DNA of 64,000 nucleotides from Desulfofarcimen acetoxidans DSM 771 (GTDB taxonomy: Bacteria > Bacillota > Desulfotomaculia > Desulfotomaculales > Desulfofarciminaceae). This document shows, piece by piece, positions 1-64,000 of the stretch. The notes below the pieces were generated by a model. It searched no databases. It saw only the letters and a program-made list of their open reading frames with translations, and was not told the DNA's origin. Positions within the stretch are counted from its first letter, which is position 1, and each line of letters opens with the position of its first letter. A program made the translations under genes and the position numbers. Where the stretch lies: positions 2,604,001-2,668,000 of the forward strand of contig NC_013216.1 in assembly GCF_000024205.1 (NCBI RefSeq), read 5' to 3'.

Positions 1-104
1 TGGATTTTCGTTATAATCGTCCCACTTATGTATTAGCCAAAGCTGATCCGGAAAAACAAAAAGCTTTTCAAGATGAGCTGGAAGAGTTAAAAAAATCTCA
101 CTGA
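1..104 (+). CDS. IS630 transposase first ORF, C-terminal end only
   Basis: The last 34 codons of the DNA-binding ORF, ending at TGA 102-104. The same segment is found at 62054-62157 in the complete copy. The reading frame is cut by the window edge. The catalytic ORF follows in the +1 frame, after a run of seven A residues just before the stop. Confidence 0.75.
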   Translation, partial: DFRYNRPTYVLAKADPEKQKAFQDELEELKKSH

Positions 105-123
105 ATGTGAAATACTCCTATAT

Positions 124-627
124 GTGGATGCATCTCACATTAGGGATTATCAAGGTTTACAACGAGCATGGTTCCCAAAAGGTGAGCAAAAAAAGATTAA
201 GACCTATGGACACCATGCAAAAGTTACATTATACGGTGCTTTAAACTACTATACGGGTAAAGTTTTTTGTGTAAATTATGACAAAATCAATGCAGAAAAA
301 TTCAAAGATTTTCTTAAAAAATTGGTATCACATTTTTTAAAAGATGACATTTCTAAAATTTACATTGTTCTTGATAATGCAAGAGTTCATCATGCAAAAT
401 TACTTAAAGACTTTTTAGACGAGCATAAGGATCATCTGTTTTTGAAATTTCTTCCACCCTACTCACCCAATCTGAATTGCATAGAAGAGTTATGGAAATG
501 GTTAAAAAATACAGCTATTTATAATCGCTTTCATAAAAATGCTTCAGAAATTCAAAAATCTGTTGACTCGTTTTTAGAGGAAATCAAATGCTGTTCGGAA
601 GATGTGAAAAAGAGACTTTGCGTTTAA
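124..627 (+). CDS. IS630 transposase catalytic (DDE) ORF
   Basis: A 167-residue DDE domain, identical in translation to 62177-62680. The first Asp is in YVDASH (the YV lies upstream of the GTG start), the second in IVLDNARVHH and the Glu in NCIEELWKWLK. The PYSPNLN signature of IS630 precedes the Glu. The frame is open upstream of the GTG back to the A-run shared with the first ORF, so the natural product is probably a fusion made by a +1 shift or transcript slippage. Expected role: cut-and-paste transposition at TA. Confidence 0.85.
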   Translation: MDASHIRDYQGLQRAWFPKGEQKKIKTYGHHAKVTLYGALNYYTGKVFCVNYDKINAEKFKDFLKKLVSHFLKDDISKIYIVLDNARVHHAKLLKDFLDEHKDHLFLKFLPPYSPNLNCIEELWKWLKNTAIYNRFHKNASEIQKSVDSFLEEIKCCSEDVKKRLCV

Positions 628-661
628 TTTATAACGATATTTATTATTTCGGTTCTATATA

Positions 662-757
662 GCAAAAGATGCACCCCACTTCAATATTATTTAGTTTCCT
701 GCGACCGACTATTCCATCGGTTTCGCCCGGTTACAATCCGGGACTCATCAGGCAGGT
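662..757 (-). repeat. Direct repeat unit 1 (hammerhead plus flank)
   Basis: About 95 bp, nearly identical to 1177-1272. It contains hammerhead 1 and the segment downstream of it on the minus strand. The IS630 element is inserted exactly at the distal end of this unit (TA at 658-661), so the transcript downstream of hammerhead 1 is interrupted. Confidence 0.85.
698..756 (-). ncRNA. Hammerhead ribozyme 1
   Basis: Read on the minus strand: stem I 5' strand CCTGC, core CTGATGA, stem II (CCCGG/CCGGG after a G-C closing pair and one bulged T), core GAAA, stem III (CCGAT/GTCGG with loop GGAATA), cleavage triplet GTC, stem I 3' strand GCAGG. All invariant core positions are present (C3 to A9, G12 to A14, A15.1-U16.1, C17). 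Stem I is open, so this is type I topology. The stem III pair that is C-G in hammerhead 2 is a U-G wobble here, which keeps the pairing. It lies 3' of the 838-1035 gene. The predicted cut is between 702 and 703. Confidence 0.88.
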
Positions 758-837
758 TATCTTTTACCCATCCAATCTCCTCCCACCCCCTACTCTCCTA
801 AAACTCGTCAGGCACGACTTATCCCTATTTTCCAGCA

Positions 838-1035
838 TTAATTTTCGCCTCCCACCGGTTCAGCCATAAACACATCATGCCGGGCATACCATCTGTCACC
901 GTTCACATTTTTAAACCACATAAATTCGCCTTTTATCCGGTATTCTGTAGCTATATCCGGCATTCCAATTGATTCTGCAATCTCGCGCTCTAGGTTGTTT
1001 AACACCTTAATTGCTTCGTTTAAATCTAACTCCAA
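838..1035 (-). CDS. Small conserved-looking protein of unknown function (65 aa)
   Basis: Starts at TTG 1035 after AAGGG and overlaps the end of the upstream 47-aa ORF by 10 bases, so translation is probably coupled. The N-terminal half is helical and acidic (ELDLNEAIKVLNNLE). The C-terminal half carries an aromatic stretch (GEFMWFKNVNGDRWYARHD). No family is recognised. It is the last gene before hammerhead 1, so ribozyme cleavage would trim its 3' UTR. Confidence 0.55.
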   Translation of the reverse strand: MELDLNEAIKVLNNLEREIAESIGMPDIATEYRIKGEFMWFKNVNGDRWYARHDVFMAEPVGGEN

Positions 1036-1169
1036 CCCTTGCCGGTTAGTTGGTCTAAGATACTAGCTATCAGTTGATCTTTAACCCAACAATCAAAGCA
1101 TGAACGAGTAAGTTGGAATGCGGCCTTGGCAGCCGGTAAAACCTCTAAAGTTAAATTAACGTGTTTCAT
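1026..1169 (-). CDS. Small protein of unknown function (47 aa)
   Basis: ATG at 1167-1169 with AGAGG upstream and stop TAG at 1026-1028. Begins MKHVNLTLEVLPAAKAA and contains a Cys pair (SCFDCW). It lies between hammerhead 2 and the 65-aa gene it overlaps. After cleavage by hammerhead 2 its mRNA would begin with the GCAGGAAAC segment about 45 bases upstream of the start. Confidence 0.5.
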   Translation of the reverse strand: MKHVNLTLEVLPAAKAAFQLTRSCFDCWVKDQLIASILDQLTGKGWS

Positions 1170-1176
1170 TGCCTCT

Positions 1177-1272
1177 TGCAAAAGAAGCACCCCACTTCAA
1201 TTTATTTAGTTTCCTGCGACCGACTATTCCGTCGGTTTCGCCCGGTTACAATCCGGGACTCATCAGGCAGGT
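1177..1272 (-). repeat. Direct repeat unit 2 (hammerhead plus flank)
   Basis: Partner of 662-757. The shared block covers the whole hammerhead and about 35 bp on its cleaved 3' side, so the ribozyme and its downstream leader were duplicated as one unit between consecutive small genes. Confidence 0.85.
1213..1271 (-). ncRNA. Hammerhead ribozyme 2
   Basis: Minus-strand architecture as in hammerhead 1: CCTGC / CTGATGA / stem II with CCCGG-CCGGG / GAAA / stem III CCGAC-GTCGG closed by GGAATA / TC / GCAGG. Helices I and III are fully paired and all core residues are present; a single bulged T interrupts stem II. It starts three bases after the stop codon of the XRE gene at 1274 and is followed by the 47-aa gene, so it is intercistronic. 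Predicted cut between 1217 and 1218. Confidence 0.9.
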
Positions 1273-1273
1273 G

Positions 1274-1507
1274 TTATATTTTTGTCAGTCGGTAGCGGCT
1301 CCCTGTCTCTTTGTCTTTAAATTCAATAGGACCAAGTATATTAACGCATTTAACTGCCACTTGAAGCGGTGTTGTTAGTTTGCCTTTCTCCAAACGTAAT
1401 ACATAGTACTTAGAAAAGCCAATGAGTTCACCAAATTTTTCTTGTGTTAGGTCTGCAGCTTTTCTTTTGGCAGCCAGATCTATGGGTACTATTAAACCCT
1501 TTGTCAT
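1274..1507 (-). CDS. XRE-type helix-turn-helix regulator (77 aa)
   Basis: ATG at 1507 is preceded by GAGGTGAGAG, which favours it over the upstream ATG at 1525. The HTH reads AADLTQEKFGELIGFSKYY and is followed by VLRLEKGK, the usual XRE recognition helix region. A short C-terminal extension ends SRYRLTKI. Probably a DNA-binding regulator of its own small operon. A copy of only the last 15 or so codons and the following hammerhead recurs near 47577-47630. Confidence 0.75.
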   Translation of the reverse strand: MTKGLIVPIDLAAKRKAADLTQEKFGELIGFSKYYVLRLEKGKLTTPLQVAVKCVNILGPIEFKDKETGSRYRLTKI

Positions 1508-1582
1508 TGCTCTCACCTCAACCATTTAGTTGACGGATTTAGTCAATTTAATATAGAATATTCTTGTTATTGATAAATGATT

Positions 1583-1765
1583 TTATATGGTATTTATACG
1601 GCGCATGTAGTCTGTATTCTCCTTTAAAAGGTTAGGAACGCTTACGCCAAGTGTATTTGCTGCTTTTTCTGCTTCTATATTAGATAGGTACTTGATAAAT
1701 TTTTTTACTGGCTTTGACGACACGCCACAATGTAGCTTAAATTCTACCCTGGGGCCTACCGTCAA
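1583..1765 (-). CDS. Possible small ORF, unknown (60 aa)
   Basis: A helical-looking peptide (KKFIKYLSNIEAEKAANTLG) without a recognised domain. The proposed 5' end runs into the diverged repeat 1729-1822, so the true start may be internal or the ORF may be a remnant. Kept only as a weak call. Confidence 0.25.
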   Translation of the reverse strand: MTVGPRVEFKLHCGVSSKPVKKFIKYLSNIEAEKAANTLGVSVPNLLKENTDYMRRINTI

Positions 1766-1822
1766 GTGATTTTAACGGCACACATTAAGGCAGCCTTCCT
1801 GCCCTAAATCTTACCGTTAATA
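1729..1822 (-). repeat. Diverged structured repeat, copy 1
   Basis: About 95 bp that aligns with 3500-3615. Shared blocks on the plus strand: CTACCCT.GGGCCTACCGTCAA, TTTAACGG, TTAAGGCAG and CTAAATC. Conserved pairing is visible in both copies on the minus strand: a hairpin of CCGT...ACGG type. In this copy there is also a GGCAG/CTGCC hairpin. Function unknown; a small structured RNA or regulatory DNA element. Confidence 0.5.
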
Positions 1823-1898
1823 TCTTTGCCTTATACTTCTATGTTTGGTTCTCCATAACATGGTATACTAAAGTAAGCGGCCCAAAAAATGCAAAAAA

Positions 1899-1921
1899 GT
1901 GCCTAATAAACGGCTAGGCAC
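1899..1921 (-). terminator. Intrinsic terminator
   Basis: GTGCCTA/TAGGCAC stem of 7 bp. On the minus strand it is followed by six T residues, so it fits as terminator for the minus-strand regulator at 2102-2338. Confidence 0.75.
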
Positions 1922-2101
1922 CATTTTTCTTGTAAATTATATCGATTAGTTAATTGTGTTATGAATATATAGGGATCATTATGTTGGTTGTCAGTATGTA
2001 AAAAACAGCCTGACCCATATTAAATTATTATTTAAAAAACTCATAGATTACCGAAAAAGACTATTAGTTTAGTTGATTGGATTGATTCTAATTAAGCTTT
2101 A

Positions 2102-2338
2102 CTACCTTTCGTTAATGGCCTTCGGTATCGGTTGGGGTAGTTCTTCGGACTCGGCCAGGAGTTCACTGGCGGGAATACCGAAGAAGTTTTCGAGGCGCCT
2201 TTGTAATTTCCATGAAGGGTTGCACTGGCAGTTGATAATATAACTAACCATTTGTCTTGATACGTCAACTGCTTTACCCACTTCGGTATATGTTAAATTT
2301 CGTTGTTGTATTTCGGACAATAAGACTAGGCGTTTCAT
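2102..2338 (-). CDS. XRE/Cro-like regulator, switch 1 minus partner (78 aa)
   Basis: HTH in the first 60 residues: TYTEVGKAVDVSRQMVSYII followed by NPSWKLQRRLENFFGIPASELL, a typical small Cro-like protein whose C-terminal FFxIPASELL phrase recurs in the minus partner of switch 2. It is divergent from the repressor at 2419, with the palindromic operators at 2351-2403 between them. Probably the opposing regulator of a bistable switch. Confidence 0.8.
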   Translation of the reverse strand: MKRLVLLSEIQQRNLTYTEVGKAVDVSRQMVSYIINCQCNPSWKLQRRLENFFGIPASELLAESEELPQPIPKAINER

Positions 2339-2350
2339 TTTACACCTCTT

Positions 2351-2403
2351 TCCGTAAGTAGTAATTACTATATTTTATAGTATACCGTAAGTAATGCTTA
2401 CGG
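2351..2403. promoter_or_regulatory. Operator region of switch 1
   Basis: Two palindromes in the 80-bp divergent intergenic region: TAGTAATTACTA (2359-2370) and CCGTAAG-TAATG-CTTACGG (2385-2403). CCGTAAGTA also precedes the first, so both sites share a half. The second lies directly upstream of the Shine-Dalgarno of the 2419 gene. Confidence 0.7.
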
Positions 2404-2418
2404 TCAATAGGAGAAGTT

Positions 2419-2802
2419 ATGTCTTTAAAAAATATTTTTGCTAAAAGACTATCCTTGCTTATTAAAGAAAATAAAGCATCTAAACAAGCAGTGGCTAATG
2501 CCATTAATATAAGCCGTCCGGCTATAAGTCAATTTGCCAGCGGAGAAAATCTTCCATCCGCTGAAAAACTTGTCGCCCTCGCCGACTTCTTCGGTGTGTC
2601 TATTGACTACCTGGTTGGTCGGTCAGATGATCCCCGAATACCCAATGCCCTTAGTAACACTATTTGTGATTTCTTTGCTGACGATTCGGCACCAGAAATG
2701 CCACCGGAAGTTCGCCAAATAGTTAATAAGGTTATTAAGCTACCGCATGAGAAGATAAAAATCCTTAATGATGTTTTAGATACATGGGTAGAATCTGATT
2801 AA
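2419..2802 (+). CDS. CI-like XRE repressor, switch 1 (127 aa)
   Basis: N-terminal HTH: KQAVANAINISRPAISQFAS with SIDYLVGRSD at the end of the HTH domain. The C-terminal 55 residues (from about DDSAPEMPPEVRQIVNK to the end) are nearly identical to those of the repressor at 3116, also at the nucleotide level, while the HTH parts differ. AGGAG precedes the ATG. Likely represses its own divergent promoter. Confidence 0.85.
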   Translation: MSLKNIFAKRLSLLIKENKASKQAVANAINISRPAISQFASGENLPSAEKLVALADFFGVSIDYLVGRSDDPRIPNALSNTICDFFADDSAPEMPPEVRQIVNKVIKLPHEKIKILNDVLDTWVESD

Positions 2803-2823
2803 CGTCCCATAAAGGGACTGAAA

Positions 2824-3018
2824 CTATTCAGTTACCTTCAGCAATTCACTTGCTGGAAGTTTGAAAAATTGTTCCAGACGCTTTTCTACTTTTCGAGAAG
2901 GAAGCTTTTGTCCAGACTCAACGTAATAGTACATGCGTCTTTTGATACCTATGGCTTCTGTTACCTGTTCAACAGAAAAACCGCTTTCAATTCGCTTTTG
3001 TTTTAGAACTGTACTCAT
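2824..3018 (-). CDS. XRE/Cro-like regulator, switch 2 minus partner (64 aa)
   Basis: ATG at 3018 follows AGGAGTG, preferred over an upstream in-frame start at 3036. HTH: GFSVEQVTEAIGIKRRMYYY. The tail EKRLEQFFKLPASELLKV resembles that of the 2102 protein. Divergent from the repressor at 3116. Confidence 0.8.
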   Translation of the reverse strand: MSTVLKQKRIESGFSVEQVTEAIGIKRRMYYYVESGQKLPSRKVEKRLEQFFKLPASELLKVTE

Positions 3019-3030
3019 AAATTCACTCCT

Positions 3031-3080
3031 GTGCAATTAAAATGCACCTCTAACATTATATTAGTGCAATATTATTGCAC
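3031..3080. promoter_or_regulatory. Operator region of switch 2
   Basis: Two sites with GTGCA half-sites: GTGCAATTAAAATGCAC (3031-3047) and GTGCAAT-ATT-ATTGCAC (3064-3080). Each is an inverted repeat 17 bp long. The sequence is unrelated to the operators of switches 1 and 3. Confidence 0.75.
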
Positions 3081-3115
3081 TGTCAAGTATTTATATTAAA
3101 TTTAGGAGAAATAAT

Positions 3116-3493
3116 ATGGCCACCTTTGGCGAAAGATTATACCAATTAAGAAAATCTAAAAACTTAAAGGCTGAAGAATTGGCTGAATTCGTTGGACTAA
3201 AGAGAAGAATTATTTTTCTTTATGAAAAAAATGAATCCAAGCCAAGTTATGACACCTTAATATTATTTGCTGACTTTTTTAATGTTTCACTTGATTATCT
3301 AGTTGGTCGGTCGGATAATCCCCAGCGTATACTTAGTGCCCTTAGCATCACCCTAGATGAATTCTTTTCTGATGATTCGGCTCCAGAAATGCTACCGGAA
3401 GTTCGCCAAATAGTTAATAAGGTTATTAAGCTACCGCATGAGAAAATAAAAATCCTCAATGATGTTCTGGATACCTGGGTAGATTCTGATTAA
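3116..3493 (+). CDS. CI-like XRE repressor, switch 2 (125 aa)
   Basis: AGGAG precedes ATG 3116. HTH: NLKAEELAEFVGLKRRIIFL, followed by SLDYLVGRSDNP. The C-terminal half is nearly the same as in the 2419 protein (VRQIVNKVIKLPHEKIKILN), showing tandem duplication with exchange of the DNA-binding half. Probably autoregulated through 3031-3080. Confidence 0.85.
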   Translation: MATFGERLYQLRKSKNLKAEELAEFVGLKRRIIFLYEKNESKPSYDTLILFADFFNVSLDYLVGRSDNPQRILSALSITLDEFFSDDSAPEMLPEVRQIVNKVIKLPHEKIKILNDVLDTWVDSD

Positions 3494-3499
3494 CAATAC

Positions 3500-3615
3500 G
3501 CCGCAATGCAGCCACCCTACTCTGCTACCCTAGGGCCTACCGTCAATTTGCTTTCTTTCCCAGCTTTAACGGTACGCCTTAAGGCAGTCGTTGCACTAAA
3601 TCCTATCGTCATTTT
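3500..3615 (-). repeat. Diverged structured repeat, copy 2
   Basis: Second copy of the element at 1729-1822, here directly after the switch 2 repressor. On the minus strand TACCGT and ACGGTA form a 6-bp stem with a loop longer than in copy 1. The conserved blocks surround this stem. Confidence 0.5.
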
Positions 3616-3647
3616 TTGCACCTCTTCAAATTTTTCCGTTGTTGTTA

Positions 3648-3869
3648 TTATGCATTACGCTTACTGCTATAAAATATTTCACCAATGTCGATTTCCAATA
3701 TTTTTGCTATTTTCTCAACTCTTTCGGCAGAAAGTTTACGTCTTCCACGCTCAATATCACTATATCCACCAGGAGACATACCTAGTTTTTTTGCGACATA
3801 GCATGAAGTAATTCCTTTTGCCTTTCTTATTTTACGAATCCTATTACCATATACAACACTTCGGTTCAT
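3648..3869 (-). CDS. XRE regulator, switch 3 minus partner (73 aa)
   Basis: HTH: GITSCYVAKKLGMSPGGYSD, then IERGRRKLSAERVEKIAKIL, the standard XRE layout. Divergent from the regulator at 4017. Ends in a short tail (FYSSKRNA) with no extra domain. Confidence 0.82.
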   Translation of the reverse strand: MNRSVVYGNRIRKIRKAKGITSCYVAKKLGMSPGGYSDIERGRRKLSAERVEKIAKILEIDIGEIFYSSKRNA

Positions 3870-3918
3870 TTATAAAGTTTTTCCCCTTTCAATAAAATTC
3901 GCTTAAACAAATTATATA

Positions 3919-3961
3919 TAAGCGAAATGCTTATGTCAAGCAAATATAAGCATTTCGCTTA
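3919..3961. promoter_or_regulatory. Operator region of switch 3
   Basis: TAAGCGAAATGCTTA (3919-3933) and TAAGCATTTCGCTTA (3947-3961) are two copies of the same 15-bp site in opposite orientation. A further TTCGCTTA half-site lies at about 3898. Confidence 0.75.
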
Positions 3962-4016
3962 ATTAAATTTCGCTATTTGTAAACTTATGATATATTTATA
4001 TTTAGGTGGGGATTAC

Positions 4017-4415
4017 GTGAAGATTAGTATATTTGCTCAAAGATTAAAAAAAGAGCGTGAAAGCAAAGGATGGACACAGGAATATTTAGCAGATTTGTTA
4101 AAAATAAAAATTGGTACTTTGTCTGGTTATGAACGCAGTTATAGACAACCTGATCTTGATATGGTTATTAAAATTGCCGAACATTTAGACTGCTCTGTTG
4201 ACTATCTCCTTGGCCGAACCAATCAGCGCTCGCATTTTTATGAAGACCGGGAACCCACAAAAGCAGAGCTTGAAGAAATCCTTAAAAACAGCAATGTTAT
4301 GTTCGACGGAGCGCCCCTGGATGATATTGATAAAGAGGATTTGATTGATTTTGTGAGAATTGCTATGCGTACTTTAAAGGTTAAAAGACAACAAGAAAAC
4401 AAGCAGGACAAATAA
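4017..4415 (+). CDS. XRE regulator, switch 3 plus partner (132 aa)
   Basis: GTG 4017 follows AGGTGGGGATTAC and is preferred over an ATG at 3987. HTH: GWTQEYLADLLKIKIGTLSG, then DLDMVIKIAEHLDCSVDYLL. The C-terminal half (about 60 residues, acidic) is different from the switch 1 and 2 repressors. It directly precedes the helicase gene, from which a strong terminator separates it. Confidence 0.85.
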   Translation: MKISIFAQRLKKERESKGWTQEYLADLLKIKIGTLSGYERSYRQPDLDMVIKIAEHLDCSVDYLLGRTNQRSHFYEDREPTKAELEEILKNSNVMFDGAPLDDIDKEDLIDFVRIAMRTLKVKRQQENKQDK

Positions 4416-4447
4416 CTACCACAGCTGAAGCGTGGTAGTTATTTTTT
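4414..4447 (+). terminator. Intrinsic terminator after the third XRE pair
   Basis: AACTACCAC/GTGGTAGTT stem with a short loop, followed by seven T residues; it overlaps the stop codon of the regulator. Confidence 0.88.
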
Positions 4448-4536
4448 TTCGACAAAATATAACAATATTTAATTAACAAAATAATTATTATAACCTATTT
4501 TTTCCTACAAATTAATAAATACTGAGGTGGTTATCT

Positions 4537-7281
4537 ATGATATTTAATATTTTGAAATACTGGAGAAATAGCCTTGCAGATAGTTCTCGACTTCACAAAA
4601 AGATCGACACTTCTGCATTGGAGATAAGTCATGATGTTTTGAACTCTGGAGTTATTGATCATGACACTACAGTAAAAATAGTAAAGCTTTTTAAAGAGGC
4701 TAACAAAACTTCAAAGGATTTAGACAATACTGATAATACAGCTATTCCAGTTTTAATTTGTCCTTATCGTTTGGCTTTAAATTATTGTGGTTGTCATTAC
4801 GAAAAACGTGATGGTAATCTTGATAAGGAAATTACTCCGTTATGGATTCCGGCTAAACTTTCTCAACACGGAAAATTACAGCCAATTGAAGGAAGTCTGC
4901 CATGGATCGCACGAGGCTTACTGGACCCAACTACCAAGCAAGGTAAAACTATAGGCTCTATTGAAGATATTGAGCATTATTTGTCTTGCACAAGAACAGA
5001 CGACTTATGGCAAGATTGGCATAAATTTTCTAATTATTGTTTTAATATGCTCAAGTCACTGCCATATGGAGATTTATCATTTCCGGAATATACTATACTT
5101 ACCAATGCCTTTATTATGCCGGATACTGATATCCGTGGAGCAGAACTTAATAATATAAAACTACTTGATTACTTAATAGAAAATAATAAAACTACTCCTA
5201 CACTGACAAGATATGCTTCTTTATCGGATATGTCGATTGGACCTATATTAAATGATCAACAGGAATTCAAGATAGCTTCTAAACATATGGGACAAATGAG
5301 CAGTGAGTTTCCTTTGGCCCCCTCACAACGAGAAGCACTACATCATTTTTTAACTCTTAAAAACGGTGAGATTCTAGCTGTCAACGGACCTCCAGGCACC
5401 GGAAAAACTACACTTTTACATAGCATAATTGCAAATATGTGGGTAGAAGCAGCAGTTTTTCAAACCAGTCCACCTGTTATTGTTGCTGTATCGGCTAATA
5501 ACCAGGCGGTAACTAATATAATTGATAGTTTTGGTAAAGTTATTAAACCCAAAGATATTTTATCTGAAAGATGGCTTCCCGAAATTAATAGTTATGGTCT
5601 GTACTGCCCGTCTTCAAGTGCAGCTACACGTAAAAATACAACTAAATTTCAAATTGCACTATCAAATGATAACAATTTTCCTGCCACATCTGGTTTGCCA
5701 GGTAAGTTAGAGGATTCTAAATACTTTACGTTAGCAGAGACATATTTTTTGGATAAATGTACTAAGTATTTTGGTATCTCAATTAATTCCATTGTTGAAG
5801 CACAATCTATAATTCACAAAAACCTCTTACAATGTTTAGAACCCCTCTCTAAACTTATAAATGAACATAATGGTAAGATAAAAACAAAGCAGAATAATCT
5901 ACCTTTCTGGTTGCGGCTACTTTACTCTTTGCCACCGTCAGTTTGTAAATTTATTGAGCAGTTATTAAGACTTTTTAATATCTCGGATAAGCTTGCAAAA
6001 ACATCTGACATACCAGAACAGAGTGATGTCGTTTTTAATAAGAATAATTTCTTTTCAAAGCTTGACCTTGAAATTAGACATAAAGCATTTTTGCTTGCCA
6101 CCCATTACTGGGAAGCAAGATGGCTACAAGAAATACAGGAAATGAATTTTTTAAGCAACCAGAAGAAAAAACTACCTTTAAGGGATCGTGTTGAAAGAAA
6201 ATGGCGTCGTTACTCAATGCTGACACCTTGTATTGTTTCTACCCTTTATATGTTGCCAAGCATTCTAACATGTTGGAAAAGAATTGACGATGGTTTTGAA
6301 ATGGAACCGCTTTTAGAATTTGCGGATTTATTAATCGTCGATGAATCTGGTCAAGTAACAGTGGAACTTGCTGCAGCTTCCTTTGCATTAACCAAAAAGG
6401 CGCTGCTTGTTGGTGATATCTTACAAATTGAACCAGTCTGGAATATAAACAAAGCCATTGACGAGGGTAATTTATTAAAGCATAAGATTATTTCAAACCG
6501 TAGCCAATTTGCTGAAATAGCTTCAAAAGGTATTACCGCCTCCGAGGGTTGTGCAATGCTTATTGCTCAAAGAGCAAGTAAGTATCAAAAATTAGATTCA
6601 TCGGGAAATAAATACCCTGAACGCGGCATGTTTCTTTCGGAACATCGTCGTTGTCTTGACAGTATAATTGATTATTGTAATAAATTAGCTTACAACGGAA
6701 GACTAAAGCCAATGCGCGGCAACGAAATACTTAACGGTGGATTTCCACCTATAGGGTATCTTCATATATCAGGCCAATCAACAAAAGTTGGTACAAGCCG
6801 TAAGAATGATATGGAAGCTGAATTTATTTTAGATTGGGTTTTAACAAATAAAGAATACCTTGAATATGTTTATAAAAACGATATGGCTAATAAACCAATA
6901 AAAGATATCATCGCAATTGTTACACCTTTTGGGGCGCAAAAGGACTTATTTCATAGATTACTTTTATTAGATAAATATTCATCTTTACAAGATATTACCA
7001 TTGGTACTGTTCACGCACTACAAGGTGCTGAAAGGGATGTAGTTATTTTTTCACCGGTATACTCTCATCAGGACGGAAATCCGGACGGTTTTTTCTTCAA
7101 TCAGGGCGTTCAAATGCTCAATGTAGCCGTTTCACGGGCCAAAAACAGTTTTCTTGTTTTTGGCAATATGGATATTTTTAATCCCAAATCTAACAAGCCC
7201 TCCGGTTTATTAGCTAAATTTTTGTTTACTAATGAATCAAACAATCTGTTAATCTGGGAGCAAATTTCCAAGGTAAGTTAG
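4537..7281 (+). CDS. UPF1-like superfamily 1 helicase (914 aa)
   Basis: ATG 4537 follows GAGGTGG. Helicase motifs: Walker A GPPGTGKTTLL at about residues 284-294, Walker B LLIVDESGQV at about 604 (DESGQ corresponds to the DEAGQ of UPF1/DNA2 helicases), motif IV-V IGTVHALQGAERDVVIF near 825 and motif VI MLNVAVSRAKN near 863. About 280 residues precede motif I and about 300 separate motifs I and II, so large accessory domains are present. The likely activity is ATP-driven nucleic acid unwinding or translocation. It lies between XRE regulators and an ImmA gene in accessory DNA, which suggests a defence or mobile-element function, but this is inference. Confidence 0.82.
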   Translation: MIFNILKYWRNSLADSSRLHKKIDTSALEISHDVLNSGVIDHDTTVKIVKLFKEANKTSKDLDNTDNTAIPVLICPYRLALNYCGCHYEKRDGNLDKEITPLWIPAKLSQHGKLQPIEGSLPWIARGLLDPTTKQGKTIGSIEDIEHYLSCTRTDDLWQDWHKFSNYCFNMLKSLPYGDLSFPEYTILTNAFIMPDTDIRGAELNNIKLLDYLIENNKTTPTLTRYASLSDMSIGPILNDQQEFKIASKHMGQMSSEFPLAPSQREALHHFLTLKNGEILAVNGPPGTGKTTLLHSIIANMWVEAAVFQTSPPVIVAVSANNQAVTNIIDSFGKVIKPKDILSERWLPEINSYGLYCPSSSAATRKNTTKFQIALSNDNNFPATSGLPGKLEDSKYFTLAETYFLDKCTKYFGISINSIVEAQSIIHKNLLQCLEPLSKLINEHNGKIKTKQNNLPFWLRLLYSLPPSVCKFIEQLLRLFNISDKLAKTSDIPEQSDVVFNKNNFFSKLDLEIRHKAFLLATHYWEARWLQEIQEMNFLSNQKKKLPLRDRVERKWRRYSMLTPCIVSTLYMLPSILTCWKRIDDGFEMEPLLEFADLLIVDESGQVTVELAAASFALTKKALLVGDILQIEPVWNINKAIDEGNLLKHKIISNRSQFAEIASKGITASEGCAMLIAQRASKYQKLDSSGNKYPERGMFLSEHRRCLDSIIDYCNKLAYNGRLKPMRGNEILNGGFPPIGYLHISGQSTKVGTSRKNDMEAEFILDWVLTNKEYLEYVYKNDMANKPIKDIIAIVTPFGAQKDLFHRLLLLDKYSSLQDITIGTVHALQGAERDVVIFSPVYSHQDGNPDGFFFNQGVQMLNVAVSRAKNSFLVFGNMDIFNPKSNKPSGLLAKFLFTNESNNLLIWEQISKVS

Positions 7282-7311
7282 ATAATTATTCTTGAGTTCG
7301 GAGATAATAAA

Positions 7312-7735
7312 TTGCAACATATACACCGAGTAATAAAGGAACTAATTATTAAATACCCAAACAAAAGTCCATTCGAAATTGCAGAATTGTTGGGCTGCAC
7401 GGTTATAAGGTACCCCTTTCATAATCTTAATGGTTTGATTATCACAATATTTGGGGTTACCTTTATCGGTGTAAATCTCAATCTTCCGCTGGATATTCAA
7501 GACATTGTTGTCCTTCACGAAATCGGACATTTTTTGTTACATACAAATATCAGTTACTTTGCCGTAATGGAGCACCGGGTACAATGAACATGAAAACGAG
7601 GCCACCTTGTTTGCTATAGAGTTTATAGCCAGGTCTGACCAACCGGATGCTGGTAAGCATGCTTACAACTATGCCAAAAGAAAAGGTATACCCACTGATT
7701 TGATTGAATTGTGGTCTAAATGCGTGGGAAAGTAA
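7312..7735 (+). pseudogene. ImmA/IrrE-type metallopeptidase, frameshifted
   Basis: Starts at TTG 7312 after GGAG. The first frame contains the zinc site LHEIGHFLLH (HExxH) and then stops at 7585-7587. The remaining family sequence continues in the next frame from about 7580: YNEHENEATLFAIEF, the conserved second part (ExEAxxFA) with the third metal ligand, ending at 7735. One frameshift near 7580 therefore separates the halves. Family proteins cleave XRE-type repressors, fitting the nearby regulators. It may be inactive, a sequencing error or programmed. Confidence 0.8.
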
Positions 7736-7840
7736 TTCTTCGATAACATTAATATTTTTTAGAAAATATATTTATAGATTTTTGCTATAATATGGAAATA
7801 ATTGTTTAGGGGTAGGGACAAAATGAGGAGGTTGATTAAG

Positions 7841-7888
7841 ATGCCAGCATTAGCTGAAAAATTAATAGTAAGTGTTAGAAGAAAATAA
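7841..7888 (+). pseudogene. Truncated 5' end of a gene
   Basis: ATG 7841 has an excellent AGGAGG nine bases upstream and a TATAAT-like box near 7786, yet only 15 codons (MPALAEKLIVSVRRK) follow. The reading frame stops inside the left arm of the inverted-repeat element at 7882, which suggests that insertion cut the gene. Confidence 0.4.
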
Positions 7889-7993
7889 TGTTTTAGACTC
7901 TGATTTTTATAAACCCTTAGAATTTAAGATTTCTTAGGACTACCAGTATTAAAGGTTACTGAGTTTAACGGCTTCAGTCTAAAACATTATTTT
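7882..7993. repeat. Small element with 18-bp perfect inverted repeats
   Basis: AAAATAATGTTTTAGACT (7882-7899) is repeated exactly in reverse at 7976-7993, with a 76-bp interior of no coding capacity. Size and form fit a miniature inverted-repeat element or a long-stem RNA. No matching transposase was seen in the window. Confidence 0.6.
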
Positions 7994-8003
7994 CCCTGAA
8001 CAT

Positions 8004-8038
8004 CCTCCCCGAATGGAGGGCAAAAGATTCAATTATTT
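8004..8038. repeat. Direct repeat flanking the defence module, left copy
   Basis: CCTCCCCGAA followed by about 25 bp ending AAAAGATTCAATTATTT, matching 14648-14683 with few differences. Each copy lies at the downstream end of an integrase sequence (remnant here, nearly intact one there). Possible attachment-site duplication. Confidence 0.45.
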
Positions 8039-8139
8039 AATTCGCTTATTCAGTTCTGCAAGTTCGCTGTATACCAGAGTGTCAGTCATATTAACAACCA
8101 TCTCCGTAATTGGTTTTACAGAAATAAGACCGGGACTGC

Positions 8140-8316
8140 CTACTCCCAGGCCATCCTTTCAACTGCCGTCTGTAAGTCCTCTTGTGAGGGGGCAGTATAC
8201 CACTTTGTTATATCTAAACTCATATGTCTGGCCATGACTGCCACCTTGTCAATGGGAGTACTCTGGTCAATCGTGTTCTTACAGAACGTGATGCATAGTA
8301 TGAGGCGTGACCCCAG
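8140..8316 (-). pseudogene. Tyrosine recombinase C-terminal remnant
   Basis: On the minus strand the frame reads CITFCKNTIDQ...PIDKVAVMARHMSLDIT..YTAPSQEDLQTAVERMAWE, matching the end of phage/ICE integrases (the HxLR(H)TF, AxxxGH-like and Tyr-nucleophile region). The catalytic HxxR is damaged and there is no upstream catalytic domain. A 22-codon ORF (8033-8101) downstream is probably unrelated debris. Confidence 0.6.
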
Positions 8317-8373
8317 GCAAATTTGCCCGATGCGTATATTTATGGCACCTCTGATTGTACTGCCTGCCCGCCT

Positions 8374-8994
8374 CTACGGTTCGGCTATAAAACTCCTTCT
8401 GTGTTCTTCTTTAGCCATCTTATAAAAGCTCGTTTTTTTCATTCCCGTCCGTCGCATTGCTTCCACAGCAGTAATTTTTCCTTCCATCCAATCTTGGTAT
8501 ATCTCTTTGAAGTTTTGGGGGACTGAACATTTTGACCTGCCCATTTGCTTTCCTTTTGCCCGTGCCACAGCCTGTCCTTCCATCTGCCGCTGATACCGCT
8601 TTTTAATCTCCTGTTCTGCAACATAAGAAAGTAAAGCCAGAAACATGTCCTCCATGAGCTTGCCAATGTCACCCATCTCCCGGTATTTCCGACTGATAAA
8701 TAGAGCTTCATTCTCCAGCACCACAATGTCAGCTTCTAATTCCCTAGTAATATGTTTCCATTCCTTAATGATTCCGTCATAGTTTCTACCTAACCTATCC
8801 AGGGCATCAAAGTAAATGATATCGCCTTCTCGGATAATTTTTTTCATAGTCTGGTATTCAAGCCGGTCAAAATTCTTGCCGGTGGCCTTGTCAACGAAAA
8901 TAAACCTTTCCTCTATCCCAAGTTCCTGCATCTTTAAAATTTGCCTGGTAGCATCTTGCTCATGGGTACTCACACGGCAATATCCAATTTTCAT
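8374..8994 (-). CDS. Serine recombinase, resolvase/invertase family (206 aa)
   Basis: ATG 8994 has GGGGGAG upstream; the longer frame to 9117 is not needed. The N-terminal catalytic domain begins IGYCRVSTHEQ with the nucleophilic Ser in RVS, then YFDALDRLGRN (LDRLGR family motif). The C-terminal HTH is KITAVEAMRRTGMKKTSFYK. The length is typical of small Tn3-type resolvases. The repeats at 9056-9175 immediately upstream look like its recombination and operator site. Confidence 0.9.
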   Translation of the reverse strand: MKIGYCRVSTHEQDATRQILKMQELGIEERFIFVDKATGKNFDRLEYQTMKKIIREGDIIYFDALDRLGRNYDGIIKEWKHITRELEADIVVLENEALFISRKYREMGDIGKLMEDMFLALLSYVAEQEIKKRYQRQMEGQAVARAKGKQMGRSKCSVPQNFKEIYQDWMEGKITAVEAMRRTGMKKTSFYKMAKEEHRRSFIAEP

Positions 8995-9055
8995 AAACTC
9001 CCCCCGTTCGAAAAGTATCTTGAAAAACACGAACGTACAAAAATAAAAATTATGG

Positions 9056-9175
9056 CCTTTACGGACATTTCTAGATTTCGTCAGAGAGTGTCCATAAAGG
9101 GAACCCTTTGCGGACAAAATAAATTAACCCCGAACTAAAAACAAAAAATGTCCGTAAAAGTGGACTTTACGGACA
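9056..9175. other. res-like recombination/operator site of the serine recombinase
   Basis: Copies of TTTACGGACA in both orientations. Subsite 1: CCTTTACGGACA...TGTCCATAAAGG (9056-9100). A further arm CTTTGCGGACA at 9106-9116. A compact last subsite TGTCCGTAAAAG...ACTTTACGGACA (9149-9175). The number, spacing and position just upstream of the resolvase fit a multi-subsite res region. Confidence 0.7.
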
Positions 9176-9267
9176 AAGAGCTTCTATTGATTTCTTGATT
9201 GATGTAAAATTAACAATCGAAATATCACTAGGATCATACGAACGGATATTACTTCAATAATAAAATC

Positions 9268-10197
9268 TTAGGATATTTTAGTCATTTGATTAGTTAACTG
9301 TCTATAGTATTCCGGATTCATATTCTCAACAATTCTCAAATGTTTATACATATTAGTATTATCTTTAAGGGCACAATATAACTGCGACATTACGTAATGT
9401 ATATAAAAATGGGCAGGATATTCATCACGAATAGTATCTTCTAACCTATTGAGACGTTCAATTATTTTTTTAGTATCCCATTCGTTTATACATACTAAAG
9501 GCATAAACCCTCTTTCCCCATATAACTCTATCATACTTGAAACAGCATTTATGGTAGCTAACAAATGAGTGCTCATTCTCATATAAAAAGTCTCGTTATT
9601 AGCAGTTCGATGGCTAATACTAAACTGTGTTGCGAGTTTCTGTGGCTCTAATGAAATTGCATGTACATAAATTTCTAAAAGCCTTTTTTGTAAAAGTCTA
9701 ACAAATTCTAAAGCAGTAAGACCATTTTTTATAAATTCATCTAGCGCTCTTGTTACAGCTTGTGTATATATTTCTTTTAATAATTTATTTAGTTCATTTA
9801 CAAATTCCGGAGACTTTTGCTGTTTTACGGCTAAAGGTATATCTTTGTTGAATCCTATATAGGTAATCACTTTGTTTTTATCAACCATCTGCTGTCCCAA
9901 TTTTGCCGTAGAACAGGAGAAAGCAAAAACGAAAGAATTAGAAAATAAATGTGAGTTTTCTAAAGTAATTTTTTCTTCGTCGCCATGAATTCCTTCGCCA
10001 TAAATGCAATTTTCAGTTCCATGAGCAGTTATTAATATAATATCTGATGACTGATTTCTTGAACACAATTCATCATAGAGATTTTTTAATTTTGAAAATA
10101 CTTGATATCTTACGCCAAACTCATATCTAAGAATTTTAGAAAGAGTTTCAAGGAATCTAATACCAATAGAAGAAGGAAAAAAATGATATATATTCAT
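9268..10197 (-). CDS. Caspase-like (CHAT/clan CD) protease, predicted effector (309 aa)
   Basis: A His-Cys dyad is visible: DIILITAHGTEN (His59) after a beta-strand and FVFAFSCSTAKLG (Cys95), the H-G and (A/S)C-x-(S/T)A signatures of CHAT and other caspase-like peptidases. The remaining 190 residues are helical with a long C-terminal segment and no recognised domain. It is the last gene of a four-gene operon, starting 5 bases after the stop of the REC gene. Inferred role: a toxic protease held in check until the upstream sensor proteins are triggered. The family call is from motifs only. Confidence 0.65.
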   Translation of the reverse strand: MNIYHFFPSSIGIRFLETLSKILRYEFGVRYQVFSKLKNLYDELCSRNQSSDIILITAHGTENCIYGEGIHGDEEKITLENSHLFSNSFVFAFSCSTAKLGQQMVDKNKVITYIGFNKDIPLAVKQQKSPEFVNELNKLLKEIYTQAVTRALDEFIKNGLTALEFVRLLQKRLLEIYVHAISLEPQKLATQFSISHRTANNETFYMRMSTHLLATINAVSSMIELYGERGFMPLVCINEWDTKKIIERLNRLEDTIRDEYPAHFYIHYVMSQLYCALKDNTNMYKHLRIVENMNPEYYRQLTNQMTKIS

Positions 10198-10202
10198 TAT
10201 GA

Positions 10203-10883
10203 TTACCCCTTTAGGATTCTTGAAATTAGAACGGATTCCATAAGATTTTCTCTAAATGCTCTTCCAGCAGGTTCATCCTTTTTAATAGCATTTATTAATT
10301 CTAATATAGAATAATCTTTACCGTCTATATATAAAATATCTTCTTTAGTCAATGACAAATATTTTAGAAAATATCTTTCCAAGGCAAGTTGAACTATATC
10401 AATACTCTCTATTGCTTCAATAATTGCCTCTACGCGAAGTTGATTAAAAGGTGTTCCTCCATATGACTTAATATTTTTTGTTTCTAATTCCTTAGTTAAT
10501 AATTTGAAAATACCAAGATTAAAAAGTTTTACTAAATCATTTCTATCGGGAAACATTTCCTGTAAACTACTAGCAGTATAAAATATAATCTTACAATGCT
10601 TGTTTACTGAGTCTCTAATTTCTCTAACCAACTCATCACCGTATTTTCCACTACCCCCCAATGATAAATCGTAGTCAATTAGCACAACATCAAAAACATA
10701 TTTCTCCATACTTAATAGTTCGATAGCCTTATCATAATTATCAGTTGACATAAAACTTATGTCATATTTTAAACTCTTATCTTTTTTTATTCCATCAAAA
10801 ATTATTTTATAATTCTTAATATCTTCACTAATTTCACGACAATCATCGACAATTAGTATATTTCTTTCAAACAAACCATTCAC
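10203..10883 (-). CDS. Response-regulator (REC) protein with helical C-terminal domain (226 aa)
   Basis: The receiver domain occupies residues 7-130: acidic pair in ILIVDDCREI (13-14), phospho-acceptor Asp70 in VVLIDYDLS, Thr in IIFYTAS (103) and Lys in the GIFKLLTKE segment. All key positions are present, so it can probably be phosphorylated. The C-terminal 90 residues are helical without an HTH, so transcription control is not obvious. It starts 3 bases after the GHKL ATPase gene and 5 bases before the protease start; it may relay phosphorylation to the protease. Confidence 0.8.
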   Translation of the reverse strand: MNGLFERNILIVDDCREISEDIKNYKIIFDGIKKDKSLKYDISFMSTDNYDKAIELLSMEKYVFDVVLIDYDLSLGGSGKYGDELVREIRDSVNKHCKIIFYTASSLQEMFPDRNDLVKLFNLGIFKLLTKELETKNIKSYGGTPFNQLRVEAIIEAIESIDIVQLALERYFLKYLSLTKEDILYIDGKDYSILELINAIKKDEPAGRAFRENLMESVLISRILKG

Positions 10884-10886
10884 CTT

Positions 10887-12911
10887 CTATCTTTTAAAAG
10901 TTATCTGAAATTCTGCACCAGATTCATCAGGTTTTAGCTGTACCAACTGAATCTCTCCACCATTATCTTTTATCAATTCGTCAACTATAGCTAACCCCAT
11001 ACCAAAACCATCAGTCGTTGTATAAAAAGGTATAAACACATGTGCAGCATCTCTTGGTGGTATACCAATTCCATTATCTCTAAAAAATATATTAATACGT
11101 GAATCATTATTTATAACCCGAATATGAATAAACTTATCATTCGTATTACACTTATTTAAAGCTTTTTTTGAGTTCGAAATAAGATTTTCAAGTATTACTT
11201 TAAAATCACTTGGGTCAAAATAAATGATCAGAGATTCATCACCTTCAACAATACATTCAATACCATTTTCACGAAACTCAGGCATATAATGATTAATAAC
11301 CCTTTTAATGCTTTTAATTATATTAATATTTATTTTTTCTCTCTTTTTTAAAATTTTTTCCCTTACACTCACAAGAAAATCGCCTATTTCGCTAGCTCTT
11401 TCCTTTATGAAATTATGACATTTATTGATTATATATCTTGCATCAGGATTAATATCAATTGTTTTTAAATCATCCTCTGTATTTGAAATCGCTGTTGAAA
11501 TATTTTGTGCTCGTATAAAAGCTTGGTGAATTATTTTTTGTAGTAAAGTTTCTTTACTAGCGGCTCTTTTGTAAATTTCAATAACCTGTAACTGATTACG
11601 TATAATTTTATCTTGCTCAATGGTTTTATCATGTAATTGATTAGATAAATCAACCAATTCATTTGCTTCTGACGGTGCCACAGAAAATAGCTTTTTTGCT
11701 ATTTCCTTAACTTCTTTTGTAGTCTTAATTATTTCTTCTCGATTACTTCTAGCCTCACTTTTAATATCTTTATTTTTTTTAAAATAAAACTCACTTTCAA
11801 GCTTAGTTAGTGCTTCTTTTTTTATAAACTGCTTAAGTTCATCGTAGTCTTTGTTTTCTTCTAAACCTTGCCTGTTAGTAGCATCTATTAATCCCTTATT
11901 ATGTTCTCTATAAATTTGAATATAACCTATTACTTCGCGGGAACCTAAATTTCTAAAATGACCTTGTGTCTTACGCCTATCTAAACCTAGCCAATCATTA
12001 AGATGCTCACCATATGGATATATTTGAAAATTATCACGATAAATCCTTATATTACCAAAATTCACAACATCTATAGAGAATTTGTGTTTAAAAGAAATCT
12101 TATCTCCAGTCGTAAATGAGTAGATTAATACATTCACTGGTCCAAAATTATATGTATTATTATAACTACCCTTATCTAACTCAGCTCCATTTCTATATAT
12201 CCTATAATTAATAATATCAGTATCATTTACAGGTACCTCAACATTAATCCAAATAGAACTTATATCACTTATACTATAAGGTATTAGTTGCTTATTCTTT
12301 ACCCCATATTCTTGACAATTAAGATATATTGCAAAATCGTCTGTATTCCCAACAGGTGATAATAAACCACTTAATTTTTTTTCCACCCTAACAATATCAT
12401 CTATTGTCCATGCATCTCTTAGACCACTAATTATCAATGTAAGCCCTTTTAGTTTAGGTTTATCTATGTAACTATAGTCAATTTGTATATCATCAAGTAA
12501 ATAATTAGTATTTTCAAACAAATTCCAATCAAAAATCATCCTTATAGCTTTTTCCGATTCTTCAACACAAGCTATCATTTCTAATTTATTCCCAAGTCGA
12601 TCAGCAGAAAACCTTCCAATACCTTTTTCTCCATTTAGCACACGGCCTTTTGAAGTAAATAATTTACCTTGCTTGCTATCAGTACCTATAACCATCCACT
12701 TATTTTCAATCTCATTCAAAGACATTCCATCGCCATCATCATCAATCGTCAATGTGTCTTCTAATATATTAAAAGAGACATTAACCTTATCCGCATCAGC
12801 ATCATATGAATTTTTCACCAATTCAAATAGAGCAGAGTGTTTATTTGTAACTAGACGTCTACCAACAAGATCTTTAACTTTAGAAGAAGCAGAAAAAGAA
12901 AAACTTGGCAT
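10887..12911 (-). CDS. Double GHKL ATPase: HSP90/MORC-like N-domain plus histidine-kinase-like C-domain (674 aa)
   Basis: ATG 12911 follows AGGGAGA and is preferred over an ATG at 12959 that overlaps the methyltransferase. N-terminal Bergerat fold: ALFELVKNSYDADA (N box), DDDGDGMS (G1), NGEKGIGRFS (G2). A middle coiled-coil region spans about 370-500. The C-terminal HATPase has ENLISNSKKAL (N box), FRDNGIGIPP (G1) and TTDGFGMGLAI (G2). A His in KIIHQAFIRAQ at the start of the second helical region could be the phosphorylation site. Predicted to sense a trigger and phosphorylate the REC partner; the two ATPase domains in one chain are unusual. Confidence 0.75.
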   Translation of the reverse strand: MPSFSFSASSKVKDLVGRRLVTNKHSALFELVKNSYDADADKVNVSFNILEDTLTIDDDGDGMSLNEIENKWMVIGTDSKQGKLFTSKGRVLNGEKGIGRFSADRLGNKLEMIACVEESEKAIRMIFDWNLFENTNYLLDDIQIDYSYIDKPKLKGLTLIISGLRDAWTIDDIVRVEKKLSGLLSPVGNTDDFAIYLNCQEYGVKNKQLIPYSISDISSIWINVEVPVNDTDIINYRIYRNGAELDKGSYNNTYNFGPVNVLIYSFTTGDKISFKHKFSIDVVNFGNIRIYRDNFQIYPYGEHLNDWLGLDRRKTQGHFRNLGSREVIGYIQIYREHNKGLIDATNRQGLEENKDYDELKQFIKKEALTKLESEFYFKKNKDIKSEARSNREEIIKTTKEVKEIAKKLFSVAPSEANELVDLSNQLHDKTIEQDKIIRNQLQVIEIYKRAASKETLLQKIIHQAFIRAQNISTAISNTEDDLKTIDINPDARYIINKCHNFIKERASEIGDFLVSVREKILKKREKININIIKSIKRVINHYMPEFRENGIECIVEGDESLIIYFDPSDFKVILENLISNSKKALNKCNTNDKFIHIRVINNDSRINIFFRDNGIGIPPRDAAHVFIPFYTTTDGFGMGLAIVDELIKDNGGEIQLVQLKPDESGAEFQITFKR

Positions 12912-12924
12912 CAAGATCGTCTCC

Positions 12925-14235
12925 CTAAATAGAATTTGATGTTTGTCTATCAAATTCACAATAATTACAATTTATTTGTTCAATATATTTAATAAGTACT
13001 TGTCCTAGTATTTCAGCAAATAAAGGTGGTACAGCGTTTGCAACCTGTGTATATCTTGGGCATTCTATTTTTCTTCTTTTTCCACCCGTAGTGTAATTGT
13101 TTTTGAATTCAAACCAATCTGGAAAGCTTTGCAGACGTGCATATTCACGAACTGTTAAAACTCTTGGCTCATTATAGTGTAATAAATCATCGGGTAAAGA
13201 TGTTAATGTGGGTGAAGGTTCTAATTCATCCGCTGGAACAATACAATGTTTCTTAGTATCATATCTCATTCTTTCTTCGGAGTTAATCTGAACTCCTTTT
13301 TTACATTTACTTAAGATTAGGGAGAATCTCTGAATAATTTCTTGGGTATGATTTACCAATCTATGACTATCAGGTACTCTATTTCCAACGTCTATATCCT
13401 CACGCATTAATTTTTGAAAAGCCGATTCGGCTTGTCCTTTTAAACCATGATAAAACCCTTTAGAATCCTGACTAGGAACTTTTCCAAACCTTATACTTTC
13501 CAAATCTGAAATAGCATCTTTTATTGAAATTTTCTCCAATGTTAACCCCTTTTCCTTAAGAAAATTATCACGTAGAGATCTTAATTTCTCAAAGGGATTA
13601 TCTATCACATTTCCAAAAGATTTTATATCAAACCCGATTAAAATAAAACGTGTTCTGGATTGTGGGATTCCATACTCACTAAAATTAACTAATGCAGTAA
13701 ATACATTATATCCTAATCTTTTAAGTGAATTCTCTATTTTTTGGGAGTACGGTAAAGGTTTTTTACCTGATTTTTTTCTTTTATTCAGTTCATTCTTTTT
13801 CTCTTTACCAATTGGTACCGTAATACCCTCAACGTTTTCAAAAAAAATTATTTTGGGACTAAGGCATTTAACCATACCAATATATTTTTTAAATAATTCA
13901 TTTCTCTCATCATCACTACTACGTTTACCTGCAAATGAATAACCTTGGCATGGTGGTCCACCTGCTATAAGATCAATTTGACCAGAAATTGTTTTTAGCT
14001 GCCTCCAGAATCTAACCCTAAACTTGCATATATCATGAGGTTCTTTCGACAACCATTTGGGCCAATTATAATGAACCTTATTTCCATCAATAAGGTTGTA
14101 TTTTAAAGTTTCAAAAGCCATAGGACTTTTTTCTATTGCAAAAAAACCTTGCCAACCAGCATTCATTAAGCCTAAAGAGATTCCTCCACAGCCAGCAAAA
14201 AGGTCAATATAGACAGGCCTTTTTAATTCCACATT
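12925..14235 (-). CDS. DNA (cytosine-5) methyltransferase (436 aa)
   Basis: Proposed start GTG 14235 after AAGGGGAA; a longer frame reaches 14319. Motif I YIDLFAGCGGISLGL, motif IV GGPPCQGYSFAGKR with catalytic Cys, motif VI FFENVEGI, motif VIII QSRTRFILIG, motif X VANAVPP. All core m5C motifs are intact. The target specificity is unknown. No restriction endonuclease is adjacent; instead a GHKL ATPase, REC protein and protease follow within 30 bases of each other, implying that methylation marks self DNA for a non-nuclease response. Confidence 0.9.
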   Translation of the reverse strand, partial: NVELKRPVYIDLFAGCGGISLGLMNAGWQGFFAIEKSPMAFETLKYNLIDGNKVHYNWPKWLSKEPHDICKFRVRFWRQLKTISGQIDLIAGGPPCQGYSFAGKRSSDDERNELFKKYIGMVKCLSPKIIFFENVEGITVPIGKEKKNELNKRKKSGKKPLPYSQKIENSLKRLGYNVFTALVNFSEYGIPQSRTRFILIGFDIKSFGNVIDNPFEKLRSLRDNFLKEKGLTLEKISIKDAISDLESIRFGKVPSQDSKGFYHGLKGQAESAFQKLMREDIDVGNRVPDSHRLVNHTQEIIQRFSLILSKCKKGVQINSEERMRYDTKKHCIVPADELEPSPTLTSLPDDLLHYNEPRVLTVREYARLQSFPDWFEFKNNYTTGGKRRKIECPRYTQVANAVPPLFAEILGQVLIKYIEQINCNYCEFDRQTSNSI

Positions 14236-14389
14236 GTTTTCCCCTTCCACCAAAACCCTTACAAAAAGTATAGCAAATAAGAGATTTTTACACCAGACAA
14301 TAAATGTTACTAAATTCATTTGTAGGTGGATTTAGCGTTACTATATGAACAGAGCATTGGCGCCAGTATAGCATAATCAAAAATTAAAT

Positions 14390-14472
14390 TTTCAAAGACA
14401 CTTGTTCCAAATCTTTGGCATTTGTCCAGTACTCTCAGAGTACGTAAATCAAAGATACTTAGGTGTTTTTGC
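14390..14472 (-). promoter_or_regulatory. Palindromic leader upstream of the methyltransferase operon
   Basis: GTACTCT-C-AGAGTAC (14429-14443) lies at the top of a longer imperfect stem (ATCTTTG...CAAAGAT). It lies about 200 bp upstream of the methyltransferase start. It may be an operator or a 5' UTR hairpin. An ORF across this area (14316-14531) shows no family features and was not called. Confidence 0.45.
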
Positions 14473-14641
14473 GTCTTTAAACGGAAAGCCCATAAACGTT
14501 TGTGCTTTCCCAAACATTTTTCGGATGACATTAGCTACATTACTTAAATACTACCTTGTTTTTCCAAATTTCTAAACATTTTAAAATATTATATCAAAGA
14601 ATTCTTAATAAACATGTCAAAGTATATCGAACTAGAAAAAT

Positions 14642-14663
14642 AAAAAACCTCCCCGAAGGAAGA
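14642..14663 (-). terminator. Intrinsic terminator downstream of the integrase
   Basis: On the minus strand CTTCC-TTCG-GGGAG followed by six T residues. It overlaps the direct repeat 14648-14683. Confidence 0.65.
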
Positions 14664-14683
14664 TCAAAAAGATTCAATTATTT
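14648..14683. repeat. Direct repeat flanking the defence module, right copy
   Basis: Partner of 8004-8038. The pair brackets about 6.6 kb holding the resolvase and the four-gene operon. Confidence 0.45.
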
Positions 14684-14748
14684 CTTCTTCCTCTAAATAC
14701 TGTTTTATTAACAAGAACATTATCTAATTCCTTTAATTTACAACCCAT
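14674..14748 (-). pseudogene. Fragment related to the start of the 15984 gene
   Basis: ATG 14748 with GAGGAGGTGG upstream; the first codons (MGCKLKELDNVLVNKTV) parallel MGLKMKESDMFLPIK of the PD-(D/E)XK-like gene at nucleotide level, then the frame is lost and stops after 24 codons. A 5' remnant left by recombination. Confidence 0.55.
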
Positions 14749-14766
14749 CAGTTCCACCTCCTCACG

Positions 14767-15753
14767 TTACACAGTTTTCGGTACATATCTAAAAGTAACC
14801 TCAATTCTGTTATGCCCTAAGTCCTTTGTCAACTTAAGCCTGGCTAGATTATCAACCGTTTTTGTATAAGGCTTTCTGCACAATTCTTTAGCTTTCTGCT
14901 CACTGGTTTGAAATTCTTTTGACAGAGTAAGCCAGTCCTTTTTATTAACCAGTTCGTTAATTCTATGCGTATAGTCGGCATGCCGCTGAACGGCAAATGT
15001 TTTTCTCATACCATGTAACCCCCGACCTGTAAACCCGGTTTCTGAAGAAATTCTTTTAATTCTGTTATAAACAGTAGGTTGCTTTAAACCAACGAATATT
15101 GAGCTAGTCGGGTTGTCATTGACCAATCGTTCCATAAATTTTTGATACTTCCTATCATAAGCTACAGTACGTGTTTTACCGCCTTTTTCAGTGAGCGTAA
15201 CAGTACCTTTCACCAAATCAATCCTTTCTGCTTTCACGGCCTTGGAAAAATCCCTAAAAACCTTTGTTCCTTTTACAACTACTCCATTTACAACAACCTT
15301 TCCGCCTTTTTTCATTTGCCGGCCAAAGATTGTTTCAGCCCGGCAACCGGTAGCCCTAATAAACAGTAAAGCATCTGCGGCTCGCTTATCCTGCCTGACC
15401 ATCTCACTAATCAGCCTGTCGGCCTCATGTTCTTTGTAAGCTGGCCCCCGCTGCTCGGTTACATTCTCCCGGCTCCGCTTGGGCTTTTCAAAATCATTAA
15501 TATTCCATTCTACTTTACCAAAATAATTATTGGTCATATTTTCAAGTTTCTGTAAAGCTGCGCAATACTGATGCACAGTATCAGGCCGGTGCGTCATGGC
15601 TATCCTATCTAAAAAATTCTTAATCTCTTCCGGTTTTACACTACAAATCTGAAATTTGCTAGTACCACGCCTCTCAGCCAGATCTTTTGCCCAGCGCATA
15701 CAAACATCTTTGTAGTCGTCAAAAGTCTTGGAACCGGTGACAGAAGCATCCAT
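14767..15753 (-). CDS. Tyrosine recombinase (integrase), catalytic frame (328 aa)
   Basis: SAM-like N-domain followed by the catalytic domain: ATGCRAETI (Arg I), GLHGMRKTFAVQRH (HxxR), LTKDLGHNRIEVTFRYVP (H/W and Tyr nucleophile). The catalytic residues are intact. The family N-terminus is present upstream but in another frame (see 15754-15860). Probably the integrase of this or a nested element; activity depends on whether the frameshift is real. Confidence 0.82.
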   Translation of the reverse strand: MDASVTGSKTFDDYKDVCMRWAKDLAERRGTSKFQICSVKPEEIKNFLDRIAMTHRPDTVHQYCAALQKLENMTNNYFGKVEWNINDFEKPKRSRENVTEQRGPAYKEHEADRLISEMVRQDKRAADALLFIRATGCRAETIFGRQMKKGGKVVVNGVVVKGTKVFRDFSKAVKAERIDLVKGTVTLTEKGGKTRTVAYDRKYQKFMERLVNDNPTSSIFVGLKQPTVYNRIKRISSETGFTGRGLHGMRKTFAVQRHADYTHRINELVNKKDWLTLSKEFQTSEQKAKELCRKPYTKTVDNLARLKLTKDLGHNRIEVTFRYVPKTV

Positions 15754-15860
15754 CTTCCCCTGATCTCTAAGTTCTGATTTTTTATTACCGAATTTTTACT
15801 CATTCCAAATAGCCCATCCACCTGGCGAAATATCGTCTTTACTTTTGCCAAATTAAACAC
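15754..15860 (-). pseudogene. Out-of-frame N-terminus of the integrase
   Basis: Minus-strand frame starting at GTG 15860 reads NLAKVKTIFRQVDGLFGMSKNS, the usual integrase N-terminal arm. It shifts frame close to an A-rich run near 15775-15785, after which the catalytic frame is open. A copy of the same arm lies at 18181-18236. Confidence 0.55.
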
Positions 15861-15882
15861 CCTCTATTATTCATTAAAGATT

Positions 15883-15910
15883 AAAACCCCCAGTTTTACT
15901 GGAGGTTTTA
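15883..15910 (-). terminator. Intrinsic terminator
   Basis: AAAACC..CCAGT/ACTGG..GGTTTT hairpin downstream of the 15984 gene; the flanking A and T runs allow action on either strand. Confidence 0.65.
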
Positions 15911-15983
15911 ATCATAAAACATTGTGTATTTTTCTTCCCATTACGATTGACGAAGTTAAAAACAGAACCACCTGAGTGATTTG

Positions 15984-16685
15984 CTAATCTGTCTTTAATC
16001 GAACGTAAGTTTTTCTATCACCAGGTTTTTTAAATATTTCACACCAATCCGATTCATGCTTTTTCAAAGCATTATATAATCCTATTTTGGGGTTTGAGTA
16101 GTAGGTATCAAGTGTATTAGCTAATTCGTCAATACTCATTCCTTCTTCTTTTGGTGTCAGTAAACGTTTTACATGCCTCATCATTAGCTTATACCGACTC
16201 ATACGGATATCTGCATGTCTTACACCCGAGATATTTAAGGAATGTTCAGGTATAATATGTTGTTCCCACAGTAGGGGTCTAAACCCATTATATGTTTCTG
16301 CCCCAATTTTTCTAAATAACCTAGCTGGTGAATATTTATAAACCCTTGAGCAATATGGCCTATCTGACGTTGTATCTATATCAAGATATATAATTCCTAT
16401 ACCATAGTCAATTAATAATTTTCTAACCAATAGAGATATTCTTGTTTTTTGAGGAACAGCAGCGTAGATATAATGAGCTTTATGTCGCCATTCAAATACT
16501 TGTTCAAGTAGTTTTATATTCATAGTCAGCTTGGTTTCAATTACTGTAACCAATTTCCCTTTTACGGCAACAATATCCGCAGTTTTGCCGTAACATGGAA
16601 CTTCCGCATAAACCATGTATCCTTCTTCTTCTAGATACTGTTTTATTGGTAGAAACATATCTGATTCCTTCATTTTTAAACCCAT
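15984..16685 (-). CDS. PD-(D/E)XK-like nuclease-fold protein of unknown role (233 aa)
   Basis: ATG 16685 after GGGGTGTG. The N-terminal 80 residues show the restriction-like pattern GYMVYAEVPCYGKTADIVAVK...VTVIETKL (E, AD and ExK positions) with a following helix EQVFEWRHKAHYIYAAVP. The C-terminal half contains a region like a winged helix (SIDELANTLDTYYSNPKIGL). No restriction or recombination partner is adjacent. A GTTAAC-type operator lies about 110 bp upstream. Confidence 0.6.
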   Translation of the reverse strand: MGLKMKESDMFLPIKQYLEEEGYMVYAEVPCYGKTADIVAVKGKLVTVIETKLTMNIKLLEQVFEWRHKAHYIYAAVPQKTRISLLVRKLLIDYGIGIIYLDIDTTSDRPYCSRVYKYSPARLFRKIGAETYNGFRPLLWEQHIIPEHSLNISGVRHADIRMSRYKLMMRHVKRLLTPKEEGMSIDELANTLDTYYSNPKIGLYNALKKHESDWCEIFKKPGDRKTYVRLKTD

Positions 16686-16794
16686 CAATATCACACACCC
16701 CTAAACAATAATTCTTCTTGTTTATCTTAGATTATTGATATATGTACAGATATACGGATATTGAGTTTGACATAATAATCCGTATATCCTTTTT

Positions 16795-16810
16795 GTTAAC
16801 ATACGTAAAC
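16795..16810. promoter_or_regulatory. GTTAAC-type operator, copy 1
   Basis: GTTAACATACGTAAAC; one of five GTTAACnnrCGTwAAC sites, each upstream of a minus-strand gene (here the 15984 gene, about 110 bp before its start). Confidence 0.55.
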
Positions 16811-16812
16811 TT

Positions 16813-17468
16813 TTAAAAATAAAAACTTATTTGCTCCCCAATGAAATTTATCCCTCGAAAAGTTTTAGGTAACTCCAAAGAACTTAAGAATTTTATACTT
16901 TGAACAACCCTCTCAATTACAGACAAGTCAGTTCTTTTTTCTTGACCATTCCTGGTTAATACCTTTGCCTTGTCTTCCCTGCGGGAATTAAGCCAGGCTG
17001 AACTGTCAACCAAATAGAATGGGTAATTCATTAATATTTCTGCTTTGGTAATACCTAATCCATGAAAAGCAATTTTGGGATACCGAAGAAATACTTCCGT
17101 TAGAAAGGTCTCCCTGTTTTTTTGATTAACGGTACCACCAATACCAATCACCGGGTATTCCATGACCAATTTATCCAACTCTGCTAAATTAGTGCTCATG
17201 TGAAATACCGGTATAGGTGTCAACCCGCATGTTTCCATGTATCGAAGATTTTCCATCGTTTTTCTATGGTTCCCAATTTCATCCTTAACAAAATAATGTT
17301 CAATTACGTCTGAGTTTTCTTTAATGAACTGGATATATTCATCCAGATCTATGGGTTTAACATTCTTTCCTTTCTGTATTGCCATCCATTCTGTAAAACT
17401 GCCACAGTCAAGTATGCAGCGCAAATTATACCTTTTAAGATACTCCCTCCACGCTTTTCCCTTGCGAA
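16813..17468 (-). pseudogene. DpdA/tRNA-guanine-transglycosylase-like protein, 5' truncated
   Basis: TIM-barrel-like segments: LDCGSFTEW, TPIPVFHMSTNLAELDKL, YPVIGIGGTV, FHGLGITKAEILMNYPFYLVDSSAWL (shown in parts). This order fits DpdA-like transglycosylases of phages and islands, which insert 7-deazaguanines in DNA. The frame stays open upstream of the apparent TTG start at 17424 as far as a 29-bp repeat at 17472, where the homology ends. The N-terminus is thus missing and the gene is probably dead. The family call is moderate. Confidence 0.5.
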
Positions 17469-17471
17469 TAT

Positions 17472-17500
17472 GCTACCGCGTCAAGTCAATAGCAAAGCTA
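17472..17500. repeat. 29-bp direct repeat, copy 1
   Basis: Identical to 19464-19492 (GCTACCGCG...AGCAAAGCTA). A shorter piece (CTTGCCGCTACCGCG) recurs at 18166-18180. Each copy sits at the broken end of a gene fragment, marking recombination joints. Confidence 0.7.
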
Positions 17501-17511
17501 GGCCTGATTCC

Positions 17512-17655
17512 TCAAATTTGATTTTTAAATTTGTAATATATCCACGCTACTGCAGCAAAAATTACTATCATTATTTGCCATACATACCAATATTTTAGCA
17601 TAAAATTATAATTTTGAGCCGTTATCTCCCAACCTTTCTTAAAAAACTCTAACAT
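17512..17655 (-). CDS. Small single-span membrane protein (47 aa)
   Basis: ATG 17655 is preceded by TAGGAGGAGGATTAATT, one of the strongest ribosome binding sites in the window. The product begins MLEFFKKGWEITAQ, has one hydrophobic helix (about residues 25-40) and a basic end (KFKNQI). It lies just downstream of the GNAT gene and is probably cotranscribed. Possible toxic peptide or membrane factor; no family recognised. Confidence 0.6.
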   Translation of the reverse strand: MLEFFKKGWEITAQNYNFMLKYWYVWQIMIVIFAAVAWIYYKFKNQI

Positions 17656-17677
17656 AATTAATCCTCCTCCTAAATTA

Positions 17678-18136
17678 TTACTTAGTAGTAAGATCCAAAC
17701 AATAATTTACGTTATAATGCTTAAAACCAGCCTTTTCAAAGGCTCTTCTAGCAGGGTAATTATCATCTCCTGTTTGAATTAAGCAATATGTAACATTGTT
17801 TTCTTTAGCTATCTGAATGGCTTCTCTTAGCAAATCTGTGGCAATTCCATTACCACGATACTTCTTTCCTATTACTACCGTTTCTATGTGCACATAACAT
17901 CCATTCGCATACCCCGGATATGTGTCATTTAAAAAATGTACTGATATACAGCCTAATATCTTTTTATCATTGAAAGCACCTAATATGAAATCTCCTTTTG
18001 ATAGCATTTTTTCATACGCTATCTTTGCGGATTGTACATATCCCTGTGTAATTTCAATATTTTCTTCCTCACAGTATATCTTTCCGACTTCGAGTATCTC
18101 ACTTATTTCAACTTTTCTAATTAACCATTCGTCCAT
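17678..18136 (-). CDS. GNAT-family N-acetyltransferase (152 aa)
   Basis: Complete GNAT fold: acetyl-CoA binding motif A in ETVVIGKKYRGNGIATDLL (RGNGIA), strand IKEN-type region and the C-terminal ARRAFEKAGFKHY segment typical of the family. ATG 18136 has AGGAGG upstream. The substrate cannot be predicted. Ends 20 bp before the small membrane protein gene. Confidence 0.88.
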   Translation of the reverse strand: MDEWLIRKVEISEILEVGKIYCEEENIEITQGYVQSAKIAYEKMLSKGDFILGAFNDKKILGCISVHFLNDTYPGYANGCYVHIETVVIGKKYRGNGIATDLLREAIQIAKENNVTYCLIQTGDDNYPARRAFEKAGFKHYNVNYCLDLTTK

Positions 18137-18180
18137 AGTCTTAATCCTCCTATAACCTTCATAACCTTGCCGCTACCGCG

Positions 18181-18236
18181 GCACAATAGTCCATCCACCT
18201 GGCGAAATATTGTTTTTACCTTTGCGAAATTATTGC
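18181..18236 (-). pseudogene. Integrase N-terminal remnant
   Basis: Encodes NFAKVKTIFRQVDGLL, the same arm as the integrase at 15786-15860, then breaks at CCGCGG next to the CTTGCCGCTACCGCG repeat. A trace of another integrase copy. Confidence 0.6.
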
Positions 18237-18237
18237 C

Positions 18238-18369
18238 TTAACCATATCTCAACTTTTGTCTGCATCTATTACAATATTGAAATATATTGGGGTTGTATAT
18301 ATAACAAACGGGACAAAAACCTCCATCAGCGTGTTTATCCGTTGTTTCCTTTGGAATTTGCTTTTCCAT
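18238..18369 (-). CDS. Zinc-ribbon small protein (43 aa)
   Basis: ATG 18369 follows AGGGAGGTGTGATAA. The product has CPVC near residues 19-22 and CNRC near 33-36, a four-Cys metal site, with short N- and C-terminal tails. No family assigned. Confidence 0.6.
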   Translation of the reverse strand: MEKQIPKETTDKHADGGFCPVCYIYNPNIFQYCNRCRQKLRYG

Positions 18370-18504
18370 TTATCACACCTCCCTTATTTCTTACACTTTT
18401 AAAGTCTAGGCTCTAGGCAACACTAATTGAAGCAATTATCCCCCTTGATCCTTAATTTTCGACTTAAATACCCCCCTTTCATTATTAAAATAGCCAAACA
18501 AAAA

Positions 18505-18532
18505 ACCTCCACCCTTTTATAAAGGTGGAGGT
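18505..18532 (-). terminator. Intrinsic terminator
   Basis: CCTCCACC/GGTGGAGG stem; on the minus strand followed by six T residues. It terminates the Rpn-family fragment at 18557. Confidence 0.85.
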
Positions 18533-18556
18533 CGTGGTTAGTTAATATTTTTTCAG

Positions 18557-18985
18557 TTAATTATTAACCCTTGTAACATTATTTAAAGTTTCTAAAAATT
18601 CATCCAAAGTTTTAACTTTAACTGCCTTTCTGAGAAGAATTTTAAGAGTATTTATTTCCCGAATAGAAGCTAAATTATTATAAATATCGGACGGACACAA
18701 GCCTATATTTTCCTCTAATGCTTCAATTATAGCCTGCTGTATCCCCTTTTGAAGCCCTCTTTGCTCACCCTGATCAATCCATTTTTCACGAATACCATCA
18801 AATAACGGGGAGTTTTCCATTTTATTCACCTCAATATATTTTAGAATTATTTCCCTGGTAAACTTAATCGTTGACAATACCGCCAGTCCGAGATATAGAT
18901 CCGCCCGTAGACCTTCATCTGGAACTTCATCAACTCTCTGAACGCACTTTGCAAACAGTTCTTCTGGAGCTTCATCGTGCCTCAT
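18557..18985 (-). pseudogene. Rpn-family nuclease/transposase, C-terminal part
   Basis: Contains the family's C-terminal features: PEELFAKCVQRV, a helical domain and the GEQRGLQKGIQQAIIEAL region. The N-terminal part is in the neighbouring frame at 18991-19317 and about 60-70 residues that usually join the halves are absent, indicating an internal deletion. Probably non-functional. Confidence 0.65.
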
Positions 18986-18990
18986 TAAAA

Positions 18991-19317
18991 CTACCTTTCA
19001 TCCTTCTTTTTATGCCCTGTAAGGTTTACTATTACAGGGTAAACTGGTTTCTTAAACTCCCGATGCTGCATAGCAGTGTATTCTAAAAGTCGTCGAGGCA
19101 TTTCCCGGTCTGGCCTAATCTGCATTTCAATAGCCATAAGATATTCATAACCATCTTCACTAACTCGAAAAAGCATATCAGACTCTCGCTTTACCGCTAT
19201 AGCTTCCTTTTCTACTCGTTGAACGTCTTCTACAGTTATACCTCGCACCATTTCTACAAAATGAGCTGGGTATCTTTCAGCCAACGCTTTTAAAATAAGG
19301 TCGTATTCCTGAAACAT
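18991..19317 (-). pseudogene. Rpn-family nuclease/transposase, N-terminal part
   Basis: Includes the PD-(D/E)XK-type region RESDMLFRVSEDGYEYLMAI followed by EMQIRPDREMPRRLLEYTAM, which is the conserved ExQ segment of PDDEXK family-2/Rpn proteins. Stops at 18991, five bases before the second fragment starts. Confidence 0.7.
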
Positions 19318-19379
19318 ATTATCACAGCTTTCTGTATTATGGTTTTATTTTACACTAAGTAATACGTTGTTTCAATAAA

Positions 19380-19845
19380 TTAAAATCCGTCCCTCCGCTC
19401 GGGGGCAATTCCCGGCTGCCGCCGTGCCTTGCTTAGGGCCTCCGGCCTAAAACCTAGCTTGCCGCTACCGCGTCAAGTCAATAGCAAAGCTAAGGTCAAG
19501 ACCAGGCGACCCCCGGTCGTTTATTTATGCTTCACCACCTAAATAAACGACCCAGTCGTACCTTAACCATGGCCTTCCTTCCAGTCAGGTATCTAAACCA
19601 CTGGCTGCGCCAGCGTATGTCAATACATTCGTCACCACCGTGGCCCTCCGAATGTATTATAGTCCCTGTGTGCCCATGCGCCTATGCGCTCTCGACCGGG
19701 CAGTGTAGCCGCTCTACCAGGCCGCCTCTGGTCCTGGTCATCGACGTTAAGAAGCTTCACACCGAAGTGGAAATATGCTTCTTTGGGAAAGAAGGTGAGG
19801 CTGTTTTTATAAACACCTCCGGCATGGCCGGAGGGTTTTAAACGT
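19380..19845 (+). ncRNA. Hairpin-rich non-coding element, candidate structured RNA or recombination site
   Basis: No coding capacity fits. Perfect stems: GGTCGTTTATTTA/TAAATAAACGACC (13 bp, about 19513-19550), AATACATTCG/CGAATGTATT (10 bp, about 19622-19660), ACCAGG/CCTGGT (about 19717-19740), GAAGC/GCTTC (about 19750-19785) and a final CCTCCGGC/GCCGGAGG hairpin with TTTT (19818-19841) that looks like a plus-strand terminator. GC content is higher than the surroundings. Pieces of its left part recur at 17472-17500 and 18166-18180. Confidence 0.5.
19464..19492. repeat. 29-bp direct repeat, copy 2
   Basis: Identical to 17472-17500. It lies inside the hairpin-rich element, so that copy is probably the source of the fragments. 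Confidence 0.7.
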
Positions 19846-19874
19846 ATGTGAAAATCGTTCTATTTAATTAATAC

Positions 19875-20549
19875 TTAAACATTTTGAATCATCTTTCTGT
19901 TAGCATCAAAGTTATTGCCGTCATAATAACCAGTTATTCTGGCATGATCATTATCTTCTATAGTAATATGTGACTTTTTACTCTTCCTTAAATTAATCTT
20001 GTTATACGTTTCTTCTACTAAAGAATCTTTCACCAGAATCAAGGAAAAGCTCTCATTTGACTCAACTTGTTTCTTGAATCTATCTACCAGTCCATCCAGA
20101 AAACCAAGAATATATTGATTCTTCACACGTCTTGAGTTAATCTTTATCTCCTCTTTGTGAACTTTAATGTACTGCACAGACAGATATTCAATGACACTTA
20201 TTGCATAAAGGTAAACTTCTTTGGCCAGCTCTACGTCTTCTTGCAAGCCAACAAATTGAACCTTCGTAACATTGGAGTACCTTTTTATATATGGATAACA
20301 TCTAAAGTTGTCCCCTATTATTAAAGAAAGGCTTTGCTTCCACCATGTTATTCTATTTACTTCGTAAACTGATTGGTCAACTACTTCTTTATCCTCTTTC
20401 GTTTCAAACTGGACATCGGCCATTGATAAGCCATGTTGCAGCATTAATTCCTGAGCCTTCAGCATTGCCGTCTTTGCTTCCTCGGGGTAAGGGCTATTGC
20501 TAAGGACTAAAACTTTTTTTATCTTATTAATAACTCTTTCTGTAACCAT
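19875..20549 (-). CDS. DUF2786-domain protein (224 aa)
   Basis: The N-terminal 45 residues match the DUF2786 pattern: INKIKKVLVLSNSPYPEEAK, then AQELMLQHGLSMADVQFE. The rest is a basic, helix-rich domain (residues 60-170), common in plasmid and phage copies of this family. ATG 20549 with GGGAGG upstream. The function is unknown; usually found among mobile-element replication or maintenance genes, as here. Confidence 0.75.
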   Translation of the reverse strand: MVTERVINKIKKVLVLSNSPYPEEAKTAMLKAQELMLQHGLSMADVQFETKEDKEVVDQSVYEVNRITWWKQSLSLIIGDNFRCYPYIKRYSNVTKVQFVGLQEDVELAKEVYLYAISVIEYLSVQYIKVHKEEIKINSRRVKNQYILGFLDGLVDRFKKQVESNESFSLILVKDSLVEETYNKINLRKSKKSHITIEDNDHARITGYYDGNNFDANRKMIQNV

Positions 20550-20748
20550 TTTACTACCTCCCTAAGTAAATACTACTTTTTGTTACGTCTTCTATCCTGT
20601 TTTCTTTTGTCATATATGCGGTACACCTGCCCGGCGGCCTGTTATACCAATCACCTCCATAGAAGTTTATTGGCAAGACAGCAGCAACCACTCGGTTCAG
20701 TGGAAGCAAAAACTTAATTGATATCACGGCTACTAAATCGGGCCAACC

Positions 20749-20792
20749 GGCCTAATCTCTTCTTCCCTTCTTTCGAATTAGAGATTAAGCCA
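20749..20792. promoter_or_regulatory. Long hairpin (stem of about 11 bp)
   Basis: GGCCTAATCTCT/AGAGATTAAGCC with one mismatch and a 19-base loop, downstream of the minus-strand gene at 20811 and upstream of 19875. A transcription attenuator or processing site is possible; no clear T run. Confidence 0.4.
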
Positions 20793-20810
20793 ATTCAAGC
20801 CCCAAGCTTA

Positions 20811-21014
20811 TTAAGCTGTACCTAACGGCATTCCAATTCTTAAATAACAATCGGTACAGTAAAAATAACCCGTTTTGCGATTATACGTACCTTCACGTTC
20901 AATAACATATTGTCTTGGTGGAATATCTTCACCTGTTACATGTTTTTGATACTCTAATATTTCCTCTGGTATTTTTTTGCATTTTCTACATTGTACAATT
21001 AAGGGTTTTTTCAT
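20811..21014 (-). CDS. Zinc-finger small protein (67 aa)
   Basis: Four Cys in two pairs: QCRKCKK near residues 9-12 and YCTDCYLR near 53-56, separated by a polar segment with DIPPRQYVIEREGTYNRKTG. Probably a metal-binding or nucleic-acid-binding protein. It is preceded by the leader element 21031-21099. Confidence 0.6.
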   Translation of the reverse strand: MKKPLIVQCRKCKKIPEEILEYQKHVTGEDIPPRQYVIEREGTYNRKTGYFYCTDCYLRIGMPLGTA

Positions 21015-21030
21015 AATTTATCCACTCCTT

Positions 21031-21099
21031 TACTCTCCTACATAGGGAGAGTGATTTTCCCTACTGGGTTTGTAAAAGAATTTGTTAACTTACGTTAAC
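21031..21099 (-). promoter_or_regulatory. Leader element with GTTAAC operator, copy 2
   Basis: On the minus strand: GTTAACGTAAGTTAAC, then CTTTTACAAACCCAG, GGGAAAATCACT and a CTCTCC/GGAGAG hairpin, then the AAGGAG ribosome binding site of the 20811 gene. The same order of blocks occurs at 23261-23327 and 21644-21720. Confidence 0.65.
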
Positions 21100-21623
21100 G
21101 TCAATTCCTTGCTTTCACTAAGCACAGGAGTTACCCAAATCGGTGTATTGCTGAGCTCAAATATTAATTCTAAACCGCGAATTGTAAGGCGGTTTAGTGC
21201 TTGGTATTTTTCTGTTTTTGATGTTTTTTCCGGCAATAACCCTGAGAATCCCTTGCAGGGCGGTGACATGAATATTACTGACGGATATATGCCTCTGGTT
21301 GCATTCCGTATGTCTTCTGCCGTAGCTTCCTGCCAACCCAATGGAGGTTCGTGACCGTGATAAGCAATATAATCTTTTCTGCTGAAAAGATCAATACAGG
21401 CAGCAGGTACACCGGTTATCATTTCAAAATCCTGACAAGCTTCTCGGTCACAGTCAATTCCAACTATGGTTTCAAACTTACCCAGCAACCCCCTGTATTC
21501 CACCATTGATTTTTGCATCCCCAAGGCTCCCCCACCAATTCCGGCAAAGAAATGCACTACTGTGTATTTCTTTGTTTTGTCTGGCAGACTAGGAGTCTCA
21601 AGATGTCCAATATTATTTATCAA
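21090..21623 (-). pseudogene. DNA cytosine methyltransferase, 3' truncated
   Basis: Probable start TTG 21623 with GGGGGGAG upstream. Motif I HFFAGIGGGALGM and motif IV IFMSPPCKGFSGLLPEKTSK with the catalytic Cys are intact, as is the TIRGLELIFEL segment. The frame ends soon after (21090), within the next GTTAAC site, so motifs VI-X and the target-recognition domain are missing. Length is 177 aa against more than 350 for the family. Probably inactive alone. Confidence 0.7.
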
Positions 21624-21643
21624 TACGTGCTCCCCCCTTTTCT

Positions 21644-21720
21644 TCCCCCATAACAAGGGAAGAATTTCCCCTGTTACAGGCTTTAAAAAGCAAGGTTGTT
21701 TTTTGTTAACTTGCGTTAAC
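21644..21720 (-). promoter_or_regulatory. Leader element with GTTAAC operator, copy 3
   Basis: GTTAACTTGCGTTAAC at 21705-21720, then blocks parallel to 21031-21099 and a CTTCCC/GGGAAG hairpin before the methyltransferase start. It also carries the last codons of the upstream 80-aa gene. Confidence 0.6.
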
Positions 21721-21948
21721 ATTCTCCTGATACATTTCAAGCAGTGGTGCTGTTATATGAAGTATTTCTTTCTCTATTTCAGCATGGTCATTTCTACGCA
21801 CTGCATTAAATAAATGTCCAAAATGAGTGCCGATAATTAATGACCACTCCTGGATGCTTCTCCTGATGTTACCATGCTGCAATCGATTAATTTCAGCTTG
21901 CAAATCTACTTTTGTAAGAAAACTATTTGTAATCTCTTCAGTCATCAT
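21706..21948 (-). CDS. Hypothetical protein (80 aa)
   Basis: Helical, charged protein beginning MMTEEITNSFLTKVDLQAEI with AGGAGG upstream. No recognised domain. Its stop codon lies within a GTTAAC operator. Situated between ArdC-associated genes and the truncated methyltransferase. Confidence 0.55.
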   Translation of the reverse strand: MMTEEITNSFLTKVDLQAEINRLQHGNIRRSIQEWSLIIGTHFGHLFNAVRRNDHAEIEKEILHITAPLLEMYQENVNAS

Positions 21949-22023
21949 AATTCCTCCAATCTTTTCAGATTAATGTTGTTCGGACATTTATATATTCAAG
22001 TACTTTATCTATTCTTAAACCCG

Positions 22024-22242
22024 TTAATATTTATTAATTTTTACTTCCCGTGCCCATTTGACAAGCTTTTGCCTTGTCTGTTCCACACTTTCTTCAGTCA
22101 TAACAAACAGTTCACCGCCATGGTGATATTCCATGGCTACCAAATCAGTACAGATACCGTCAGGGAACATCTTAAGGCTCAAGAAATATGGCTGCTCACT
22201 GCGTTTTTCATGGCCATGATTGGTTTGAAAATAGCCTTTCAT
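22024..22242 (-). CDS. Hypothetical protein (72 aa)
   Basis: Overlaps the end of the ardC-like gene by four bases (ATGA), so it is translationally coupled to it. Contains a beta-rich first half (YFLSLKMFPDGICTDLVAME) and a helical tail. No family recognised. Confidence 0.6.
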   Translation of the reverse strand: MKGYFQTNHGHEKRSEQPYFLSLKMFPDGICTDLVAMEYHHGGELFVMTEESVEQTRQKLVKWAREVKINKY

Positions 22243-23081
22243 TCTGCCGCCTCACCATCCCGCTCTGATTCTTTGTTACCCAGAATATAGTCAGCTGCTT
22301 TCTGTGCTTGTCCAGCCGCCAAAACTACAATTCGAATATCTTTCTTCAACACACAAAGCCAGGATTGAATATAAGCTGCTGAATTCTCTATTGTGTTGTT
22401 TTCAATACCTACTGTACCACAAAGCATGGCCGCACCTATCTCAGCTACCAGTTCTTCTTTGCTATATATTTCAGAACCTAAAGCCGCCATTTCTGTGAGT
22501 GAGGCACGGTTTAATCTGATTTTGTGACCGGTACTGTGAATGGCTTCATGAAATAAGGTGCTATAATACTCCTCCGGTTTCCGGTATTCATTTATTGCCG
22601 GTATACTTATACTGTCTGTCAGAGGACTATAATAGGCTTCACCTGGTGCAAATGTTATCCGTGGTCGTGACTGATAGCTTTCATCAATTATTTTTTCAGC
22701 CGCTTCTATTGGATCATGTTCAAAGGTTTCTGTTTCTTTTCTTCGGCTCTTCAGGCCCTCGGTCTGACTAAGTTCAAATACCCGATAGTAGCGAAGAAAT
22801 GGAATTTTCTCAAGCTGTCCATTTTTTTCTATCTCTATCCATTTCCAAAATACCACTATATGAGATTTTGCCCCCTTCTTAACCTTTCCTCCGGCTTCCT
22901 GTACCTGTTTAAAGGTTAAATACTCACCGAAATCAAGAAGCAAGGCGTTTATTCCCCGATAGGGCTTTTGAGTTTTCCAATTTACCGCTCTTGTATCCCG
23001 CCATGGCTGCTGCCACGGGATTGTTCCCGCCTCTAGTTTTTTTATTATTTCATCCGTAACCATTTGATATATCGTTGACAT
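22239..23081 (-). CDS. ArdC-family antirestriction/zincin protein (280 aa)
   Basis: N-terminal ssDNA-binding ArdC domain: GTIPWQQPWRD, PYRGINALLL, FKQVQEAGGKVKKGAKSH and VVFWKW. The C-terminal zincin-like metallopeptidase has LFHEAIHSTGH (HExxH). Both parts are complete. ArdC proteins protect incoming single-stranded plasmid DNA during conjugation. A strong AAGGAGGTGAAG about 35 bases upstream belongs to a 20-codon overlapping leader ORF, suggesting coupled translation. Confidence 0.88.
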   Translation of the reverse strand: MSTIYQMVTDEIIKKLEAGTIPWQQPWRDTRAVNWKTQKPYRGINALLLDFGEYLTFKQVQEAGGKVKKGAKSHIVVFWKWIEIEKNGQLEKIPFLRYYRVFELSQTEGLKSRRKETETFEHDPIEAAEKIIDESYQSRPRITFAPGEAYYSPLTDSISIPAINEYRKPEEYYSTLFHEAIHSTGHKIRLNRASLTEMAALGSEIYSKEELVAEIGAAMLCGTVGIENNTIENSAAYIQSWLCVLKKDIRIVVLAAGQAQKAADYILGNKESERDGEAAE

Positions 23082-23260
23082 ATAAAGCAGCAGACCACCA
23101 GGCCCACCGCTTCACCTCCTTATTAAAAGTGATTTAGCGGGCCGGTTTGGCCAACTGTATTATTCGATTTATGCTCCCAAATGCTTTGCACAGGCTTTAG
23201 CTACTTCATAGGCATAATTCATCTTTTTAGGCGGCTATTGGTACCGCCCATTACCTCCTT

Positions 23261-23327
23261 CTACTCCCCAGAACAGGGGAGTGATTTTCCCCCGCTGGGT
23301 TTGTAAAAGGTGTTAACGTGCGTAAAC
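23261..23327 (-). promoter_or_regulatory. Leader element with GTTAAC operator, copy 4
   Basis: GTTAACGTGCGTAAAC at 23312-23327, then CTTTTACAAACCCAG, GGGGGAAAATCACT and ACTCCCC/GGGGAGT hairpin and AGAAGGAGGTAATG. The start is followed by only short ORFs before ardC, and 23082-23260 otherwise shows nothing convincing. Confidence 0.65.
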
Positions 23328-23330
23328 TTT

Positions 23331-23801
23331 TTAATTTCTTACTGCAGCTAGCATCCCGATCGTTAGCTTATGGTGTTCTCCGCTTTCATTAAAAAAGTAG
23401 TATCCACCGAATTTTTCTGAGTGCTCTACCCTACCAAATTGCCAGCCGTAATCGTCATGGTTCTCGTCTTCGATGAAGACTTCTATTCTATGACCGCAAG
23501 TCAATTCATACCCATTTAAGCTATAACGACCTGCGCTGTTTACTACCAGCCGACCCTCTTCTCGTGGTTTAGTCAGTTGCTTGACCCCTTCAATAAATAT
23601 AGCCAAGTCATCACTGAAATTACCTTCGCACATAGCAATCAACTTTACTAATTCTGCCCTTTCTTCTGCCCTTTCAATACCTTTTGCATTATTCAGATTT
23701 GGATATAACAAAGTTATATTTTCAATTTTTGTCTTAACAGCTTCCAATATTACGGTTAGTTCATTAACTTCCTGATTAATCATTTTTTTAATTTTTGTCA
23801 T
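23331..23801 (-). CDS. Hypothetical protein (156 aa)
   Basis: N-terminal half is helical with a heptad-like pattern (MINQEVNELTVILEAVKTKI). The C-terminal half is beta-rich and contains GYELTCGHRIEVFIEDENHD and WQFGRVEHSEKFGGYYFF, reminiscent of DUF5348-like plasmid proteins, but unconfirmed. It starts 3 bases after the Toprim gene stop, so one operon. Confidence 0.6.
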   Translation of the reverse strand: MTKIKKMINQEVNELTVILEAVKTKIENITLLYPNLNNAKGIERAEERAELVKLIAMCEGNFSDDLAIFIEGVKQLTKPREEGRLVVNSAGRYSLNGYELTCGHRIEVFIEDENHDDYGWQFGRVEHSEKFGGYYFFNESGEHHKLTIGMLAAVRN

Positions 23802-23804
23802 TTC

Positions 23805-24761
23805 CTACACCTCATTTATTTTAATTTCAGTAGAGTTAACTAAGGCTTCATCCAGTCCATTACCAAAGATGTTATTCCAAGATGCCTGTTTTACTTTAAT
23901 TCCCATGTCAATTAACTCTTTTGTCAGTTCAATAACTGCTCTACCTACCCAAATATTTACTGTTTGATCTCTATCAAATGCTAAAATTACTTCCGGCCTT
24001 TTACTTCTTAGTATCTCAAGCACCGGTCTCCATGTTGTGGCACCAATAAGGCCAAGCACTACTGCACCTAAGTATTGAGATGCTATAGCAGCTTTAATTG
24101 GACCTTCCGTAATCCATATTCTACGGTCATTTATCCTTTGGGGTATTGCTACATGCACTGGTACCCCACTACATGAACCGGCTTTTTTATTTGAACTGCT
24201 AAAGAGCCGGTATTTGCCTTTACTGTCTGGCTGGTCCAGTCTAACCTGTAACGCTTGTATTTTTTTTGTTTTGTCCTTTATTGGGATAATAAATCCTGTT
24301 TTCATTTTAAAAGTCCAGTAATAACCACCGTGTCTATTAGGTGCTCTATAGAATCCAGGAATACCGCTAAGCTCAAAACCCTGTTCAATTAACTTTTGAC
24401 AGATGGTCCAGGGTTTTTCTACTTTAGGTACTGACCGGAATTCAATAATTTGCTCCTCAGCCATACCTCTTCTTTGAAGTTCATTTTTATGCTCAGGTGA
24501 TAAGGTTAATAATTCAAGAAATGCTTTATAAACCTCATTCCTTACTTCTAACGGTGCTGCTATTACTGCTGTTTCAACTGTTTCTGTATATTGCACAACT
24601 GATAACATCGGCTCTGAAAGTTTGTGTAGCCAGCCACCATTTTTAATTGGTTTGTTGCTTTCAACCCTCATGCAAATAGCTATCGTTGAGTTAAATGCGC
24701 ACCAGTCCGACCTTCCACAAACAGGGCAAAGACGATGGCGGTTAACTCTTACAAATTTCAT
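23805..24761 (-). CDS. DUF3854/Toprim primase-like protein (318 aa)
   Basis: N-terminal zinc-ribbon-like CPVCGRSDWCAF with a later Cys (AICMRVE). Toprim-type domain in the second half: WITEGPIKAAIASQYLG (Glu), GLIGATTWRP and VILAFDRDQTVN (DxD). Such proteins accompany replicative helicases and are found in ICEs and plasmids. No helicase domain is attached. A GTTAAC operator lies 22 bp upstream. Confidence 0.78.
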   Translation of the reverse strand: MKFVRVNRHRLCPVCGRSDWCAFNSTIAICMRVESNKPIKNGGWLHKLSEPMLSVVQYTETVETAVIAAPLEVRNEVYKAFLELLTLSPEHKNELQRRGMAEEQIIEFRSVPKVEKPWTICQKLIEQGFELSGIPGFYRAPNRHGGYYWTFKMKTGFIIPIKDKTKKIQALQVRLDQPDSKGKYRLFSSSNKKAGSCSGVPVHVAIPQRINDRRIWITEGPIKAAIASQYLGAVVLGLIGATTWRPVLEILRSKRPEVILAFDRDQTVNIWVGRAVIELTKELIDMGIKVKQASWNNIFGNGLDEALVNSTEIKINEV

Positions 24762-24782
24762 ATAGCCTCTCGCCTCCTGTTT

Positions 24783-24798
24783 GTTAACTCACGTTAAC
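24783..24798. promoter_or_regulatory. GTTAAC-type operator, copy 5
   Basis: GTTAACTCACGTTAAC immediately upstream of the Toprim gene start. Confidence 0.6.
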
Positions 24799-24837
24799 AT
24801 TTTTGTTTTTAATCAATTAATATTTTAGAAATAAAAA

Positions 24838-24876
24838 AGAGAACGGTCAGGGTAATACACCCCTAGTTCGTTCTCT
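24838..24876 (-). terminator. Intrinsic terminator of the toxin-antitoxin operon
   Basis: AGAGAACG/CGTTCTCT stem; on the minus strand followed by six T residues. Confidence 0.85.
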
Positions 24877-24910
24877 TCTTACTTTTGACTCTATCATATC
24901 TATTAGTTAG

Positions 24911-25165
24911 TTAATTATCATATGCCTCACGTCTATGTTTAACTCGTAAAGCATAAACAGTAATCTCTTCACCGACAATTTTTAATATTACTCTGTAGTC
25001 GCCAACACGAAGCCTCCAAAAGTCTTCTTGACCCTTTAATTTTTTTAAATCAGCATTACTTGGGCATTTTACCATTTTATCAAGTGCCTTTATTATCCGC
25101 TGATTTGTCTTCTCATCAAGTTTTGATAAATCCTTTTTAGCTCTTTTCGTAATGACAAGTTTCAT
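24911..25165 (-). CDS. RelE/ParE-type toxin (84 aa)
   Basis: Typical fold and length: KRAKKDLSKLDEKTNQRI, LKGQEDFWRLRVGDYRVILK, YALRVKHRREAYDN with the conserved LRVGDYRV. Its start overlaps the antitoxin stop by four bases. Probably an mRNA endonuclease or gyrase poison; RelE is favoured by the VGDYRVI..VKHR pattern. Confidence 0.88.
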   Translation of the reverse strand: MKLVITKRAKKDLSKLDEKTNQRIIKALDKMVKCPSNADLKKLKGQEDFWRLRVGDYRVILKIVGEEITVYALRVKHRREAYDN

Positions 25166-25422
25166 ATTTTATTATTCCTCTTAAACTCTTCCCATGACTC
25201 TACACGTCCCTCAGATATATCCTGTAATGCTTCTTTAACAGCAACCATATCTTCTTCTGTTAATGGTTCATCATCATAAACAGGATTAGCCAGTACTTCG
25301 GACCACTGTTCATCTATAGACTTTTTTTCAAGCAATTTCTTAAGATATTGTTTTACTTGATTAATTTTATTTTCCGGTAGGTCATCTATCATGCGATGAA
25401 TTTCTTCTTTCGGTACACTCAC
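25162..25422 (-). CDS. RelB-like antitoxin (86 aa)
   Basis: Acidic helical protein: PKEEIHRMIDDLPENKINQV, then YDDEPLTEEDMVAVKEALQD. This DEPLT phrase is common in antitoxins that pair with RelE-like toxins. Upstream of and overlapping the toxin gene. Confidence 0.82.
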   Translation of the reverse strand: MSVPKEEIHRMIDDLPENKINQVKQYLKKLLEKKSIDEQWSEVLANPVYDDEPLTEEDMVAVKEALQDISEGRVESWEEFKRNNKI

Positions 25423-25538
25423 GTTTTATTCCTCCCGCTGTCCTGTTGTTACTTGTGAATCTATCATACAGCCATCGTTATGTCAATAGCTGTAAAAATA
25501 CAATCAGAACACATGACCGTGAGGCAAAAAATACTCAC

Positions 25539-26060
25539 TTAGCTCTTTAAAACAGTAGCCTTTACCGCAAAAATTATTTTAGAACCGTTATCATTTTCCA
25601 ATAAGCAATATTTTATTTCTACTTGTTTGCCAATAGCATTCAATAGTACTTTACCTGCTCCATTCTTGGCAAAAACAACTTCCTTGCGGTTATCTTTCTC
25701 ACACCATGCTCTTATTGAGCCCGTTTTGGTTTCCTTAGCTTCCAGAACTGTAACGGTGGCTTTAAGTTCTCTTTGATCTTTACAACCACTTACTTTTCCG
25801 TCCTGGTTTTTTTTTATTTCCTGATGCTGTTTCTGTGTTTGCTCTGCCGGCTCAGTTGCCATAAGAGTTACTGGCATACCAACACGACACAAACTACATC
25901 CGTTTCCATCCCACATCATGCACTCATCACCATAGCATGCTAAAAATTCTTCTGCTATTGCCTGACCAGTTATTGATTCCCATTCAACCGGCACTCTAAT
26001 TTTTCTATACGGACATACTTTTCCTATTAACATATATTCGGACACGGGCTTCACCCGCAT
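25539..26060 (-). CDS. Cys-rich hypothetical protein (173 aa)
   Basis: N-terminal Cys cluster (VCPYRKI, CYGDECMMW, GCSLCRVGM) that could bind metal or a cluster, a charged linker and a beta-rich C-terminal domain (residues 95-170). It starts inside one of the triplicated leaders (MRVKPVSEYM derives from the repeat). Confidence 0.55.
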   Translation of the reverse strand: MRVKPVSEYMLIGKVCPYRKIRVPVEWESITGQAIAEEFLACYGDECMMWDGNGCSLCRVGMPVTLMATEPAEQTQKQHQEIKKNQDGKVSGCKDQRELKATVTVLEAKETKTGSIRAWCEKDNRKEVVFAKNGAGKVLLNAIGKQVEIKYCLLENDNGSKIIFAVKATVLKS

Positions 26061-26098
26061 CCATTCACCTCCTGATGTTTGGATTACGGGGTTTTAGC
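26036..26098 (-). repeat. Triplicated gene leader, copy 1
   Basis: On the minus strand: GGCTAAAACCCCG, TAATCCAAACATC, AGGAGGTGAATGGATGCGGG, then GTGAAGCCCGTGTCCGA. It includes the ribosome binding site, two overlapping starts and a GCGGG/CCCG hairpin right after the start. Also at 26301-26366 and 26672-26738. Confidence 0.75.
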
Positions 26099-26107
26099 CC
26101 ATAAATA

Positions 26108-26299
26108 CTAGCTTGTTATTACTTTAAGATAATCTTCTGCTTTCTTTTCACTGCGGAAATATCCACTTTCACGTGAATTAGGTCCACATTCACAGCAAGT
26201 ACCAACATAGTATCCAGCTGCAGATTTTAAAACCTGAAGATTCAATTCTACTCCGCATTCTTCGCATACTTCCAAATTATTTTTATTATCTGTCGTCAT
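26108..26299 (-). CDS. Zinc-ribbon protein (63 aa)
   Basis: Begins MTTDNKNNLEVCEECGVELN and has CEECG and TCCECG pairs, a four-Cys metal site. The upstream in-frame MDAGEARVRD comes from the repeated leader and may be part of the product. No family assigned. Confidence 0.55.
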   Translation of the reverse strand: MTTDNKNNLEVCEECGVELNLQVLKSAAGYYVGTCCECGPNSRESGYFRSEKKAEDYLKVITS

Positions 26300-26300
26300 A

Positions 26301-26366
26301 TCTCGGACACGGGCTTCACCCGCATCCAACTCACCTCCTGTGTTTGGATTTGCGGGCTTTAGCCCG
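26301..26366 (-). repeat. Triplicated gene leader, copy 2
   Basis: Same blocks as at 26036. Here the first hairpin is perfect (CGGGC-TAAA-GCCCG). It leads into the 26108 gene. Confidence 0.75.
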
Positions 26367-26403
26367 GTTATTAACTTGTATTTACATTTTTACTTTATTA
26401 GCC

Positions 26404-26697
26404 CTAACAATAACCCATGTATCCTTCCCAATAGTAGCCACACTCTGTGCACTCTACAATGCAATAGAACTGGCCATATTCATGATCTGCTTCCCTGGAA
26501 ACAGTTTTACTGTTTCCGCATTGACAACCTACTAGTTTAACAGATATGGGCTGATAGTTAGCCCGCGTTGTCATTCTACATGGTTCATTCACCGTACTCA
26601 TGATTTTCTTGCATTTTACACTAATTATTTCCATTTTTATTTTATTAATTATTTTATTAATCATTTGCATTTTTTCGGACACGGGCCGCGCCCGCAT
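26404..26697 (-). CDS. Zinc-ribbon protein (97 aa)
   Basis: Starts with repeat-encoded MRARPVSEKM. C-terminal half has GCQCG, CIVECTECG and a final MGYC, a probable zinc ribbon. The ribbon core (from about residue 55) resembles the 26108 protein in style, not clearly in sequence. Confidence 0.5.
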   Translation of the reverse strand: MRARPVSEKMQMINKIINKIKMEIISVKCKKIMSTVNEPCRMTTRANYQPISVKLVGCQCGNSKTVSREADHEYGQFYCIVECTECGYYWEGYMGYC

Positions 26698-26738
26698 CCA
26701 TTCACCTCCTCGATGTTTGGATTACGGGCTTTAAACCC
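26672..26738 (-). repeat. Triplicated gene leader, copy 3
   Basis: Same blocks, with the start hairpin changed to GCGGGCGCGGCCCG, which still pairs. Leads into 26404. Confidence 0.75.
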
Positions 26739-26770
26739 ATTATTACTATTCATTGTTTACGTGAAATGCT

Positions 26771-27043
26771 TTATGCTAAAGTAGCTGTCATTTCTACCAT
26801 AGGTGAGAAAATTTCAGTTAAGTTAACTATATATTCCCGTTTCTCATTTTTCATTAATTTGTCTAATATTTCTTCTAATTTCAACTCAATTTGAAAATCG
26901 TATGTAGGTTCACCACATGTTTTACAAATGTAAATCGGTATTCCCTTCAGATGAAAAGTCTTATTATTTTCTACAACATTTCTGTCCTCAAATTTCAACT
27001 CGGCTGGTTGCCCGCATTCAAGACATCTTATTATTTTTTTCAT
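26771..27043 (-). CDS. YgiT/MqsA-type zinc-finger antitoxin (90 aa)
   Basis: Two CxxC pairs (RCLECGQPAEL and YICKTCGEPTYD) around a GIPIYIC segment, the N-terminal half of MqsA-like antitoxins. No C-terminal HTH is evident, so it is the short form. Starts 6 bases after the DUF4258 toxin stop. Confidence 0.75.
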   Translation of the reverse strand: MKKIIRCLECGQPAELKFEDRNVVENNKTFHLKGIPIYICKTCGEPTYDFQIELKLEEILDKLMKNEKREYIVNLTEIFSPMVEMTATLA

Positions 27044-27049
27044 CCTTTG

Positions 27050-27391
27050 TCATCCCCTTTTTTTCAAGGTCTTAAAATCCTTCTCCCATATTTCCATGTC
27101 TGGTTCATACGCCGTTACAAGCATCAATGCATCGTATCTAATTGCCACAACAATATGCAATGAACGACATTGATTACCGTACCCCAAGATAACTCTTACT
27201 GGATCTTCATTATTTCCATATTCTCCAGGTGCATGACCTTGAATTATTTTACCGTTTTGAATAGCATTTTTAATTTCAATTAAGCTTATTCTGCGTGATC
27301 TTATCTGCTTCTTGAAATGTTTTGTAAATTGCATATCTAGTTTTCTAATTTCTTTAATTTCATTTTTCCAATTCCTTTTTCCATCATCCAC
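27050..27391 (-). CDS. DUF4258 (MqsR/RelE-like) toxin (113 aa)
   Basis: Probable GTG start at 27391 after AAAGGAGCG; the frame extends to 27508 but that part is a terminator region. Conserved: FTKHFKKQIRSRRISLIEI, NGKIIQG, RVILGYGNQCRSLHIVVAI and LMLVTAYEPDME. Together with the MqsA-like protein it forms a toxin-antitoxin operon in toxin-first order. Confidence 0.78.
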   Translation of the reverse strand: MDDGKRNWKNEIKEIRKLDMQFTKHFKKQIRSRRISLIEIKNAIQNGKIIQGHAPGEYGNNEDPVRVILGYGNQCRSLHIVVAIRYDALMLVTAYEPDMEIWEKDFKTLKKRG

Positions 27392-27420
27392 AACCCGAAC
27401 GCTCCTTTCTTTGCAAAATA

Positions 27421-27448
27421 AAGCGTCCGGGTAATCCCACAGACGCTG
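27421..27448 (-). terminator. Hairpin terminator upstream of the DUF4258 gene
   Basis: AGCGTC/GACGCT stem followed on the minus strand by TTATTTT. It separates the toxin operon from the structured region 27540-28110. Confidence 0.55.
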
Positions 27449-27539
27449 TTTCCAACGCCCGTAGGCAAAAAGCAAAAAAGACACAATAACAGATACTACA
27501 ACTGCCAAAGTGTCTTATATCTCTAAATCTTAATTTCTC

Positions 27540-28110
27540 ACATAGTTTTTATCCAGAATCTATCCAATAAAGGGCATAACTGGACTGTTAACCCTCTACC
27601 TTCACCCTGCGTCGTCGCCACATCAATACCGGGTGTGCGGGCTACACATTTACCGGTGGTTAGGTTTCTACTTTAACTTAGCACCGTGGTGGTGAAAACC
27701 CCAAAAACCCTACACGGTGGTTAGGGAAGCTCTGTTCTTTGACCTGGCGTAACCCCTAGCAAATCCCACTCTGCCTTACGCTGCATTTCTGCTCGGTCTG
27801 GAACTTACTGCCTGGATGTGGCTTAAAGCCGGGCCAGACTCCCAACTGTCTGCTAAAAGGGTTTTAACTGACAGTTTTCTCGCCGGTATGACCAAACACC
27901 GGTTTTAAAAAGTACACCGACACTTTTTTGTGATTAACCTAAACAAACGCAGTTTGCCTAAATTTTTCAACATGCCGGAGGTGGTGAGAATTAAACAAAC
28001 GCAGTTTGCCAATTAACACCCAGAGACTGCAGTAACGCGGTTACTACATTGGTCAATCTCCTGACATAGCCAGCTTATCACGCAGTGATTAGACTATGCC
28101 GTTTATTTAA
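27540..28110 (-). ncRNA. Large hairpin-rich non-coding region, candidate ornate RNA or oriT
   Basis: About 570 bp without a plausible gene. Paired elements: AACTGTC/GACAGTT (27844-27876), CCGGT/ACCGG (27883-27902), two copies of CAAAC-GCA-GTTTG (27944-27956 and 27996-28008), AGTAAC-GCG-GTTACT (28031-28045), CATAG/CTATG (about 28065-28097). Also two similar blocks around CGGTGGTTAGG (27653, 27714). More GC-rich than the flanking genes. Strand is assumed from neighbours. Confidence 0.5.
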
Positions 28111-28145
28111 TTTACAAGTATATAATACCAATTTTTTTAATAATG

Positions 28146-28922
28146 TCAATCCTTAATTTTTAAAAATTTTTTACCACTTATATCGTAGAACGAGTTGTCA
28201 TTATTATTAAGATCTTTTGCAATATCTCTAACATATTTACTTATATTTAATTTATTTATTGTATCCATATTTACAATAAATACCGTTTTGTTATATTCCT
28301 TGAGCTTTGAAATTTTAACTTCTTCAATTAACTCTATTGCGTACAATTTTCCATATTTATCCTTTACGATATAATAATCAACCATTTCATAATGATGTTC
28401 AACCTGATATGCAAATAATGATTTTAGATATAGCTTATATTTTTGCTCCAATGACAATGTAAAAGGCAAGCTGTTATATTTTTGTTCCATGTCCTCTAGA
28501 GCATATATTCCGCCTGCATCAACCATATACCACAGATAGTCTTTTTCCTCAGTTTTTATTTTGTTCTCAAAGATTAACCCTGTCTTTATACATATTTCTT
28601 TTAACTTTTTAAAATGATTAAACTTTATTCCAGTATGCGACACTATCATATCTGTATCGGCTATTAAAAAATTGTTTACACAAGTTAACACAGCTTTATG
28701 TTCCTCGGATAATACAAGTGTTTCAAAAAATCCTGCTACATCGTCCTTCGATATATTCCGGCCAACAAGAGGTTCCTCAAAACCTATATTGTATCTACGG
28801 CCTTTGGTAGGTTCCTTAATGGATTCTTCTTTAGCTTCTTTTGGTTCCTTAGCTTCTTTTGGTTCTTTGGCTTCTTTAATGATTGACTCTAAAAAGTAAT
28901 CTGTGTCATAATTACAAATCAT
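28146..28922 (-). CDS. Hypothetical protein with KEAKEP repeat (258 aa)
   Basis: Residues 16-38 are a low-complexity charged repeat (KEAKEP units) probably prone to length change. The rest is a folded domain: a helical section (residues 60-130) that resembles a winged helix (DTDMIVSHTGIKFNHFKK) and a basic C-terminal part with a beta section (VDYYIVKDKYGKLYAIELIE). Possible replication-initiation or regulatory protein; unproven. Confidence 0.5.
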   Translation of the reverse strand: MICNYDTDYFLESIIKEAKEPKEAKEPKEAKEESIKEPTKGRRYNIGFEEPLVGRNISKDDVAGFFETLVLSEEHKAVLTCVNNFLIADTDMIVSHTGIKFNHFKKLKEICIKTGLIFENKIKTEEKDYLWYMVDAGGIYALEDMEQKYNSLPFTLSLEQKYKLYLKSLFAYQVEHHYEMVDYYIVKDKYGKLYAIELIEEVKISKLKEYNKTVFIVNMDTINKLNISKYVRDIAKDLNNNDNSFYDISGKKFLKIKD

Positions 28923-28951
28923 GATTCTACTCCCCTTGAACTAATATTAGT

Positions 28952-28982
28952 AAATCCCCGGACGCTATTTGTCCGAGGATTT
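28952..28982. terminator. Intrinsic terminator
   Basis: AAATCC.CGGAC/GTCCG.GGATTT hairpin between the S1-domain gene and the 28146 gene. Confidence 0.75.
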
Positions 28983-28993
28983 AAGGTTGACCG

Positions 28994-29935
28994 CTATATT
29001 TCTTCTGTTTTTTGTTCCAGATTCGGTTGAACCAATGCCAGTTTTCTTTCGCCATCAATATTTTTGCTGGTCGCTATTTGCTGCCAGTAACTACGATTTT
29101 CACGATTTTTCTTTCTGCCCCTAACAACCTCCGGATCAAAAAGTGTCAAATAGAGTAATTTTTCTTTTACTTCAATGCTCTTGACTGTACAAACTAATTT
29201 ATCTCCCAGTTCCGATTCTAACGCTATCGGGTATGAAGCTATGCCAACAACTCCTGGCTTTATTTCCATAAACATGCTGTTTACACCCAAACGCACTATT
29301 GTTCCGGTCACCATGTCACCACGATTGTATTGTACATTATCCCATGGGTCAATTAAGGATATGTCAATTTTACCGTTTGCTTTATCTACTGCATTTATCT
29401 TAGCTTTAATGTACTGGCCTTCTCTGTAAAGTTCATCTAATCTCATAGATCGAGATACTCTTGCTTCAGTTGGGTTAAAACCGTAAACTAGGCCACCCCC
29501 AACATCAATTCCAAGCCATGTTTCGGTTACAAATACAACCTGTGCATCAAACTCTATACCTGCTTCTATCTTTCGTAAGAGCCGGGATTTACTTTCGTCA
29601 ATCAGTTCTTTTCTTGTACAGGCCACAATTTCATTTTTCCGGTCAATTCCTTTTATCCTGACATTGATTTCTTTGCCAATAAAAAAGTTCATCATTTTTT
29701 CATCAGGCAAACCGGTTTCACTGGCAGGAATAAGACCACACACATTTTCTGCATCTAAGAAATCATTAAACGCAATTTCCCAGGTCGCACCTGCAAGGTT
29801 TTCGTTTCTTCTGCAAGCAATAACTGTAGCAGTAATTATTGTGTTTCTGTCTCTGGCATCATAAATCATATTCCAATAATCATGCTGTTCAGCATCATTT
29901 ACGCTTCTTTCCATCGGTAATAATGTCTTAGCCAT
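28994..29935 (-). CDS. S1-domain RNA-binding protein (313 aa)
   Basis: Three S1-like segments: residues about 30-100 (TATVIACRRNENLAGATWEI, VRIKGIDRKNEIVACTRK), 115-185 (FDAQVVFVTETWLGIDVGGG, IKAKINAVDKANGKIDISL), 195-265 (GTIVRLGVNSMFMEIKPGVVG, CTVKSIEVKEKLLYLTLFD). Similar to ribosomal protein S1-type plasmid proteins in Clostridia. Starts 17 bp after the coupling-protein gene; the role in the element is unclear. Confidence 0.75.
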   Translation of the reverse strand: MAKTLLPMERSVNDAEQHDYWNMIYDARDRNTIITATVIACRRNENLAGATWEIAFNDFLDAENVCGLIPASETGLPDEKMMNFFIGKEINVRIKGIDRKNEIVACTRKELIDESKSRLLRKIEAGIEFDAQVVFVTETWLGIDVGGGLVYGFNPTEARVSRSMRLDELYREGQYIKAKINAVDKANGKIDISLIDPWDNVQYNRGDMVTGTIVRLGVNSMFMEIKPGVVGIASYPIALESELGDKLVCTVKSIEVKEKLLYLTLFDPEVVRGRKKNRENRSYWQQIATSKNIDGERKLALVQPNLEQKTEEI

Positions 29936-29952
29936 TTTTTTACCCCCTCGTT

Positions 29953-31488
29953 TTATTCAGATAATTTTTCATGCCACTCTTCTTCTATAATTTCACCACC
30001 ACCTTTTCTTGGTACTATTTTCTTACTTGGTACTTCACTTGTACTTTCATCCTTTATGCTTGGCAAGCTTACATCAAAGCTTCTGGACGGTGCAAGTTTT
30101 ACCATTGGTATTTCACCCAATTGCTTTATTTCTTTCGCCTGGGGCAATTTATCCCAGCCTACCTTTTTCATACGTAGCGGGTAGCACCACTGGACTAATG
30201 CTATACACTCTAATGGATGTAAACGAATAATTTCATCCGGTTCCATAAGTGATATTTTTGCTGTCTTTTTAGTTTTTTCAGCAAGTTTGAAGTGATGAAC
30301 AAGAGGTACGGTTAAATCTTCACTTTCAAATTTCCCCTCAACTGCTACCTTACCAAGTATGCTGGAAAACATCTCAGCTGTTTCCATATCCCCTGGGGCA
30401 ACTCCCAATAACAGAATGGTTGGGCAGTTAGCCAATATGTTTTTAGCTTCATCCCTACCATACACATCATCCAATTGACTACGACCTTGCAATATAAACT
30501 GAATATGGATACCAAGACTACGGGCTGTAGAGATTATTTCTGAAAAGCCTGGTACTTGTCCAATGTTAGCAAACTCATCCAGTAGCATCCTCACCGGTAC
30601 TGGCAATTTACGGTTATTACGATCAGCCAGTTCATACAGTCTTTTGAACAGAAATAAATAAAACGTGGAGAGTATAGGCTTAAGAACCTTATTTTCACCA
30701 CGCACAGGTAATACACAAAATAGAGCTGTTTTCTTTTGTCCTACATCACCAAGGTTTATTTCTTGTTCTGACAGTAACGCCGCCAAGGGTTCGGTTGTCA
30801 GTATTTTAAGTTTTGCTGATAATCCGGATACAGCATGGTCATAGTTTGCCGAAGCTGATCCGCGCCAGCGTTCATAAATCGTTGCACTGATTTTACCAGT
30901 CTGGTAAGCTGTTTTGAATCTAACATCTAGGTCTTCTTTATCCCATGATGTCAGACTCATAACTGCCCTCATGTGTTTCTGCTCTTGTGGAAATTCACCT
31001 TTTAACAGTCCGACCAATGCTTCCAAAAGCTGAATTTCTTTTGATACAAAATAACCTGAATCATCTTTTGCAGCATTATTTATAAAGCAAGCTGACATTT
31101 CAGATATTTCTGCATCATCCACACTTTCAAGAATGGGATTCCACCGGTTACTAAAAGCAGGATTGGATAAGTTAAAAATTTTCACCTCGTAACCTTTACT
31201 TTTCAACCAAGCTGAGGTTATTTCGGCCAGTTCCCCTTTGGGATCTATTATAACTATGGATTGCTCATCTGCAACGGACGAGATTATGTTGTTAATAACA
31301 AATGAATATGTTTTACCACTGCCGGTACCGCCAAAGATAGCTGCGTGGCCTGCCAGACTGGGCATACCTTTGGGTGCCTTTCCTGGAATTACTCTAATTA
31401 TTTTTCCATCTAATTCACCTAAAACAATACCACCGGGATACTTTGTATTAGCTGGGTTTAATACATTAAAAGAAAATATGTTTTTCAT
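29953..31488 (-). CDS. VirD4/TraG-like type IV coupling ATPase (511 aa)
   Basis: Walker A IFGGTGSGKTYSF near residues 51-63, Walker B SIVIIDPKGELAE, and MLLDEFANIGQVPGFSEII with SLGIHIQFILQGRSQLD, the TraG/VirD4 signature. The ATPase domain is complete. It has no membrane anchor: the transmembrane and linker parts are encoded by the two ORFs just upstream. Couples relaxed DNA to the type IV channel. Confidence 0.9.
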   Translation of the reverse strand: MKNIFSFNVLNPANTKYPGGIVLGELDGKIIRVIPGKAPKGMPSLAGHAAIFGGTGSGKTYSFVINNIISSVADEQSIVIIDPKGELAEITSAWLKSKGYEVKIFNLSNPAFSNRWNPILESVDDAEISEMSACFINNAAKDDSGYFVSKEIQLLEALVGLLKGEFPQEQKHMRAVMSLTSWDKEDLDVRFKTAYQTGKISATIYERWRGSASANYDHAVSGLSAKLKILTTEPLAALLSEQEINLGDVGQKKTALFCVLPVRGENKVLKPILSTFYLFLFKRLYELADRNNRKLPVPVRMLLDEFANIGQVPGFSEIISTARSLGIHIQFILQGRSQLDDVYGRDEAKNILANCPTILLLGVAPGDMETAEMFSSILGKVAVEGKFESEDLTVPLVHHFKLAEKTKKTAKISLMEPDEIIRLHPLECIALVQWCYPLRMKKVGWDKLPQAKEIKQLGEIPMVKLAPSRSFDVSLPSIKDESTSEVPSKKIVPRKGGGEIIEEEWHEKLSE

Positions 31489-31506
31489 TCAGACTTTCTT
31501 TCCCCC

Positions 31507-31701
31507 TTATTTTTTCGGTACCAACGGAGCACCAAACTCACAAAGATGTTTAATGTCATCTCTTGATGCCCAACGAGAGGTACCGAAAGCCGCATTATCA
31601 ACATTTTTTAAACCTTTGGAGTATCTTGAGTTATTTTTCTTAGCACCCCCTTTAAATCGCCATAATATGCCCACCCCACCTATACCTAATAAAACATTCA
31701 A
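31507..31701 (-). CDS. Linker segment of the split coupling protein (64 aa)
   Basis: Contains NAAFGTSRWASRDDIKHL, the conserved segment (G(S/T)xRWA) that follows the membrane domain in VirD4/TraG proteins. The frame is open upstream (LTKPTETLSFP... from about 31760). Stop at 31507, 16 bases and in frame with the ATPase start, preceded by AAGGGGGAAAG. Either a split gene or a nonsense-disrupted one. Confidence 0.65.
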   Translation of the reverse strand: MNVLLGIGGVGILWRFKGGAKKNNSRYSKGLKNVDNAAFGTSRWASRDDIKHLCEFGAPLVPKK

Positions 31702-31761
31702 CCACTCCCAGATATGTTTTACTGCGGGAAAGGATAATGTTTCAGTAGGTTTAGTTAGCCG

Positions 31762-32073
31762 TCAGGCCCAACCTACGGTAAAAGGGTGTGAGAAAAAGTA
31801 CGGTAATATCTTGCCTTGAAGTGCAGCTGCTTTTTCTTCCGGTGTTGCAAAAATTGAAATGGCATTCCAATAAACCTTAAGTTCGTACAGAGCAGCCGCC
31901 AAACTACCAATAGCCCAAACATCAGCAAAATAAAAAAGCGGCACGGTAACCGGTAAACTTGCGGTAATCAGCGCGACTTTTTTATGACTTTTTATTAAAT
32001 TTCTCAGATTTTCCTCGGGAATCTTATCCAGTAGTTTATCAAAGATAAAATCAATTTTACCGTTCAGCAGCAC
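31762..32073 (-). CDS. Membrane-anchor segment of the split coupling protein (103 aa)
   Basis: GTG start after AGAAAGGGGG. Two hydrophobic stretches (VALITASLPVTVPLFYFADV and WAIGSLAAALYE) and a short soluble tail. Position, topology and the frame change just before 31760 suggest it is the N-terminal part of the coupling protein. Confidence 0.6.
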   Translation of the reverse strand: MLLNGKIDFIFDKLLDKIPEENLRNLIKSHKKVALITASLPVTVPLFYFADVWAIGSLAAALYELKVYWNAISIFATPEEKAAALQGKILPYFFSHPFTVGWA

Positions 32074-32088
32074 ACTTTTACCCCCTTT

Positions 32089-32343
32089 CTAGGCTTCCTG
32101 CTTAATGTATTTTTGCCGCAATGCTTTACCACCTCTACTGCTGCACTCTGCCTTGTTATAATTTAAGACAAGTTTTACCGCGCAAGTTAATTCTTTATTC
32201 ACCGATGGCAACCGGTCGGTCAAATCCTTATGCACAGTACTTTTACTGATGCCAAACACTCCCGCCGCTTGCCGCACGGTAGCCTGAGTCTCTAGAATAT
32301 AGCTGCATATTGTTAGAACGCGATTATGAATATGCTTCTCCAT
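32089..32343 (-). CDS. SpoIIID-family transcriptional regulator (84 aa)
   Basis: Full-length family match: HIHNRVLTICSYILETQATV, RQAAGVFGISKSTVHKDLTD (HTH), RLPSVNKEL and SSRGGKALRQKY at the C-terminus. In the host, SpoIIID acts in the mother cell during sporulation. A second copy inside a transfer region, immediately upstream of the coupling-protein ORFs, suggests control of transfer by sporulation or growth phase. Confidence 0.88.
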   Translation of the reverse strand: MEKHIHNRVLTICSYILETQATVRQAAGVFGISKSTVHKDLTDRLPSVNKELTCAVKLVLNYNKAECSSRGGKALRQKYIKQEA

Positions 32344-32363
32344 TTTTTACACCTTCTTATTAT

Positions 32364-32921
32364 CTAGTACAAATTGCAAATTTTTCTATCCATAACTCCA
32401 ACTACTTTTTTCAGAGCATTAACAACTTTTTCAGGCGCAAATCTGGATACTTCCGCTAGAGCCACTAACGGTTCAAAAGTCTTTACTGGCCGGTATTCTC
32501 TCTTAGAAACCATGGCGCTATAAACATCACAGGCAGCAATAATTAAAGTTTCTAATCCCGGTTCCATGATTTTATTGGGATATCCCCTGCCGCCCGGTCT
32601 TTCGTGGTGCTCCAGGATTAGTCTTTTAACCCGGAATGGCACTAAAAAACTTCGTTCCAACATATTGACGCTTTGAATAGGATGATCATGAGTTATAGTC
32701 CACTCTAATGCGTTAAGCGGATATTTATGGAACAGCTCCTTGGGCCAGGTTAGTTTCCCCAGGTCATGCAGGAATGCTGCTGTACCGATTGTGTTTACTG
32801 TATTAGAGTCAAGTCCAACCCGGCTTGATACAGCAATTGACAGATTCATAACTTCCTCTGAGTGCTCTAGCAAATAAGGCATAAGGCACATTTGCTCCCT
32901 AGCCCATTGAAGAATATTCAA
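32364..32921 (-). CDS. HD-GYP domain protein (185 aa)
   Basis: HD metal site in AAFLHDLGKLTWP with later H residues (TITHDHPIQS) and HHERPGGRGYPN carrying the GYP motif. Length covers one HD-GYP domain with no sensor. Such proteins hydrolyse cyclic di-GMP. It is co-oriented with the spoIIID-like gene. Confidence 0.85.
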   Translation of the reverse strand: MNILQWAREQMCLMPYLLEHSEEVMNLSIAVSSRVGLDSNTVNTIGTAAFLHDLGKLTWPKELFHKYPLNALEWTITHDHPIQSVNMLERSFLVPFRVKRLILEHHERPGGRGYPNKIMEPGLETLIIAACDVYSAMVSKREYRPVKTFEPLVALAEVSRFAPEKVVNALKKVVGVMDRKICNLY

Positions 32922-32955
32922 ATATTTCCACCTCCATCAACCTGCTCCACTACCC

Positions 32956-34083
32956 CTACTTGACAAATTCAAAGTTCACTTTTCCCTCTTGTAACACTAA
33001 AACCGCCTCAAATTTCTTTTCGGTCTTAGATTTAAAGCCTTTAATTACAGCCGTCCTACCTTTCTGAATCAGCTCTTTAGCTTGTTTTTCAGAGATCTTT
33101 TTCCCGGAAATCTCTTTCCAGATTGTAAATTTACAACCTTCTTTGTAACCACTGCAGCTATAGCTTTTAGCAGACTCAAAAATGTTTTTGCCACACAATG
33201 GACAACTGCCCAAAGACTGGCTGTTCTTTTCTGGAAAATCAAATTCAACCTTTCCGTCTGTACCAAGTTTTAGTGCAGCATCAAATTTTTTTTCCTGTTT
33301 AGATGTAAAACCTTTTATAAGACCGGTTTTTCCTTCCTCCAACAGTGTTTTTGCTTGGGTCAGGGAAATATTTTTACCGGCAATTTCTTTCCAAACTTTA
33401 AACTCGCAGCCCTCATTATGACCAACACAACGATAACTCTTTTTATTTTCAATCACATTTTTACCACAAAGCGGACACTGGCCTATGGTTTCCCTTTCTA
33501 CATTGTTGCCTGCTTCTTGGCTTTTAGCCAGTTCAACAATTTGCTTAGTCACCCCTATAATACCTGCCATAAATTCTTTTGGTGTCAATGCACCAGTCTC
33601 AATATCAGCTAAAGATTTTTCCCATAACCCAGTCATTTCCGGGCTTTTTACTAGATCTGGCACCAAATCAATAAGAATTTCTCCTTTAGTAGTGGGGACT
33701 AAAGCTTTTTTGTTACGCTCAATGTAACCTACTCCTATCAACCGCTCAATAATGGCCGCCCTAGTCGCCGGGGTACCCAAGCCGTGCCCCTTCATAGCAT
33801 CTTTAAGTTCACGGTCCTCCATCAAACGACCGGCACCCTCCATCACAGCCAACAGAGCGGCTTCTGTAAACCTCTTAGGCGATTGAGTTTTCTTTTCCTG
33901 GATTTCAGTTTTCTTTGTTTGTACGTCTTCCCCCTCAGTCAACAGTGGAATTTTAGCTGAATCCTCCACGTCATTTTCTTCTTTATCTACCGCATAGACA
34001 ATTTTCCATCCCTGGTCCAATTCCACTCGACCACTAGTAGAGCAATTCTTAATTATCATTGAACCACAAATCGGCATGGTATA
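32956..34083 (-). pseudogene. topB: DNA topoisomerase III (TopB), C-terminal part
   Basis: Retains RVELDQGWKIVYAVD, FTEAALLAVMEGAGRLMEDRE, MKGHGLGTPATRAAIIERLI and GEILIDLVPDL, then two Cys4 zinc-ribbon/Toprim-like tails (CPLCGKN... twice, residues about 220-390). The roughly 400 N-terminal residues with Toprim and active Tyr are missing: the frame enters an IS630 element at 34083. The N-terminal part is not found on the other side of the IS, so DNA was deleted there. Confidence 0.85.
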
Positions 34084-35273
34084 TAATTTCCTATAATACA
34101 TAACAGGTGGGGAGACCAAACTATGCCATTCATAAGTCAAAGAGCAAAATTAGATTTGACAACAGAAGAAATAAATAGATTAGAAAAAATTATACATTCA
34201 AGAACAGAAAGTGTGAGTCATATTGAACGGGCTAAAATGTTTCTCTTGTATCATCAAGGAGAAACAATAGCTTCAATTGGTAGAATATTAGAGACTAACC
34301 GTGCAAAAGTAGAACGACATATAGATAAAATTTTACAATTTGGCTTAGATATAGCACTCAATGATCTTCCTCGTTCAGGCAGGCCGGATACAATAACCAA
34401 AGAAGATAAAGCGTGGCTTGTTTCTCTTGCTTGCCAAAAACCTAAGGAATTTGGATATAGCTATGAATTATGGACAACAGATTTATTAGCCAAACATGCA
34501 CGAAATCATTGTGTAGAAAATGGCCATCCAACCCTGCAAAATCTAGCAAAAGGTACAGTATCAAAAATACTTTCAGCAAACAAAGTTAAGCCACATAAAA
34601 TTAAATATTACTTGGAAAAAAGGGATCCAGAATTTGAACAAAAAATGGCTAACGTGTTATATGTCTATAAAGAAGTTGAAATGGTATCAAAAAATGATGA
34701 ACAATCAATGTATGCTTATATATCATATGATGAAAAACCCGGTATTCAAGCTATAGAAAATATTGCTCCGGATCTTTCTCCTTCTCCTGGAACGTATTCA
34801 TGTCTTGCTCGTGATTATGAATATGTTCGCCATGGTACACTTAGTCTCATGGCCGGTATTGATTTGGTAACAGGTCATATCTTAGCTCAAGTAGAAGACC
34901 GCCATCGTAGTATTGAGTTTGTAGAGTTTCTAAAAATGATAAGTGAGTACTACAAAGATATAGAGAAAATAGTAATTATATTGGACAACCACTCCGCTCA
35001 TATTTCAAAAGAAACAAGGGCTTATCTTAGTACTGTCCCAAATCGTTTTGAATTTGTTTTTACACCAAAACATGGATCCTGGTTGAACTTAATTGAATCA
35101 TTTTTTGGCAAAATGGCTAAATCAATGCTGAGGGCTATTAGGGTAAAAACTAAAGAAGAATTAAAAGATAGAATTTACAAATATATAAAAGAAATTAATG
35201 ATTGTCCTACTGTTTACCGCTGGAAGTACAAAATGGATGATATTGAAATAATTTAAATTATTAGTAGAAATTA
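34084..35273 (+). mobile_element. IS630-family element, second type (1190 bp)
   Basis: Inverted ends TAATTTC.../...GAAATTA with TA on both outer sides (34082-34083 and 35274-35275). Encodes one full transposase. It is a different element from the 1162-bp IS630 copies (single ORF, different ends). Confidence 0.8.
34123..35256 (+). CDS. IS630-family transposase (377 aa)
   Basis: Single ORF: N-terminal HTH (IASIGRILETNRAKVERH), linker DLPRSGRPDTI, second HTH region, catalytic domain with YISYDEKPG (first Asp), IVIILDNHSAHIS (second Asp) and KHGSWLNLIESFFGKM (Glu). GTGGGG lies upstream of ATG 34123. All DDE positions are present, so it is probably active. Confidence 0.9.
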   Translation: MPFISQRAKLDLTTEEINRLEKIIHSRTESVSHIERAKMFLLYHQGETIASIGRILETNRAKVERHIDKILQFGLDIALNDLPRSGRPDTITKEDKAWLVSLACQKPKEFGYSYELWTTDLLAKHARNHCVENGHPTLQNLAKGTVSKILSANKVKPHKIKYYLEKRDPEFEQKMANVLYVYKEVEMVSKNDEQSMYAYISYDEKPGIQAIENIAPDLSPSPGTYSCLARDYEYVRHGTLSLMAGIDLVTGHILAQVEDRHRSIEFVEFLKMISEYYKDIEKIVIILDNHSAHISKETRAYLSTVPNRFEFVFTPKHGSWLNLIESFFGKMAKSMLRAIRVKTKEELKDRIYKYIKEINDCPTVYRWKYKMDDIEII

Positions 35274-35283
35274 TATTATTTAA

Positions 35284-35625
35284 CTAGCTTATTGATATGT
35301 TAATTAGGAATCGTTCTACTAGTAGTCCTTCGTTTTCAGTATTTAATAATTCTTCTATATGAGCATACCGAAGATCATCAATAATAATTTTATTTTCTGT
35401 CTTGCATAAAAAATCCGGGTACCCAGTTGGGGTAATGCCGGATATTTCTTTAAGTAATGTTGTTTTACCGCTACGACGTCCTCCACATATTAGGATATTT
35501 TGCCCGGAATTATAGCATGATTTTAGATGTTCTTTTATTTTATTAATTTCTTCTTCCGGAACGCTCGTTAGATATTTGCCATTTTCCAATATCATGTTTT
35601 TCAATTCATTCCACCACTTCGTCAT
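35284..35625 (-). pseudogene. AAA/VirB11-like ATPase fragment
   Basis: Has a P-loop ILICGGRRSGKTTLLKEI near residue 50 and a likely Walker B KIIIDDLRYAHIEE. After this the frame ends within 30 residues near the IS630 end, so the C-terminal part is missing. The middle resembles the CpaF/VirB11 core only loosely. Confidence 0.5.
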
Positions 35626-35640
35626 ATATTTAATATTCTG

Positions 35641-35823
35641 TTACCTGAGTCTAAATTCTGCACTTACCACCAATCTGCCCGGACTAAAACCATCAAATTT
35701 TTTAGTTCTGGCCCTTGGGAAATGAACTATAACATTCCTTTCCACAATACGACACCTTTGTACAATACGTTTTTTACGCTCATTTTTAGCTTTTCGTCCC
35801 GGCCTTTTGTGTTGACAGGCCAC
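35641..35823 (-). CDS. Basic hypothetical protein (60 aa)
   Basis: Highly basic (RPGRKAKNERKKRIVQRCRI) with start MACQHK and GGAGG-like signal upstream. No domain recognised. It may be a nucleic-acid-binding fragment. Confidence 0.35.
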   Translation of the reverse strand: MACQHKRPGRKAKNERKKRIVQRCRIVERNVIVHFPRARTKKFDGFSPGRLVVSAEFRLR

Positions 35824-35844
35824 ATTATCACCTCCCTAATCTAC

Positions 35845-35945
35845 CCTTAAGCTGGCGGCAACCAACACCCACCGCACTTATTAAAAACACCCCTCCATAT
35901 TGAATAATTGATAACCACTCACCTTTTAATGTTCCACCCTTTGTA
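35845..35945 (-). pseudogene. Duplicate of the SMR-like gene 3' end
   Basis: Minus-strand sequence encodes LKGEWLSIIQYGGVFLISAV, paralleling LKGEWLSGIQWVGVFLIG of the 36519 gene, then breaks off. A fragment left by a duplication around the macro-domain gene. Confidence 0.6.
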
Positions 35946-35963
35946 ATCACACATCACCTCTCT

Positions 35964-36449
35964 CTAATAGTTTTTTGCATTCAATCGGTACAAATGACAT
36001 TCACAATTAGTAAATACTTTTTCGATAATGTTATAAACTATTTCCCATCTTCCCCCTGCACGTCCACAACCAATACCATATGGCATTCCTACGGGAGCAT
36101 ATTTCCCATACTGGGCGACAAGACTTTTTAGAGATTTTTCCAGTGCCTCATAATTAGTTTGAGGAAAAGGCAACAACACCCTATATCTATTTTGACCGCA
36201 CAGGTTGGCTATGTACCGATTGCCGCCGTGAACCTGCTCGTCTTTAACCCATGTTCCACAAAGATATCCTAAGACCAACTTTCCGGATTTATGTTCCATT
36301 TTGTAATCTGCATATACCTTTGGCCACTTTTCCCTTATTTTTTTTGCTATTCCAGAACCCATAACGCCTTTACAATTTACCTGATGTGCTATAACCACAC
36401 AGGGCGAGATTAACAAATTTAACAAATCTCCATCAATAATCTTAACCAT
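35964..36449 (-). CDS. Macro-domain protein (161 aa)
   Basis: ATG 36449 follows GGAGTG. ADP-ribose-binding fold: IIDGDLL, VIAHQVNCKGVMGSGIAKKI, LPFPQTNYEALEKSL, PVGMPYGIGCGRAGGRWE. This is closest in style to Poa1p/TARG1-like de-ADP-ribosylating proteins. Usually a stand-alone enzyme that removes ADP-ribose from proteins or nucleic acids; beside mobile genes it may serve as an antidote to an ADP-ribosyl toxin, but no toxin is visible. Confidence 0.85.
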   Translation of the reverse strand: MVKIIDGDLLNLLISPCVVIAHQVNCKGVMGSGIAKKIREKWPKVYADYKMEHKSGKLVLGYLCGTWVKDEQVHGGNRYIANLCGQNRYRVLLPFPQTNYEALEKSLKSLVAQYGKYAPVGMPYGIGCGRAGGRWEIVYNIIEKVFTNCECHLYRLNAKNY

Positions 36450-36518
36450 TTTCACGCACACTCCAAAATACAAATTCACATAAGTTAACGATTAAATTGA
36501 TTAGTTATTCCACACAAT

Positions 36519-36884
36519 TTATGTTACTTCAATAGATAAAACCCACACACCTACACCAATTAAGAATACCCCCACCCATTGTATTCCTGACAACCACTCA
36601 CCTTTCAAAAATCCGGCACCTAATGCAACAAGAACATAAGTTATTCCGGCCACCGGTACCGCCTGAGCTACCGGGCGGGAGGCCAGAAACGGCAGCCATA
36701 ATGCCATGCTAAGGAAGTAGCATACAATTCCTGCAATTACAGTAGAGTTTAAAAATGCCATTAAGCTGCTTCCGGCTCTAGTAACACCTTCTTTAACTAA
36801 TAGGTGACCAGTAGCACCGATTATTAAAGAGGTTATAAGATAACTAATAGTTCTAATAACTTCATCTCCTTTTCCAGACTGCAA
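36519..36884 (-). CDS. SMR/EamA-like four-helix membrane protein (121 aa)
   Basis: Four hydrophobic helices; features such as GATGHLLVKEG, AVPVAGITYVLVALGAGFL and WVGVFLIGVGVWVL fit the small multidrug resistance/ArnE-F-like fold. It overlaps the start-proximal end of the large membrane-protein gene by 23 bp and is likely translated with it. A lipid-linked sugar flippase role is plausible. Confidence 0.7.
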   Translation of the reverse strand: MQSGKGDEVIRTISYLITSLIIGATGHLLVKEGVTRAGSSLMAFLNSTVIAGIVCYFLSMALWLPFLASRPVAQAVPVAGITYVLVALGAGFLKGEWLSGIQWVGVFLIGVGVWVLSIEVT

Positions 36885-38376
36885 TATGTTTACCTTTTAT
36901 AAATGGTTCTCCCAATATGTCATGTAACTTACCGTAATCATTTTCTGCTAAAAAATCTTCATAAATAATATACTTTGCTCCGATTTGTTCAGGCAATTGG
37001 GGCAGTTCCCCTTTGTAAAAAGCATCTACTTTTTTACGCTTTTCTTCATAGTTTAGCGTTTCCATTGGATGAGCACAGTATGGTTTTAATTTTATTGTCC
37101 ATGCAGGCATAAAATTGCCTGTATAAGTATCACACAATACTATAGCTTGCTCGTTGTCCAAATTTGCCAGGGTATCAACATATTCCATTGGTAAATAGTT
37201 TGGATACTTGCCTGTTACAGTTTTATCTGCTTTAAATATAGGTATCATCCACAGTATAGAATACCCTGACGTTAATAATAATAATAAAGTAACACCGATA
37301 ACCGTAAGAGTTGGATTTTTTCTTTCCTCAAGCCATCCTATTATTTTTTCTACCACTTCACTGGCCAATATACCTAATGGTATCGCCAGAAAAAATATAT
37401 ACTCTGTGCGGTTAGCTAAAGGCATGGCATATGCCATAACACTTGCTGTAAGCACCCAAATGGACCAGAAACTAAGCTTCTTTATTTCTGAGACAATCTT
37501 ATACCAAGCTAATAACCCGGTAACTCCATGTATAGCAAGTAAGAGTATCAACGGGCTTACAAATTGAGTAGCGGTAGCGTCCCTCCAAACACGAAGCCAT
37601 TCTATGTGTGTAAAAGCAAGGTATTGGATAATGGTTAATGGTAGAGCTGCTATCATGCTGGGTATAACCACCTGTAGGGCTTCTTTGGTACGTTTATTTA
37701 ACAATCCATGTATAAGAGGTATTAAGATTATTGCCATTAAAAATACATGGACAGCAGAGAATAAAAATCCTGCTATTGCTGAAAGACATATTCTCCTACG
37801 TGCCGGAATATCTGCAAGGTACGCATGGAATATTGATAAAAAAGCCAGCAAGTCAACCAGGTAATGGGGATACGTTAAAAATGCTGTTCCCACCTTGGCT
37901 TGTAAAAATAAATCCATTTTTGCTACTTTAGTATTAAGGACGCTGTCAAAATACTCCCAGTAACCAGCCATGCAGGTTATTACTAAGAGAAAAGCTAACC
38001 ATGTTTTGGACTTAGTATTTGTTTTTAAAAATCCCCAGAGACTTATTAAACATAGTGCTCCTATTAAAGACCGTGCCAGGTGATATACCCAAATAACAGA
38101 TAAACCTGTCCACTTGGAAATGTGGCCCAATAATAAGTAAAACCCATAAATTGGTGCTGGTTCGGTACATTCAGTTGTGTACCGGTTTATATACGTCCAG
38201 TGCCCTGCTGCACCCCACTTCATTTTCGCTATAAAAGTAGCATAATCAAAGCCACCGGATATAAAACCACTGGGCACATATCCAGTTGGTGTGTTATAAA
38301 TCTGAATCAAAAGTGGGATTAGCAAAATAAAAAAACCAATCAAAAACCATAAAAAATATTTCCGAACAAAAACCAC
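36862..38376 (-). CDS. Polytopic membrane protein, glycosyltransferase-like (504 aa)
   Basis: About 10-12 transmembrane helices. The first external loop contains SGGFDYATFIAKMKWGAAGH and CTEPAPIYGFYLLLGHIS, with acidic residues as in GT-C/ArnT-like enzymes. The C-terminal soluble domain is about 100 residues (from KADKTVTGKYPNYLP). Adjacent to the SMR-like protein and the Tad locus, so sugar transfer to pilin or surface protein is a reasonable guess. No exact family match. Confidence 0.55.
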   Translation of the reverse strand: MVFVRKYFLWFLIGFFILLIPLLIQIYNTPTGYVPSGFISGGFDYATFIAKMKWGAAGHWTYINRYTTECTEPAPIYGFYLLLGHISKWTGLSVIWVYHLARSLIGALCLISLWGFLKTNTKSKTWLAFLLVITCMAGYWEYFDSVLNTKVAKMDLFLQAKVGTAFLTYPHYLVDLLAFLSIFHAYLADIPARRRICLSAIAGFLFSAVHVFLMAIILIPLIHGLLNKRTKEALQVVIPSMIAALPLTIIQYLAFTHIEWLRVWRDATATQFVSPLILLLAIHGVTGLLAWYKIVSEIKKLSFWSIWVLTASVMAYAMPLANRTEYIFFLAIPLGILASEVVEKIIGWLEERKNPTLTVIGVTLLLLLTSGYSILWMIPIFKADKTVTGKYPNYLPMEYVDTLANLDNEQAIVLCDTYTGNFMPAWTIKLKPYCAHPMETLNYEEKRKKVDAFYKGELPQLPEQIGAKYIIYEDFLAENDYGKLHDILGEPFIKGKHIAVWKRR

Positions 38377-38389
38377 CTCCTAAAAATAA

Positions 38390-38419
38390 GAAAAACCCCT
38401 ATAAAAACAGGGGTTTTTC
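38390..38419 (-). terminator. Intrinsic terminator of the Tad operon
   Basis: AAAAACCCCT/AGGGGTTTTT, a 10-bp perfect stem with T runs, just downstream of the TadE-like stop. Confidence 0.9.
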
Positions 38420-38422
38420 TCG

Positions 38423-38821
38423 TTATGGTTTTTCAAGTTTAAATACTTGGCTACTTTCGATAAGAAAACTATTTCCCCAAGACGCGCCGTGACCAAGCAG
38501 TTGGGGTAATCCGGGTATAACCGAAGGCTGATTATATTTCACTGTAACGGTAACATAATTTGCGTCTTTTATTACGCTCACGCTTTGCTTATTGGCTACA
38601 TTGAGATTTCCATCACTTAAAACCTCATCAACCTTTGTATCTGCACTGCCTAAATTCAGTGCTTCATATCTTGCGCCCTCCCTTGCTGCGTCTACCACAA
38701 CTATATGCGCCCATATGCTGAGCGAAAAAATCATGCCCCCTGCTGTAATAAATATTATGATTGGCAGTATAACAGCTAACTCAGCAGTGTATGCACCCTT
38801 TATACATTTTAATAGTCTAAT
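38423..38821 (-). CDS. TadE-like pseudopilin (about 132 aa)
   Basis: KCIKGAYTAELAVILPIIIF shows the TadE pattern (basic, G.xxE, long hydrophobic helix), followed by VVDAAREGARYEAL typical of TadE. The C-terminal part is beta-rich. No ATG/GTG/TTG lies near the expected start: an ATT at 38821 after GGGGGGTGG may be used. It overlaps the end of the prepilin peptidase gene. Confidence 0.75.
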   Translation of the reverse strand: MRLLKCIKGAYTAELAVILPIIIFITAGGMIFSLSIWAHIVVVDAAREGARYEALNLGSADTKVDEVLSDGNLNVANKQSVSVIKDANYVTVTVKYNQPSVIPGLPQLLGHGASWGNSFLIESSQVFKLEKP

Positions 38822-39350
38822 ATAACCACCCCCCCAATAACACCAGTATTGTGCTAATAAGGATTGACACTGCATAGGGAAGTGTCGTACCTTCTGTCGT
38901 CTCCCTGGAGTAATCTTTGATTTGTACTTTAACAATAGCGTAGTTAAGTTGATATTTGAAAGTGCTCTTAAATAGTTCACTAATCTTGCCCTTTTTAGCA
39001 TTAACTGCTATTGAATGTAATGCTGATAGGATAGACGACAGCATCCCTATGTATATTGCATACTGCCACCCCAGAACAGCACCAACACCCATTATTAGTT
39101 TGACATCTCCGGCGCCCATACCGGTTATTATATAAGGCAGCAAGAAAAGTACAAATCCAGATACTATACCAAGCAAGGAAAAAATGTATCCATATCCAAA
39201 AAAAATATTATAGACTAAACCTGCTACAATTAACCCAAATGAAACATTGTTTTTAATAATACGATATTTTAAGTCGGTATAGCTGCCTATTGCTAATGCA
39301 GTTAGGACAATAGTTGCGGGTAGAATATTAGTATACGGAAGATTTAGCAC
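38817..39350 (-). CDS. Prepilin peptidase, A24 family (TadV/CpaA) (177 aa)
   Basis: Catalytic Asp positions in SYTDLKYRIIKN and GMGAGDVKLIMGVGA (GxGD), with five to six membrane helices. Short form without the methylase domain, as in TadV. It should process the five Flp pilins upstream in the operon. Confidence 0.88.
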   Translation of the reverse strand: MLNLPYTNILPATIVLTALAIGSYTDLKYRIIKNNVSFGLIVAGLVYNIFFGYGYIFSLLGIVSGFVLFLLPYIITGMGAGDVKLIMGVGAVLGWQYAIYIGMLSSILSALHSIAVNAKKGKISELFKSTFKYQLNYAIVKVQIKDYSRETTEGTTLPYAVSILISTILVLLGGWLY

Positions 39351-39510
39351 TCTTTAACTTTGAGGAGGCAGAAGTTTGTGCACCTTTAATACTGGTACTC
39401 ACAGCAGCCACTACACCCACAACAATAACCAGAATCATAACCACAATAGCAGTGTTTTCAGCAATACCACCTTTTTCTTCCCGCAAAAATGTCTTAAACC
39501 ATTCTCTCAT
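39328..39510 (-). CDS. Flp pilin 1 (60 aa)
   Basis: MREWFKTFLREEKGGIAENT, then AIVVMILVIVVGVVAA: Flp processing site (G|xxxxE, here GGIAE) and the hydrophobic helix. Ends with Ser-rich SASSKLKSAKSSVY. GGGAGAAG precedes the ATG. Confidence 0.9.
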   Translation of the reverse strand: MREWFKTFLREEKGGIAENTAIVVMILVIVVGVVAAVSTSIKGAQTSASSKLKSAKSSVY

Positions 39511-39528
39511 TAATCTTCTCCCTTCTTT

Positions 39529-39720
39529 TTAGTAGGTAGAACTTTGGGCAGAACCTAACTTTGAGGAGGCAGAAGTTTGTGCACCTTTAACACTGACACT
39601 CACAGCAGCCACTACACCCACAACAATAATCAAAATCATAACCACAATAGCAGTGTTTTCGGCAATACCACCCTTTTCTTCACGCAAAAATGCTTTAATC
39701 CTTTTTCTCATTTTTTTCAT
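39529..39720 (-). CDS. Flp pilin 2 (63 aa)
   Basis: Start ATG 39720 after AAAAGGAGGAAAAAAG; the longer frame is not needed. Identical to pilin 3 in the N-terminal region (MKKMRKRIKAFLREEKGG) and over most of the helix. Part of a 276-bp tandem duplication. Confidence 0.88.
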   Translation of the reverse strand: MKKMRKRIKAFLREEKGGIAENTAIVVMILIIVVGVVAAVSVSVKGAQTSASSKLGSAQSSTY

Positions 39721-39804
39721 TAACTTTTTTCCTCCTTTTTTATTTGCTTTGGTATACACCCCCACACACTTTTAATATGGGGGATGTATACTAGATTATT
39801 AATT

Positions 39805-39996
39805 CTAGTAGGTAGAACTTTGTGCACTAGTCAATTTTGAAGAAGCCTGAGTCTGAGCACCCTTAACGCTAACACTCACAGCAGCCACTACACCCACAAC
39901 AATAATCAGGATCATAACCACAATAGCAGTGTTTTCGGCAATACCACCCTTTTCTTCACGCAAAAATGCTTTAATCCTTTTTCTCATTTTTTTCAT
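39805..39996 (-). CDS. Flp pilin 3 (63 aa)
   Basis: Start ATG 39996 after AAAAGGAGGAAAAAAG. Class III signal MKKMRKRIKAFLREEKGG then GIAENTAIVVM. Differs from pilin 2 mainly in the C-terminal Ser/Gln region (QTQASSKLTSAQSSTY). Confidence 0.88.
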   Translation of the reverse strand: MKKMRKRIKAFLREEKGGIAENTAIVVMILIIVVGVVAAVSVSVKGAQTQASSKLTSAQSSTY

Positions 39997-40080
39997 TAAC
40001 TTTTTTCCTCCTTTTTTATTTGCTTTGGTATACACCCTCACACACTTTTAATATGGGGGATGTATACTAGATTACTAATT

Positions 40081-40263
40081 TTAGTAGGTAGAACTTTGTG
40101 CAGTACTTAACTTTGAAGAAGCCTGAGTCTGAGCACCCTTAACGCTAACGCTAACAGCAGCTACTACGCCCACAACAACAATCAGGATCATTACCACGAT
40201 AGCAGTGTTTTCGGCAATACCACCCTTTTCTTCACGCAAAAACACTTTAATCCTTTTTCTCAT
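40081..40263 (-). CDS. Flp pilin 4 (60 aa)
   Basis: ATG 40263 with AAAAAAGGAGGGAGATTA upstream. MRKRIKVFLREEKGGIAENT, hydrophobic helix, C-terminus QTQASSKLSTAQSSTY. Confidence 0.88.
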   Translation of the reverse strand: MRKRIKVFLREEKGGIAENTAIVVMILIVVVGVVAAVSVSVKGAQTQASSKLSTAQSSTY

Positions 40264-40288
40264 TAATCTCCCTCCTTTTTTCAAGATT

Positions 40289-40432
40289 TTACAATGCGCC
40301 ACCAATAGCCTCAAATACCGTCTTAATTTTAGGGCCGAGGTAAAGTAGAGCACCAACTGCTATAGTCAACACCATAACAATTATTGCTGTGTGTTCAGCG
40401 ATACCGCCTTTTACATCTCGTAAAAACTTCAT
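40289..40432 (-). CDS. Flp pilin 5, diverged (47 aa)
   Basis: ATG 40432 with AGGAGGG upstream; MKFLRDVKGGIAEHTAIIVM keeps the Flp signal but the C-terminal region (GALLYLGPKIKTVFEAIGGAL) is quite different and shorter. First pilin gene in the operon; may be a minor pilin. Confidence 0.85.
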   Translation of the reverse strand: MKFLRDVKGGIAEHTAIIVMVLTIAVGALLYLGPKIKTVFEAIGGAL

Positions 40433-40455
40433 AATACAACCCTCCTCCCTCCTTT

Positions 40456-41340
40456 TTAAAATTTCATAAGTTGTCCAATCCCGATAAAAGGCGGTCCCAA
40501 AACGACTATGAATAGTGCAGGTAAAATGAAAAGTATCATAGGAGCTAACATTTTAATACTGGCCGCCTGTGCCATTTTTAAAGCGTTTGTCCTAAAATCT
40601 TGCTTTATTCTGTTTGCCTGGTCTTTTAAAACTTTTGCTATCGGTACACCCGTTCTCTCTGCTTGGATAATCGCGTCAACTAATAAGTTAACGTCTTTAA
40701 TGTCCAATCTTTGAGCCATGTTTTTCAATGCTTCAGAACGCCTACGTCCTAACTCTATTTCAACAAAGGCGTACTGAAATTCTTCAGCTAATATGCCGGG
40801 CATATGCTTAGTGACACGATCTATTGAAGTGCTGAGATCTAAACCGGCATCTATACCGTTAGTCAGTAAGTCGATGAAATCAAGTATTTCAAGTTGAGCT
40901 CTTTTCTGACGAGCCCTTATTTTCATATTGATATATTTCGTCGGCAATAAAAAAAACAACCCACCGGTTGCACCACCATAAAGTAATATTTTATCAATAG
41001 CTGGAAAATAAAAAATACCCGTAAGAACAGCAGCTCCTACCGATAATGTCAAACGCAACGTATATATTTCTTCCGCAGTTATTTTGCAGTTGGCTCTCCG
41101 TAAATTAAACTCCATTTTTTCTAGTGTCGTAACTGACGGCAATAGAGGCCGAAAAAGTTTTATAACACCGGCCTTTATTTTTTGTAAGGATAGTGATAAA
41201 TTTTCTTCTGAATTTTCTTCCGAAATTTGCAGATATTCTTCTAATCTCTTTTTTTCTTCCCTTCTCTTAACACCTATATAAAAAAGTATGAGAATAGGAA
41301 TTGCTCCGCAAAGAATGCCTATCTGTGTTATTGTATCCAA
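40456..41340 (-). CDS. tadC: TadC-like pilus assembly membrane protein (294 aa)
   Basis: T2SF/GspF-type domain in the second half: EILDFIDLLTNGIDAGLDLS, FAYVEIELGRRRSEAL-like region and DVNLLVDAIIQAERTGVPIA; hydrophobic segments at both ends and in the middle. Partner of TadB at the inner membrane platform. Ends 23 bp before pilin 5. Confidence 0.88.
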   Translation of the reverse strand: MDTITQIGILCGAIPILILFYIGVKRREEKKRLEEYLQISEENSEENLSLSLQKIKAGVIKLFRPLLPSVTTLEKMEFNLRRANCKITAEEIYTLRLTLSVGAAVLTGIFYFPAIDKILLYGGATGGLFFLLPTKYINMKIRARQKRAQLEILDFIDLLTNGIDAGLDLSTSIDRVTKHMPGILAEEFQYAFVEIELGRRRSEALKNMAQRLDIKDVNLLVDAIIQAERTGVPIAKVLKDQANRIKQDFRTNALKMAQAASIKMLAPMILFILPALFIVVLGPPFIGIGQLMKF

Positions 41341-41353
41341 ATAATCACTCCTA

Positions 41354-42274
41354 TCAATTAAATTTAATGGTACTTAGTTTATTGATTGTAAACCAACCAA
41401 GAAATACTAAAAAAACAGATAACATGAGCATCATAGTTCCATAGGGACTATCCAGCATAGGTTTCAAATAATCTGGTGACATTGTTTTTAGTATTATTAG
41501 CACAATAAAAGGCATTAAACCAGCAACAACCGCTCCCAGCTTTGCTTGTGTTGTATGGGCCTTTAAGACGTCGCGTGTTGCAATCCTCTCTTCGATTGTC
41601 AGGCAGATATTATCAAATCTTTCGGCTAGATTTCCGCCAAGTTGACGATGTATTTTTGCTGTCATAACTACCATCTTAAACTCTGCTACAGGAATTCTCA
41701 CTAACGCCTTTTCAAGCGCATCAGCGCTTGAAAATCCTAAGTCTATATCATATTTGATTCTTTTCAACTCTTCATTTATTTGGGGAGCCACACGGCCAAT
41801 TGATCCAGCTATAGCCTGGGCGAGAGATACACCCGACCGCAAACTGTTTGCCCATATGATTAGGCAGCCGTGAAGCTGCTTTGCTAACAATTCACCGCGT
41901 TTGCTGATCATGGCATTTAATATATTGATCGGAACATATAACCCGATTGGAATACCAATAAGTGCAACATAAGTACTTGTAAAAAGAAACTTTAATATGC
42001 CAAAAGCTATGGCAGCGCATAATACTTCCATAGCAAATACCTCTAATTCACCAAAATTCAAATTGGCTTTCTTAGCCTTTGAACTGATTTTGCTCAGAAT
42101 TCCAATATTGAGCTTGGGAATTCGGTACCGTGCAAGTTTTTCTTTACGTGCTTCCTCCTCTAATCCCACTATTTCCTGAAGCACTGTCCTCATGTTCTTA
42201 ATTTTAAGTATACATACACAACCATAAAACATTACAGCAATGAAAATCAGCAGCCCAAAATATATAGACTCCAT
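41354..42274 (-). CDS. tadB: TadB-like pilus assembly membrane protein (306 aa)
   Basis: GspF domain: LHGCLIIWANSLRSGVSLAQ, PQINEELKRIKYDIDLGFSS, RIPVAEFKMVVMTAKIHRQL, GGNLAERFDNI. N-terminal membrane helix and three more segments. Immediately follows CpaF, as in other Tad operons. Confidence 0.88.
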   Translation of the reverse strand: MESIYFGLLIFIAVMFYGCVCILKIKNMRTVLQEIVGLEEEARKEKLARYRIPKLNIGILSKISSKAKKANLNFGELEVFAMEVLCAAIAFGILKFLFTSTYVALIGIPIGLYVPINILNAMISKRGELLAKQLHGCLIIWANSLRSGVSLAQAIAGSIGRVAPQINEELKRIKYDIDLGFSSADALEKALVRIPVAEFKMVVMTAKIHRQLGGNLAERFDNICLTIEERIATRDVLKAHTTQAKLGAVVAGLMPFIVLIILKTMSPDYLKPMLDSPYGTMMLMLSVFLVFLGWFTINKLSTIKFN

Positions 42275-42276
42275 TG

Positions 42277-43632
42277 TTATTCCTCCTTGATCCAGGAGGG
42301 TATTTCTATACCCGCTTTTTCTAATACCGGTATAAATGCACTTCTGCCTGGCGCAGGTACTAATCTATCTTCATTTTTATCATATAGTAATATGTCCTGC
42401 ATAAGAATAGTCTCTCCGCTGATACCAAGTATCCCAGTGATATGAGATATTTTTCTTCTACCGTCCTTCAGCCTGGTTTGCTGTATAATCAAATCTATTG
42501 CTGCGGCAATCTGCTCTCTTATTGCCCGGCTGGGTAATTCCATACCAGACATCAGCACCATCGTTTCTAATCTGCTAACCATGTCTCTTGGCGTATTGGC
42601 GTGACCGGTAGTCAAAGAACCGTCGTGACCGGTGTTCATCGCCGTCAACATATCTAACGCTTCCCCGCTACGTACCTCACCGACTACGATTCTGTCTGGC
42701 CGCATACGTAAAGAGTTTCTAACCAGCTCCCGAATTGTAATCGCGCCTCTACCCTCAACGTTGGGAGGTTTAGATTCAAGTCTCACCACATGCGGCTGAT
42801 TTAACTGTAACTCAGCCGCATCCTCTATGGTTATAATTCTCTCATTCTCTGGAATAAAAGAACTTACAGCATTAAGTGATGATGTTTTACCGGAACCGGT
42901 CCCCCCTGAGATCAATATGTTCATTCTATTCTCAACACAAGACTTAATAAACTCAGCATCTTGCTCGGACATAGTGTGGTAGGTATGGATCAATTTATCC
43001 ATATCTAATGCCTTTCTAAATTTACGGATTGTAAGACACGGACCGTCTAAAGCCAACGGTGGAATTACAGCGTTTACCCTGGAACCATCCGGTAGCCTGG
43101 CATCCATCAGCGGAGTTGATTCATCAACGCGACGACCTATTGGGGAACCGATTTTTTCAATGATAGCCAATATGGCTTCTTCATCCGGTGGTATTACATC
43201 TGCTTTTGTAAGTAATCCGTCTTTTTCATAAAATATTTCCATAACGGTTTTTACAGGGCCAACTCTCTTCCCTTGTACCATTACTTCAGTGACATCCGGA
43301 TCATCAAGTAACTTGGTTATTACTCCGAATCCCAGTATTTCGTCTTGAATTTCTTCCGCCAGCGCATCCAGCGCCGGCAGCATAATGGAGGGGAAGTTTT
43401 TCCCCTCCGTCATTACTGCCTCATGGATCATGCCTCGCAATTTTCCCCTGATTAAAGGGTCGTGCTTCATTGCTACGAGTTGTTTGTCAAAACCTTGGAT
43501 AATCTCATTTACCTTAACACGCAATGTTTGGGCATCTATTAATCCTAAGTGTTGATCGTTTACAATCGTGCCGCCGGAATCCTTAACTTTTTGCGTAAAA
43601 TAATCAAAGTTTGGTTTAACAGCCAATGTCAA
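42277..43632 (-). CDS. cpaF: CpaF/TadA secretion ATPase (451 aa)
   Basis: TTG start 43632 after GGAGGTAC. VirB11-like ATPase: NILISGGTGSGKTSSLNA (Walker A), ITIEDAAELQL (Walker B region), RPDRIVVGEVRSGEALDML, GHDGSLTTGHANTPRDMV. The N-terminal domain of about 150 residues is present. Powers pilus assembly. Confidence 0.92.
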   Translation of the reverse strand: MTLAVKPNFDYFTQKVKDSGGTIVNDQHLGLIDAQTLRVKVNEIIQGFDKQLVAMKHDPLIRGKLRGMIHEAVMTEGKNFPSIMLPALDALAEEIQDEILGFGVITKLLDDPDVTEVMVQGKRVGPVKTVMEIFYEKDGLLTKADVIPPDEEAILAIIEKIGSPIGRRVDESTPLMDARLPDGSRVNAVIPPLALDGPCLTIRKFRKALDMDKLIHTYHTMSEQDAEFIKSCVENRMNILISGGTGSGKTSSLNAVSSFIPENERIITIEDAAELQLNQPHVVRLESKPPNVEGRGAITIRELVRNSLRMRPDRIVVGEVRSGEALDMLTAMNTGHDGSLTTGHANTPRDMVSRLETMVLMSGMELPSRAIREQIAAAIDLIIQQTRLKDGRRKISHITGILGISGETILMQDILLYDKNEDRLVPAPGRSAFIPVLEKAGIEIPSWIKEE

Positions 43633-43678
43633 TTAAAATGTACCTCCTTTTCATTTATGCAGTATTTTTTGGGAAGGT

Positions 43679-44044
43679 CTAGATTCGTCTATTAACCATG
43701 TCTCTCGGCGTATTGCCATGCCAGGTAGCATAAGAACCGTCATGACCTGTATTCATAGCAGTTAGCAGGTCTACTATTTCTTCGCCACGTATTTCACCGA
43801 TAATAATTCTATTCGGTGTCATACGGAGTGATTCTCTGACCAACTCATGGAAAGTAGGGAGAATAGGGAGATTAGTTGTACCCTTACCTTCTACTTTAGA
43901 AGGTCTAGATTGCAATTCAGACGCATCTTCGATAACTACAATTCGCTCATTATCTGGGATAGAGGAATTTAAAGCATCAATTATTGATGTTTTACCGGAA
44001 CCGGTACCTCCCGATATCTGGTAGGTATTTGATGATAACTTCAA
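43679..44044 (-). CDS. Mini-CpaF: internally deleted CpaF paralogue (121 aa)
   Basis: TTG 44044 after GGGGGTGC, in a leader resembling that of cpaF. Keeps Walker A (SGGTGSGKTSIIDAL), Walker B (IVVIEDASELQS), NRIIIGEIRGEEIVDLLTAM and GHDGSYATWHGNTPRDMV, then stops. The N-terminal domain and last 100 residues are lost. It may be debris or a regulatory ATPase. Confidence 0.6.
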   Translation of the reverse strand: MKLSSNTYQISGGTGSGKTSIIDALNSSIPDNERIVVIEDASELQSRPSKVEGKGTTNLPILPTFHELVRESLRMTPNRIIIGEIRGEEIVDLLTAMNTGHDGSYATWHGNTPRDMVNRRI

Positions 44045-45295
44045 TTAAAATGCACCCCCTGAACGTTTCCAAAAAGCAAATTTTAATAAACTGCTTTTTT
44101 CCGGAGCTATATTTGACGGTATGATTGTGTTACACAAGCTGGTTACAGACTTAGCAAATTTGCTGGCCCTGCGGCTCAGCACAGGCGGTGTTCCCAGGTT
44201 GCTTTCTACCTGCACCCCTTCGTCATATGGAATTATGCCGGCCAATTTCATATTTAGTACAGACGTCATGTCATTTACTCTCAAAGGTTGTTTTTTGGGC
44301 ATTTTTGTAACTAACAATGAAAATTTATCCTTTTCAAAGTTAATCATGTCCATTCTTCTAATTACCGTGTTCGTTTTAGCTACTGTTGCAGAATCGGGAG
44401 GAACCAGAATAAATACCCTTGTTGCGTGTTCAATCGTTATTAATGTAGGAGCAATTAACAGTGGCGCTGTATCAACAATAACAACATCAAAACGACGTGT
44501 TAAAATTGAGAGTATTTTACCGGTTATTTCCGGATTGATCAGTTCCCCTTCTTCGTGATTGAGAGGAGCCGGTAATATTTTTAGTCCTGTAGAATGATGA
44601 TCTGCAAGGCATTGGCTCAAATCATCACTGTTCCCGCGTATCCAGTCAACCATCGTGGTTGTTGGTTTCACTTTAAGCCTGGTTACAACATCACCGCTGA
44701 AAACATCAAAATCAACCAGTACGGTGCTCTGACCTTGCTTTGCCAGAGCAATACCCGTATTAATGGCCATTGTAGTCTTACCCACACCGCCATTTACACC
44801 GAAAAAGCAGATTAATTCCCGTTTAGGAATTATAGTTGGCTTCTGCTGTCCATGTACCGGAAAAGGTTGGTTACGTTTCCGTTCTGGTACCACATTGTTT
44901 ATTTGAGCATTGTTGACTTGACTGTAATCAGGTGTACTTTGTCTTGTCAGTTGTTCGCGTAAAGGTCTTTTAACCGATGAAGTTTGTATTTTCCCGGACA
45001 TTTCGGTTGCAGCAGTTTCTTTTAACCAAACACCTTTACACCCGTTGAAAGTTGACTTTTTCCAGATTTCAATGTTAGTTATGTTCGCAGTTAAAATATA
45101 GCAGTCAACACCTTGGCTACTTAAGTGTCGGGCAATAGCTTCCCATTCAGAAAAATCATCCGATATTACGGCTATATTCACCATACCGTTATTAAAAGCG
45201 TCTTGAGTAGTTGTTGCAACAACAAAATCTGCATTAACGGCAGTAGTCAATGACCTTATAAATTCTGCATTTGTATCACAAATTAATACTTTCAT
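44045..45295 (-). CDS. cpaE: CpaE-like MinD/ParA-type ATPase (416 aa)
   Basis: N-terminal receiver-like domain (MKVLICDTNAEFIRSL, residues 1-120), basic/Pro-rich linker and SIMIBI ATPase: ICFFGVNGGVGKTTMAINTG, VLVDFDVFSGDVVTRL, VVIVDTAPLL. This domain order is the CpaE/TadZ standard. Localises Tad assembly. Confidence 0.88.
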   Translation of the reverse strand: MKVLICDTNAEFIRSLTTAVNADFVVATTTQDAFNNGMVNIAVISDDFSEWEAIARHLSSQGVDCYILTANITNIEIWKKSTFNGCKGVWLKETAATEMSGKIQTSSVKRPLREQLTRQSTPDYSQVNNAQINNVVPERKRNQPFPVHGQQKPTIIPKRELICFFGVNGGVGKTTMAINTGIALAKQGQSTVLVDFDVFSGDVVTRLKVKPTTTMVDWIRGNSDDLSQCLADHHSTGLKILPAPLNHEEGELINPEITGKILSILTRRFDVVIVDTAPLLIAPTLITIEHATRVFILVPPDSATVAKTNTVIRRMDMINFEKDKFSLLVTKMPKKQPLRVNDMTSVLNMKLAGIIPYDEGVQVESNLGTPPVLSRRASKFAKSVTSLCNTIIPSNIAPEKSSLLKFAFWKRSGGAF

Positions 45296-45302
45296 TAATT
45301 AA

Positions 45303-46046
45303 TTAGCCTCCTGCATTGATTTGTTGCTGTTGCTGAATATATTTTTCAATAAAACTTTGAGATGTTGTTGGTGTGGTTCTGGCCGCGTTTGTATCAGGTT
45401 GATACGGATTGAGAGACAATTTTATAGTACCTGCTGTTTCAGCAAATCCTACATCCTGTGCCTGTTGGGGAGTTAACCCCAATATTACGCCGGTCGGTTT
45501 ATTCGGTTCCCCTGTGACTGCTATTACGGGTACCTGAACTCCGATTGTCTGACTAACGGGTTGTTGTAATCCGCCCATTGGAAGTTTCATATTACCAACT
45601 ACATCGACACGATCACCGGGCATTATTTTACCGTCTAAAGCATTTACTCCTTGCACTGTTACCGGAGTAGCCCTTAGTTTAGGATCTTTGAATTGCGATA
45701 TCTGCGTGGTTAACAAACTTCCTGGTCCTTCGATTGCCAGAAAATCTTTGCTGACAGGGTAGCCTGCCGGAATAACAGTTCTGGTTACTTTTCCAATTAA
45801 ATTTTGACTGTTTGGGAACATACCTTGTTTAATTGCTGCTTTAGGTATGTTTTCTACAGCAAGCATTTCTTTCTCATTTTCTTCTGTTATCGGTGTGTAA
45901 GCCGGAATTTCAACCTTAGCAACCACAACCGGCAGCACCGCGGTATACTTTCTTATTGTTTGCATGCCTAAAAATCCAGCTGCAACGGCAGCTATAAGAG
46001 TAATAAATAAAAGATAGCTGCTTGATTTTTTATTAAATAATTTCAA
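45303..46046 (-). CDS. cpaB: CpaB/RcpC-like pilus assembly protein (247 aa)
   Basis: N-terminal membrane anchor (SYLLFITLIAAVAAGFLGMQ), SAF domain (VEIPAYTPITEEN, NLIGKVTRTVIPAGYPVSKD) and the RcpC/CpaB segment GDRVDVVGNMKLP, GVILGLTPQQAQDVGFAE. The order and length match CpaB. Confidence 0.88.
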   Translation of the reverse strand: MKLFNKKSSSYLLFITLIAAVAAGFLGMQTIRKYTAVLPVVVAKVEIPAYTPITEENEKEMLAVENIPKAAIKQGMFPNSQNLIGKVTRTVIPAGYPVSKDFLAIEGPGSLLTTQISQFKDPKLRATPVTVQGVNALDGKIMPGDRVDVVGNMKLPMGGLQQPVSQTIGVQVPVIAVTGEPNKPTGVILGLTPQQAQDVGFAETAGTIKLSLNPYQPDTNAARTTPTTSQSFIEKYIQQQQQINAGG

Positions 46047-46059
46047 ATAGACACTCCTT

Positions 46060-46644
46060 TCAAGAAATTATCAAGTCCCACTGTTCGGATTTATTTCGAC
46101 CGGGCTTATTCAGTTCTTGACTAAACATTTTTTTGAATATTTTTTTATGTTTTTTAGGATTATACAGATTTAAGAAATCTTTAGATAAAACAATCCCGGA
46201 ATATCTCCGGCCTTCTAAAATTTCCATTGTCTTGTCAAGCCAAAAGCGATTGAACGTGTTTAATGTGACAGTGGATAATTTACCATTTACTTTTAATTCT
46301 TGTATTTTTCTTAAATCATGTTCTAATTTTTCCTTAAATTGTTCTATACTTTCGTACTTTTTTGAGGGGTTTACGTGCATTTCCGTTACCCGGCCGGATA
46401 CAAAGATACCATATTTTCGAGTGTACAAATTATATATCCAGCCGTTACAGGGATACAAAATAGTTGCAGATAAACCCAGTTTTTTGGATTTTAACTTATG
46501 GTATTTTGCCCAGCAAAGAATTGATGTAATGTAGATAATAAACACCATGCTACATAAGCTAAATTCCGCTAAAGGGTATACAATTGTGAATAGGCTCCAT
46601 ATTGAAAAAACAATAAGAAATACAGATTTATTTAACCCCAGCAA
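46060..46644 (-). CDS. Hypothetical protein with N-terminal membrane helices (194 aa)
   Basis: Two hydrophobic helices (SVFLIVFSIWSLFTIVYPLA and SMVFIIYITSILCW) and a soluble basic domain (from about residue 60). It lies between CpaB and the TadG-like protein in the same direction. No family recognised. Confidence 0.55.
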   Translation of the reverse strand: MLGLNKSVFLIVFSIWSLFTIVYPLAEFSLCSMVFIIYITSILCWAKYHKLKSKKLGLSATILYPCNGWIYNLYTRKYGIFVSGRVTEMHVNPSKKYESIEQFKEKLEHDLRKIQELKVNGKLSTVTLNTFNRFWLDKTMEILEGRRYSGIVLSKDFLNLYNPKKHKKIFKKMFSQELNKPGRNKSEQWDLIIS

Positions 46645-46678
46645 TACAAAATTGTTATAAATAGCTTTCTCTCCTTTC

Positions 46679-47137
46679 TTATGTGTCTTTGGCCTTGCTT
46701 ATAGCTACCCTGGTAACGGTTATATGGTTTCCCATCCCTGATATAGGTCCTGCGATATAACTTTGAATTTTTGCCGTAACACCCCACTTGTAGGCATCCA
46801 AATAACCGTCAGAGTCTTCGTCAAGCGCACTATGATTACTTGTATCAACTATTGTTACACCTTTATCAATGAATTTCATGCTGCTAACATTTTGGTTCCA
46901 AACATCTGTCGCTCTGGCTTCTGCTATTATGGGGTCTAACAGCAGTTTTTTATTGGTGACACTTCCTGTCCCATCGGTAATAAGTTTAGCCGACACTGCA
47001 CTGCTTCCAGCCAAAGAAGCTGCATCACAAGCAGCTTGCAGTTGGTGTTTTAAAACATATGCTCGGCCATAATCCAGTCCTAATGCGCTAAACATTAGCA
47101 TTACCGGAAGGATTACCGCAAGGTATGCGGTAATCAA
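46679..47137 (-). CDS. TadE/G-like (pseudo)pilin (152 aa)
   Basis: ITAYLAVILPVMLMFSALGL, then DYGRAYVLKHQLQAACDAASLAG: the TadG/TadE pattern (D.gr....lq.A.DAAsLAG). Probable TTG start; the frame is open for about 8 residues more (FTNVLKNERG), which resemble the usual N-terminus. The C-terminal part is beta-rich. No VWA domain. Confidence 0.75.
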   Translation of the reverse strand: MITAYLAVILPVMLMFSALGLDYGRAYVLKHQLQAACDAASLAGSSAVSAKLITDGTGSVTNKKLLLDPIIAEARATDVWNQNVSSMKFIDKGVTIVDTSNHSALDEDSDGYLDAYKWGVTAKIQSYIAGPISGMGNHITVTRVAISKAKDT

Positions 47138-47202
47138 TCCCCTTTCGTTTTTTAATACATTCGTAAATAATCCCCCCTTTTTTTAAATGCCCCTAAAAAT
47201 AG

Positions 47203-47236
47203 TAAAGGGTTAGCTTTTGAGAGCTAACCCTTTGCT
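47203..47236 (-). terminator. Intrinsic terminator
   Basis: AAAGGGTTAGCT/AGCTAACCCTTT, 12-bp perfect stem overlapping the stop of the small membrane protein at 47224. Confidence 0.85.
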
Positions 47237-47433
47237 ATAGTAATTTTCTTTTTTCGCCATTCTAAAATTAAGCCAACAATAAGTAAAAGTATAATAAATA
47301 CCCACAATATCATGCAAATAATTGCAAGTATCCAAAACCATAATGTATGAATCTGAATTGGGAATATAATATAGAAGAAACTCAGGACAAAACTATACAT
47401 TATAAAAGCTTTAAATAATGCATCAGCCAACAA
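47224..47433 (-). CDS. Small membrane protein (about 69 aa)
   Basis: Probable TTG start 47433 after GGGAGGATAC. Two hydrophobic helices (MYSFVLSFFYIIFPIQ and LWFWILAIICMILWVFIILL) and a basic C-terminus (EWRKKKITIAKG). Earlier in-frame starts fall into the hammerhead-like region. Role unknown. Confidence 0.55.
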   Translation of the reverse strand: MLADALFKAFIMYSFVLSFFYIIFPIQIHTLWFWILAIICMILWVFIILLLIVGLILEWRKKKITIAKG

Positions 47434-47480
47434 GTTGTATCCTCCCATTAAGCATTTTTTAACCAAAACCCACCAGAATT

Positions 47481-47504
47481 CCCCCACCTCTAAGGTGGTG
47501 GGAT
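47481..47504. other. CCACCT/AGGTGG hairpin
   Basis: CCACCT-CTA-AGGTGG hairpin next to the degenerate hammerhead; such hairpins occur at ends of IS200/IS605-type elements, so it could be an IS605-type end remnant. No transposase nearby. Confidence 0.3.
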
Positions 47505-47518
47505 GAATAATTGTCCCC

Positions 47519-47576
47519 GGTTCTCCGATAATTATGTCGGTTTCACCCAGGCACCACCTGGGACTCATCAGGCAAG
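47519..47576 (-). ncRNA. Degenerate hammerhead ribozyme (copy 3)
   Basis: Keeps CTTGC-CTGATGA, stem II (CCCAGG/CCTGGG, compensatory against CCCGG/CCGGG) and GAAA, and stem III CCGA/TCGG. After stem III the expected TC-GCAGG is replaced by AGAACC, so the cleavage site and stem I 3' strand are lost. It probably cannot self-cleave. Confidence 0.65.
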
Positions 47577-47630
47577 TTTATATTTTTGTCAGTCGGTAGC
47601 GGCTCCCTGTCTCTTTGTCTTCAAATTCCA
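47577..47630 (-). pseudogene. 3' end of an XRE gene, copy of 1274-1320
   Basis: About 50 bp nearly identical to the end of the 1274 regulator (encoding DKETGSRYRLTKI), ending in the degenerate hammerhead. The rest of the gene is absent. Confidence 0.75.
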
Positions 47631-47935
47631 ATAAAAAACAAACCATTAGTTTTATTGATTAATAGTTGTATTTCCATGCCTGGTATAGGATTTATAACTT
47701 TCAACGATGCGGCACTTTTAAACATATCAACGTTATTATTGTTGTTAACAAAGAAGTTATGATGTTCTCTTTAAATGTTGTTTTTTTAGTAGGTAATAAT
47801 GTTTTCCACCCCAAAAACCTATTAATTAATTGATCAATCTGATAAAAATGAAATATTATCAAGGAACAAAAGATAAAAAGTAGAACAATATTAATTATAC
47901 TAAAGAAAAATTTTCTTTTAGGAGTACAATTTAAT

Positions 47936-48532
47936 ATGCCATACATTTTATTTAGCTTATTAATAACTATTTCAATAGCTGTATATAGCTCATATATTTT
48001 ATTTAATAACATTTCCTTATTAATAATAAACATTACGTTACCTTCTATCGCTGCCAGTATATTAACTGGTATAGTATTGGCTCTTTTAGGATATTTGCTA
48101 CTACATAAAATAAAAATTTGGACTGATAGCGTAACTTTCGTTGTCAGTAAAATACTTACTAAAGGAAATACTTTCAGTTTAATCCTAATATCCACTATAG
48201 CGGCAGTAGGTGAAGAGTTTTACGCAAGAGGATTTATACTTGTTTTTTACAATACACATGGTCTAAATCTTGACTTAATTCTAATTATCATTTTTGCAAA
48301 TTTTTTATGGACCTTAAATCACATATTTAATGCTAAGGAACATTTTAGAAAAGGTATGAATCAAACCATAAAAAAATCAACTCCTCATCTTGTCGTGGTA
48401 TTTTTAATAGGTATTCCTCTAACCATATTGACCTTAATTTTTAATTCAATTACACCCCCAATCATTGCACACTTTTCTTTTGACTTATTATTTGGGTTGC
48501 TTTATCGTCATTATATTAAATCTAACCCCTAA
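47936..48532 (+). CDS. CPBP-family intramembrane metalloprotease (198 aa)
   Basis: AGGAG upstream of the ATG. Six or so membrane helices. Motif 1 GEEFYARGFIL (EExxxR), motif 2 LWTLNHIFNA, motif 3 AHFSFDLLFG. These are the CPBP/Abi catalytic motifs. Often linked to bacteriocin self-immunity or surface maturation. Opposite orientation to its neighbours. Confidence 0.85.
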   Translation: MPYILFSLLITISIAVYSSYILFNNISLLIINITLPSIAASILTGIVLALLGYLLLHKIKIWTDSVTFVVSKILTKGNTFSLILISTIAAVGEEFYARGFILVFYNTHGLNLDLILIIIFANFLWTLNHIFNAKEHFRKGMNQTIKKSTPHLVVVFLIGIPLTILTLIFNSITPPIIAHFSFDLLFGLLYRHYIKSNP

Positions 48533-48539
48533 AAATAGA

Positions 48540-48566
48540 AAATGGTTAGCTCTTATGAGCTAACCA
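48540..48566. terminator. Bidirectional terminator
   Basis: AATGGTTAGCT/AGCTAACCATT, 11-bp perfect stem between convergent genes (47936 plus and 48573 minus). Confidence 0.85.
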
Positions 48567-48572
48567 TTAGTT

Positions 48573-50933
48573 TTATTGATATAGTTGTATTTCCAAATTT
48601 GGTATAGACAAGGGATTAATTTGTACTTTAGCAGTATCCGTGGCATTTTTAGAACCACCAGCTGCTGTCGCTTTTATTATTACGGAAGTAGGTTGTCCCC
48701 ATAGCCCGGTACCCGGATGAGTATAGGTATAAGTATGTGTTTTCTTGCCCCATCCCGCACTAAACGTCTCTTTTGCGGTTTTTGTTACTGGTATGATTTT
48801 TTGGTACCCGGTATCATAGTTGTAGTCTACATTCGTATCTGCTGACTGACCTGTTGCATTTACATTCATTGTTATGGTTGGCGGTGAAGGTTCTTCTTCA
48901 TCACCAGATACTTTCGGTTTTTTGAAATAAGTAGTTATTTCTACAGTATATTTCCACGACTTAAATGCTTCTACAGCAGCCGGTGCCGATATATCAATTG
49001 ATAGCGCAGACGACCCATCAGAAGGTGTAGTTGGTACTGCCACGGCATTAATATAGCAACTAGCTTTGTTATCGATAAAACTTGTTTCGGTAGACGGTCT
49101 ATCTCTATCTGGATTAACTTCTACTGTTACACTGGCACCATTTGACGGCATAGTGAAACTTACACCTGCATCAAGTGTCCCAATGACATCATAATTCTGT
49201 ATGTCTTTTATTATGTTGCCGTTAACTTTCCATACCAACCTTGTTGTGAGAAGTTCCCCCCGGTCATTGTGTATTCTTGCTTTGACTGTGGTGTTTGTAG
49301 ATGTCTGCACAGATGTTGGATATTCTAATATTTCTACCCAGAGGTTCTGATAATCAGTTTGTAGCTCCACCCAGGCTTTGTTGTTGCTGTAGTCTGCTTC
49401 TGTTGTTGTTATTGACATTTTACCATTTACTGGACTAACCTGATCCGTATCACCAGGGTAATCCAGATTTGTGGCTGTTACTAATTTAGTTTTACCTGCA
49501 GCCGGGCATGTCCAGTCAAATATCACTTCTACGGTATCCCCTTGTTTTTTTATCACCAATTCATAAGCAGAAAAAGTCGTTCCTGTACTTGTAGTGAACG
49601 TGCTAAGTTTCAGATTCTTAATCTTAGCCTGATAGTATGTTCCCTTACCACCAGGTTGGTGGTAAATATTCACGGGTAAATGATATTCACCGGGTGCAGG
49701 TAGTTTTATTGTCGTAAATATTGCTTTTCCTGTGTACGTCTTTCCCGGCTGGGCATTAGTACCACTTGGTACACCACTATCAATACTTGTTGCTTCAATA
49801 TCTATGCCGTCCACGGGTATTATAGGAACCGCTGATATGTCACCTATCGGTACTTCCACCCACGCTTTGTTGTTGCCATAGTCTGTTTCCGTGATTACAT
49901 TTTGCATTTTGCTTTCCGCTGGACTTACTTGATCCGATTCGCCCGGATAATCTAGGTTTACTCCTGCTGTAAATTTAATTTTAGAAACATCGTCCGGGCA
50001 TATCCAATCAAAATCAAATGTGATTGTGTCACCTTCGCTATGAACTATCCATGAATAAGCGTTAAACCGTTTGTTGTCTTCTGTTGTGAACGTAGTCTGT
50101 GATGTGTTTTTAGATGTTATTTTCTGCTGGATATATGTTCCCTGACTATTTAACTGCTGGTAAATGTTAACCGGTATAACAGATGATCCATTGCCAGAAA
50201 TTTTATTTGCTAAAAGTGTTGCATGACCTGTGAATTTATCACCGGGTTTTACCGTTGTATTTTTGGGTACTCCACTATCTATTGTTATTGAGATATCATT
50301 ATTTGTTTTTAGTCCTATTGCAAGTGTTGGATCGATGTTAAATGTTTCGTACCATATTTTACCGGACGAATCCTTGTGCCAAACCCTAACACTACCAACT
50401 GCTGCAACTAGATCGTTGTTGATCCAGGCAACCAGGGGTTCGGATAAAACTTTTAAATATGACGGATCAGCAATAATTGGTGGCACTTGGGATAGTATCA
50501 TATCCCAGGAACTGTCGGGAATAAATTCATCATTTTCACCACATAATTTATATTGTTTATCCCAAGGTTGACTTATCCAGTTTCTTTGTTCCCATGTAGT
50601 AAGAGTATCGTCATTTGGAAATTCTTGATTTGTAAATGGCTCGCCTGTATAAGTGTAACCAAGGTATCTGTACTGACCATCTTTATATTGTTGTGCAGGG
50701 TTTACTCCTATAACATCGCCAGGATTGCCATATACTATTCTATTACCGTCAACACGTGCGTAAATCATTTTTCCTTGTACAGATATTGAAGACGGCAAAT
50801 TCAGTGCTTGAAGCGCATCCTCAAGACCAGTTCCTGCATATGATACACCAGTCGAAAGCAAAAACAGCGTAAAAATAAAGAAGGCTACGAATAACCTTCT
50901 TTGATGCAAAGTATTTATTCTAAATTTAACCAA
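48573..50933 (-). CDS. Large secreted repeat protein, adhesin-like (786 aa)
   Basis: N-terminal signal peptide (RRLFVAFFIFTLFLLSTGVS, then YAG). Two tandem domains of about 165 aa (residues about 205-380 and 385-540), each beginning SIDSGVP/TIDSGVP and ending with NNKAWVE(V/L). CARDB-like segments follow to the C-terminus, where many Gly/Thr-rich strands are seen. It follows the copper-amine-oxidase-domain gene by one base, so the two probably act together at the cell surface. Confidence 0.75.
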   Translation of the reverse strand: MVKFRINTLHQRRLFVAFFIFTLFLLSTGVSYAGTGLEDALQALNLPSSISVQGKMIYARVDGNRIVYGNPGDVIGVNPAQQYKDGQYRYLGYTYTGEPFTNQEFPNDDTLTTWEQRNWISQPWDKQYKLCGENDEFIPDSSWDMILSQVPPIIADPSYLKVLSEPLVAWINNDLVAAVGSVRVWHKDSSGKIWYETFNIDPTLAIGLKTNNDISITIDSGVPKNTTVKPGDKFTGHATLLANKISGNGSSVIPVNIYQQLNSQGTYIQQKITSKNTSQTTFTTEDNKRFNAYSWIVHSEGDTITFDFDWICPDDVSKIKFTAGVNLDYPGESDQVSPAESKMQNVITETDYGNNKAWVEVPIGDISAVPIIPVDGIDIEATSIDSGVPSGTNAQPGKTYTGKAIFTTIKLPAPGEYHLPVNIYHQPGGKGTYYQAKIKNLKLSTFTTSTGTTFSAYELVIKKQGDTVEVIFDWTCPAAGKTKLVTATNLDYPGDTDQVSPVNGKMSITTTEADYSNNKAWVELQTDYQNLWVEILEYPTSVQTSTNTTVKARIHNDRGELLTTRLVWKVNGNIIKDIQNYDVIGTLDAGVSFTMPSNGASVTVEVNPDRDRPSTETSFIDNKASCYINAVAVPTTPSDGSSALSIDISAPAAVEAFKSWKYTVEITTYFKKPKVSGDEEEPSPPTITMNVNATGQSADTNVDYNYDTGYQKIIPVTKTAKETFSAGWGKKTHTYTYTHPGTGLWGQPTSVIIKATAAGGSKNATDTAKVQINPLSIPNLEIQLYQ

Positions 50934-51896
50934 TTAGCGACCCTCCTTATTGATAACAACATAAATGCCAGTTATATCATTCTGGAAAGCGTTAATACAC
51001 ATACCACGGTTGTCAAAGTTATAGTCCTTTTGAGAGTTATATCCATTGTTAGTCTGTTTTAGCTTAATTTCTGACTGAGTTAATTTAAAAACATTTTCAT
51101 AACTTTCTGGAAAGAATAGTTTTAATATTTCTTTAACCTTCGTTAAAACTTTTTCGTCTGTTCCTTGCTTTAGAATTATAGACAAATCTGTATCAGATTC
51201 ATCCATTACATAATGTACTTGATACTTATTTTTCTCAATATATGCCCACCCATCACGATACTTCCCAGGCGGATAAACCGTTGCACCAACCAAAATACTC
51301 TCAATGTCCTTAACAATTTGCGGTTTATCAGTAGAAGTTACTATTTGCTGCGTATCCTTTAGATAGTCCACCGCTGCCGAAACATCTGGCTTGCTTTGTC
51401 CCTGTGGCCAGCAAACAACGGTCTGCGTGGCTTCGTCCCAATCCACCTGGTAATTCAAACCTTCAGCAACATACCTTGCCGGAAGAAAAGTACGATCATT
51501 TTTCAGCATCGGTGCAACATCAATATCTTTAACTACGCCATTGATGACGACTTGGGCCTTACCGATAGTCATTCTAAGATTAGAGTTACCCTTTAATATA
51601 GCTGTCCGACTATCTTGTTCCCAGGTGATGTTATTGTCAGATATACCCAAAGCATTGCCTAAAAACCTCACCGGGATGAAGGTTCGATCACTCTGAATGA
51701 ACGGGGCAACATCCATTTTAGTGCCGGGCATTTGGCCATTTACAACGTAATAAGGTACGTTGATTTTGAACACTATAGAATTAATCAGTTTGTCATTTTG
51801 GTATACCTTTAGCTGGTCGGCATGGGCTAGTTTCATATATGGCAGTACCACAGTCAGTAAGGCCAAGGCAATTACTGACACAAAGAATTTTTTCAT
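50934..51896 (-). CDS. Secreted protein with copper amine oxidase N-domains (320 aa)
   Basis: Signal peptide MKKFFVSVIALALLTVVLP. Two Cu_amine_oxidN1-type segments: MDVAPFIQSDRTFIPVRFLG with NNITWEQDSRTAIL, and IDVAPMLKNDRTFLPARYVA with YQVDWDEATQTVVCW. The C-terminal 150 residues are a separate domain. These stalk domains are common in secreted proteins of Peptococcaceae-type Bacillota; no oxidase catalytic part is present. Confidence 0.85.
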   Translation of the reverse strand: MKKFFVSVIALALLTVVLPYMKLAHADQLKVYQNDKLINSIVFKINVPYYVVNGQMPGTKMDVAPFIQSDRTFIPVRFLGNALGISDNNITWEQDSRTAILKGNSNLRMTIGKAQVVINGVVKDIDVAPMLKNDRTFLPARYVAEGLNYQVDWDEATQTVVCWPQGQSKPDVSAAVDYLKDTQQIVTSTDKPQIVKDIESILVGATVYPPGKYRDGWAYIEKNKYQVHYVMDESDTDLSIILKQGTDEKVLTKVKEILKLFFPESYENVFKLTQSEIKLKQTNNGYNSQKDYNFDNRGMCINAFQNDITGIYVVINKEGR

Positions 51897-52441
51897 TAAA
51901 TCAATCCCCCTTAATTATTACATAATTTTACACCTAAAATACTTGACGAGTATTTTTACTATGTGTTAATATAAATGGGAATACTTTAACTAACAAAATG
52001 CTTGTTGGCCTCACTCTACCGAGGTTTTATCTAAGGCCCCTTAAACTGCTGCGAACAGTTTAAGGGGTTACCTATTTAAAGACGACGATTAGTGATGTTT
52101 ACAACAAGGGTGATAAGTGCTAGGGTAATATGTCAAGAGGGAATTTAAAAACATATTTTTCCTTGTTTTTGGGTATAAAAAATTAACCACCACAGAAACA
52201 CCCAAAAATTCCTGTTGCGGCTATAAAATTATTCCCTGATATTAAGGCATAATCTTAAAATATGGTTATTGTTTGCACCAATAAAGCTCAGGGAAAAACA
52301 TATATTGGTGCACAAATAATATTTCAGTGCATCACCACTCTTTTACCTGTGGATAACTATGATAATTAATATTCCTAGCCAGTTGGCAGCAGACAACCGC
52401 AGGAATATTAATCAGCACCGTTACCGCAGTTATTTAAACAG
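51897..52441. other. Intergenic region with palindromes
   Basis: No gene seen. It holds a plus-strand promoter-like TTGACG...TAATAT (about 51942-51970), CCCCTTAAACTG/CAGTTTAAGGGG (12 bp, 52037-52067), ATTAATATTCCT/AGGAATATTAAT (12 bp, 52365-52412) and one perfect DnaA-box-like TGTGGATAA (52348-52356). The second palindrome borders the IS110 transposase and may be its target or end. Confidence 0.4.
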
Positions 52442-53668
52442 CTATCCCCTGTCCGACCTGTAAAGCTGGTTCTTTGAAAGTAAGGAAAAAACCAGCCTTA
52501 CAAACTTCCTAGCTGTAAGAACCTGAGCTCGTTTATGGGCATGTTTTTTTGATTCTTGAAATTTTTTTTGATAGTAAGCTCGGTACTCGTCATTATGTCT
52601 CCTCAAACTGTCCGCAGCTTCTATCAGATAATACCTGAGATACCGGTTTCCAGCCCTATTCAGGGGTTTATCTTCACCGTCAAATTCGCCGGATTGATTG
52701 CTATTCCAGGTGATACCTGAAAATTTAGCTAACTGGGACTGATCTTCGAACTTGTTAATATCCCCAATTTCAGAGATAATGCCGGCGGAAAACACTGGCC
52801 CAATTCCCTTGATTGACATCAATGGATTCGAGAGCTTGGCCATATCCCTGGCAATCACACTGTCCAATTTGCGGATGGTTTGCTCAAAAAAGCGGATATT
52901 ATTCATACTGGTTTCAAGAATCAGATTAACCGAATCCGTGAGCTTCGGACTCATCCGGTAGGATTCACGGCAAATTCGTTTTAGCTCAGTAGCCAATGTT
53001 TCAGGGTTAGAAAATTGCTTATTTCCTTTATCCACAAGCAATTGAACCAAGTCTTCAAGTGGTGTATTAATAATTTCTTCCGGGCCAAAAAAATCGGTAA
53101 TAATAGACATGCTGGTGGCTCCAAAGATATCACTGAATACATCACCATAATTACTAAATTTCATAAACAACATAGTTAAAAAATAACTTTTTTCTCGCAC
53201 AAGTGAACCCACCAGGTGAAACCTGTAACGGGTCAGTCGCTGTAGCGGAAGATACATCTCATCAACCTCGTAAGGTTTAGGTAATCTGCCGTGTCTTAGT
53301 TTTTCAGCTATGATATAAGCGTCATATGCATCGTTCTTGCCCTTTGGAGGATAAGACTTCTTGAAGTTCTTGATACTTCTGGCATTGAGTTGGTAAACTG
53401 TAGGCCTGTATGGCTTTAATTCTTCGGTGATTAGTAAATAATTCATCAAGTGAAAGTGGTATAAAGAAGTAGCTTCCATTCCAAAAACAACATGATCAAA
53501 GCTATCTTTAATCGATAACTCTTTAGTTTTAGATGCCAAACTCTCGGCACCTGAAATGGAGTTATCGAAAACTAACTTTTTCAACAAAATCGTTCCGTCT
53601 AATTTCATAAAGCAAGCCACATTCTTATTCTTACCAATATCAATGCCAACATGCAAGGATATTGTCAT
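52442..53668 (-). CDS. IS110-family transposase (408 aa)
   Basis: N-terminal DEDD (RuvC-like) domain: HVGIDIGKNKNVACF (Asp), VVFGMEATSLYHFHL (Glu), GKNDAYDAYIIAEKL (Asp pair). C-terminal Tnp domain: LMSIKGIGPVFSAGIISEIG and PLNRAGNRYLRYYLIEAADS. The position of the usual Ser before the (K/R)xGN segment is Asn here, so the catalytic Ser is not obvious by eye. Part of an IS110-type recombinase guided by a bridge RNA. Confidence 0.88.
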   Translation of the reverse strand: MTISLHVGIDIGKNKNVACFMKLDGTILLKKLVFDNSISGAESLASKTKELSIKDSFDHVVFGMEATSLYHFHLMNYLLITEELKPYRPTVYQLNARSIKNFKKSYPPKGKNDAYDAYIIAEKLRHGRLPKPYEVDEMYLPLQRLTRYRFHLVGSLVREKSYFLTMLFMKFSNYGDVFSDIFGATSMSIITDFFGPEEIINTPLEDLVQLLVDKGNKQFSNPETLATELKRICRESYRMSPKLTDSVNLILETSMNNIRFFEQTIRKLDSVIARDMAKLSNPLMSIKGIGPVFSAGIISEIGDINKFEDQSQLAKFSGITWNSNQSGEFDGEDKPLNRAGNRYLRYYLIEAADSLRRHNDEYRAYYQKKFQESKKHAHKRAQVLTARKFVRLVFSLLSKNQLYRSDRG

Positions 53669-53699
53669 AAAAACACCTCTGGTAAGTGGATTAACTTTT

Positions 53700-53935
53700 C
53701 CGTTTTCTACGCGAGAACATCCTCGTAATCAGAACTGACATGGAGCGGGAGACTACCTGGATCTGCTGCCATCCAGGTCAACTATCATGCTGAACAGGCT
53801 AGGTGTTAGAACTAAAACGTAGAAGGAAAAGAAACATACTTTATTAAGCAGTCTATGCTGCTCGGGGTATTGAGAATTTACCATCTTACCGGGATCATTC
53901 TAACTAAATGATTATTTAAATTGCTTATTTCATCA
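53700..53935 (-). ncRNA. Probable IS110 bridge RNA region
   Basis: Non-coding stretch upstream of the transposase start with stems: CGAG...CTCG (about 53711-53725), CCTGGAT...ATCCAGG (53756-53779), AGCAG...GCTGCT. IS110 elements carry the bridge RNA in the non-coding end 5' of the gene. A diverged homologous stretch lies at 54038-54180. Confidence 0.55.
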
Positions 53936-54037
53936 AACATTGACAGACAGGCACCTAAAAAGTACTATCTAAACCATTGTAAATTATAGCACTCTTTAAA
54001 GAAAGTTGACAACACCACTCCCCCGGGTTTAAACAGC

Positions 54038-54180
54038 CTCACGTAAATCAGAATTGCTAAGCAAACATTCTAAGTGTCAGAATCAAACCCTGACGGGGAA
54101 AGAGAAACAGACTTAAAAAGCATTGTGGATATCACCACATGCGAGGAGGACTGATGAATTCATCTTACTAATTTTTCAGT
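54038..54180 (-). mobile_element. Solo remnant of an IS110-type non-coding end
   Basis: Blocks matching 53720-53890 in the same order: CCTC.CGTAA.TCAGAA, CTAA.TGT.AGAA, GGAAA.GAAAC, ...ATCTTAC. There is no transposase attached. Suggests a second related IS110 insertion or deletion derivative next to the complete one. Confidence 0.5.
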
Positions 54181-54640
54181 GTGGGCTGTCTCTTTGAAAA
54201 TGATTTGCCTGTGGATATTTTTCTGTCAATAAAATTTTCGGTTCGTATAGACATCACCATCCTATCATTGATTGGGTACCTTGGCGCAACTACTTCCAAT
54301 AAGTAACCCACATGCAGTAATTCACGTGATTAATAGGTACCTTTACTGCATTGTTGTGGTATTGTTATTGACTTCATCAAACCCAGGTACCCTTGATATG
54401 GGAACCGGTTCCCTGAACATCCGGACCACAACATTCTACTATTTTAGAACATGTCGTATTCGGTTGTTCTGACTCTATTATACGAGGAGTATCACTGCAA
54501 TGATTAATTGTATCGAATCAGATACTGTGATCATCCGCCCCACCCCCTTTCAGGAAAATATCCCCGGAAGGTGAGGCTCCATTTTGTTTAGTTATTTTTG
54601 TATTCCCATATTCTATTTTACCACATTTTACTGCTGTTTT
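54181..54640. other. Gene-poor stretch with palindromes
   Basis: No gene supported. Contains GGGAACCGGTTCCC (perfect 14-bp palindrome at 54400-54413) and several GGTACC sites. Possibly the old target region of the IS110 elements. Confidence 0.3.
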
Positions 54641-55051
54641 TTAATCTTCTTCTACAAGATATGGATCAATAGTCACCAAACCTTTGATAAATTTAAAATG
54701 TTTCTTACTAAGAGTGAATAATACTGCATCATTGACCAGAGCAGTAGCACCTATTAGAGCATCCATTGGTTCTAATCCGTGTGAGGCTCGATACTGGGAA
54801 AGTAAATTGCCTGCAACTGTTGCAATCTGCCCGTCAACGGGAAGATGCTCAAAAATTTGGAGTAGGTTATTAATTGCAACTAAACGCTTCTCAGATATTT
54901 TTGGTTTTGGTGCTGCTAAGAGTTCCATAATGACAACAGTTGAAATTAAACCTTCAAAGTTACCGTTTTCAATTTCCTGTAGCTGTTTTGTAGCCTGGGG
55001 TATGCCCCGGAGGTGGTCAATAATAATATTGGTATCAACTACTACTTTCAA
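54641..55051 (-). CDS. vapC: VapC-type PIN-domain toxin (136 aa)
   Basis: PIN catalytic acids: VVVDTNIIIDHL (Asp), VVIMELLAAP (Glu), GLEPMDALIGATAL (Asp) and a further acid near the end. Complete. Overlaps the antitoxin gene by 17 bases. Expected target is tRNA or rRNA. Confidence 0.9.
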   Translation of the reverse strand: MKVVVDTNIIIDHLRGIPQATKQLQEIENGNFEGLISTVVIMELLAAPKPKISEKRLVAINNLLQIFEHLPVDGQIATVAGNLLSQYRASHGLEPMDALIGATALVNDAVLFTLSKKHFKFIKGLVTIDPYLVEED

Positions 55052-55307
55052 TTTCGTCTAACCTCCTACCGGAACCCCTGCGAATATTTTCAACAAACTC
55101 CTTACCGCTTACCTCCATATCGGATAAAAGACCTGCCGTTGCTGCTACTATACCCTTATTTTTTACCTTATGCTTAGTAGAAAAGGTGATTCTTCCACCG
55201 GTTTCTAACCTAACTGTTAATTCATCACCTTCCTTTATCAGTAAATTTTTACGGATTTCCGCTGGCAAAACAATCTGACCTCTTGATGATACGGTGACAG
55301 TATACAT
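55035..55307 (-). CDS. vapB: AbrB-type antitoxin (90 aa)
   Basis: SpoVT-AbrB fold: YTVTVSSRGQIVLPAEIRKN, LIKEGDELTVRLETGGRITF. Acidic C-terminal tail that would block the toxin. AGGTT-type site upstream of ATG. Operon with the PIN toxin. Confidence 0.9.
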   Translation of the reverse strand: MYTVTVSSRGQIVLPAEIRKNLLIKEGDELTVRLETGGRITFSTKHKVKNKGIVAATAGLLSDMEVSGKEFVENIRRGSGRRLDEIESSS

Positions 55308-55593
55308 AACCTAACCTCCTTATCCGTCTTACATTACTTATAGAGATTATATAGCTTATGTATAAAACTGTCAATGCTATTTTACTACCCCTAAATAAAT
55401 GAAATAATAACCATATTTGTACTACTTATTTCACCTATTATTGTTATTTTGGCTAAACTCTGACATTTAGTAATAATAATTTATTGTAATAATTTGCAAA
55501 TATAGAGACAAGCTTTATTATCGCACCTCCGTAACCTTGTTCGCCTTCATGATTAACTATCTCAATGTTCGACCTATATCAAGGAAATTATAA

Positions 55594-55631
55594 AAAAGCA
55601 AATCCCCGGCAGAAGACAGGGATTTGCTTTT
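55594..55631. terminator. Intrinsic terminator
   Basis: AAAAGCAAATCCC/GGGATTTGCTTTT, 13-bp perfect stem. It lies downstream of the broken minus-strand ORF 55636-55800; the rest of 55308-55593 shows no gene. Confidence 0.8.
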
Positions 55632-55635
55632 AACT

Positions 55636-55800
55636 ATACGTTCTTTTTTTCAGTGTCCTCCATATTCAGAAGATTATTTGCCATTTTGTTACGTCTTAAT
55701 TTATAATAAAAAATAAGCGAGATAATAATCATGAATATGGACATAAAAACCTTAGTTTGGCGTAAGATTTTTCCAAATGCAGTCGTAGCAAGGGCTAAGG
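55636..55800 (-). pseudogene. Membrane peptide fragment cut by the IS1634 insertion
   Basis: Frame reads ...KVFMSIFMIIISLIFYYKL, then RRNKMANNLLNMEDTEKKN and stops at 55636, followed by the terminator. The frame is open upstream toward the IS1634 transposase, which suggests that the 5' part was displaced or lost. IS ends could not be fixed. Confidence 0.4.
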
Positions 55801-55825
55801 TACTCTTAAAAAAATGCGTTCGCTA

Positions 55826-57586
55826 CTACAGCCAATTTTCGGCCTTTTGTAAAATGTTTTTAACATGCTTTACGTCCACAATTGATTCACATCCAAGCGC
55901 TTTTAATATTTGTTGTTGCTTTTCGGAGACCTTTGTGATATTTAAGTGTGTCTTTGCCTCCGATTTATCAAAGACCCAGCGATTAGCCTTGCACTCAGCT
56001 AATAAGGCTAAAACCGTCTCAGTTGAATTGGAAATTCCGTGCTCCTTAAGTTGGAGCTCAATATCATTTCTCAGAAAATAGGCTAGCATGCAAACAGCAA
56101 CATGGGCCCTTACTCTTTTCTCCCTGGTTAAATAAATTGGACGTAATTCAAGATGTGATTTTATCTCCCTAAAGGCTTCTTCAATTTTATTTTTCCGTCG
56201 ATACCACTGTACTATTTCCTGAGCAGATATACGCTCTTGGGTAATATTGGAGATAAAACATGTGATTCCATACAAACGTTGTTCTTTCTGCAAAGCAGTG
56301 TTGTCAATAGTATCTGAAAGCTGAAATGATTCAACAGTACGAGATTTACCAGTTTTAGTTGTAACGGTACGAGAACAGGGCGTAATCTGAACGGACAAAT
56401 ATTTATGAACATGAAACCGTTTCGAGATTTTGCTGATTTCTCGCTCAAGAGTGTCACGATTTCTTGATTTTTTGGCTTGTTTCAAATCCCCATTTTTTTT
56501 GATTAGCCACCTATTAATTTGTTCTACCTTATTTCTTTGTATTTGGTGCTCATCAAGAAAACGTGCCACGTCAAAAGTTATAATGTATCGCCGATTATCA
56601 TCTTCAAATTCTCGGTAATACAATATGTCATCATCTATTGGTTGAAATTCCTGCATCGCCAAGACTTGTTCCCAGTCCTCCGGCATAGGAGGGGTTGGCA
56701 ATGCTGTTTCGAAAAATGATAATACGTTAATCTCGTCCCTGTCCATTGCCGAAACATAATCCCAATTTGTTTTCTCTAATGTTTTAAGGTTATCAGCAGA
56801 TACCATACCTCGGTCAAAAACCATGGTGCAGTGTTGTATGGGAAAACAAGTCTTGACGTTTTGGATTAAGTCGCAAACTGTGGAAACATCCTGAGTATTA
56901 CCCTCCAGCAACTTCCAATAAAAAGGGTAACCATCCGGGGTAATCATCAAAGCAATAACAATTTGTTCGCAATCGGGACGGTGATCCCGCGAGTAGCCAA
57001 ACTTAGTAAGTACGCAGCGACTTCCTGTTACATATGTAGAGGTAATATCATAAAAAAACACATCCAGGCTATTTGGTCGCTTTTCTTGAATTTTACGAAA
57101 CATATATGACTGTAGCTCGGTTTCTCGCTGGCATAGTCGGTCTAGTTCTCGAAAGATATCAAATGCATTCATTGACAATGGATCTGTATCTATATAGGCA
57201 GGCAGTACTGTTTTGGTCATCCACTCCTGCACATTGCATTTCGCAACCGGGTCAATACAACGGTTAATTACCATACCTGTAACCCAGCGGTCATCCTGAA
57301 AGAACTCGTGAAACTGCCATTGTTGCCAGATATGAACCAGAACAGCTACATCTAAATATGCTCCATGCTTTGTGACAACAATATCATCAGATTTGGCCAC
57401 AACAAGATCTTGGTTAGAGTGGGCATTAAGCGTTAAGCGTAACCGATCGGCTGCTTCATCATCAAGAGGGCCAATTGCAAAAATTAAGCGGTGTTTAACT
57501 TTACCGTTGTCTCTAAATGATTCGACTATACTATAATGGGAGTATTTTTTCCCTTTGACTGTCTTAACGGATTTCTTGAGAAACAT
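55826..57586 (-). CDS. IS1634-family transposase (586 aa)
   Basis: DDE of IS4/IS1634 type: DVFFYDITSTYVTGS (Asp), HCTMVFDRGMVSADNL (Asp), YRRKNKIEEAFREIKSHLEL (YREK-like motif with Glu). Ends WL. Start ATG 57586 preferred (MFLKKSVKTVKGKK). TTCGCTACTAC occurs at both flanks (55818 and 57672) in direct orientation, so real IS ends are uncertain. Confidence 0.9.
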   Translation of the reverse strand: MFLKKSVKTVKGKKYSHYSIVESFRDNGKVKHRLIFAIGPLDDEAADRLRLTLNAHSNQDLVVAKSDDIVVTKHGAYLDVAVLVHIWQQWQFHEFFQDDRWVTGMVINRCIDPVAKCNVQEWMTKTVLPAYIDTDPLSMNAFDIFRELDRLCQRETELQSYMFRKIQEKRPNSLDVFFYDITSTYVTGSRCVLTKFGYSRDHRPDCEQIVIALMITPDGYPFYWKLLEGNTQDVSTVCDLIQNVKTCFPIQHCTMVFDRGMVSADNLKTLEKTNWDYVSAMDRDEINVLSFFETALPTPPMPEDWEQVLAMQEFQPIDDDILYYREFEDDNRRYIITFDVARFLDEHQIQRNKVEQINRWLIKKNGDLKQAKKSRNRDTLEREISKISKRFHVHKYLSVQITPCSRTVTTKTGKSRTVESFQLSDTIDNTALQKEQRLYGITCFISNITQERISAQEIVQWYRRKNKIEEAFREIKSHLELRPIYLTREKRVRAHVAVCMLAYFLRNDIELQLKEHGISNSTETVLALLAECKANRWVFDKSEAKTHLNITKVSEKQQQILKALGCESIVDVKHVKNILQKAENWL

Positions 57587-57888
57587 CGTAGCCTCCAATT
57601 TGTTCGCGACTACTATAATTCTATCAGAAATCCAGTATATATCAAGGTTTTATTGGTGTATTCATAAAAATATTCGCTACTACATTTTTATTATTAGTGC
57701 CGTGTAAGCCTTGATATAGCTGGGGTTGGAAAATATTTGCGCCAAAGTCCGGTAAAAACTAAAAGTAAAAACGTAATAGATAACTTAATATCAATAACCC
57801 CATTTAAAGCTGCAACAAATATAGCGGAAAAGGACACCATAATAATAAATATATGTGCAACTTCTACAGTTGTTAAGGTTGTGATTAA

Positions 57889-58533
57889 ATGATAGCCATT
57901 TTCTTTATTATTGCAATTTTGTTGTCTATATCTCTCACTATTAAGCAATTCTATTGGTTGATTATAACTCTTATGTTGGCTATTTTTCTGCGAAGTTCTT
58001 TTAAACTTAATACTAATTCCCTTAGGGTCGCTTATCGTAAAGAGATTAGTATTATTTATACCATTTTTTTCTTCTTTTCTATATGTTCTTCCACTCTTCT
58101 GTTTGTCATCAGCTTTAACCTTTTTCAAACCTCTTTACCTCAATTCCCTTGGGTTATCTCATTAGGCGGTTTTACCTCTTTATTAGGACTCGGGTTATTT
58201 TTTCATGCAACAAAAACATTGGGTCCACTCTTTGTTGGAGAACCAAGTATCACTAAAGAACAAAAAGTTATAAATTGGGGACCTTACTGCCTAGTTAGAC
58301 ATCCAATATATTTAGGCTATCTACTGTTAGTTTCCGGGCTGACACTTATGTCAGTTTATCCATGGATTATGCTTATTAATACCTTAAGTATATATCTATG
58401 GGCCAATAAAAGAGCTAGTTTAGAGGAAAATATGTTGAATAGTTATTTTAATGGTAATTACTATGAAAAAATGCACAATACACCTTCACTTTTCCCTTCA
58501 CTAGCTAGTATAAGAAAATATATTTGGGGTTAA
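57889..58533 (+). CDS. ICMT/PEMT-like membrane methyltransferase (214 aa)
   Basis: Membrane protein with the signature INWGPYCLVRHPIYLGYLLL, then ASLEENMLNSYFNGNYYEKM near the end, as in isoprenylcysteine carboxyl methyltransferase-like proteins (GPY..xRHPxYLG). Substrate unknown. Opposite strand to neighbouring genes. Confidence 0.8.
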   Translation: MIAIFFIIAILLSISLTIKQFYWLIITLMLAIFLRSSFKLNTNSLRVAYRKEISIIYTIFFFFSICSSTLLFVISFNLFQTSLPQFPWVISLGGFTSLLGLGLFFHATKTLGPLFVGEPSITKEQKVINWGPYCLVRHPIYLGYLLLVSGLTLMSVYPWIMLINTLSIYLWANKRASLEENMLNSYFNGNYYEKMHNTPSLFPSLASIRKYIWG

Positions 58534-58607
58534 GTTAAAAAAATATATGGACAATTATACTGAAAAATTAAACTTATCCAGTTTCTAGTGTATTTTGCAA
58601 CTTCCTC

Positions 58608-60542
58608 CTAAGCTAGAGCCAACATTTTTTCATGCTTAATCCAAAAATCGTAGAATGCCATTTTAACATCCGGACAAAACAGCGCTACAGGAATACCGCT
58701 TTTAATGCTTTCGAGAACTTCCTTGCTTTTTTTCTGTACCAAACCTTCTGCCTGCAATCCGGCAGCTTTTTCAGCATCAGAGATTTCCAGTTCCTTACTA
58801 CTAACCATTTGATTCACTATCAAAGTAAAGTTATTAAAATCTAAGCTACTCTCAAGCAAATCGAATTCTTTCTGTATTTTTACCAAGTGACAGAAATCTT
58901 GATCAGCCACCATGATTACATTTGAAGCCATGTCAATTATTTTTTTTGTAACTGGTTCTGTAAGATTTCTGTAGGTATCCACTATGATTATATCTACTTC
59001 TTCTTTTAGGTTGCCAATTAGATTAGCCAGGCTTTTAATATTTACTGGTGCAGGAGTATACGGATCGGAACTAAATACATGCAAATTTGGAATCATTGGG
59101 TTCTTATATGCAAAGGACAGTGGGTCGTCGTCTTTTAGCGCTTCGGTCAAACTATCTGCATCTAACGCCAACCAAGTGTAAACCGATTGATTGCGCATAT
59201 CCGCATCAATTAGTGCAACGGAATAACCGTTTAGAGCCAGGGTTGTAGCTAAGTTTATCGACACAAATGTTTTACCCGCAGTCACAGGTGAAACTACAGC
59301 AATTAAGTTATCTACCCTGACATTGTGCTTTCTGGCTAATCTGTTTTTAGGTAAATTAGGCAAATTTACAGATGATAATTTATCTGTTATTTTGCCCGCC
59401 ATTTCCGTGCCTGACCGCACAATTTTAGTGAATGCACTTTCGGTATCTTCGTCCTCTTCCTCGACATCTACTGGGCTATAGTGTTCATGTTCATCTTGAT
59501 TAGTAGTATTTCCTGTAATACTTAACCGACTACAAACTGTTTTAAGAATAGCTCCGATGCTTATTTCACCGGATAGTGCCTCTATTCCTAGTTCCTTTAT
59601 TCGTGCTAAAGTAATGTCATCAGCCTGCATGTTGCTGATAAACAGTATCTTATCGGAAATCTGTCCAATTTGAGTCGCTACTTCAAGAATATCAATATCC
59701 CCTGGCAGATTACCAGAGAATAGTATCATGTCAGGCTCAATACTGGAAGCAAGTTCCAGCAGTGTTTTCCGGTTAACTGCAATTACAGGCAAACAAGAAA
59801 TTGATGTAGATATTGCTTCGTGTAAGTCTTCGTCACCAGTTGCTAAAAGAATTGATTGCTTCAATTGATCCATTGGTTGAATCCCGCTTTTCTTTTTTGT
59901 TAGCACTGTTGAAATTATATTTTCAATACCCTCACCAAATTTTTTCCCACATAAAGCAATTGGCTGGTGCTGCTGCATAGATTTTTTGACAGAAGCTACA
60001 TCTTCCACTATTTCAAAGTATTTATTATCGGTTTTATAGCATCTGGCTATATCACGCGGATGGTATACTGCTTTTGGGGATACTTTGTTTATAATTAGTA
60101 CTTGCTGTGCGTTTAAATGACCGTTTTTTATCAGACACCTTCTCGACGGTTCTGTTACCAGCATTACTATATCTGCAAATGATTCGTTGGCCATCGGCAA
60201 CTTTAGATTTCCTGTATCTAAAATTATGTAATCATAACTGTAAGCAATTTTTTTTATCTCTTCTTGTATCACACTCATATCTTCAATTGTTCCATGATCA
60301 GAACCGGGTAAGACCGATAGACCATACTCGGTGATGAATATTTGCTTGTTGTGTCTATTAACAATGTCAGCTTTTGTAATTAGCTTTTCCGGTGATATGC
60401 TTAATTCGTTTTGTATATCCGTCCCACCAGACATTTCAACCAATAACACATTATAGCCATTGTTCGTTAACACTACTGCGATGTTCGCTGCAATAACTGT
60501 TGTTCCAACGCCTGATACTGCCCCAACCACTGATATTATCAT
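58608..60542 (-). CDS. Double P-loop ATPase, MinD/CpaE-like (644 aa)
   Basis: Two SIMIBI-type domains: N-terminal MIISVVGAVSGVGTTVIAAN (degenerate Walker A) with YDYIILDTGNLKLP, and C-terminal LIAVVSPVTAGKTFVSINLA with ALIDADMRNQSVYTW and DIIIVDTYRNL. The central part (about residues 230-330) resembles a receiver-like domain. Two tandem ATPase copies are unusual. Possibly a partition or secretion-localising protein. Confidence 0.7.
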   Translation of the reverse strand: MIISVVGAVSGVGTTVIAANIAVVLTNNGYNVLLVEMSGGTDIQNELSISPEKLITKADIVNRHNKQIFITEYGLSVLPGSDHGTIEDMSVIQEEIKKIAYSYDYIILDTGNLKLPMANESFADIVMLVTEPSRRCLIKNGHLNAQQVLIINKVSPKAVYHPRDIARCYKTDNKYFEIVEDVASVKKSMQQHQPIALCGKKFGEGIENIISTVLTKKKSGIQPMDQLKQSILLATGDEDLHEAISTSISCLPVIAVNRKTLLELASSIEPDMILFSGNLPGDIDILEVATQIGQISDKILFISNMQADDITLARIKELGIEALSGEISIGAILKTVCSRLSITGNTTNQDEHEHYSPVDVEEEDEDTESAFTKIVRSGTEMAGKITDKLSSVNLPNLPKNRLARKHNVRVDNLIAVVSPVTAGKTFVSINLATTLALNGYSVALIDADMRNQSVYTWLALDADSLTEALKDDDPLSFAYKNPMIPNLHVFSSDPYTPAPVNIKSLANLIGNLKEEVDIIIVDTYRNLTEPVTKKIIDMASNVIMVADQDFCHLVKIQKEFDLLESSLDFNNFTLIVNQMVSSKELEISDAEKAAGLQAEGLVQKKSKEVLESIKSGIPVALFCPDVKMAFYDFWIKHEKMLALA

Positions 60543-60566
60543 TATTTTCTATCCTTCCTTTCTCAT

Positions 60567-61548
60567 TTAATAATTTGCTGAAGGTATCCGTAGCCACTCT
60601 TCTGGGTTACAAGGGCTATTATTTACATAAACCCCAAAATGGAGGTGGGGACCGGTAGAAAGGCCGGTAGATCCAACGTACCCTATTACTTGTCCCTGGC
60701 TTACATAATCACCGGCATGTACTGCATATCCGGACAGGTGACCGTAGATGTTCATACAGAAATCACCTGTTATTTCAATACAGTTACCATAGCCACCGTT
60801 GGGTTTTGCCAACTTCACTTTTCCACTCACCGCCGCAATTACTGGAGTGCCTGTTGGCGCATCAATATCTATTCCTTCATGCGGTCTTTTATAACCCAAT
60901 ATCGGGTGTAGTCGTGAGAGCGTAAAGGGGGAAGATATAGTTATGTATCCCGGTACTGGCCATGCACCGTTACCAGTTGGAACCATCGTGTCTGAAAATG
61001 ATGAAGCTATAGTCAGGACTTTGTTTACATACCACCATGCATGGTTATAACAATATAATGCCTGAGACGGATTATCTTTGTAACCATCTGCTTTCAGCAT
61101 ATTTGCTGCAGCAAATATTGCATCCCAGGGATTTTCAGGGTCATATACCCCGTCACCGTCACCATCCTGCTTATACTGCTGCCATGTAGCCGGCATAAAC
61201 TGCATAAAACCCATAGCTCCAGCGGATGATGTGGACATATTTCTGCCAAAATCAGTTTCCACTTTACATACCGCAGCCAGCACAGCCCAAGAAACGTCAT
61301 ATTTCTCTTGCGCTTTTAAAAATATCTGCATTAAGTCAGCAGGAATAACTGATTTCGCCATTCCTGTAGGGGCTCCGGAACGAAACCCCGTTGATACACC
61401 AATCATTCCGGTTACAGTGGATATAACCATAAAAATCATAGATACGAAGAATAAAACAATAATTACTATTGCTACAGACGCGGTTATTAATCTTTTTCTT
61501 CTTTTCTTATTTGCAATAATTTTTGAAAGTTTTATTGCAGTAGCTATA
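60567..61548 (-). CDS. VirB1-like hydrolase: lytic transglycosylase plus M23 peptidase
   Basis: N-terminal membrane helix (LITASVAIVIIVLFFVSMIF), SLT domain (WAVLAAVCKVETDFGRNMST with catalytic Glu, AGAMGFMQFMPATW, ALYCYNHAWWY), then M23 domain (HEGIDIDAPTGTPVIAAVSG and GPHLHFGVYVN, zinc ligands). Such bifunctional hydrolases open peptidoglycan for type IV secretion. The native start is lost: an IS630 element is inserted at 61549, just before IATAIKLSK. A frame from inside the IS (start at 61670) continues in frame, so expression may persist. Confidence 0.85.
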
Positions 61549-61629
61549 TAGAAACGATTAATAAAGTAATGGTAATTTTTACTCCTATCCTGTAAAATAG
61601 AATCAAGTGTGGGGAGGGGTATTATTACC

Positions 61630-62157
61630 ATGAGGAAATTGCATTTAAACAATCCACAAAATTTAACCATTGAGGATTTGAATAAGATAAAAAGAGAAAC
61701 ACCATATAAACTAAGATGCAGAGTTCAAGCTGTCATTCTTGTCATGAAAGGGAGACAAGCAAAGCAGATTGCCGAATATCTTGATATAAGTGAACAAACC
61801 ATAAGAAAATACGTTGCTTACTTTAATGAAGGTGGAGTTGAAAAACTGCTTCATGTATCAAAAAAACCGGGAAGACCGCCAAGGCTAACCAATGAACAAA
61901 AAGAAGAGGTCAAAGAGGTACTGAAAAAATCACCATCAGAGGTTGGTTTTAGTACCCATACTACTTGGAATTGTAAAACCCTCGCTGCTTACATTCATGA
62001 TACATACGGCATTAAATATACATCAGATGGTGTTTGGCGCATGCTTCTTAAGATGGATTTTCGTTATAATCGTCCCACTTATGTATTAGCCAAAGCTGAT
62101 CCGGAAAAGCAAAAAGCTTTTCAAGATGAGCTGGAAGAGTTAAAAAAATCTCACTGA
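61630..62157 (+). CDS. IS630 transposase first ORF (HTH domain, 175 aa)
   Basis: ATG 61630 after GGGGAGGGG. HTH: QAKQIAEYLDISEQTIRKYV, RPPRLTNEQKEEVKEVL linker, second HTH (CKTLAAYIHDTYGIKYTSDG). Ends in KKSH after a run of seven A residues; the catalytic ORF is in the +1 frame. Confidence 0.88.
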   Translation: MRKLHLNNPQNLTIEDLNKIKRETPYKLRCRVQAVILVMKGRQAKQIAEYLDISEQTIRKYVAYFNEGGVEKLLHVSKKPGRPPRLTNEQKEEVKEVLKKSPSEVGFSTHTTWNCKTLAAYIHDTYGIKYTSDGVWRMLLKMDFRYNRPTYVLAKADPEKQKAFQDELEELKKSH

Positions 62158-62176
62158 ATGTGAAATACTCCTATAT

Positions 62177-62680
62177 GTGGATGCATCTCACATTAGGGAC
62201 TATCAAGGTTTACAACGAGCATGGTTCCCAAAAGGTGAGCAAAAAAAGATTAAGACCTATGGACACCATGCAAAAGTTACATTATACGGTGCTTTAAACT
62301 ACTATACGGGTAAAGTTTTTTGTGTAAATTATGACAAAATCAATGCAGAAAAATTCAAAGATTTTCTTAAAAAATTGGTATCACATTTTTTAAAAGATGA
62401 CATTTCTAAAATTTACATTGTTCTTGATAATGCAAGAGTTCATCATGCAAAATTACTTAAAGACTTTTTAGACGAGCATAAGGATCATCTGTTTTTGAAA
62501 TTTCTTCCACCCTACTCACCCAATCTGAATTGCATAGAAGAGTTATGGAAATGGTTAAAAAATACAGCTATTTATAATCGCTTTCATAAAAATGCTTCAG
62601 AAATTCAAAAATCTGTTGACTCGTTTTTAGAGGAAATCAAATGCTGTTCGGAAGATGTGAAAAAGAGACTTTGCGTTTAA
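62177..62680 (+). CDS. IS630 transposase catalytic ORF (167 aa)
   Basis: GTG 62177 opens an ORF with all DDE acids (ASH region, IVLDNARVHH, NCIEELWKWL). Upstream the frame is open to 62144, overlapping the first ORF by 14 bases. Probably made as a fusion by +1 frameshift or slippage at AAAAAAA. Confidence 0.88.
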   Translation: MDASHIRDYQGLQRAWFPKGEQKKIKTYGHHAKVTLYGALNYYTGKVFCVNYDKINAEKFKDFLKKLVSHFLKDDISKIYIVLDNARVHHAKLLKDFLDEHKDHLFLKFLPPYSPNLNCIEELWKWLKNTAIYNRFHKNASEIQKSVDSFLEEIKCCSEDVKKRLCV

Positions 62681-62767
62681 TTTATAACGATATTTATTAT
62701 TTCGGTTCTATATAGATCCAGATAATCATCCCCCCTAAAAAGAACAAAAACGGCTTCAAAAATACAA

Positions 62768-62787
62768 AACCGGGCATTTGCCCGGTT
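62768..62787 (-). terminator. Hairpin terminator
   Basis: AACCGGGC/GCCCGGTT stem downstream of the 62833 gene. Confidence 0.65.
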
Positions 62788-62832
62788 AATTCTCAGTAAA
62801 TAAATTTTTTTGATACTTTCTTAGTTATTTCA

Positions 62833-63558
62833 TTAATTGTCCTGCTCAGAAGGAGCATTACTTATATTCATACTCCTATTTCCGGTTCCTGCTGTTGTGT
62901 CTGGTACATTATTAGTTTTATGGTTTTCATCGTTGTTGTTAGGATCACTATGGTCAGAAGGAGCATGACCAACATTCATAGTCCCATTTCCGGTTTCTAC
63001 TGTTGTATCTGGCACATTATTAGTTTTAGGGTTTTCATCGTTGTTGTTGAGATTCTCCTTATCCGTATCATAATCATTAGAAGTCTTTCCGGTCAGTGAC
63101 CTAAACGGATATCCTTCCGGTGGCTGGCCTTCCCAAACTCGACTTTTAAACTCATCTTCATAATACGAAGTAAATTCTACATTATCTATATCTTTCCCGT
63201 CTGTAATCTGCAGGTTCTCATAGTTTGGATTTTCTCCTTCATATGGATTTTTCTCTTCCTCCGGATCGAAGTATTCTGGAAAACGGCCGCTATCTACATG
63301 TCTATAATCATCTGGGTGTGGTTTTATAGGCGAATAATCTTCTTTAGGTTTCCCACTTCCTCTTCCTGCCCAACGCTTATATGCCATATAAGTAAGGCCC
63401 ATGTTTCTGGCTGTTCTCAGCATTCTTGTTGGATCTACGTGTTTTTCTTTTGCTGTATTAAATGTCAGCGTGTCTGTAATCATTTCTACGACTTTTTTTC
63501 TATAGAAAAAGGCTCCGAAAAATATTACCGTTAATATTATCATTGCAAAACCTACCAT
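62833..63558 (-). CDS. Membrane-anchored protein with Asn/Thr-rich repeats (241 aa)
   Basis: N-terminal helix (FAMIILTVIFFGAFFYR), a basic region with TARNMGLTYMAYKRWAGRG, an acidic middle, then two copies of a roughly 38-aa repeat (NNNDEN(P/H)KTNNVPDTT..TGN..MN, about residues 170-235). Overlaps the end of the TrbL-like gene. Probably a cytoplasmic or extracellular part of the transfer channel; no family recognised. Confidence 0.65.
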   Translation of the reverse strand: MVGFAMIILTVIFFGAFFYRKKVVEMITDTLTFNTAKEKHVDPTRMLRTARNMGLTYMAYKRWAGRGSGKPKEDYSPIKPHPDDYRHVDSGRFPEYFDPEEEKNPYEGENPNYENLQITDGKDIDNVEFTSYYEDEFKSRVWEGQPPEGYPFRSLTGKTSNDYDTDKENLNNNDENPKTNNVPDTTVETGNGTMNVGHAPSDHSDPNNNDENHKTNNVPDTTAGTGNRSMNISNAPSEQDN

Positions 63559-64000
63559 TATTTCAACACCGCCTCAACAAAAGCTGTTCCTACACTTAAT
63601 ACTAACGATAGGTATAAGCCATAAATCATTTTTACCATAAAAGCTCCAAGCAAATATTTGAAATATTTGCTTGAAATTGCCCATCCTTGTACAGGTATCA
63701 TTAATGCAAATAAAAAAAATGGTAGAACTAAAAGCATCGCTGCCATTATTACTTGGCTTAGAATTATGTACAGTCCGATTGTTCCCGTAAATAATAACAA
63801 GCCTATTGCCGGTAAAAGTGTAAATAATGCTGTTGTAACGTGATCTGTTGGCGACGATGCAGCCATTCCAACCATTGTTCCATTATGTTTGCCATGTTTT
63901 ATTTGCTCTGTTCCTTGTAGTGTTATTATTGATTTAAAAGTCGTAACGTCCGGCCTGGCTAATACTTCAACTACATCATCATTACATTTTCCGGTTGTGG
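63558..64000 (-). CDS. TrbL/VirB6-like conjugation channel protein, partial
   Basis: The frame is open to the window end; the visible C-terminal part has hydrophobic helices (LFTLLPAIGLLLFTGTIGLY, IIAAMLLVLPFFLFALMIP-like, KYLLGAFMVKMIYGLYLSLV). Features fit a TrbL/VirB6-like inner-membrane component. The N-terminal part lies beyond base 64000. Confidence 0.7.
   Translation of the reverse strand, partial: TTGKCNDDVVEVLARPDVTTFKSIITLQGTEQIKHGKHNGTMVGMAASSPTDHVTTALFTLLPAIGLLLFTGTIGLYIILSQVIMAAMLLVLPFFLFALMIPVQGWAISSKYFKYLLGAFMVKMIYGLYLSLVLSVGTAFVEAVLK

What the first reader, a model, noticed from the sequence alone, without database searches (positions are those of the whole stretch)
2102..4415. 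Three stacked divergent XRE switches with different operators
Seen: three divergent pairs in a row. Each intergenic region has its own pair of inverted repeats (CCGTAAG..CTTACGG; GTGCAAT..ATTGCAC; TAAGCGAAATGCTTA). Repressors 1 and 2 share nearly identical C-terminal halves but unrelated DNA-binding halves. Inference: duplicates have exchanged their HTH to escape cross-talk or superinfection repression, a stacked immunity or decision circuit.
Basis: partly seen in the sequence, partly recalled or inferred. Interest (0 to 1): 0.65.

Follow-up and report, generated by a model that had tools for sequence, protein, structure and literature searches.

The report
Stacked immunity switches with exchangeable specificity cassettes
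Three phage-type on/off gene switches sit end to end in a mobile region of a bacterial chromosome, each reading its own DNA code, and comparison with relatives shows that such stacks recur and that whole "code cassettes" are swapped in and out as units, as if the element kept a library of immunities.

Summary
At 2102-4415 three complete divergent XRE (Cro-like/CI-like) pairs are stacked, each with its own paired palindromic operator. In each pair an operator fills the 17-bp spacer of a strong promoter aimed at the cro-like gene. Repressors 1 and 2 share a nearly identical tail on unrelated DNA-binding domains: the HTH tree rejects them as sisters (AU p=0.0005), while the tail tree joins them (100/98). 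Their HTHs occur elsewhere on tail-less repressors with the same operators, so both are chimeras.

In relatives the whole block (cro HTH, operators, repressor HTH) is replaced between 92-100% identical outer ends, giving double-crossover mosaics. Similar stacks of 2-6 pairs occur in 19 other cellular loci and about ten proviral loci. Within pairs the two HTHs co-vary mainly at base-contacting residues (held-out z 12-17). Operator-only searches retrieve the matching HTH family blind.

Best reading: a stack of orthogonal switches with exchangeable specificity. Pair 2 has no gene left to control in cis and no second operator in the genome, so it most likely acts in trans on incoming elements (superinfection immunity). 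That function is inferred, not shown. No report of such stacks was found in the open-access library searched.

The parts
2102..2338 (-). cro-like regulator 1 (78 aa, HTH)
   Evidence: orthologous partner in L058-L060
2354..2368 (.). operator 1a GTAAGTAGTAATTAC, between the cro1 -10 box and the cro1 start
   Evidence: conserved in four genomes
2379..2407 (-). cro1 promoter TTGACC-[17 bp]-TATACT; the spacer 2385-2401 holds operator 1b
2387..2401 (.). operator 1b GTAAGTAATGCTTAC
2419..2802 (+). repressor 1 (127 aa): class-A HTH (to about residue 72) fused to class-B tail
2824..3018 (-). cro-like regulator 2 (64 aa); its stop is 21 bp from the repressor 1 stop, so no gene follows it
3031..3047 (.). 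operator 2a GTGCAATTAAAATGCAC
   Evidence: conserved in six genomes; only two matches in the 4.5-Mb genome, both in this pair
3058..3086 (-). cro2 promoter TTGACA-[operator 2b]-TAATAT
3064..3080 (.). operator 2b GTGCAATATTATTGCAC, exactly fills the 17-bp spacer
3116..3493 (+). repressor 2 (125 aa): different class-A HTH fused to the same class-B tail
2635..2803 (+). shared tail, copy 1 (87% DNA identity to copy 2)
3326..3494 (+). shared tail, copy 2
3648..3869 (-). cro-like regulator 3 (73 aa)
3911..3939 (-). cro3 promoter TTGACA-[17 bp holding operator 3a]-TATAAT
3919..3933 (.). operator 3a TAAGCGAAATGCTTA
3947..3961 (.). operator 3b TAAGCATTTCGCTTA
4017..4415 (+). repressor 3 (132 aa, GTG start; class-C tail), the innermost switch
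4537..7281 (+). 914-aa SF1 helicase, MkoC-like, downstream of repressor 3
7312..7587 (+). M78 (ImmA/IrrE/CapP-like) metallopeptidase, short

Best explanation
The locus is a stack of three self-contained CI/Cro-type switches with mutually orthogonal operators. In each, a strong sigma-A promoter drives the cro-like gene and an operator lies in its 17-bp spacer, so a bound repressor or Cro should block it; the two proteins of a pair probably read the same operator. The stack is one of a recurrent class in Bacillota genomes and proviruses. In relatives the specificity cassettes (cro HTH, operators, repressor HTH) are exchanged as whole units by recombination in the conserved outer gene ends. Repressors 1 and 2 are chimeras: two independent tail-less HTH lineages carrying one recently shared class-B tail. 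Shown by computation: anatomy, distinct operator codes, cassette exchange in relatives, HTH/tail discordance here, matched partners. Inferred: pairs 1 and 2 are kept as accessory immunity modules whose repressors silence incoming elements that use the same operators, while pair 3 is the lead switch next to a defence-type helicase and an M78 protease.
For: Operators follow the HTH family across genomes whatever the tail. Operator-only genome searches hit only the matching HTH families, including three unforeseen pair-3 relatives. HTH and tail trees conflict. Three-way mosaics: G042 A5 has the flanks of G051 A1 (92-100%) and the ~380-bp middle of G011 A6 (68-88%); G060 A4 has the flanks of G023 A2 and the middle of G077 A4 (95-100%). 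Among modules with matching outer ends the middle is either 96-100% or near background, nothing between. Cro and repressor of a pair co-vary mainly at recognition-helix positions: own partner beats stack neighbours in 62 of 67 modules, held-out z 12-17. 106 of 118 pairs have a TTG-N16/18-TA promoter toward cro against 5.8 expected. HTH1 is under purifying selection (dN/dS about 0.1). Operator 2 occurs nowhere else in the genome and cro2 has no downstream gene, so no cis target is left for pair 2. A viral contig (L256) carries operator 1 with an HTH1-family repressor divergent to a small gene and an antirepressor-like gene, and several proviruses carry operator 3 at their switch: candidate trans targets exist.
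Against: No binding, expression or immunity test exists. No viral contig with the paired operator 2 was found. Class-A pairs also occur alone in other genomes (L058-L060), so they are not always accessory. Pair 1 is outermost, and cro1 might still read into decayed leftward genes (838-1525). No donor of a whole cassette for the window itself was found; in the window the direct evidence is for HTH/tail exchange.
Confidence: 0.6

Rival explanations
1. Accretion relics: successive elements inserted at one hot spot and left their regulatory modules behind; the stack has no function as a set.
For: The left flank holds decayed genes (frame-split remnants 934-1169 of a gene intact at L004), IS630 copies and repeats. 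Pair 2 has no cis target.
Against: All three pairs are intact with conserved operators and promoters; purifying selection on HTH1; class order B, then A, then C is the same in stacks from several families, by eye; cassette replacement rather than decay.
Confidence: 0.2
2. Escape from cross-talk: cassette exchange lets elements with otherwise similar regulators coexist in one cell; the benefit is orthogonality, not immunity against others.
For: Stack members have different operators; exchange is directly visible in relatives.
Against: Explains why cassettes differ, not why several complete switches, some without target genes, are kept side by side.
Confidence: 0.15
3. A layered decision or sensor circuit that controls the downstream helicase and protease, each switch reporting a different signal.
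For: Pair 3 adjoins a MkoC-like helicase and an M78 protease resembling CapP; all pairs point the same way.
Against: No operator is shared between pairs, no shared target was found in the genome, and other stacks lie next to other genes.
Confidence: 0.05
4. Plain tandem duplication followed by fast divergence of the HTH.
For: Shared tails.
Against: HTH sister relation rejected (p-AU 0.0005); each HTH has 73-84% identical relatives outside on tail-less genes.
Confidence: 0.02

Closest known systems
Lambdoid immunity region (cI-operator-cro; imm434/immlambda type replacement)
   Same: Divergent repressor and Cro sharing operators; the region is known (own knowledge) to be exchanged as a unit between phages, changing immunity
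   Different: Here several complete units with different operators are stacked end to end, with conserved outer gene ends; repressors 1-3 lack a peptidase S24 domain
Phages with two immunity regions (N15/PY54 immB plus immA, P22 immC plus immI; own knowledge, PMC4488713 for immB)
   Same: More than one repressor system per element
   Different: Those are separate, different kinds of regions; not a tandem series of like CI/Cro pairs
ICEBs1 ImmR/ImmA
   Same: XRE repressor with an M78 protease close by in a mobile region
   Different: In the window a 914-aa helicase lies between them; cleavage is untested; three switches instead of one
CapH/CapP and DdrO/PprI defence regulators
   Same: HTH repressor and M78 protease next to a defence-type gene
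   Different: Weak protease match (capP E=0.0003); the stacked accessory pairs are not part of those systems

Membership tests
CI/Cro-type divergent immunity switch | Two divergent HTH_3 regulators with operators between them | tested here: met
   (cro1 scores just under the Pfam HTH_3 cut-off, 22.5 against 23)
CI/Cro-type divergent immunity switch | Both proteins recognise the same operators | tested here: inconclusive
   strong recognition-helix covariation within pairs but no binding data
CI/Cro-type divergent immunity switch | Operator overlaps the early promoter | tested here: met
   operator palindrome in the 17-bp spacer of all three predicted cro promoters
CI/Cro-type divergent immunity switch | Confers superinfection immunity | not testable with these tools
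   needs an experiment
Lambda CI itself (S24 autoprotease repressor) | Peptidase S24 domain | tested here: not met
   no S24 match in repressors 1-3
ICEBs1-type ImmR/ImmA module | Repressor gene with M78 protease gene nearby | tested here: met
   M78 at 7312-7587, but separated from repressor 3 by the helicase
ICEBs1-type ImmR/ImmA module | Protease cleaves the repressor | not testable with these tools
   needs an experiment
Mokosh type II defence (MkoC) | Helicase related to MkoC | tested here: met
   MkoC profile E=5.6e-289
Mokosh type II defence (MkoC) | C-terminal phospholipase D domain | tested here: not met
   no PLD family among the best 25 Pfam matches; best stretch ends at profile 971 of 1136
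Type II toxin-antitoxin pair | One gene encodes a toxin | tested here: not met
   both products of every pair are HTH_3-type regulators; no better toxin family match

The most novel reading that the evidence does not exclude
Mobile elements of Bacillota keep and reshuffle a heritable repertoire of immunity specificities: stacks of complete Cro/CI switches, some without target genes of their own, updated by recombination of whole specificity cassettes between conserved ends, which silence incoming elements of matching specificity.
Probability: 0.4. Interest if true: 0.85.

Novelty: new variant of a known kind. Interest (0 to 1): 0.72.

Why it matters
The immunity region of temperate phages is normally one switch per element. 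Stacks of two to six switches with different operators and directly visible cassette replacement would be a natural library of matched repressor/Cro/operator sets, a possible repressor-based defence against competing elements, and a data set from which the recognition code of XRE regulators can be read, since both proteins of a pair and their operators co-vary. It also suggests a simple evolutionary rule: because the two HTHs face each other across the operator, one double crossover in the outer ends changes all three at once and never leaves a mismatched switch.

Tried and rejected
Simple duplication with HTH divergence: rejected by the tree test. One common operator class: rejected. Toxin-antitoxin pairs: no toxin partner. 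A genome-wide regulon of the pairs: operator 2 has no other site, single operator 1 and 3 sites are few, about what chance would give. A stack in named reference phages: three inspected hits (Moorella phage MCACPph1, Flavonifractor phage Castelnaud, Lacticaseibacillus phage R3.3) show no stack of like pairs in their annotation. Paired operator 2 in viral contigs: none. Most viral matches to the operator 1 and 3 patterns have no XRE gene beside them (37 of 54), so those patterns alone are not proof in a collection that large. Literature: full-text searches found domain shuffling and immunity-region mosaics but no report of stacked pairs; the library holds open-access papers only. Structure: the AlphaFold model of repressor 1 gives a confident HTH (pLDDT about 88-95) and a less certain helical tail (about 55-82), of no further use here.

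Full report
What is there. The window is G000:C1:2604001-2668000 of a 4.55-Mb single-contig genome. At 2102-4415 lie three divergent pairs of small HTH_3 (XRE, Cro/CI-like) genes, all in one orientation: cro-like on the left, repressor on the right. The stop of repressor 1 and the stop of cro2 are 21 bp apart, and repressor 2 and cro3 are 154 bp apart, so no gene fits downstream of cro2. Each intergenic region has a pair of palindromes of its own. Read toward the cro-like gene, each has a near-consensus promoter with an operator in the 17-bp spacer: TTGACC-GTAAGCATTACTTACGG-TATACT, TTGACA-GTGCAATAATATTGCAC-TAATAT, TTGACA-TAAGCATTTCGCTTATA-TATAAT.

The chimeras. Repressors 1 and 2 share a tail of 169 nt at 87% DNA identity; the match ends at the stop codon. 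Their HTH halves are different lineages. HTH1 is found at 79-81% identity in three other genomes of the order (L007-L009, enlarged as L058-L060), HTH2 at 73-77% in Sporomusa, Propionispora and two uncultured Bacillota, and also in G016. In all of these the repressor is a protein of about 70-79 aa ending just after the motif DYLVGRSDDP, with no tail. The tail is found on other HTHs (L003/L004, L012, L015, L020, L024, L029). The alignment of tailed repressors shows that repressors 1 and 2 carry a complete class-A HTH followed by a class-B 3' part that still includes the last HTH helix of class B (RICxALGITLxEFFAD). The tree test settles it: HTH1 groups with L058-L060 (100/100) and HTH2 with L036-L039 and L047 (99/98); forcing repressors 1 and 2 together costs 73 log-likelihood units (AU p=0.0005), while their tails are sisters (100/98). 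HTH1 shows dN/dS near 0.1; for HTH2 dN is 0.14-0.17 with very high or saturated dS where aligned in frame.

Operators follow the HTH. In the HTH1 family both palindromes are conserved in four genomes, in the HTH2 family in six, although only the window copies have a tail. The paired operator patterns were then searched without any protein information in 130 genomes: pattern 1 hit only the three HTH1-family pairs (the window's own first palindrome has one mismatch to that strict pattern); pattern 2 hit only pair 2 and its G016 relative; pattern 3 hit pair 3 and three new places, which turned out to be divergent XRE pairs whose repressors are 38-52% identical to repressor 3. The reversed control pattern gave no hit in these three searches. 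In the own genome operator 2 occurs only at pair 2, and operators 1 and 3 elsewhere only as a few single sites.

Stacks recur and cassettes are exchanged. Fetching the neighbourhoods of related repressors gave 156 divergent pairs in cellular and viral loci. Nineteen other cellular loci hold two or more pairs; G051 holds six plus a final repressor (L219 and L045). About ten of 80 proviral loci hold two to four pairs in one orientation. These loci were found by similarity, so the counts are not a census. By eye three classes occur in a constant order along the repressor strand: B (tail of the PEVRQ...VLDTW or PDIRQ... kind), A (no tail), C (longer tail), often followed by an M78-like protease. 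The same pair occurs in different stacks beside different neighbours. Identity profiles show replacement of the middle between conserved ends. G042 A5 is 92-100% identical to G051 A1 on both outer sides and about 45% in the middle, where it is instead 68-88% identical to G011 A6, which in turn is unrelated outside. G060 A4 has the outer sides of G023 A2 and the 95-100% identical middle of G077 A4. A third case is G051 B2 against B5. Over all modules with both ends at least 85% identical, the middle is either 96-100% or 60-67%, against a background of 55 with sd 8. The middle contains the cro HTH, the operators and the repressor HTH, so exchange keeps the set matched. For the window itself the direct evidence is the HTH/tail discordance; no donor of its whole cassettes was found.

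Matched partners. Over 114 distinct pairs, similarity between the two HTHs of a pair exceeds shuffled partners mainly at columns 24, 25, 26, 28, 29 and 35 of the profile, the recognition helix and its end (z 6.5-12), and much less elsewhere. Choosing columns in one half and testing in the other gives z 12-17. Shuffling within classes leaves z 19.8, and within stacks the own partner scores better than neighbours in 62 of 67 modules (Wilcoxon p=1e-11; these two figures use columns chosen on the same data). The same holds for all three window pairs, though weakly for pair 1. The promoter design is general: 106 of 118 pairs have a promoter toward cro (5.8 expected after mononucleotide shuffling), only 15 toward the repressor.

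Function. Pair 3 is followed by a 914-aa helicase matching MkoC of the Mokosh defence system (but without a detected PLD domain) and a short M78 protease; a cytosine methylase and a GHKL ATPase lie further right, and the region carries a coupling protein, T2SSE/T2SSF-like genes, ParA, a topoisomerase and an antirestriction protein, so it looks like a conjugative or integrative element. Pair 2 has neither a gene behind cro2 nor another operator in the genome. What is left for it is action in trans. Candidate targets exist: a viral contig (L256) has operator 1 between an HTH1-family repressor and an operon with an antirepressor-like gene (by eye), and several proviruses have operator 3 at their own switch with a GTLSGYERNYRDPD-type helix. 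This makes superinfection immunity the likeliest use, but nothing here shows it; relics of accretion, or mere escape from cross-talk, remain possible.

Verdict. Parts are of a known kind (CI/Cro switches, immunity-region exchange); the stacked and exchangeable arrangement is a new variant as far as the searchable literature shows.

Noticed in passing
1-662 and 62054-62715: Two 99.7% identical copies of an IS630-type element (frame-split transposase) bracket about 61 kb that include the stack and the conjugative-type region.
   Followed up: partly
662-765, 1178-1282, 47525-47633: A ~105-nt repeat (76-94% identical) in three places; nature unknown.
   Followed up: no
934-1169 (-): Remnants in two frames of a gene intact at L004 1058-1339, where it lies downstream of the cro-like gene of a related single switch; suggests that an early operon left of pair 1 has decayed.
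   Followed up: partly
1714-1817 and 3490-3609: The sequence just after repressor 2 recurs (66%) left of cro1, possibly the mark of a lost further pair.
   Followed up: partly
4537-7281: MkoC-like SF1 helicase (E=5.6e-289) without a detected phospholipase D domain; possible Mokosh variant or truncated system.
   Followed up: partly
10887-14319 (-): Adjacent GHKL/HATPase protein and C-5 cytosine methylase, possible restriction or defence module.
   Followed up: no
L036, L038, L039: HTH2-family repressors with both operators; in L036 and L039 no divergent cro-like gene is seen upstream (L038 starts too close to tell): lone repressor-plus-operator units.
   Followed up: partly
L045-L049: Stacks in one genus share an insert before the last repressor: creatininase-like, GntR-like, HicB-like and HicA-like genes (by eye).
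   Followed up: no
L059 5015-6058: IscB-like gene (by eye) beside a lone HTH1-type pair.
   Followed up: no
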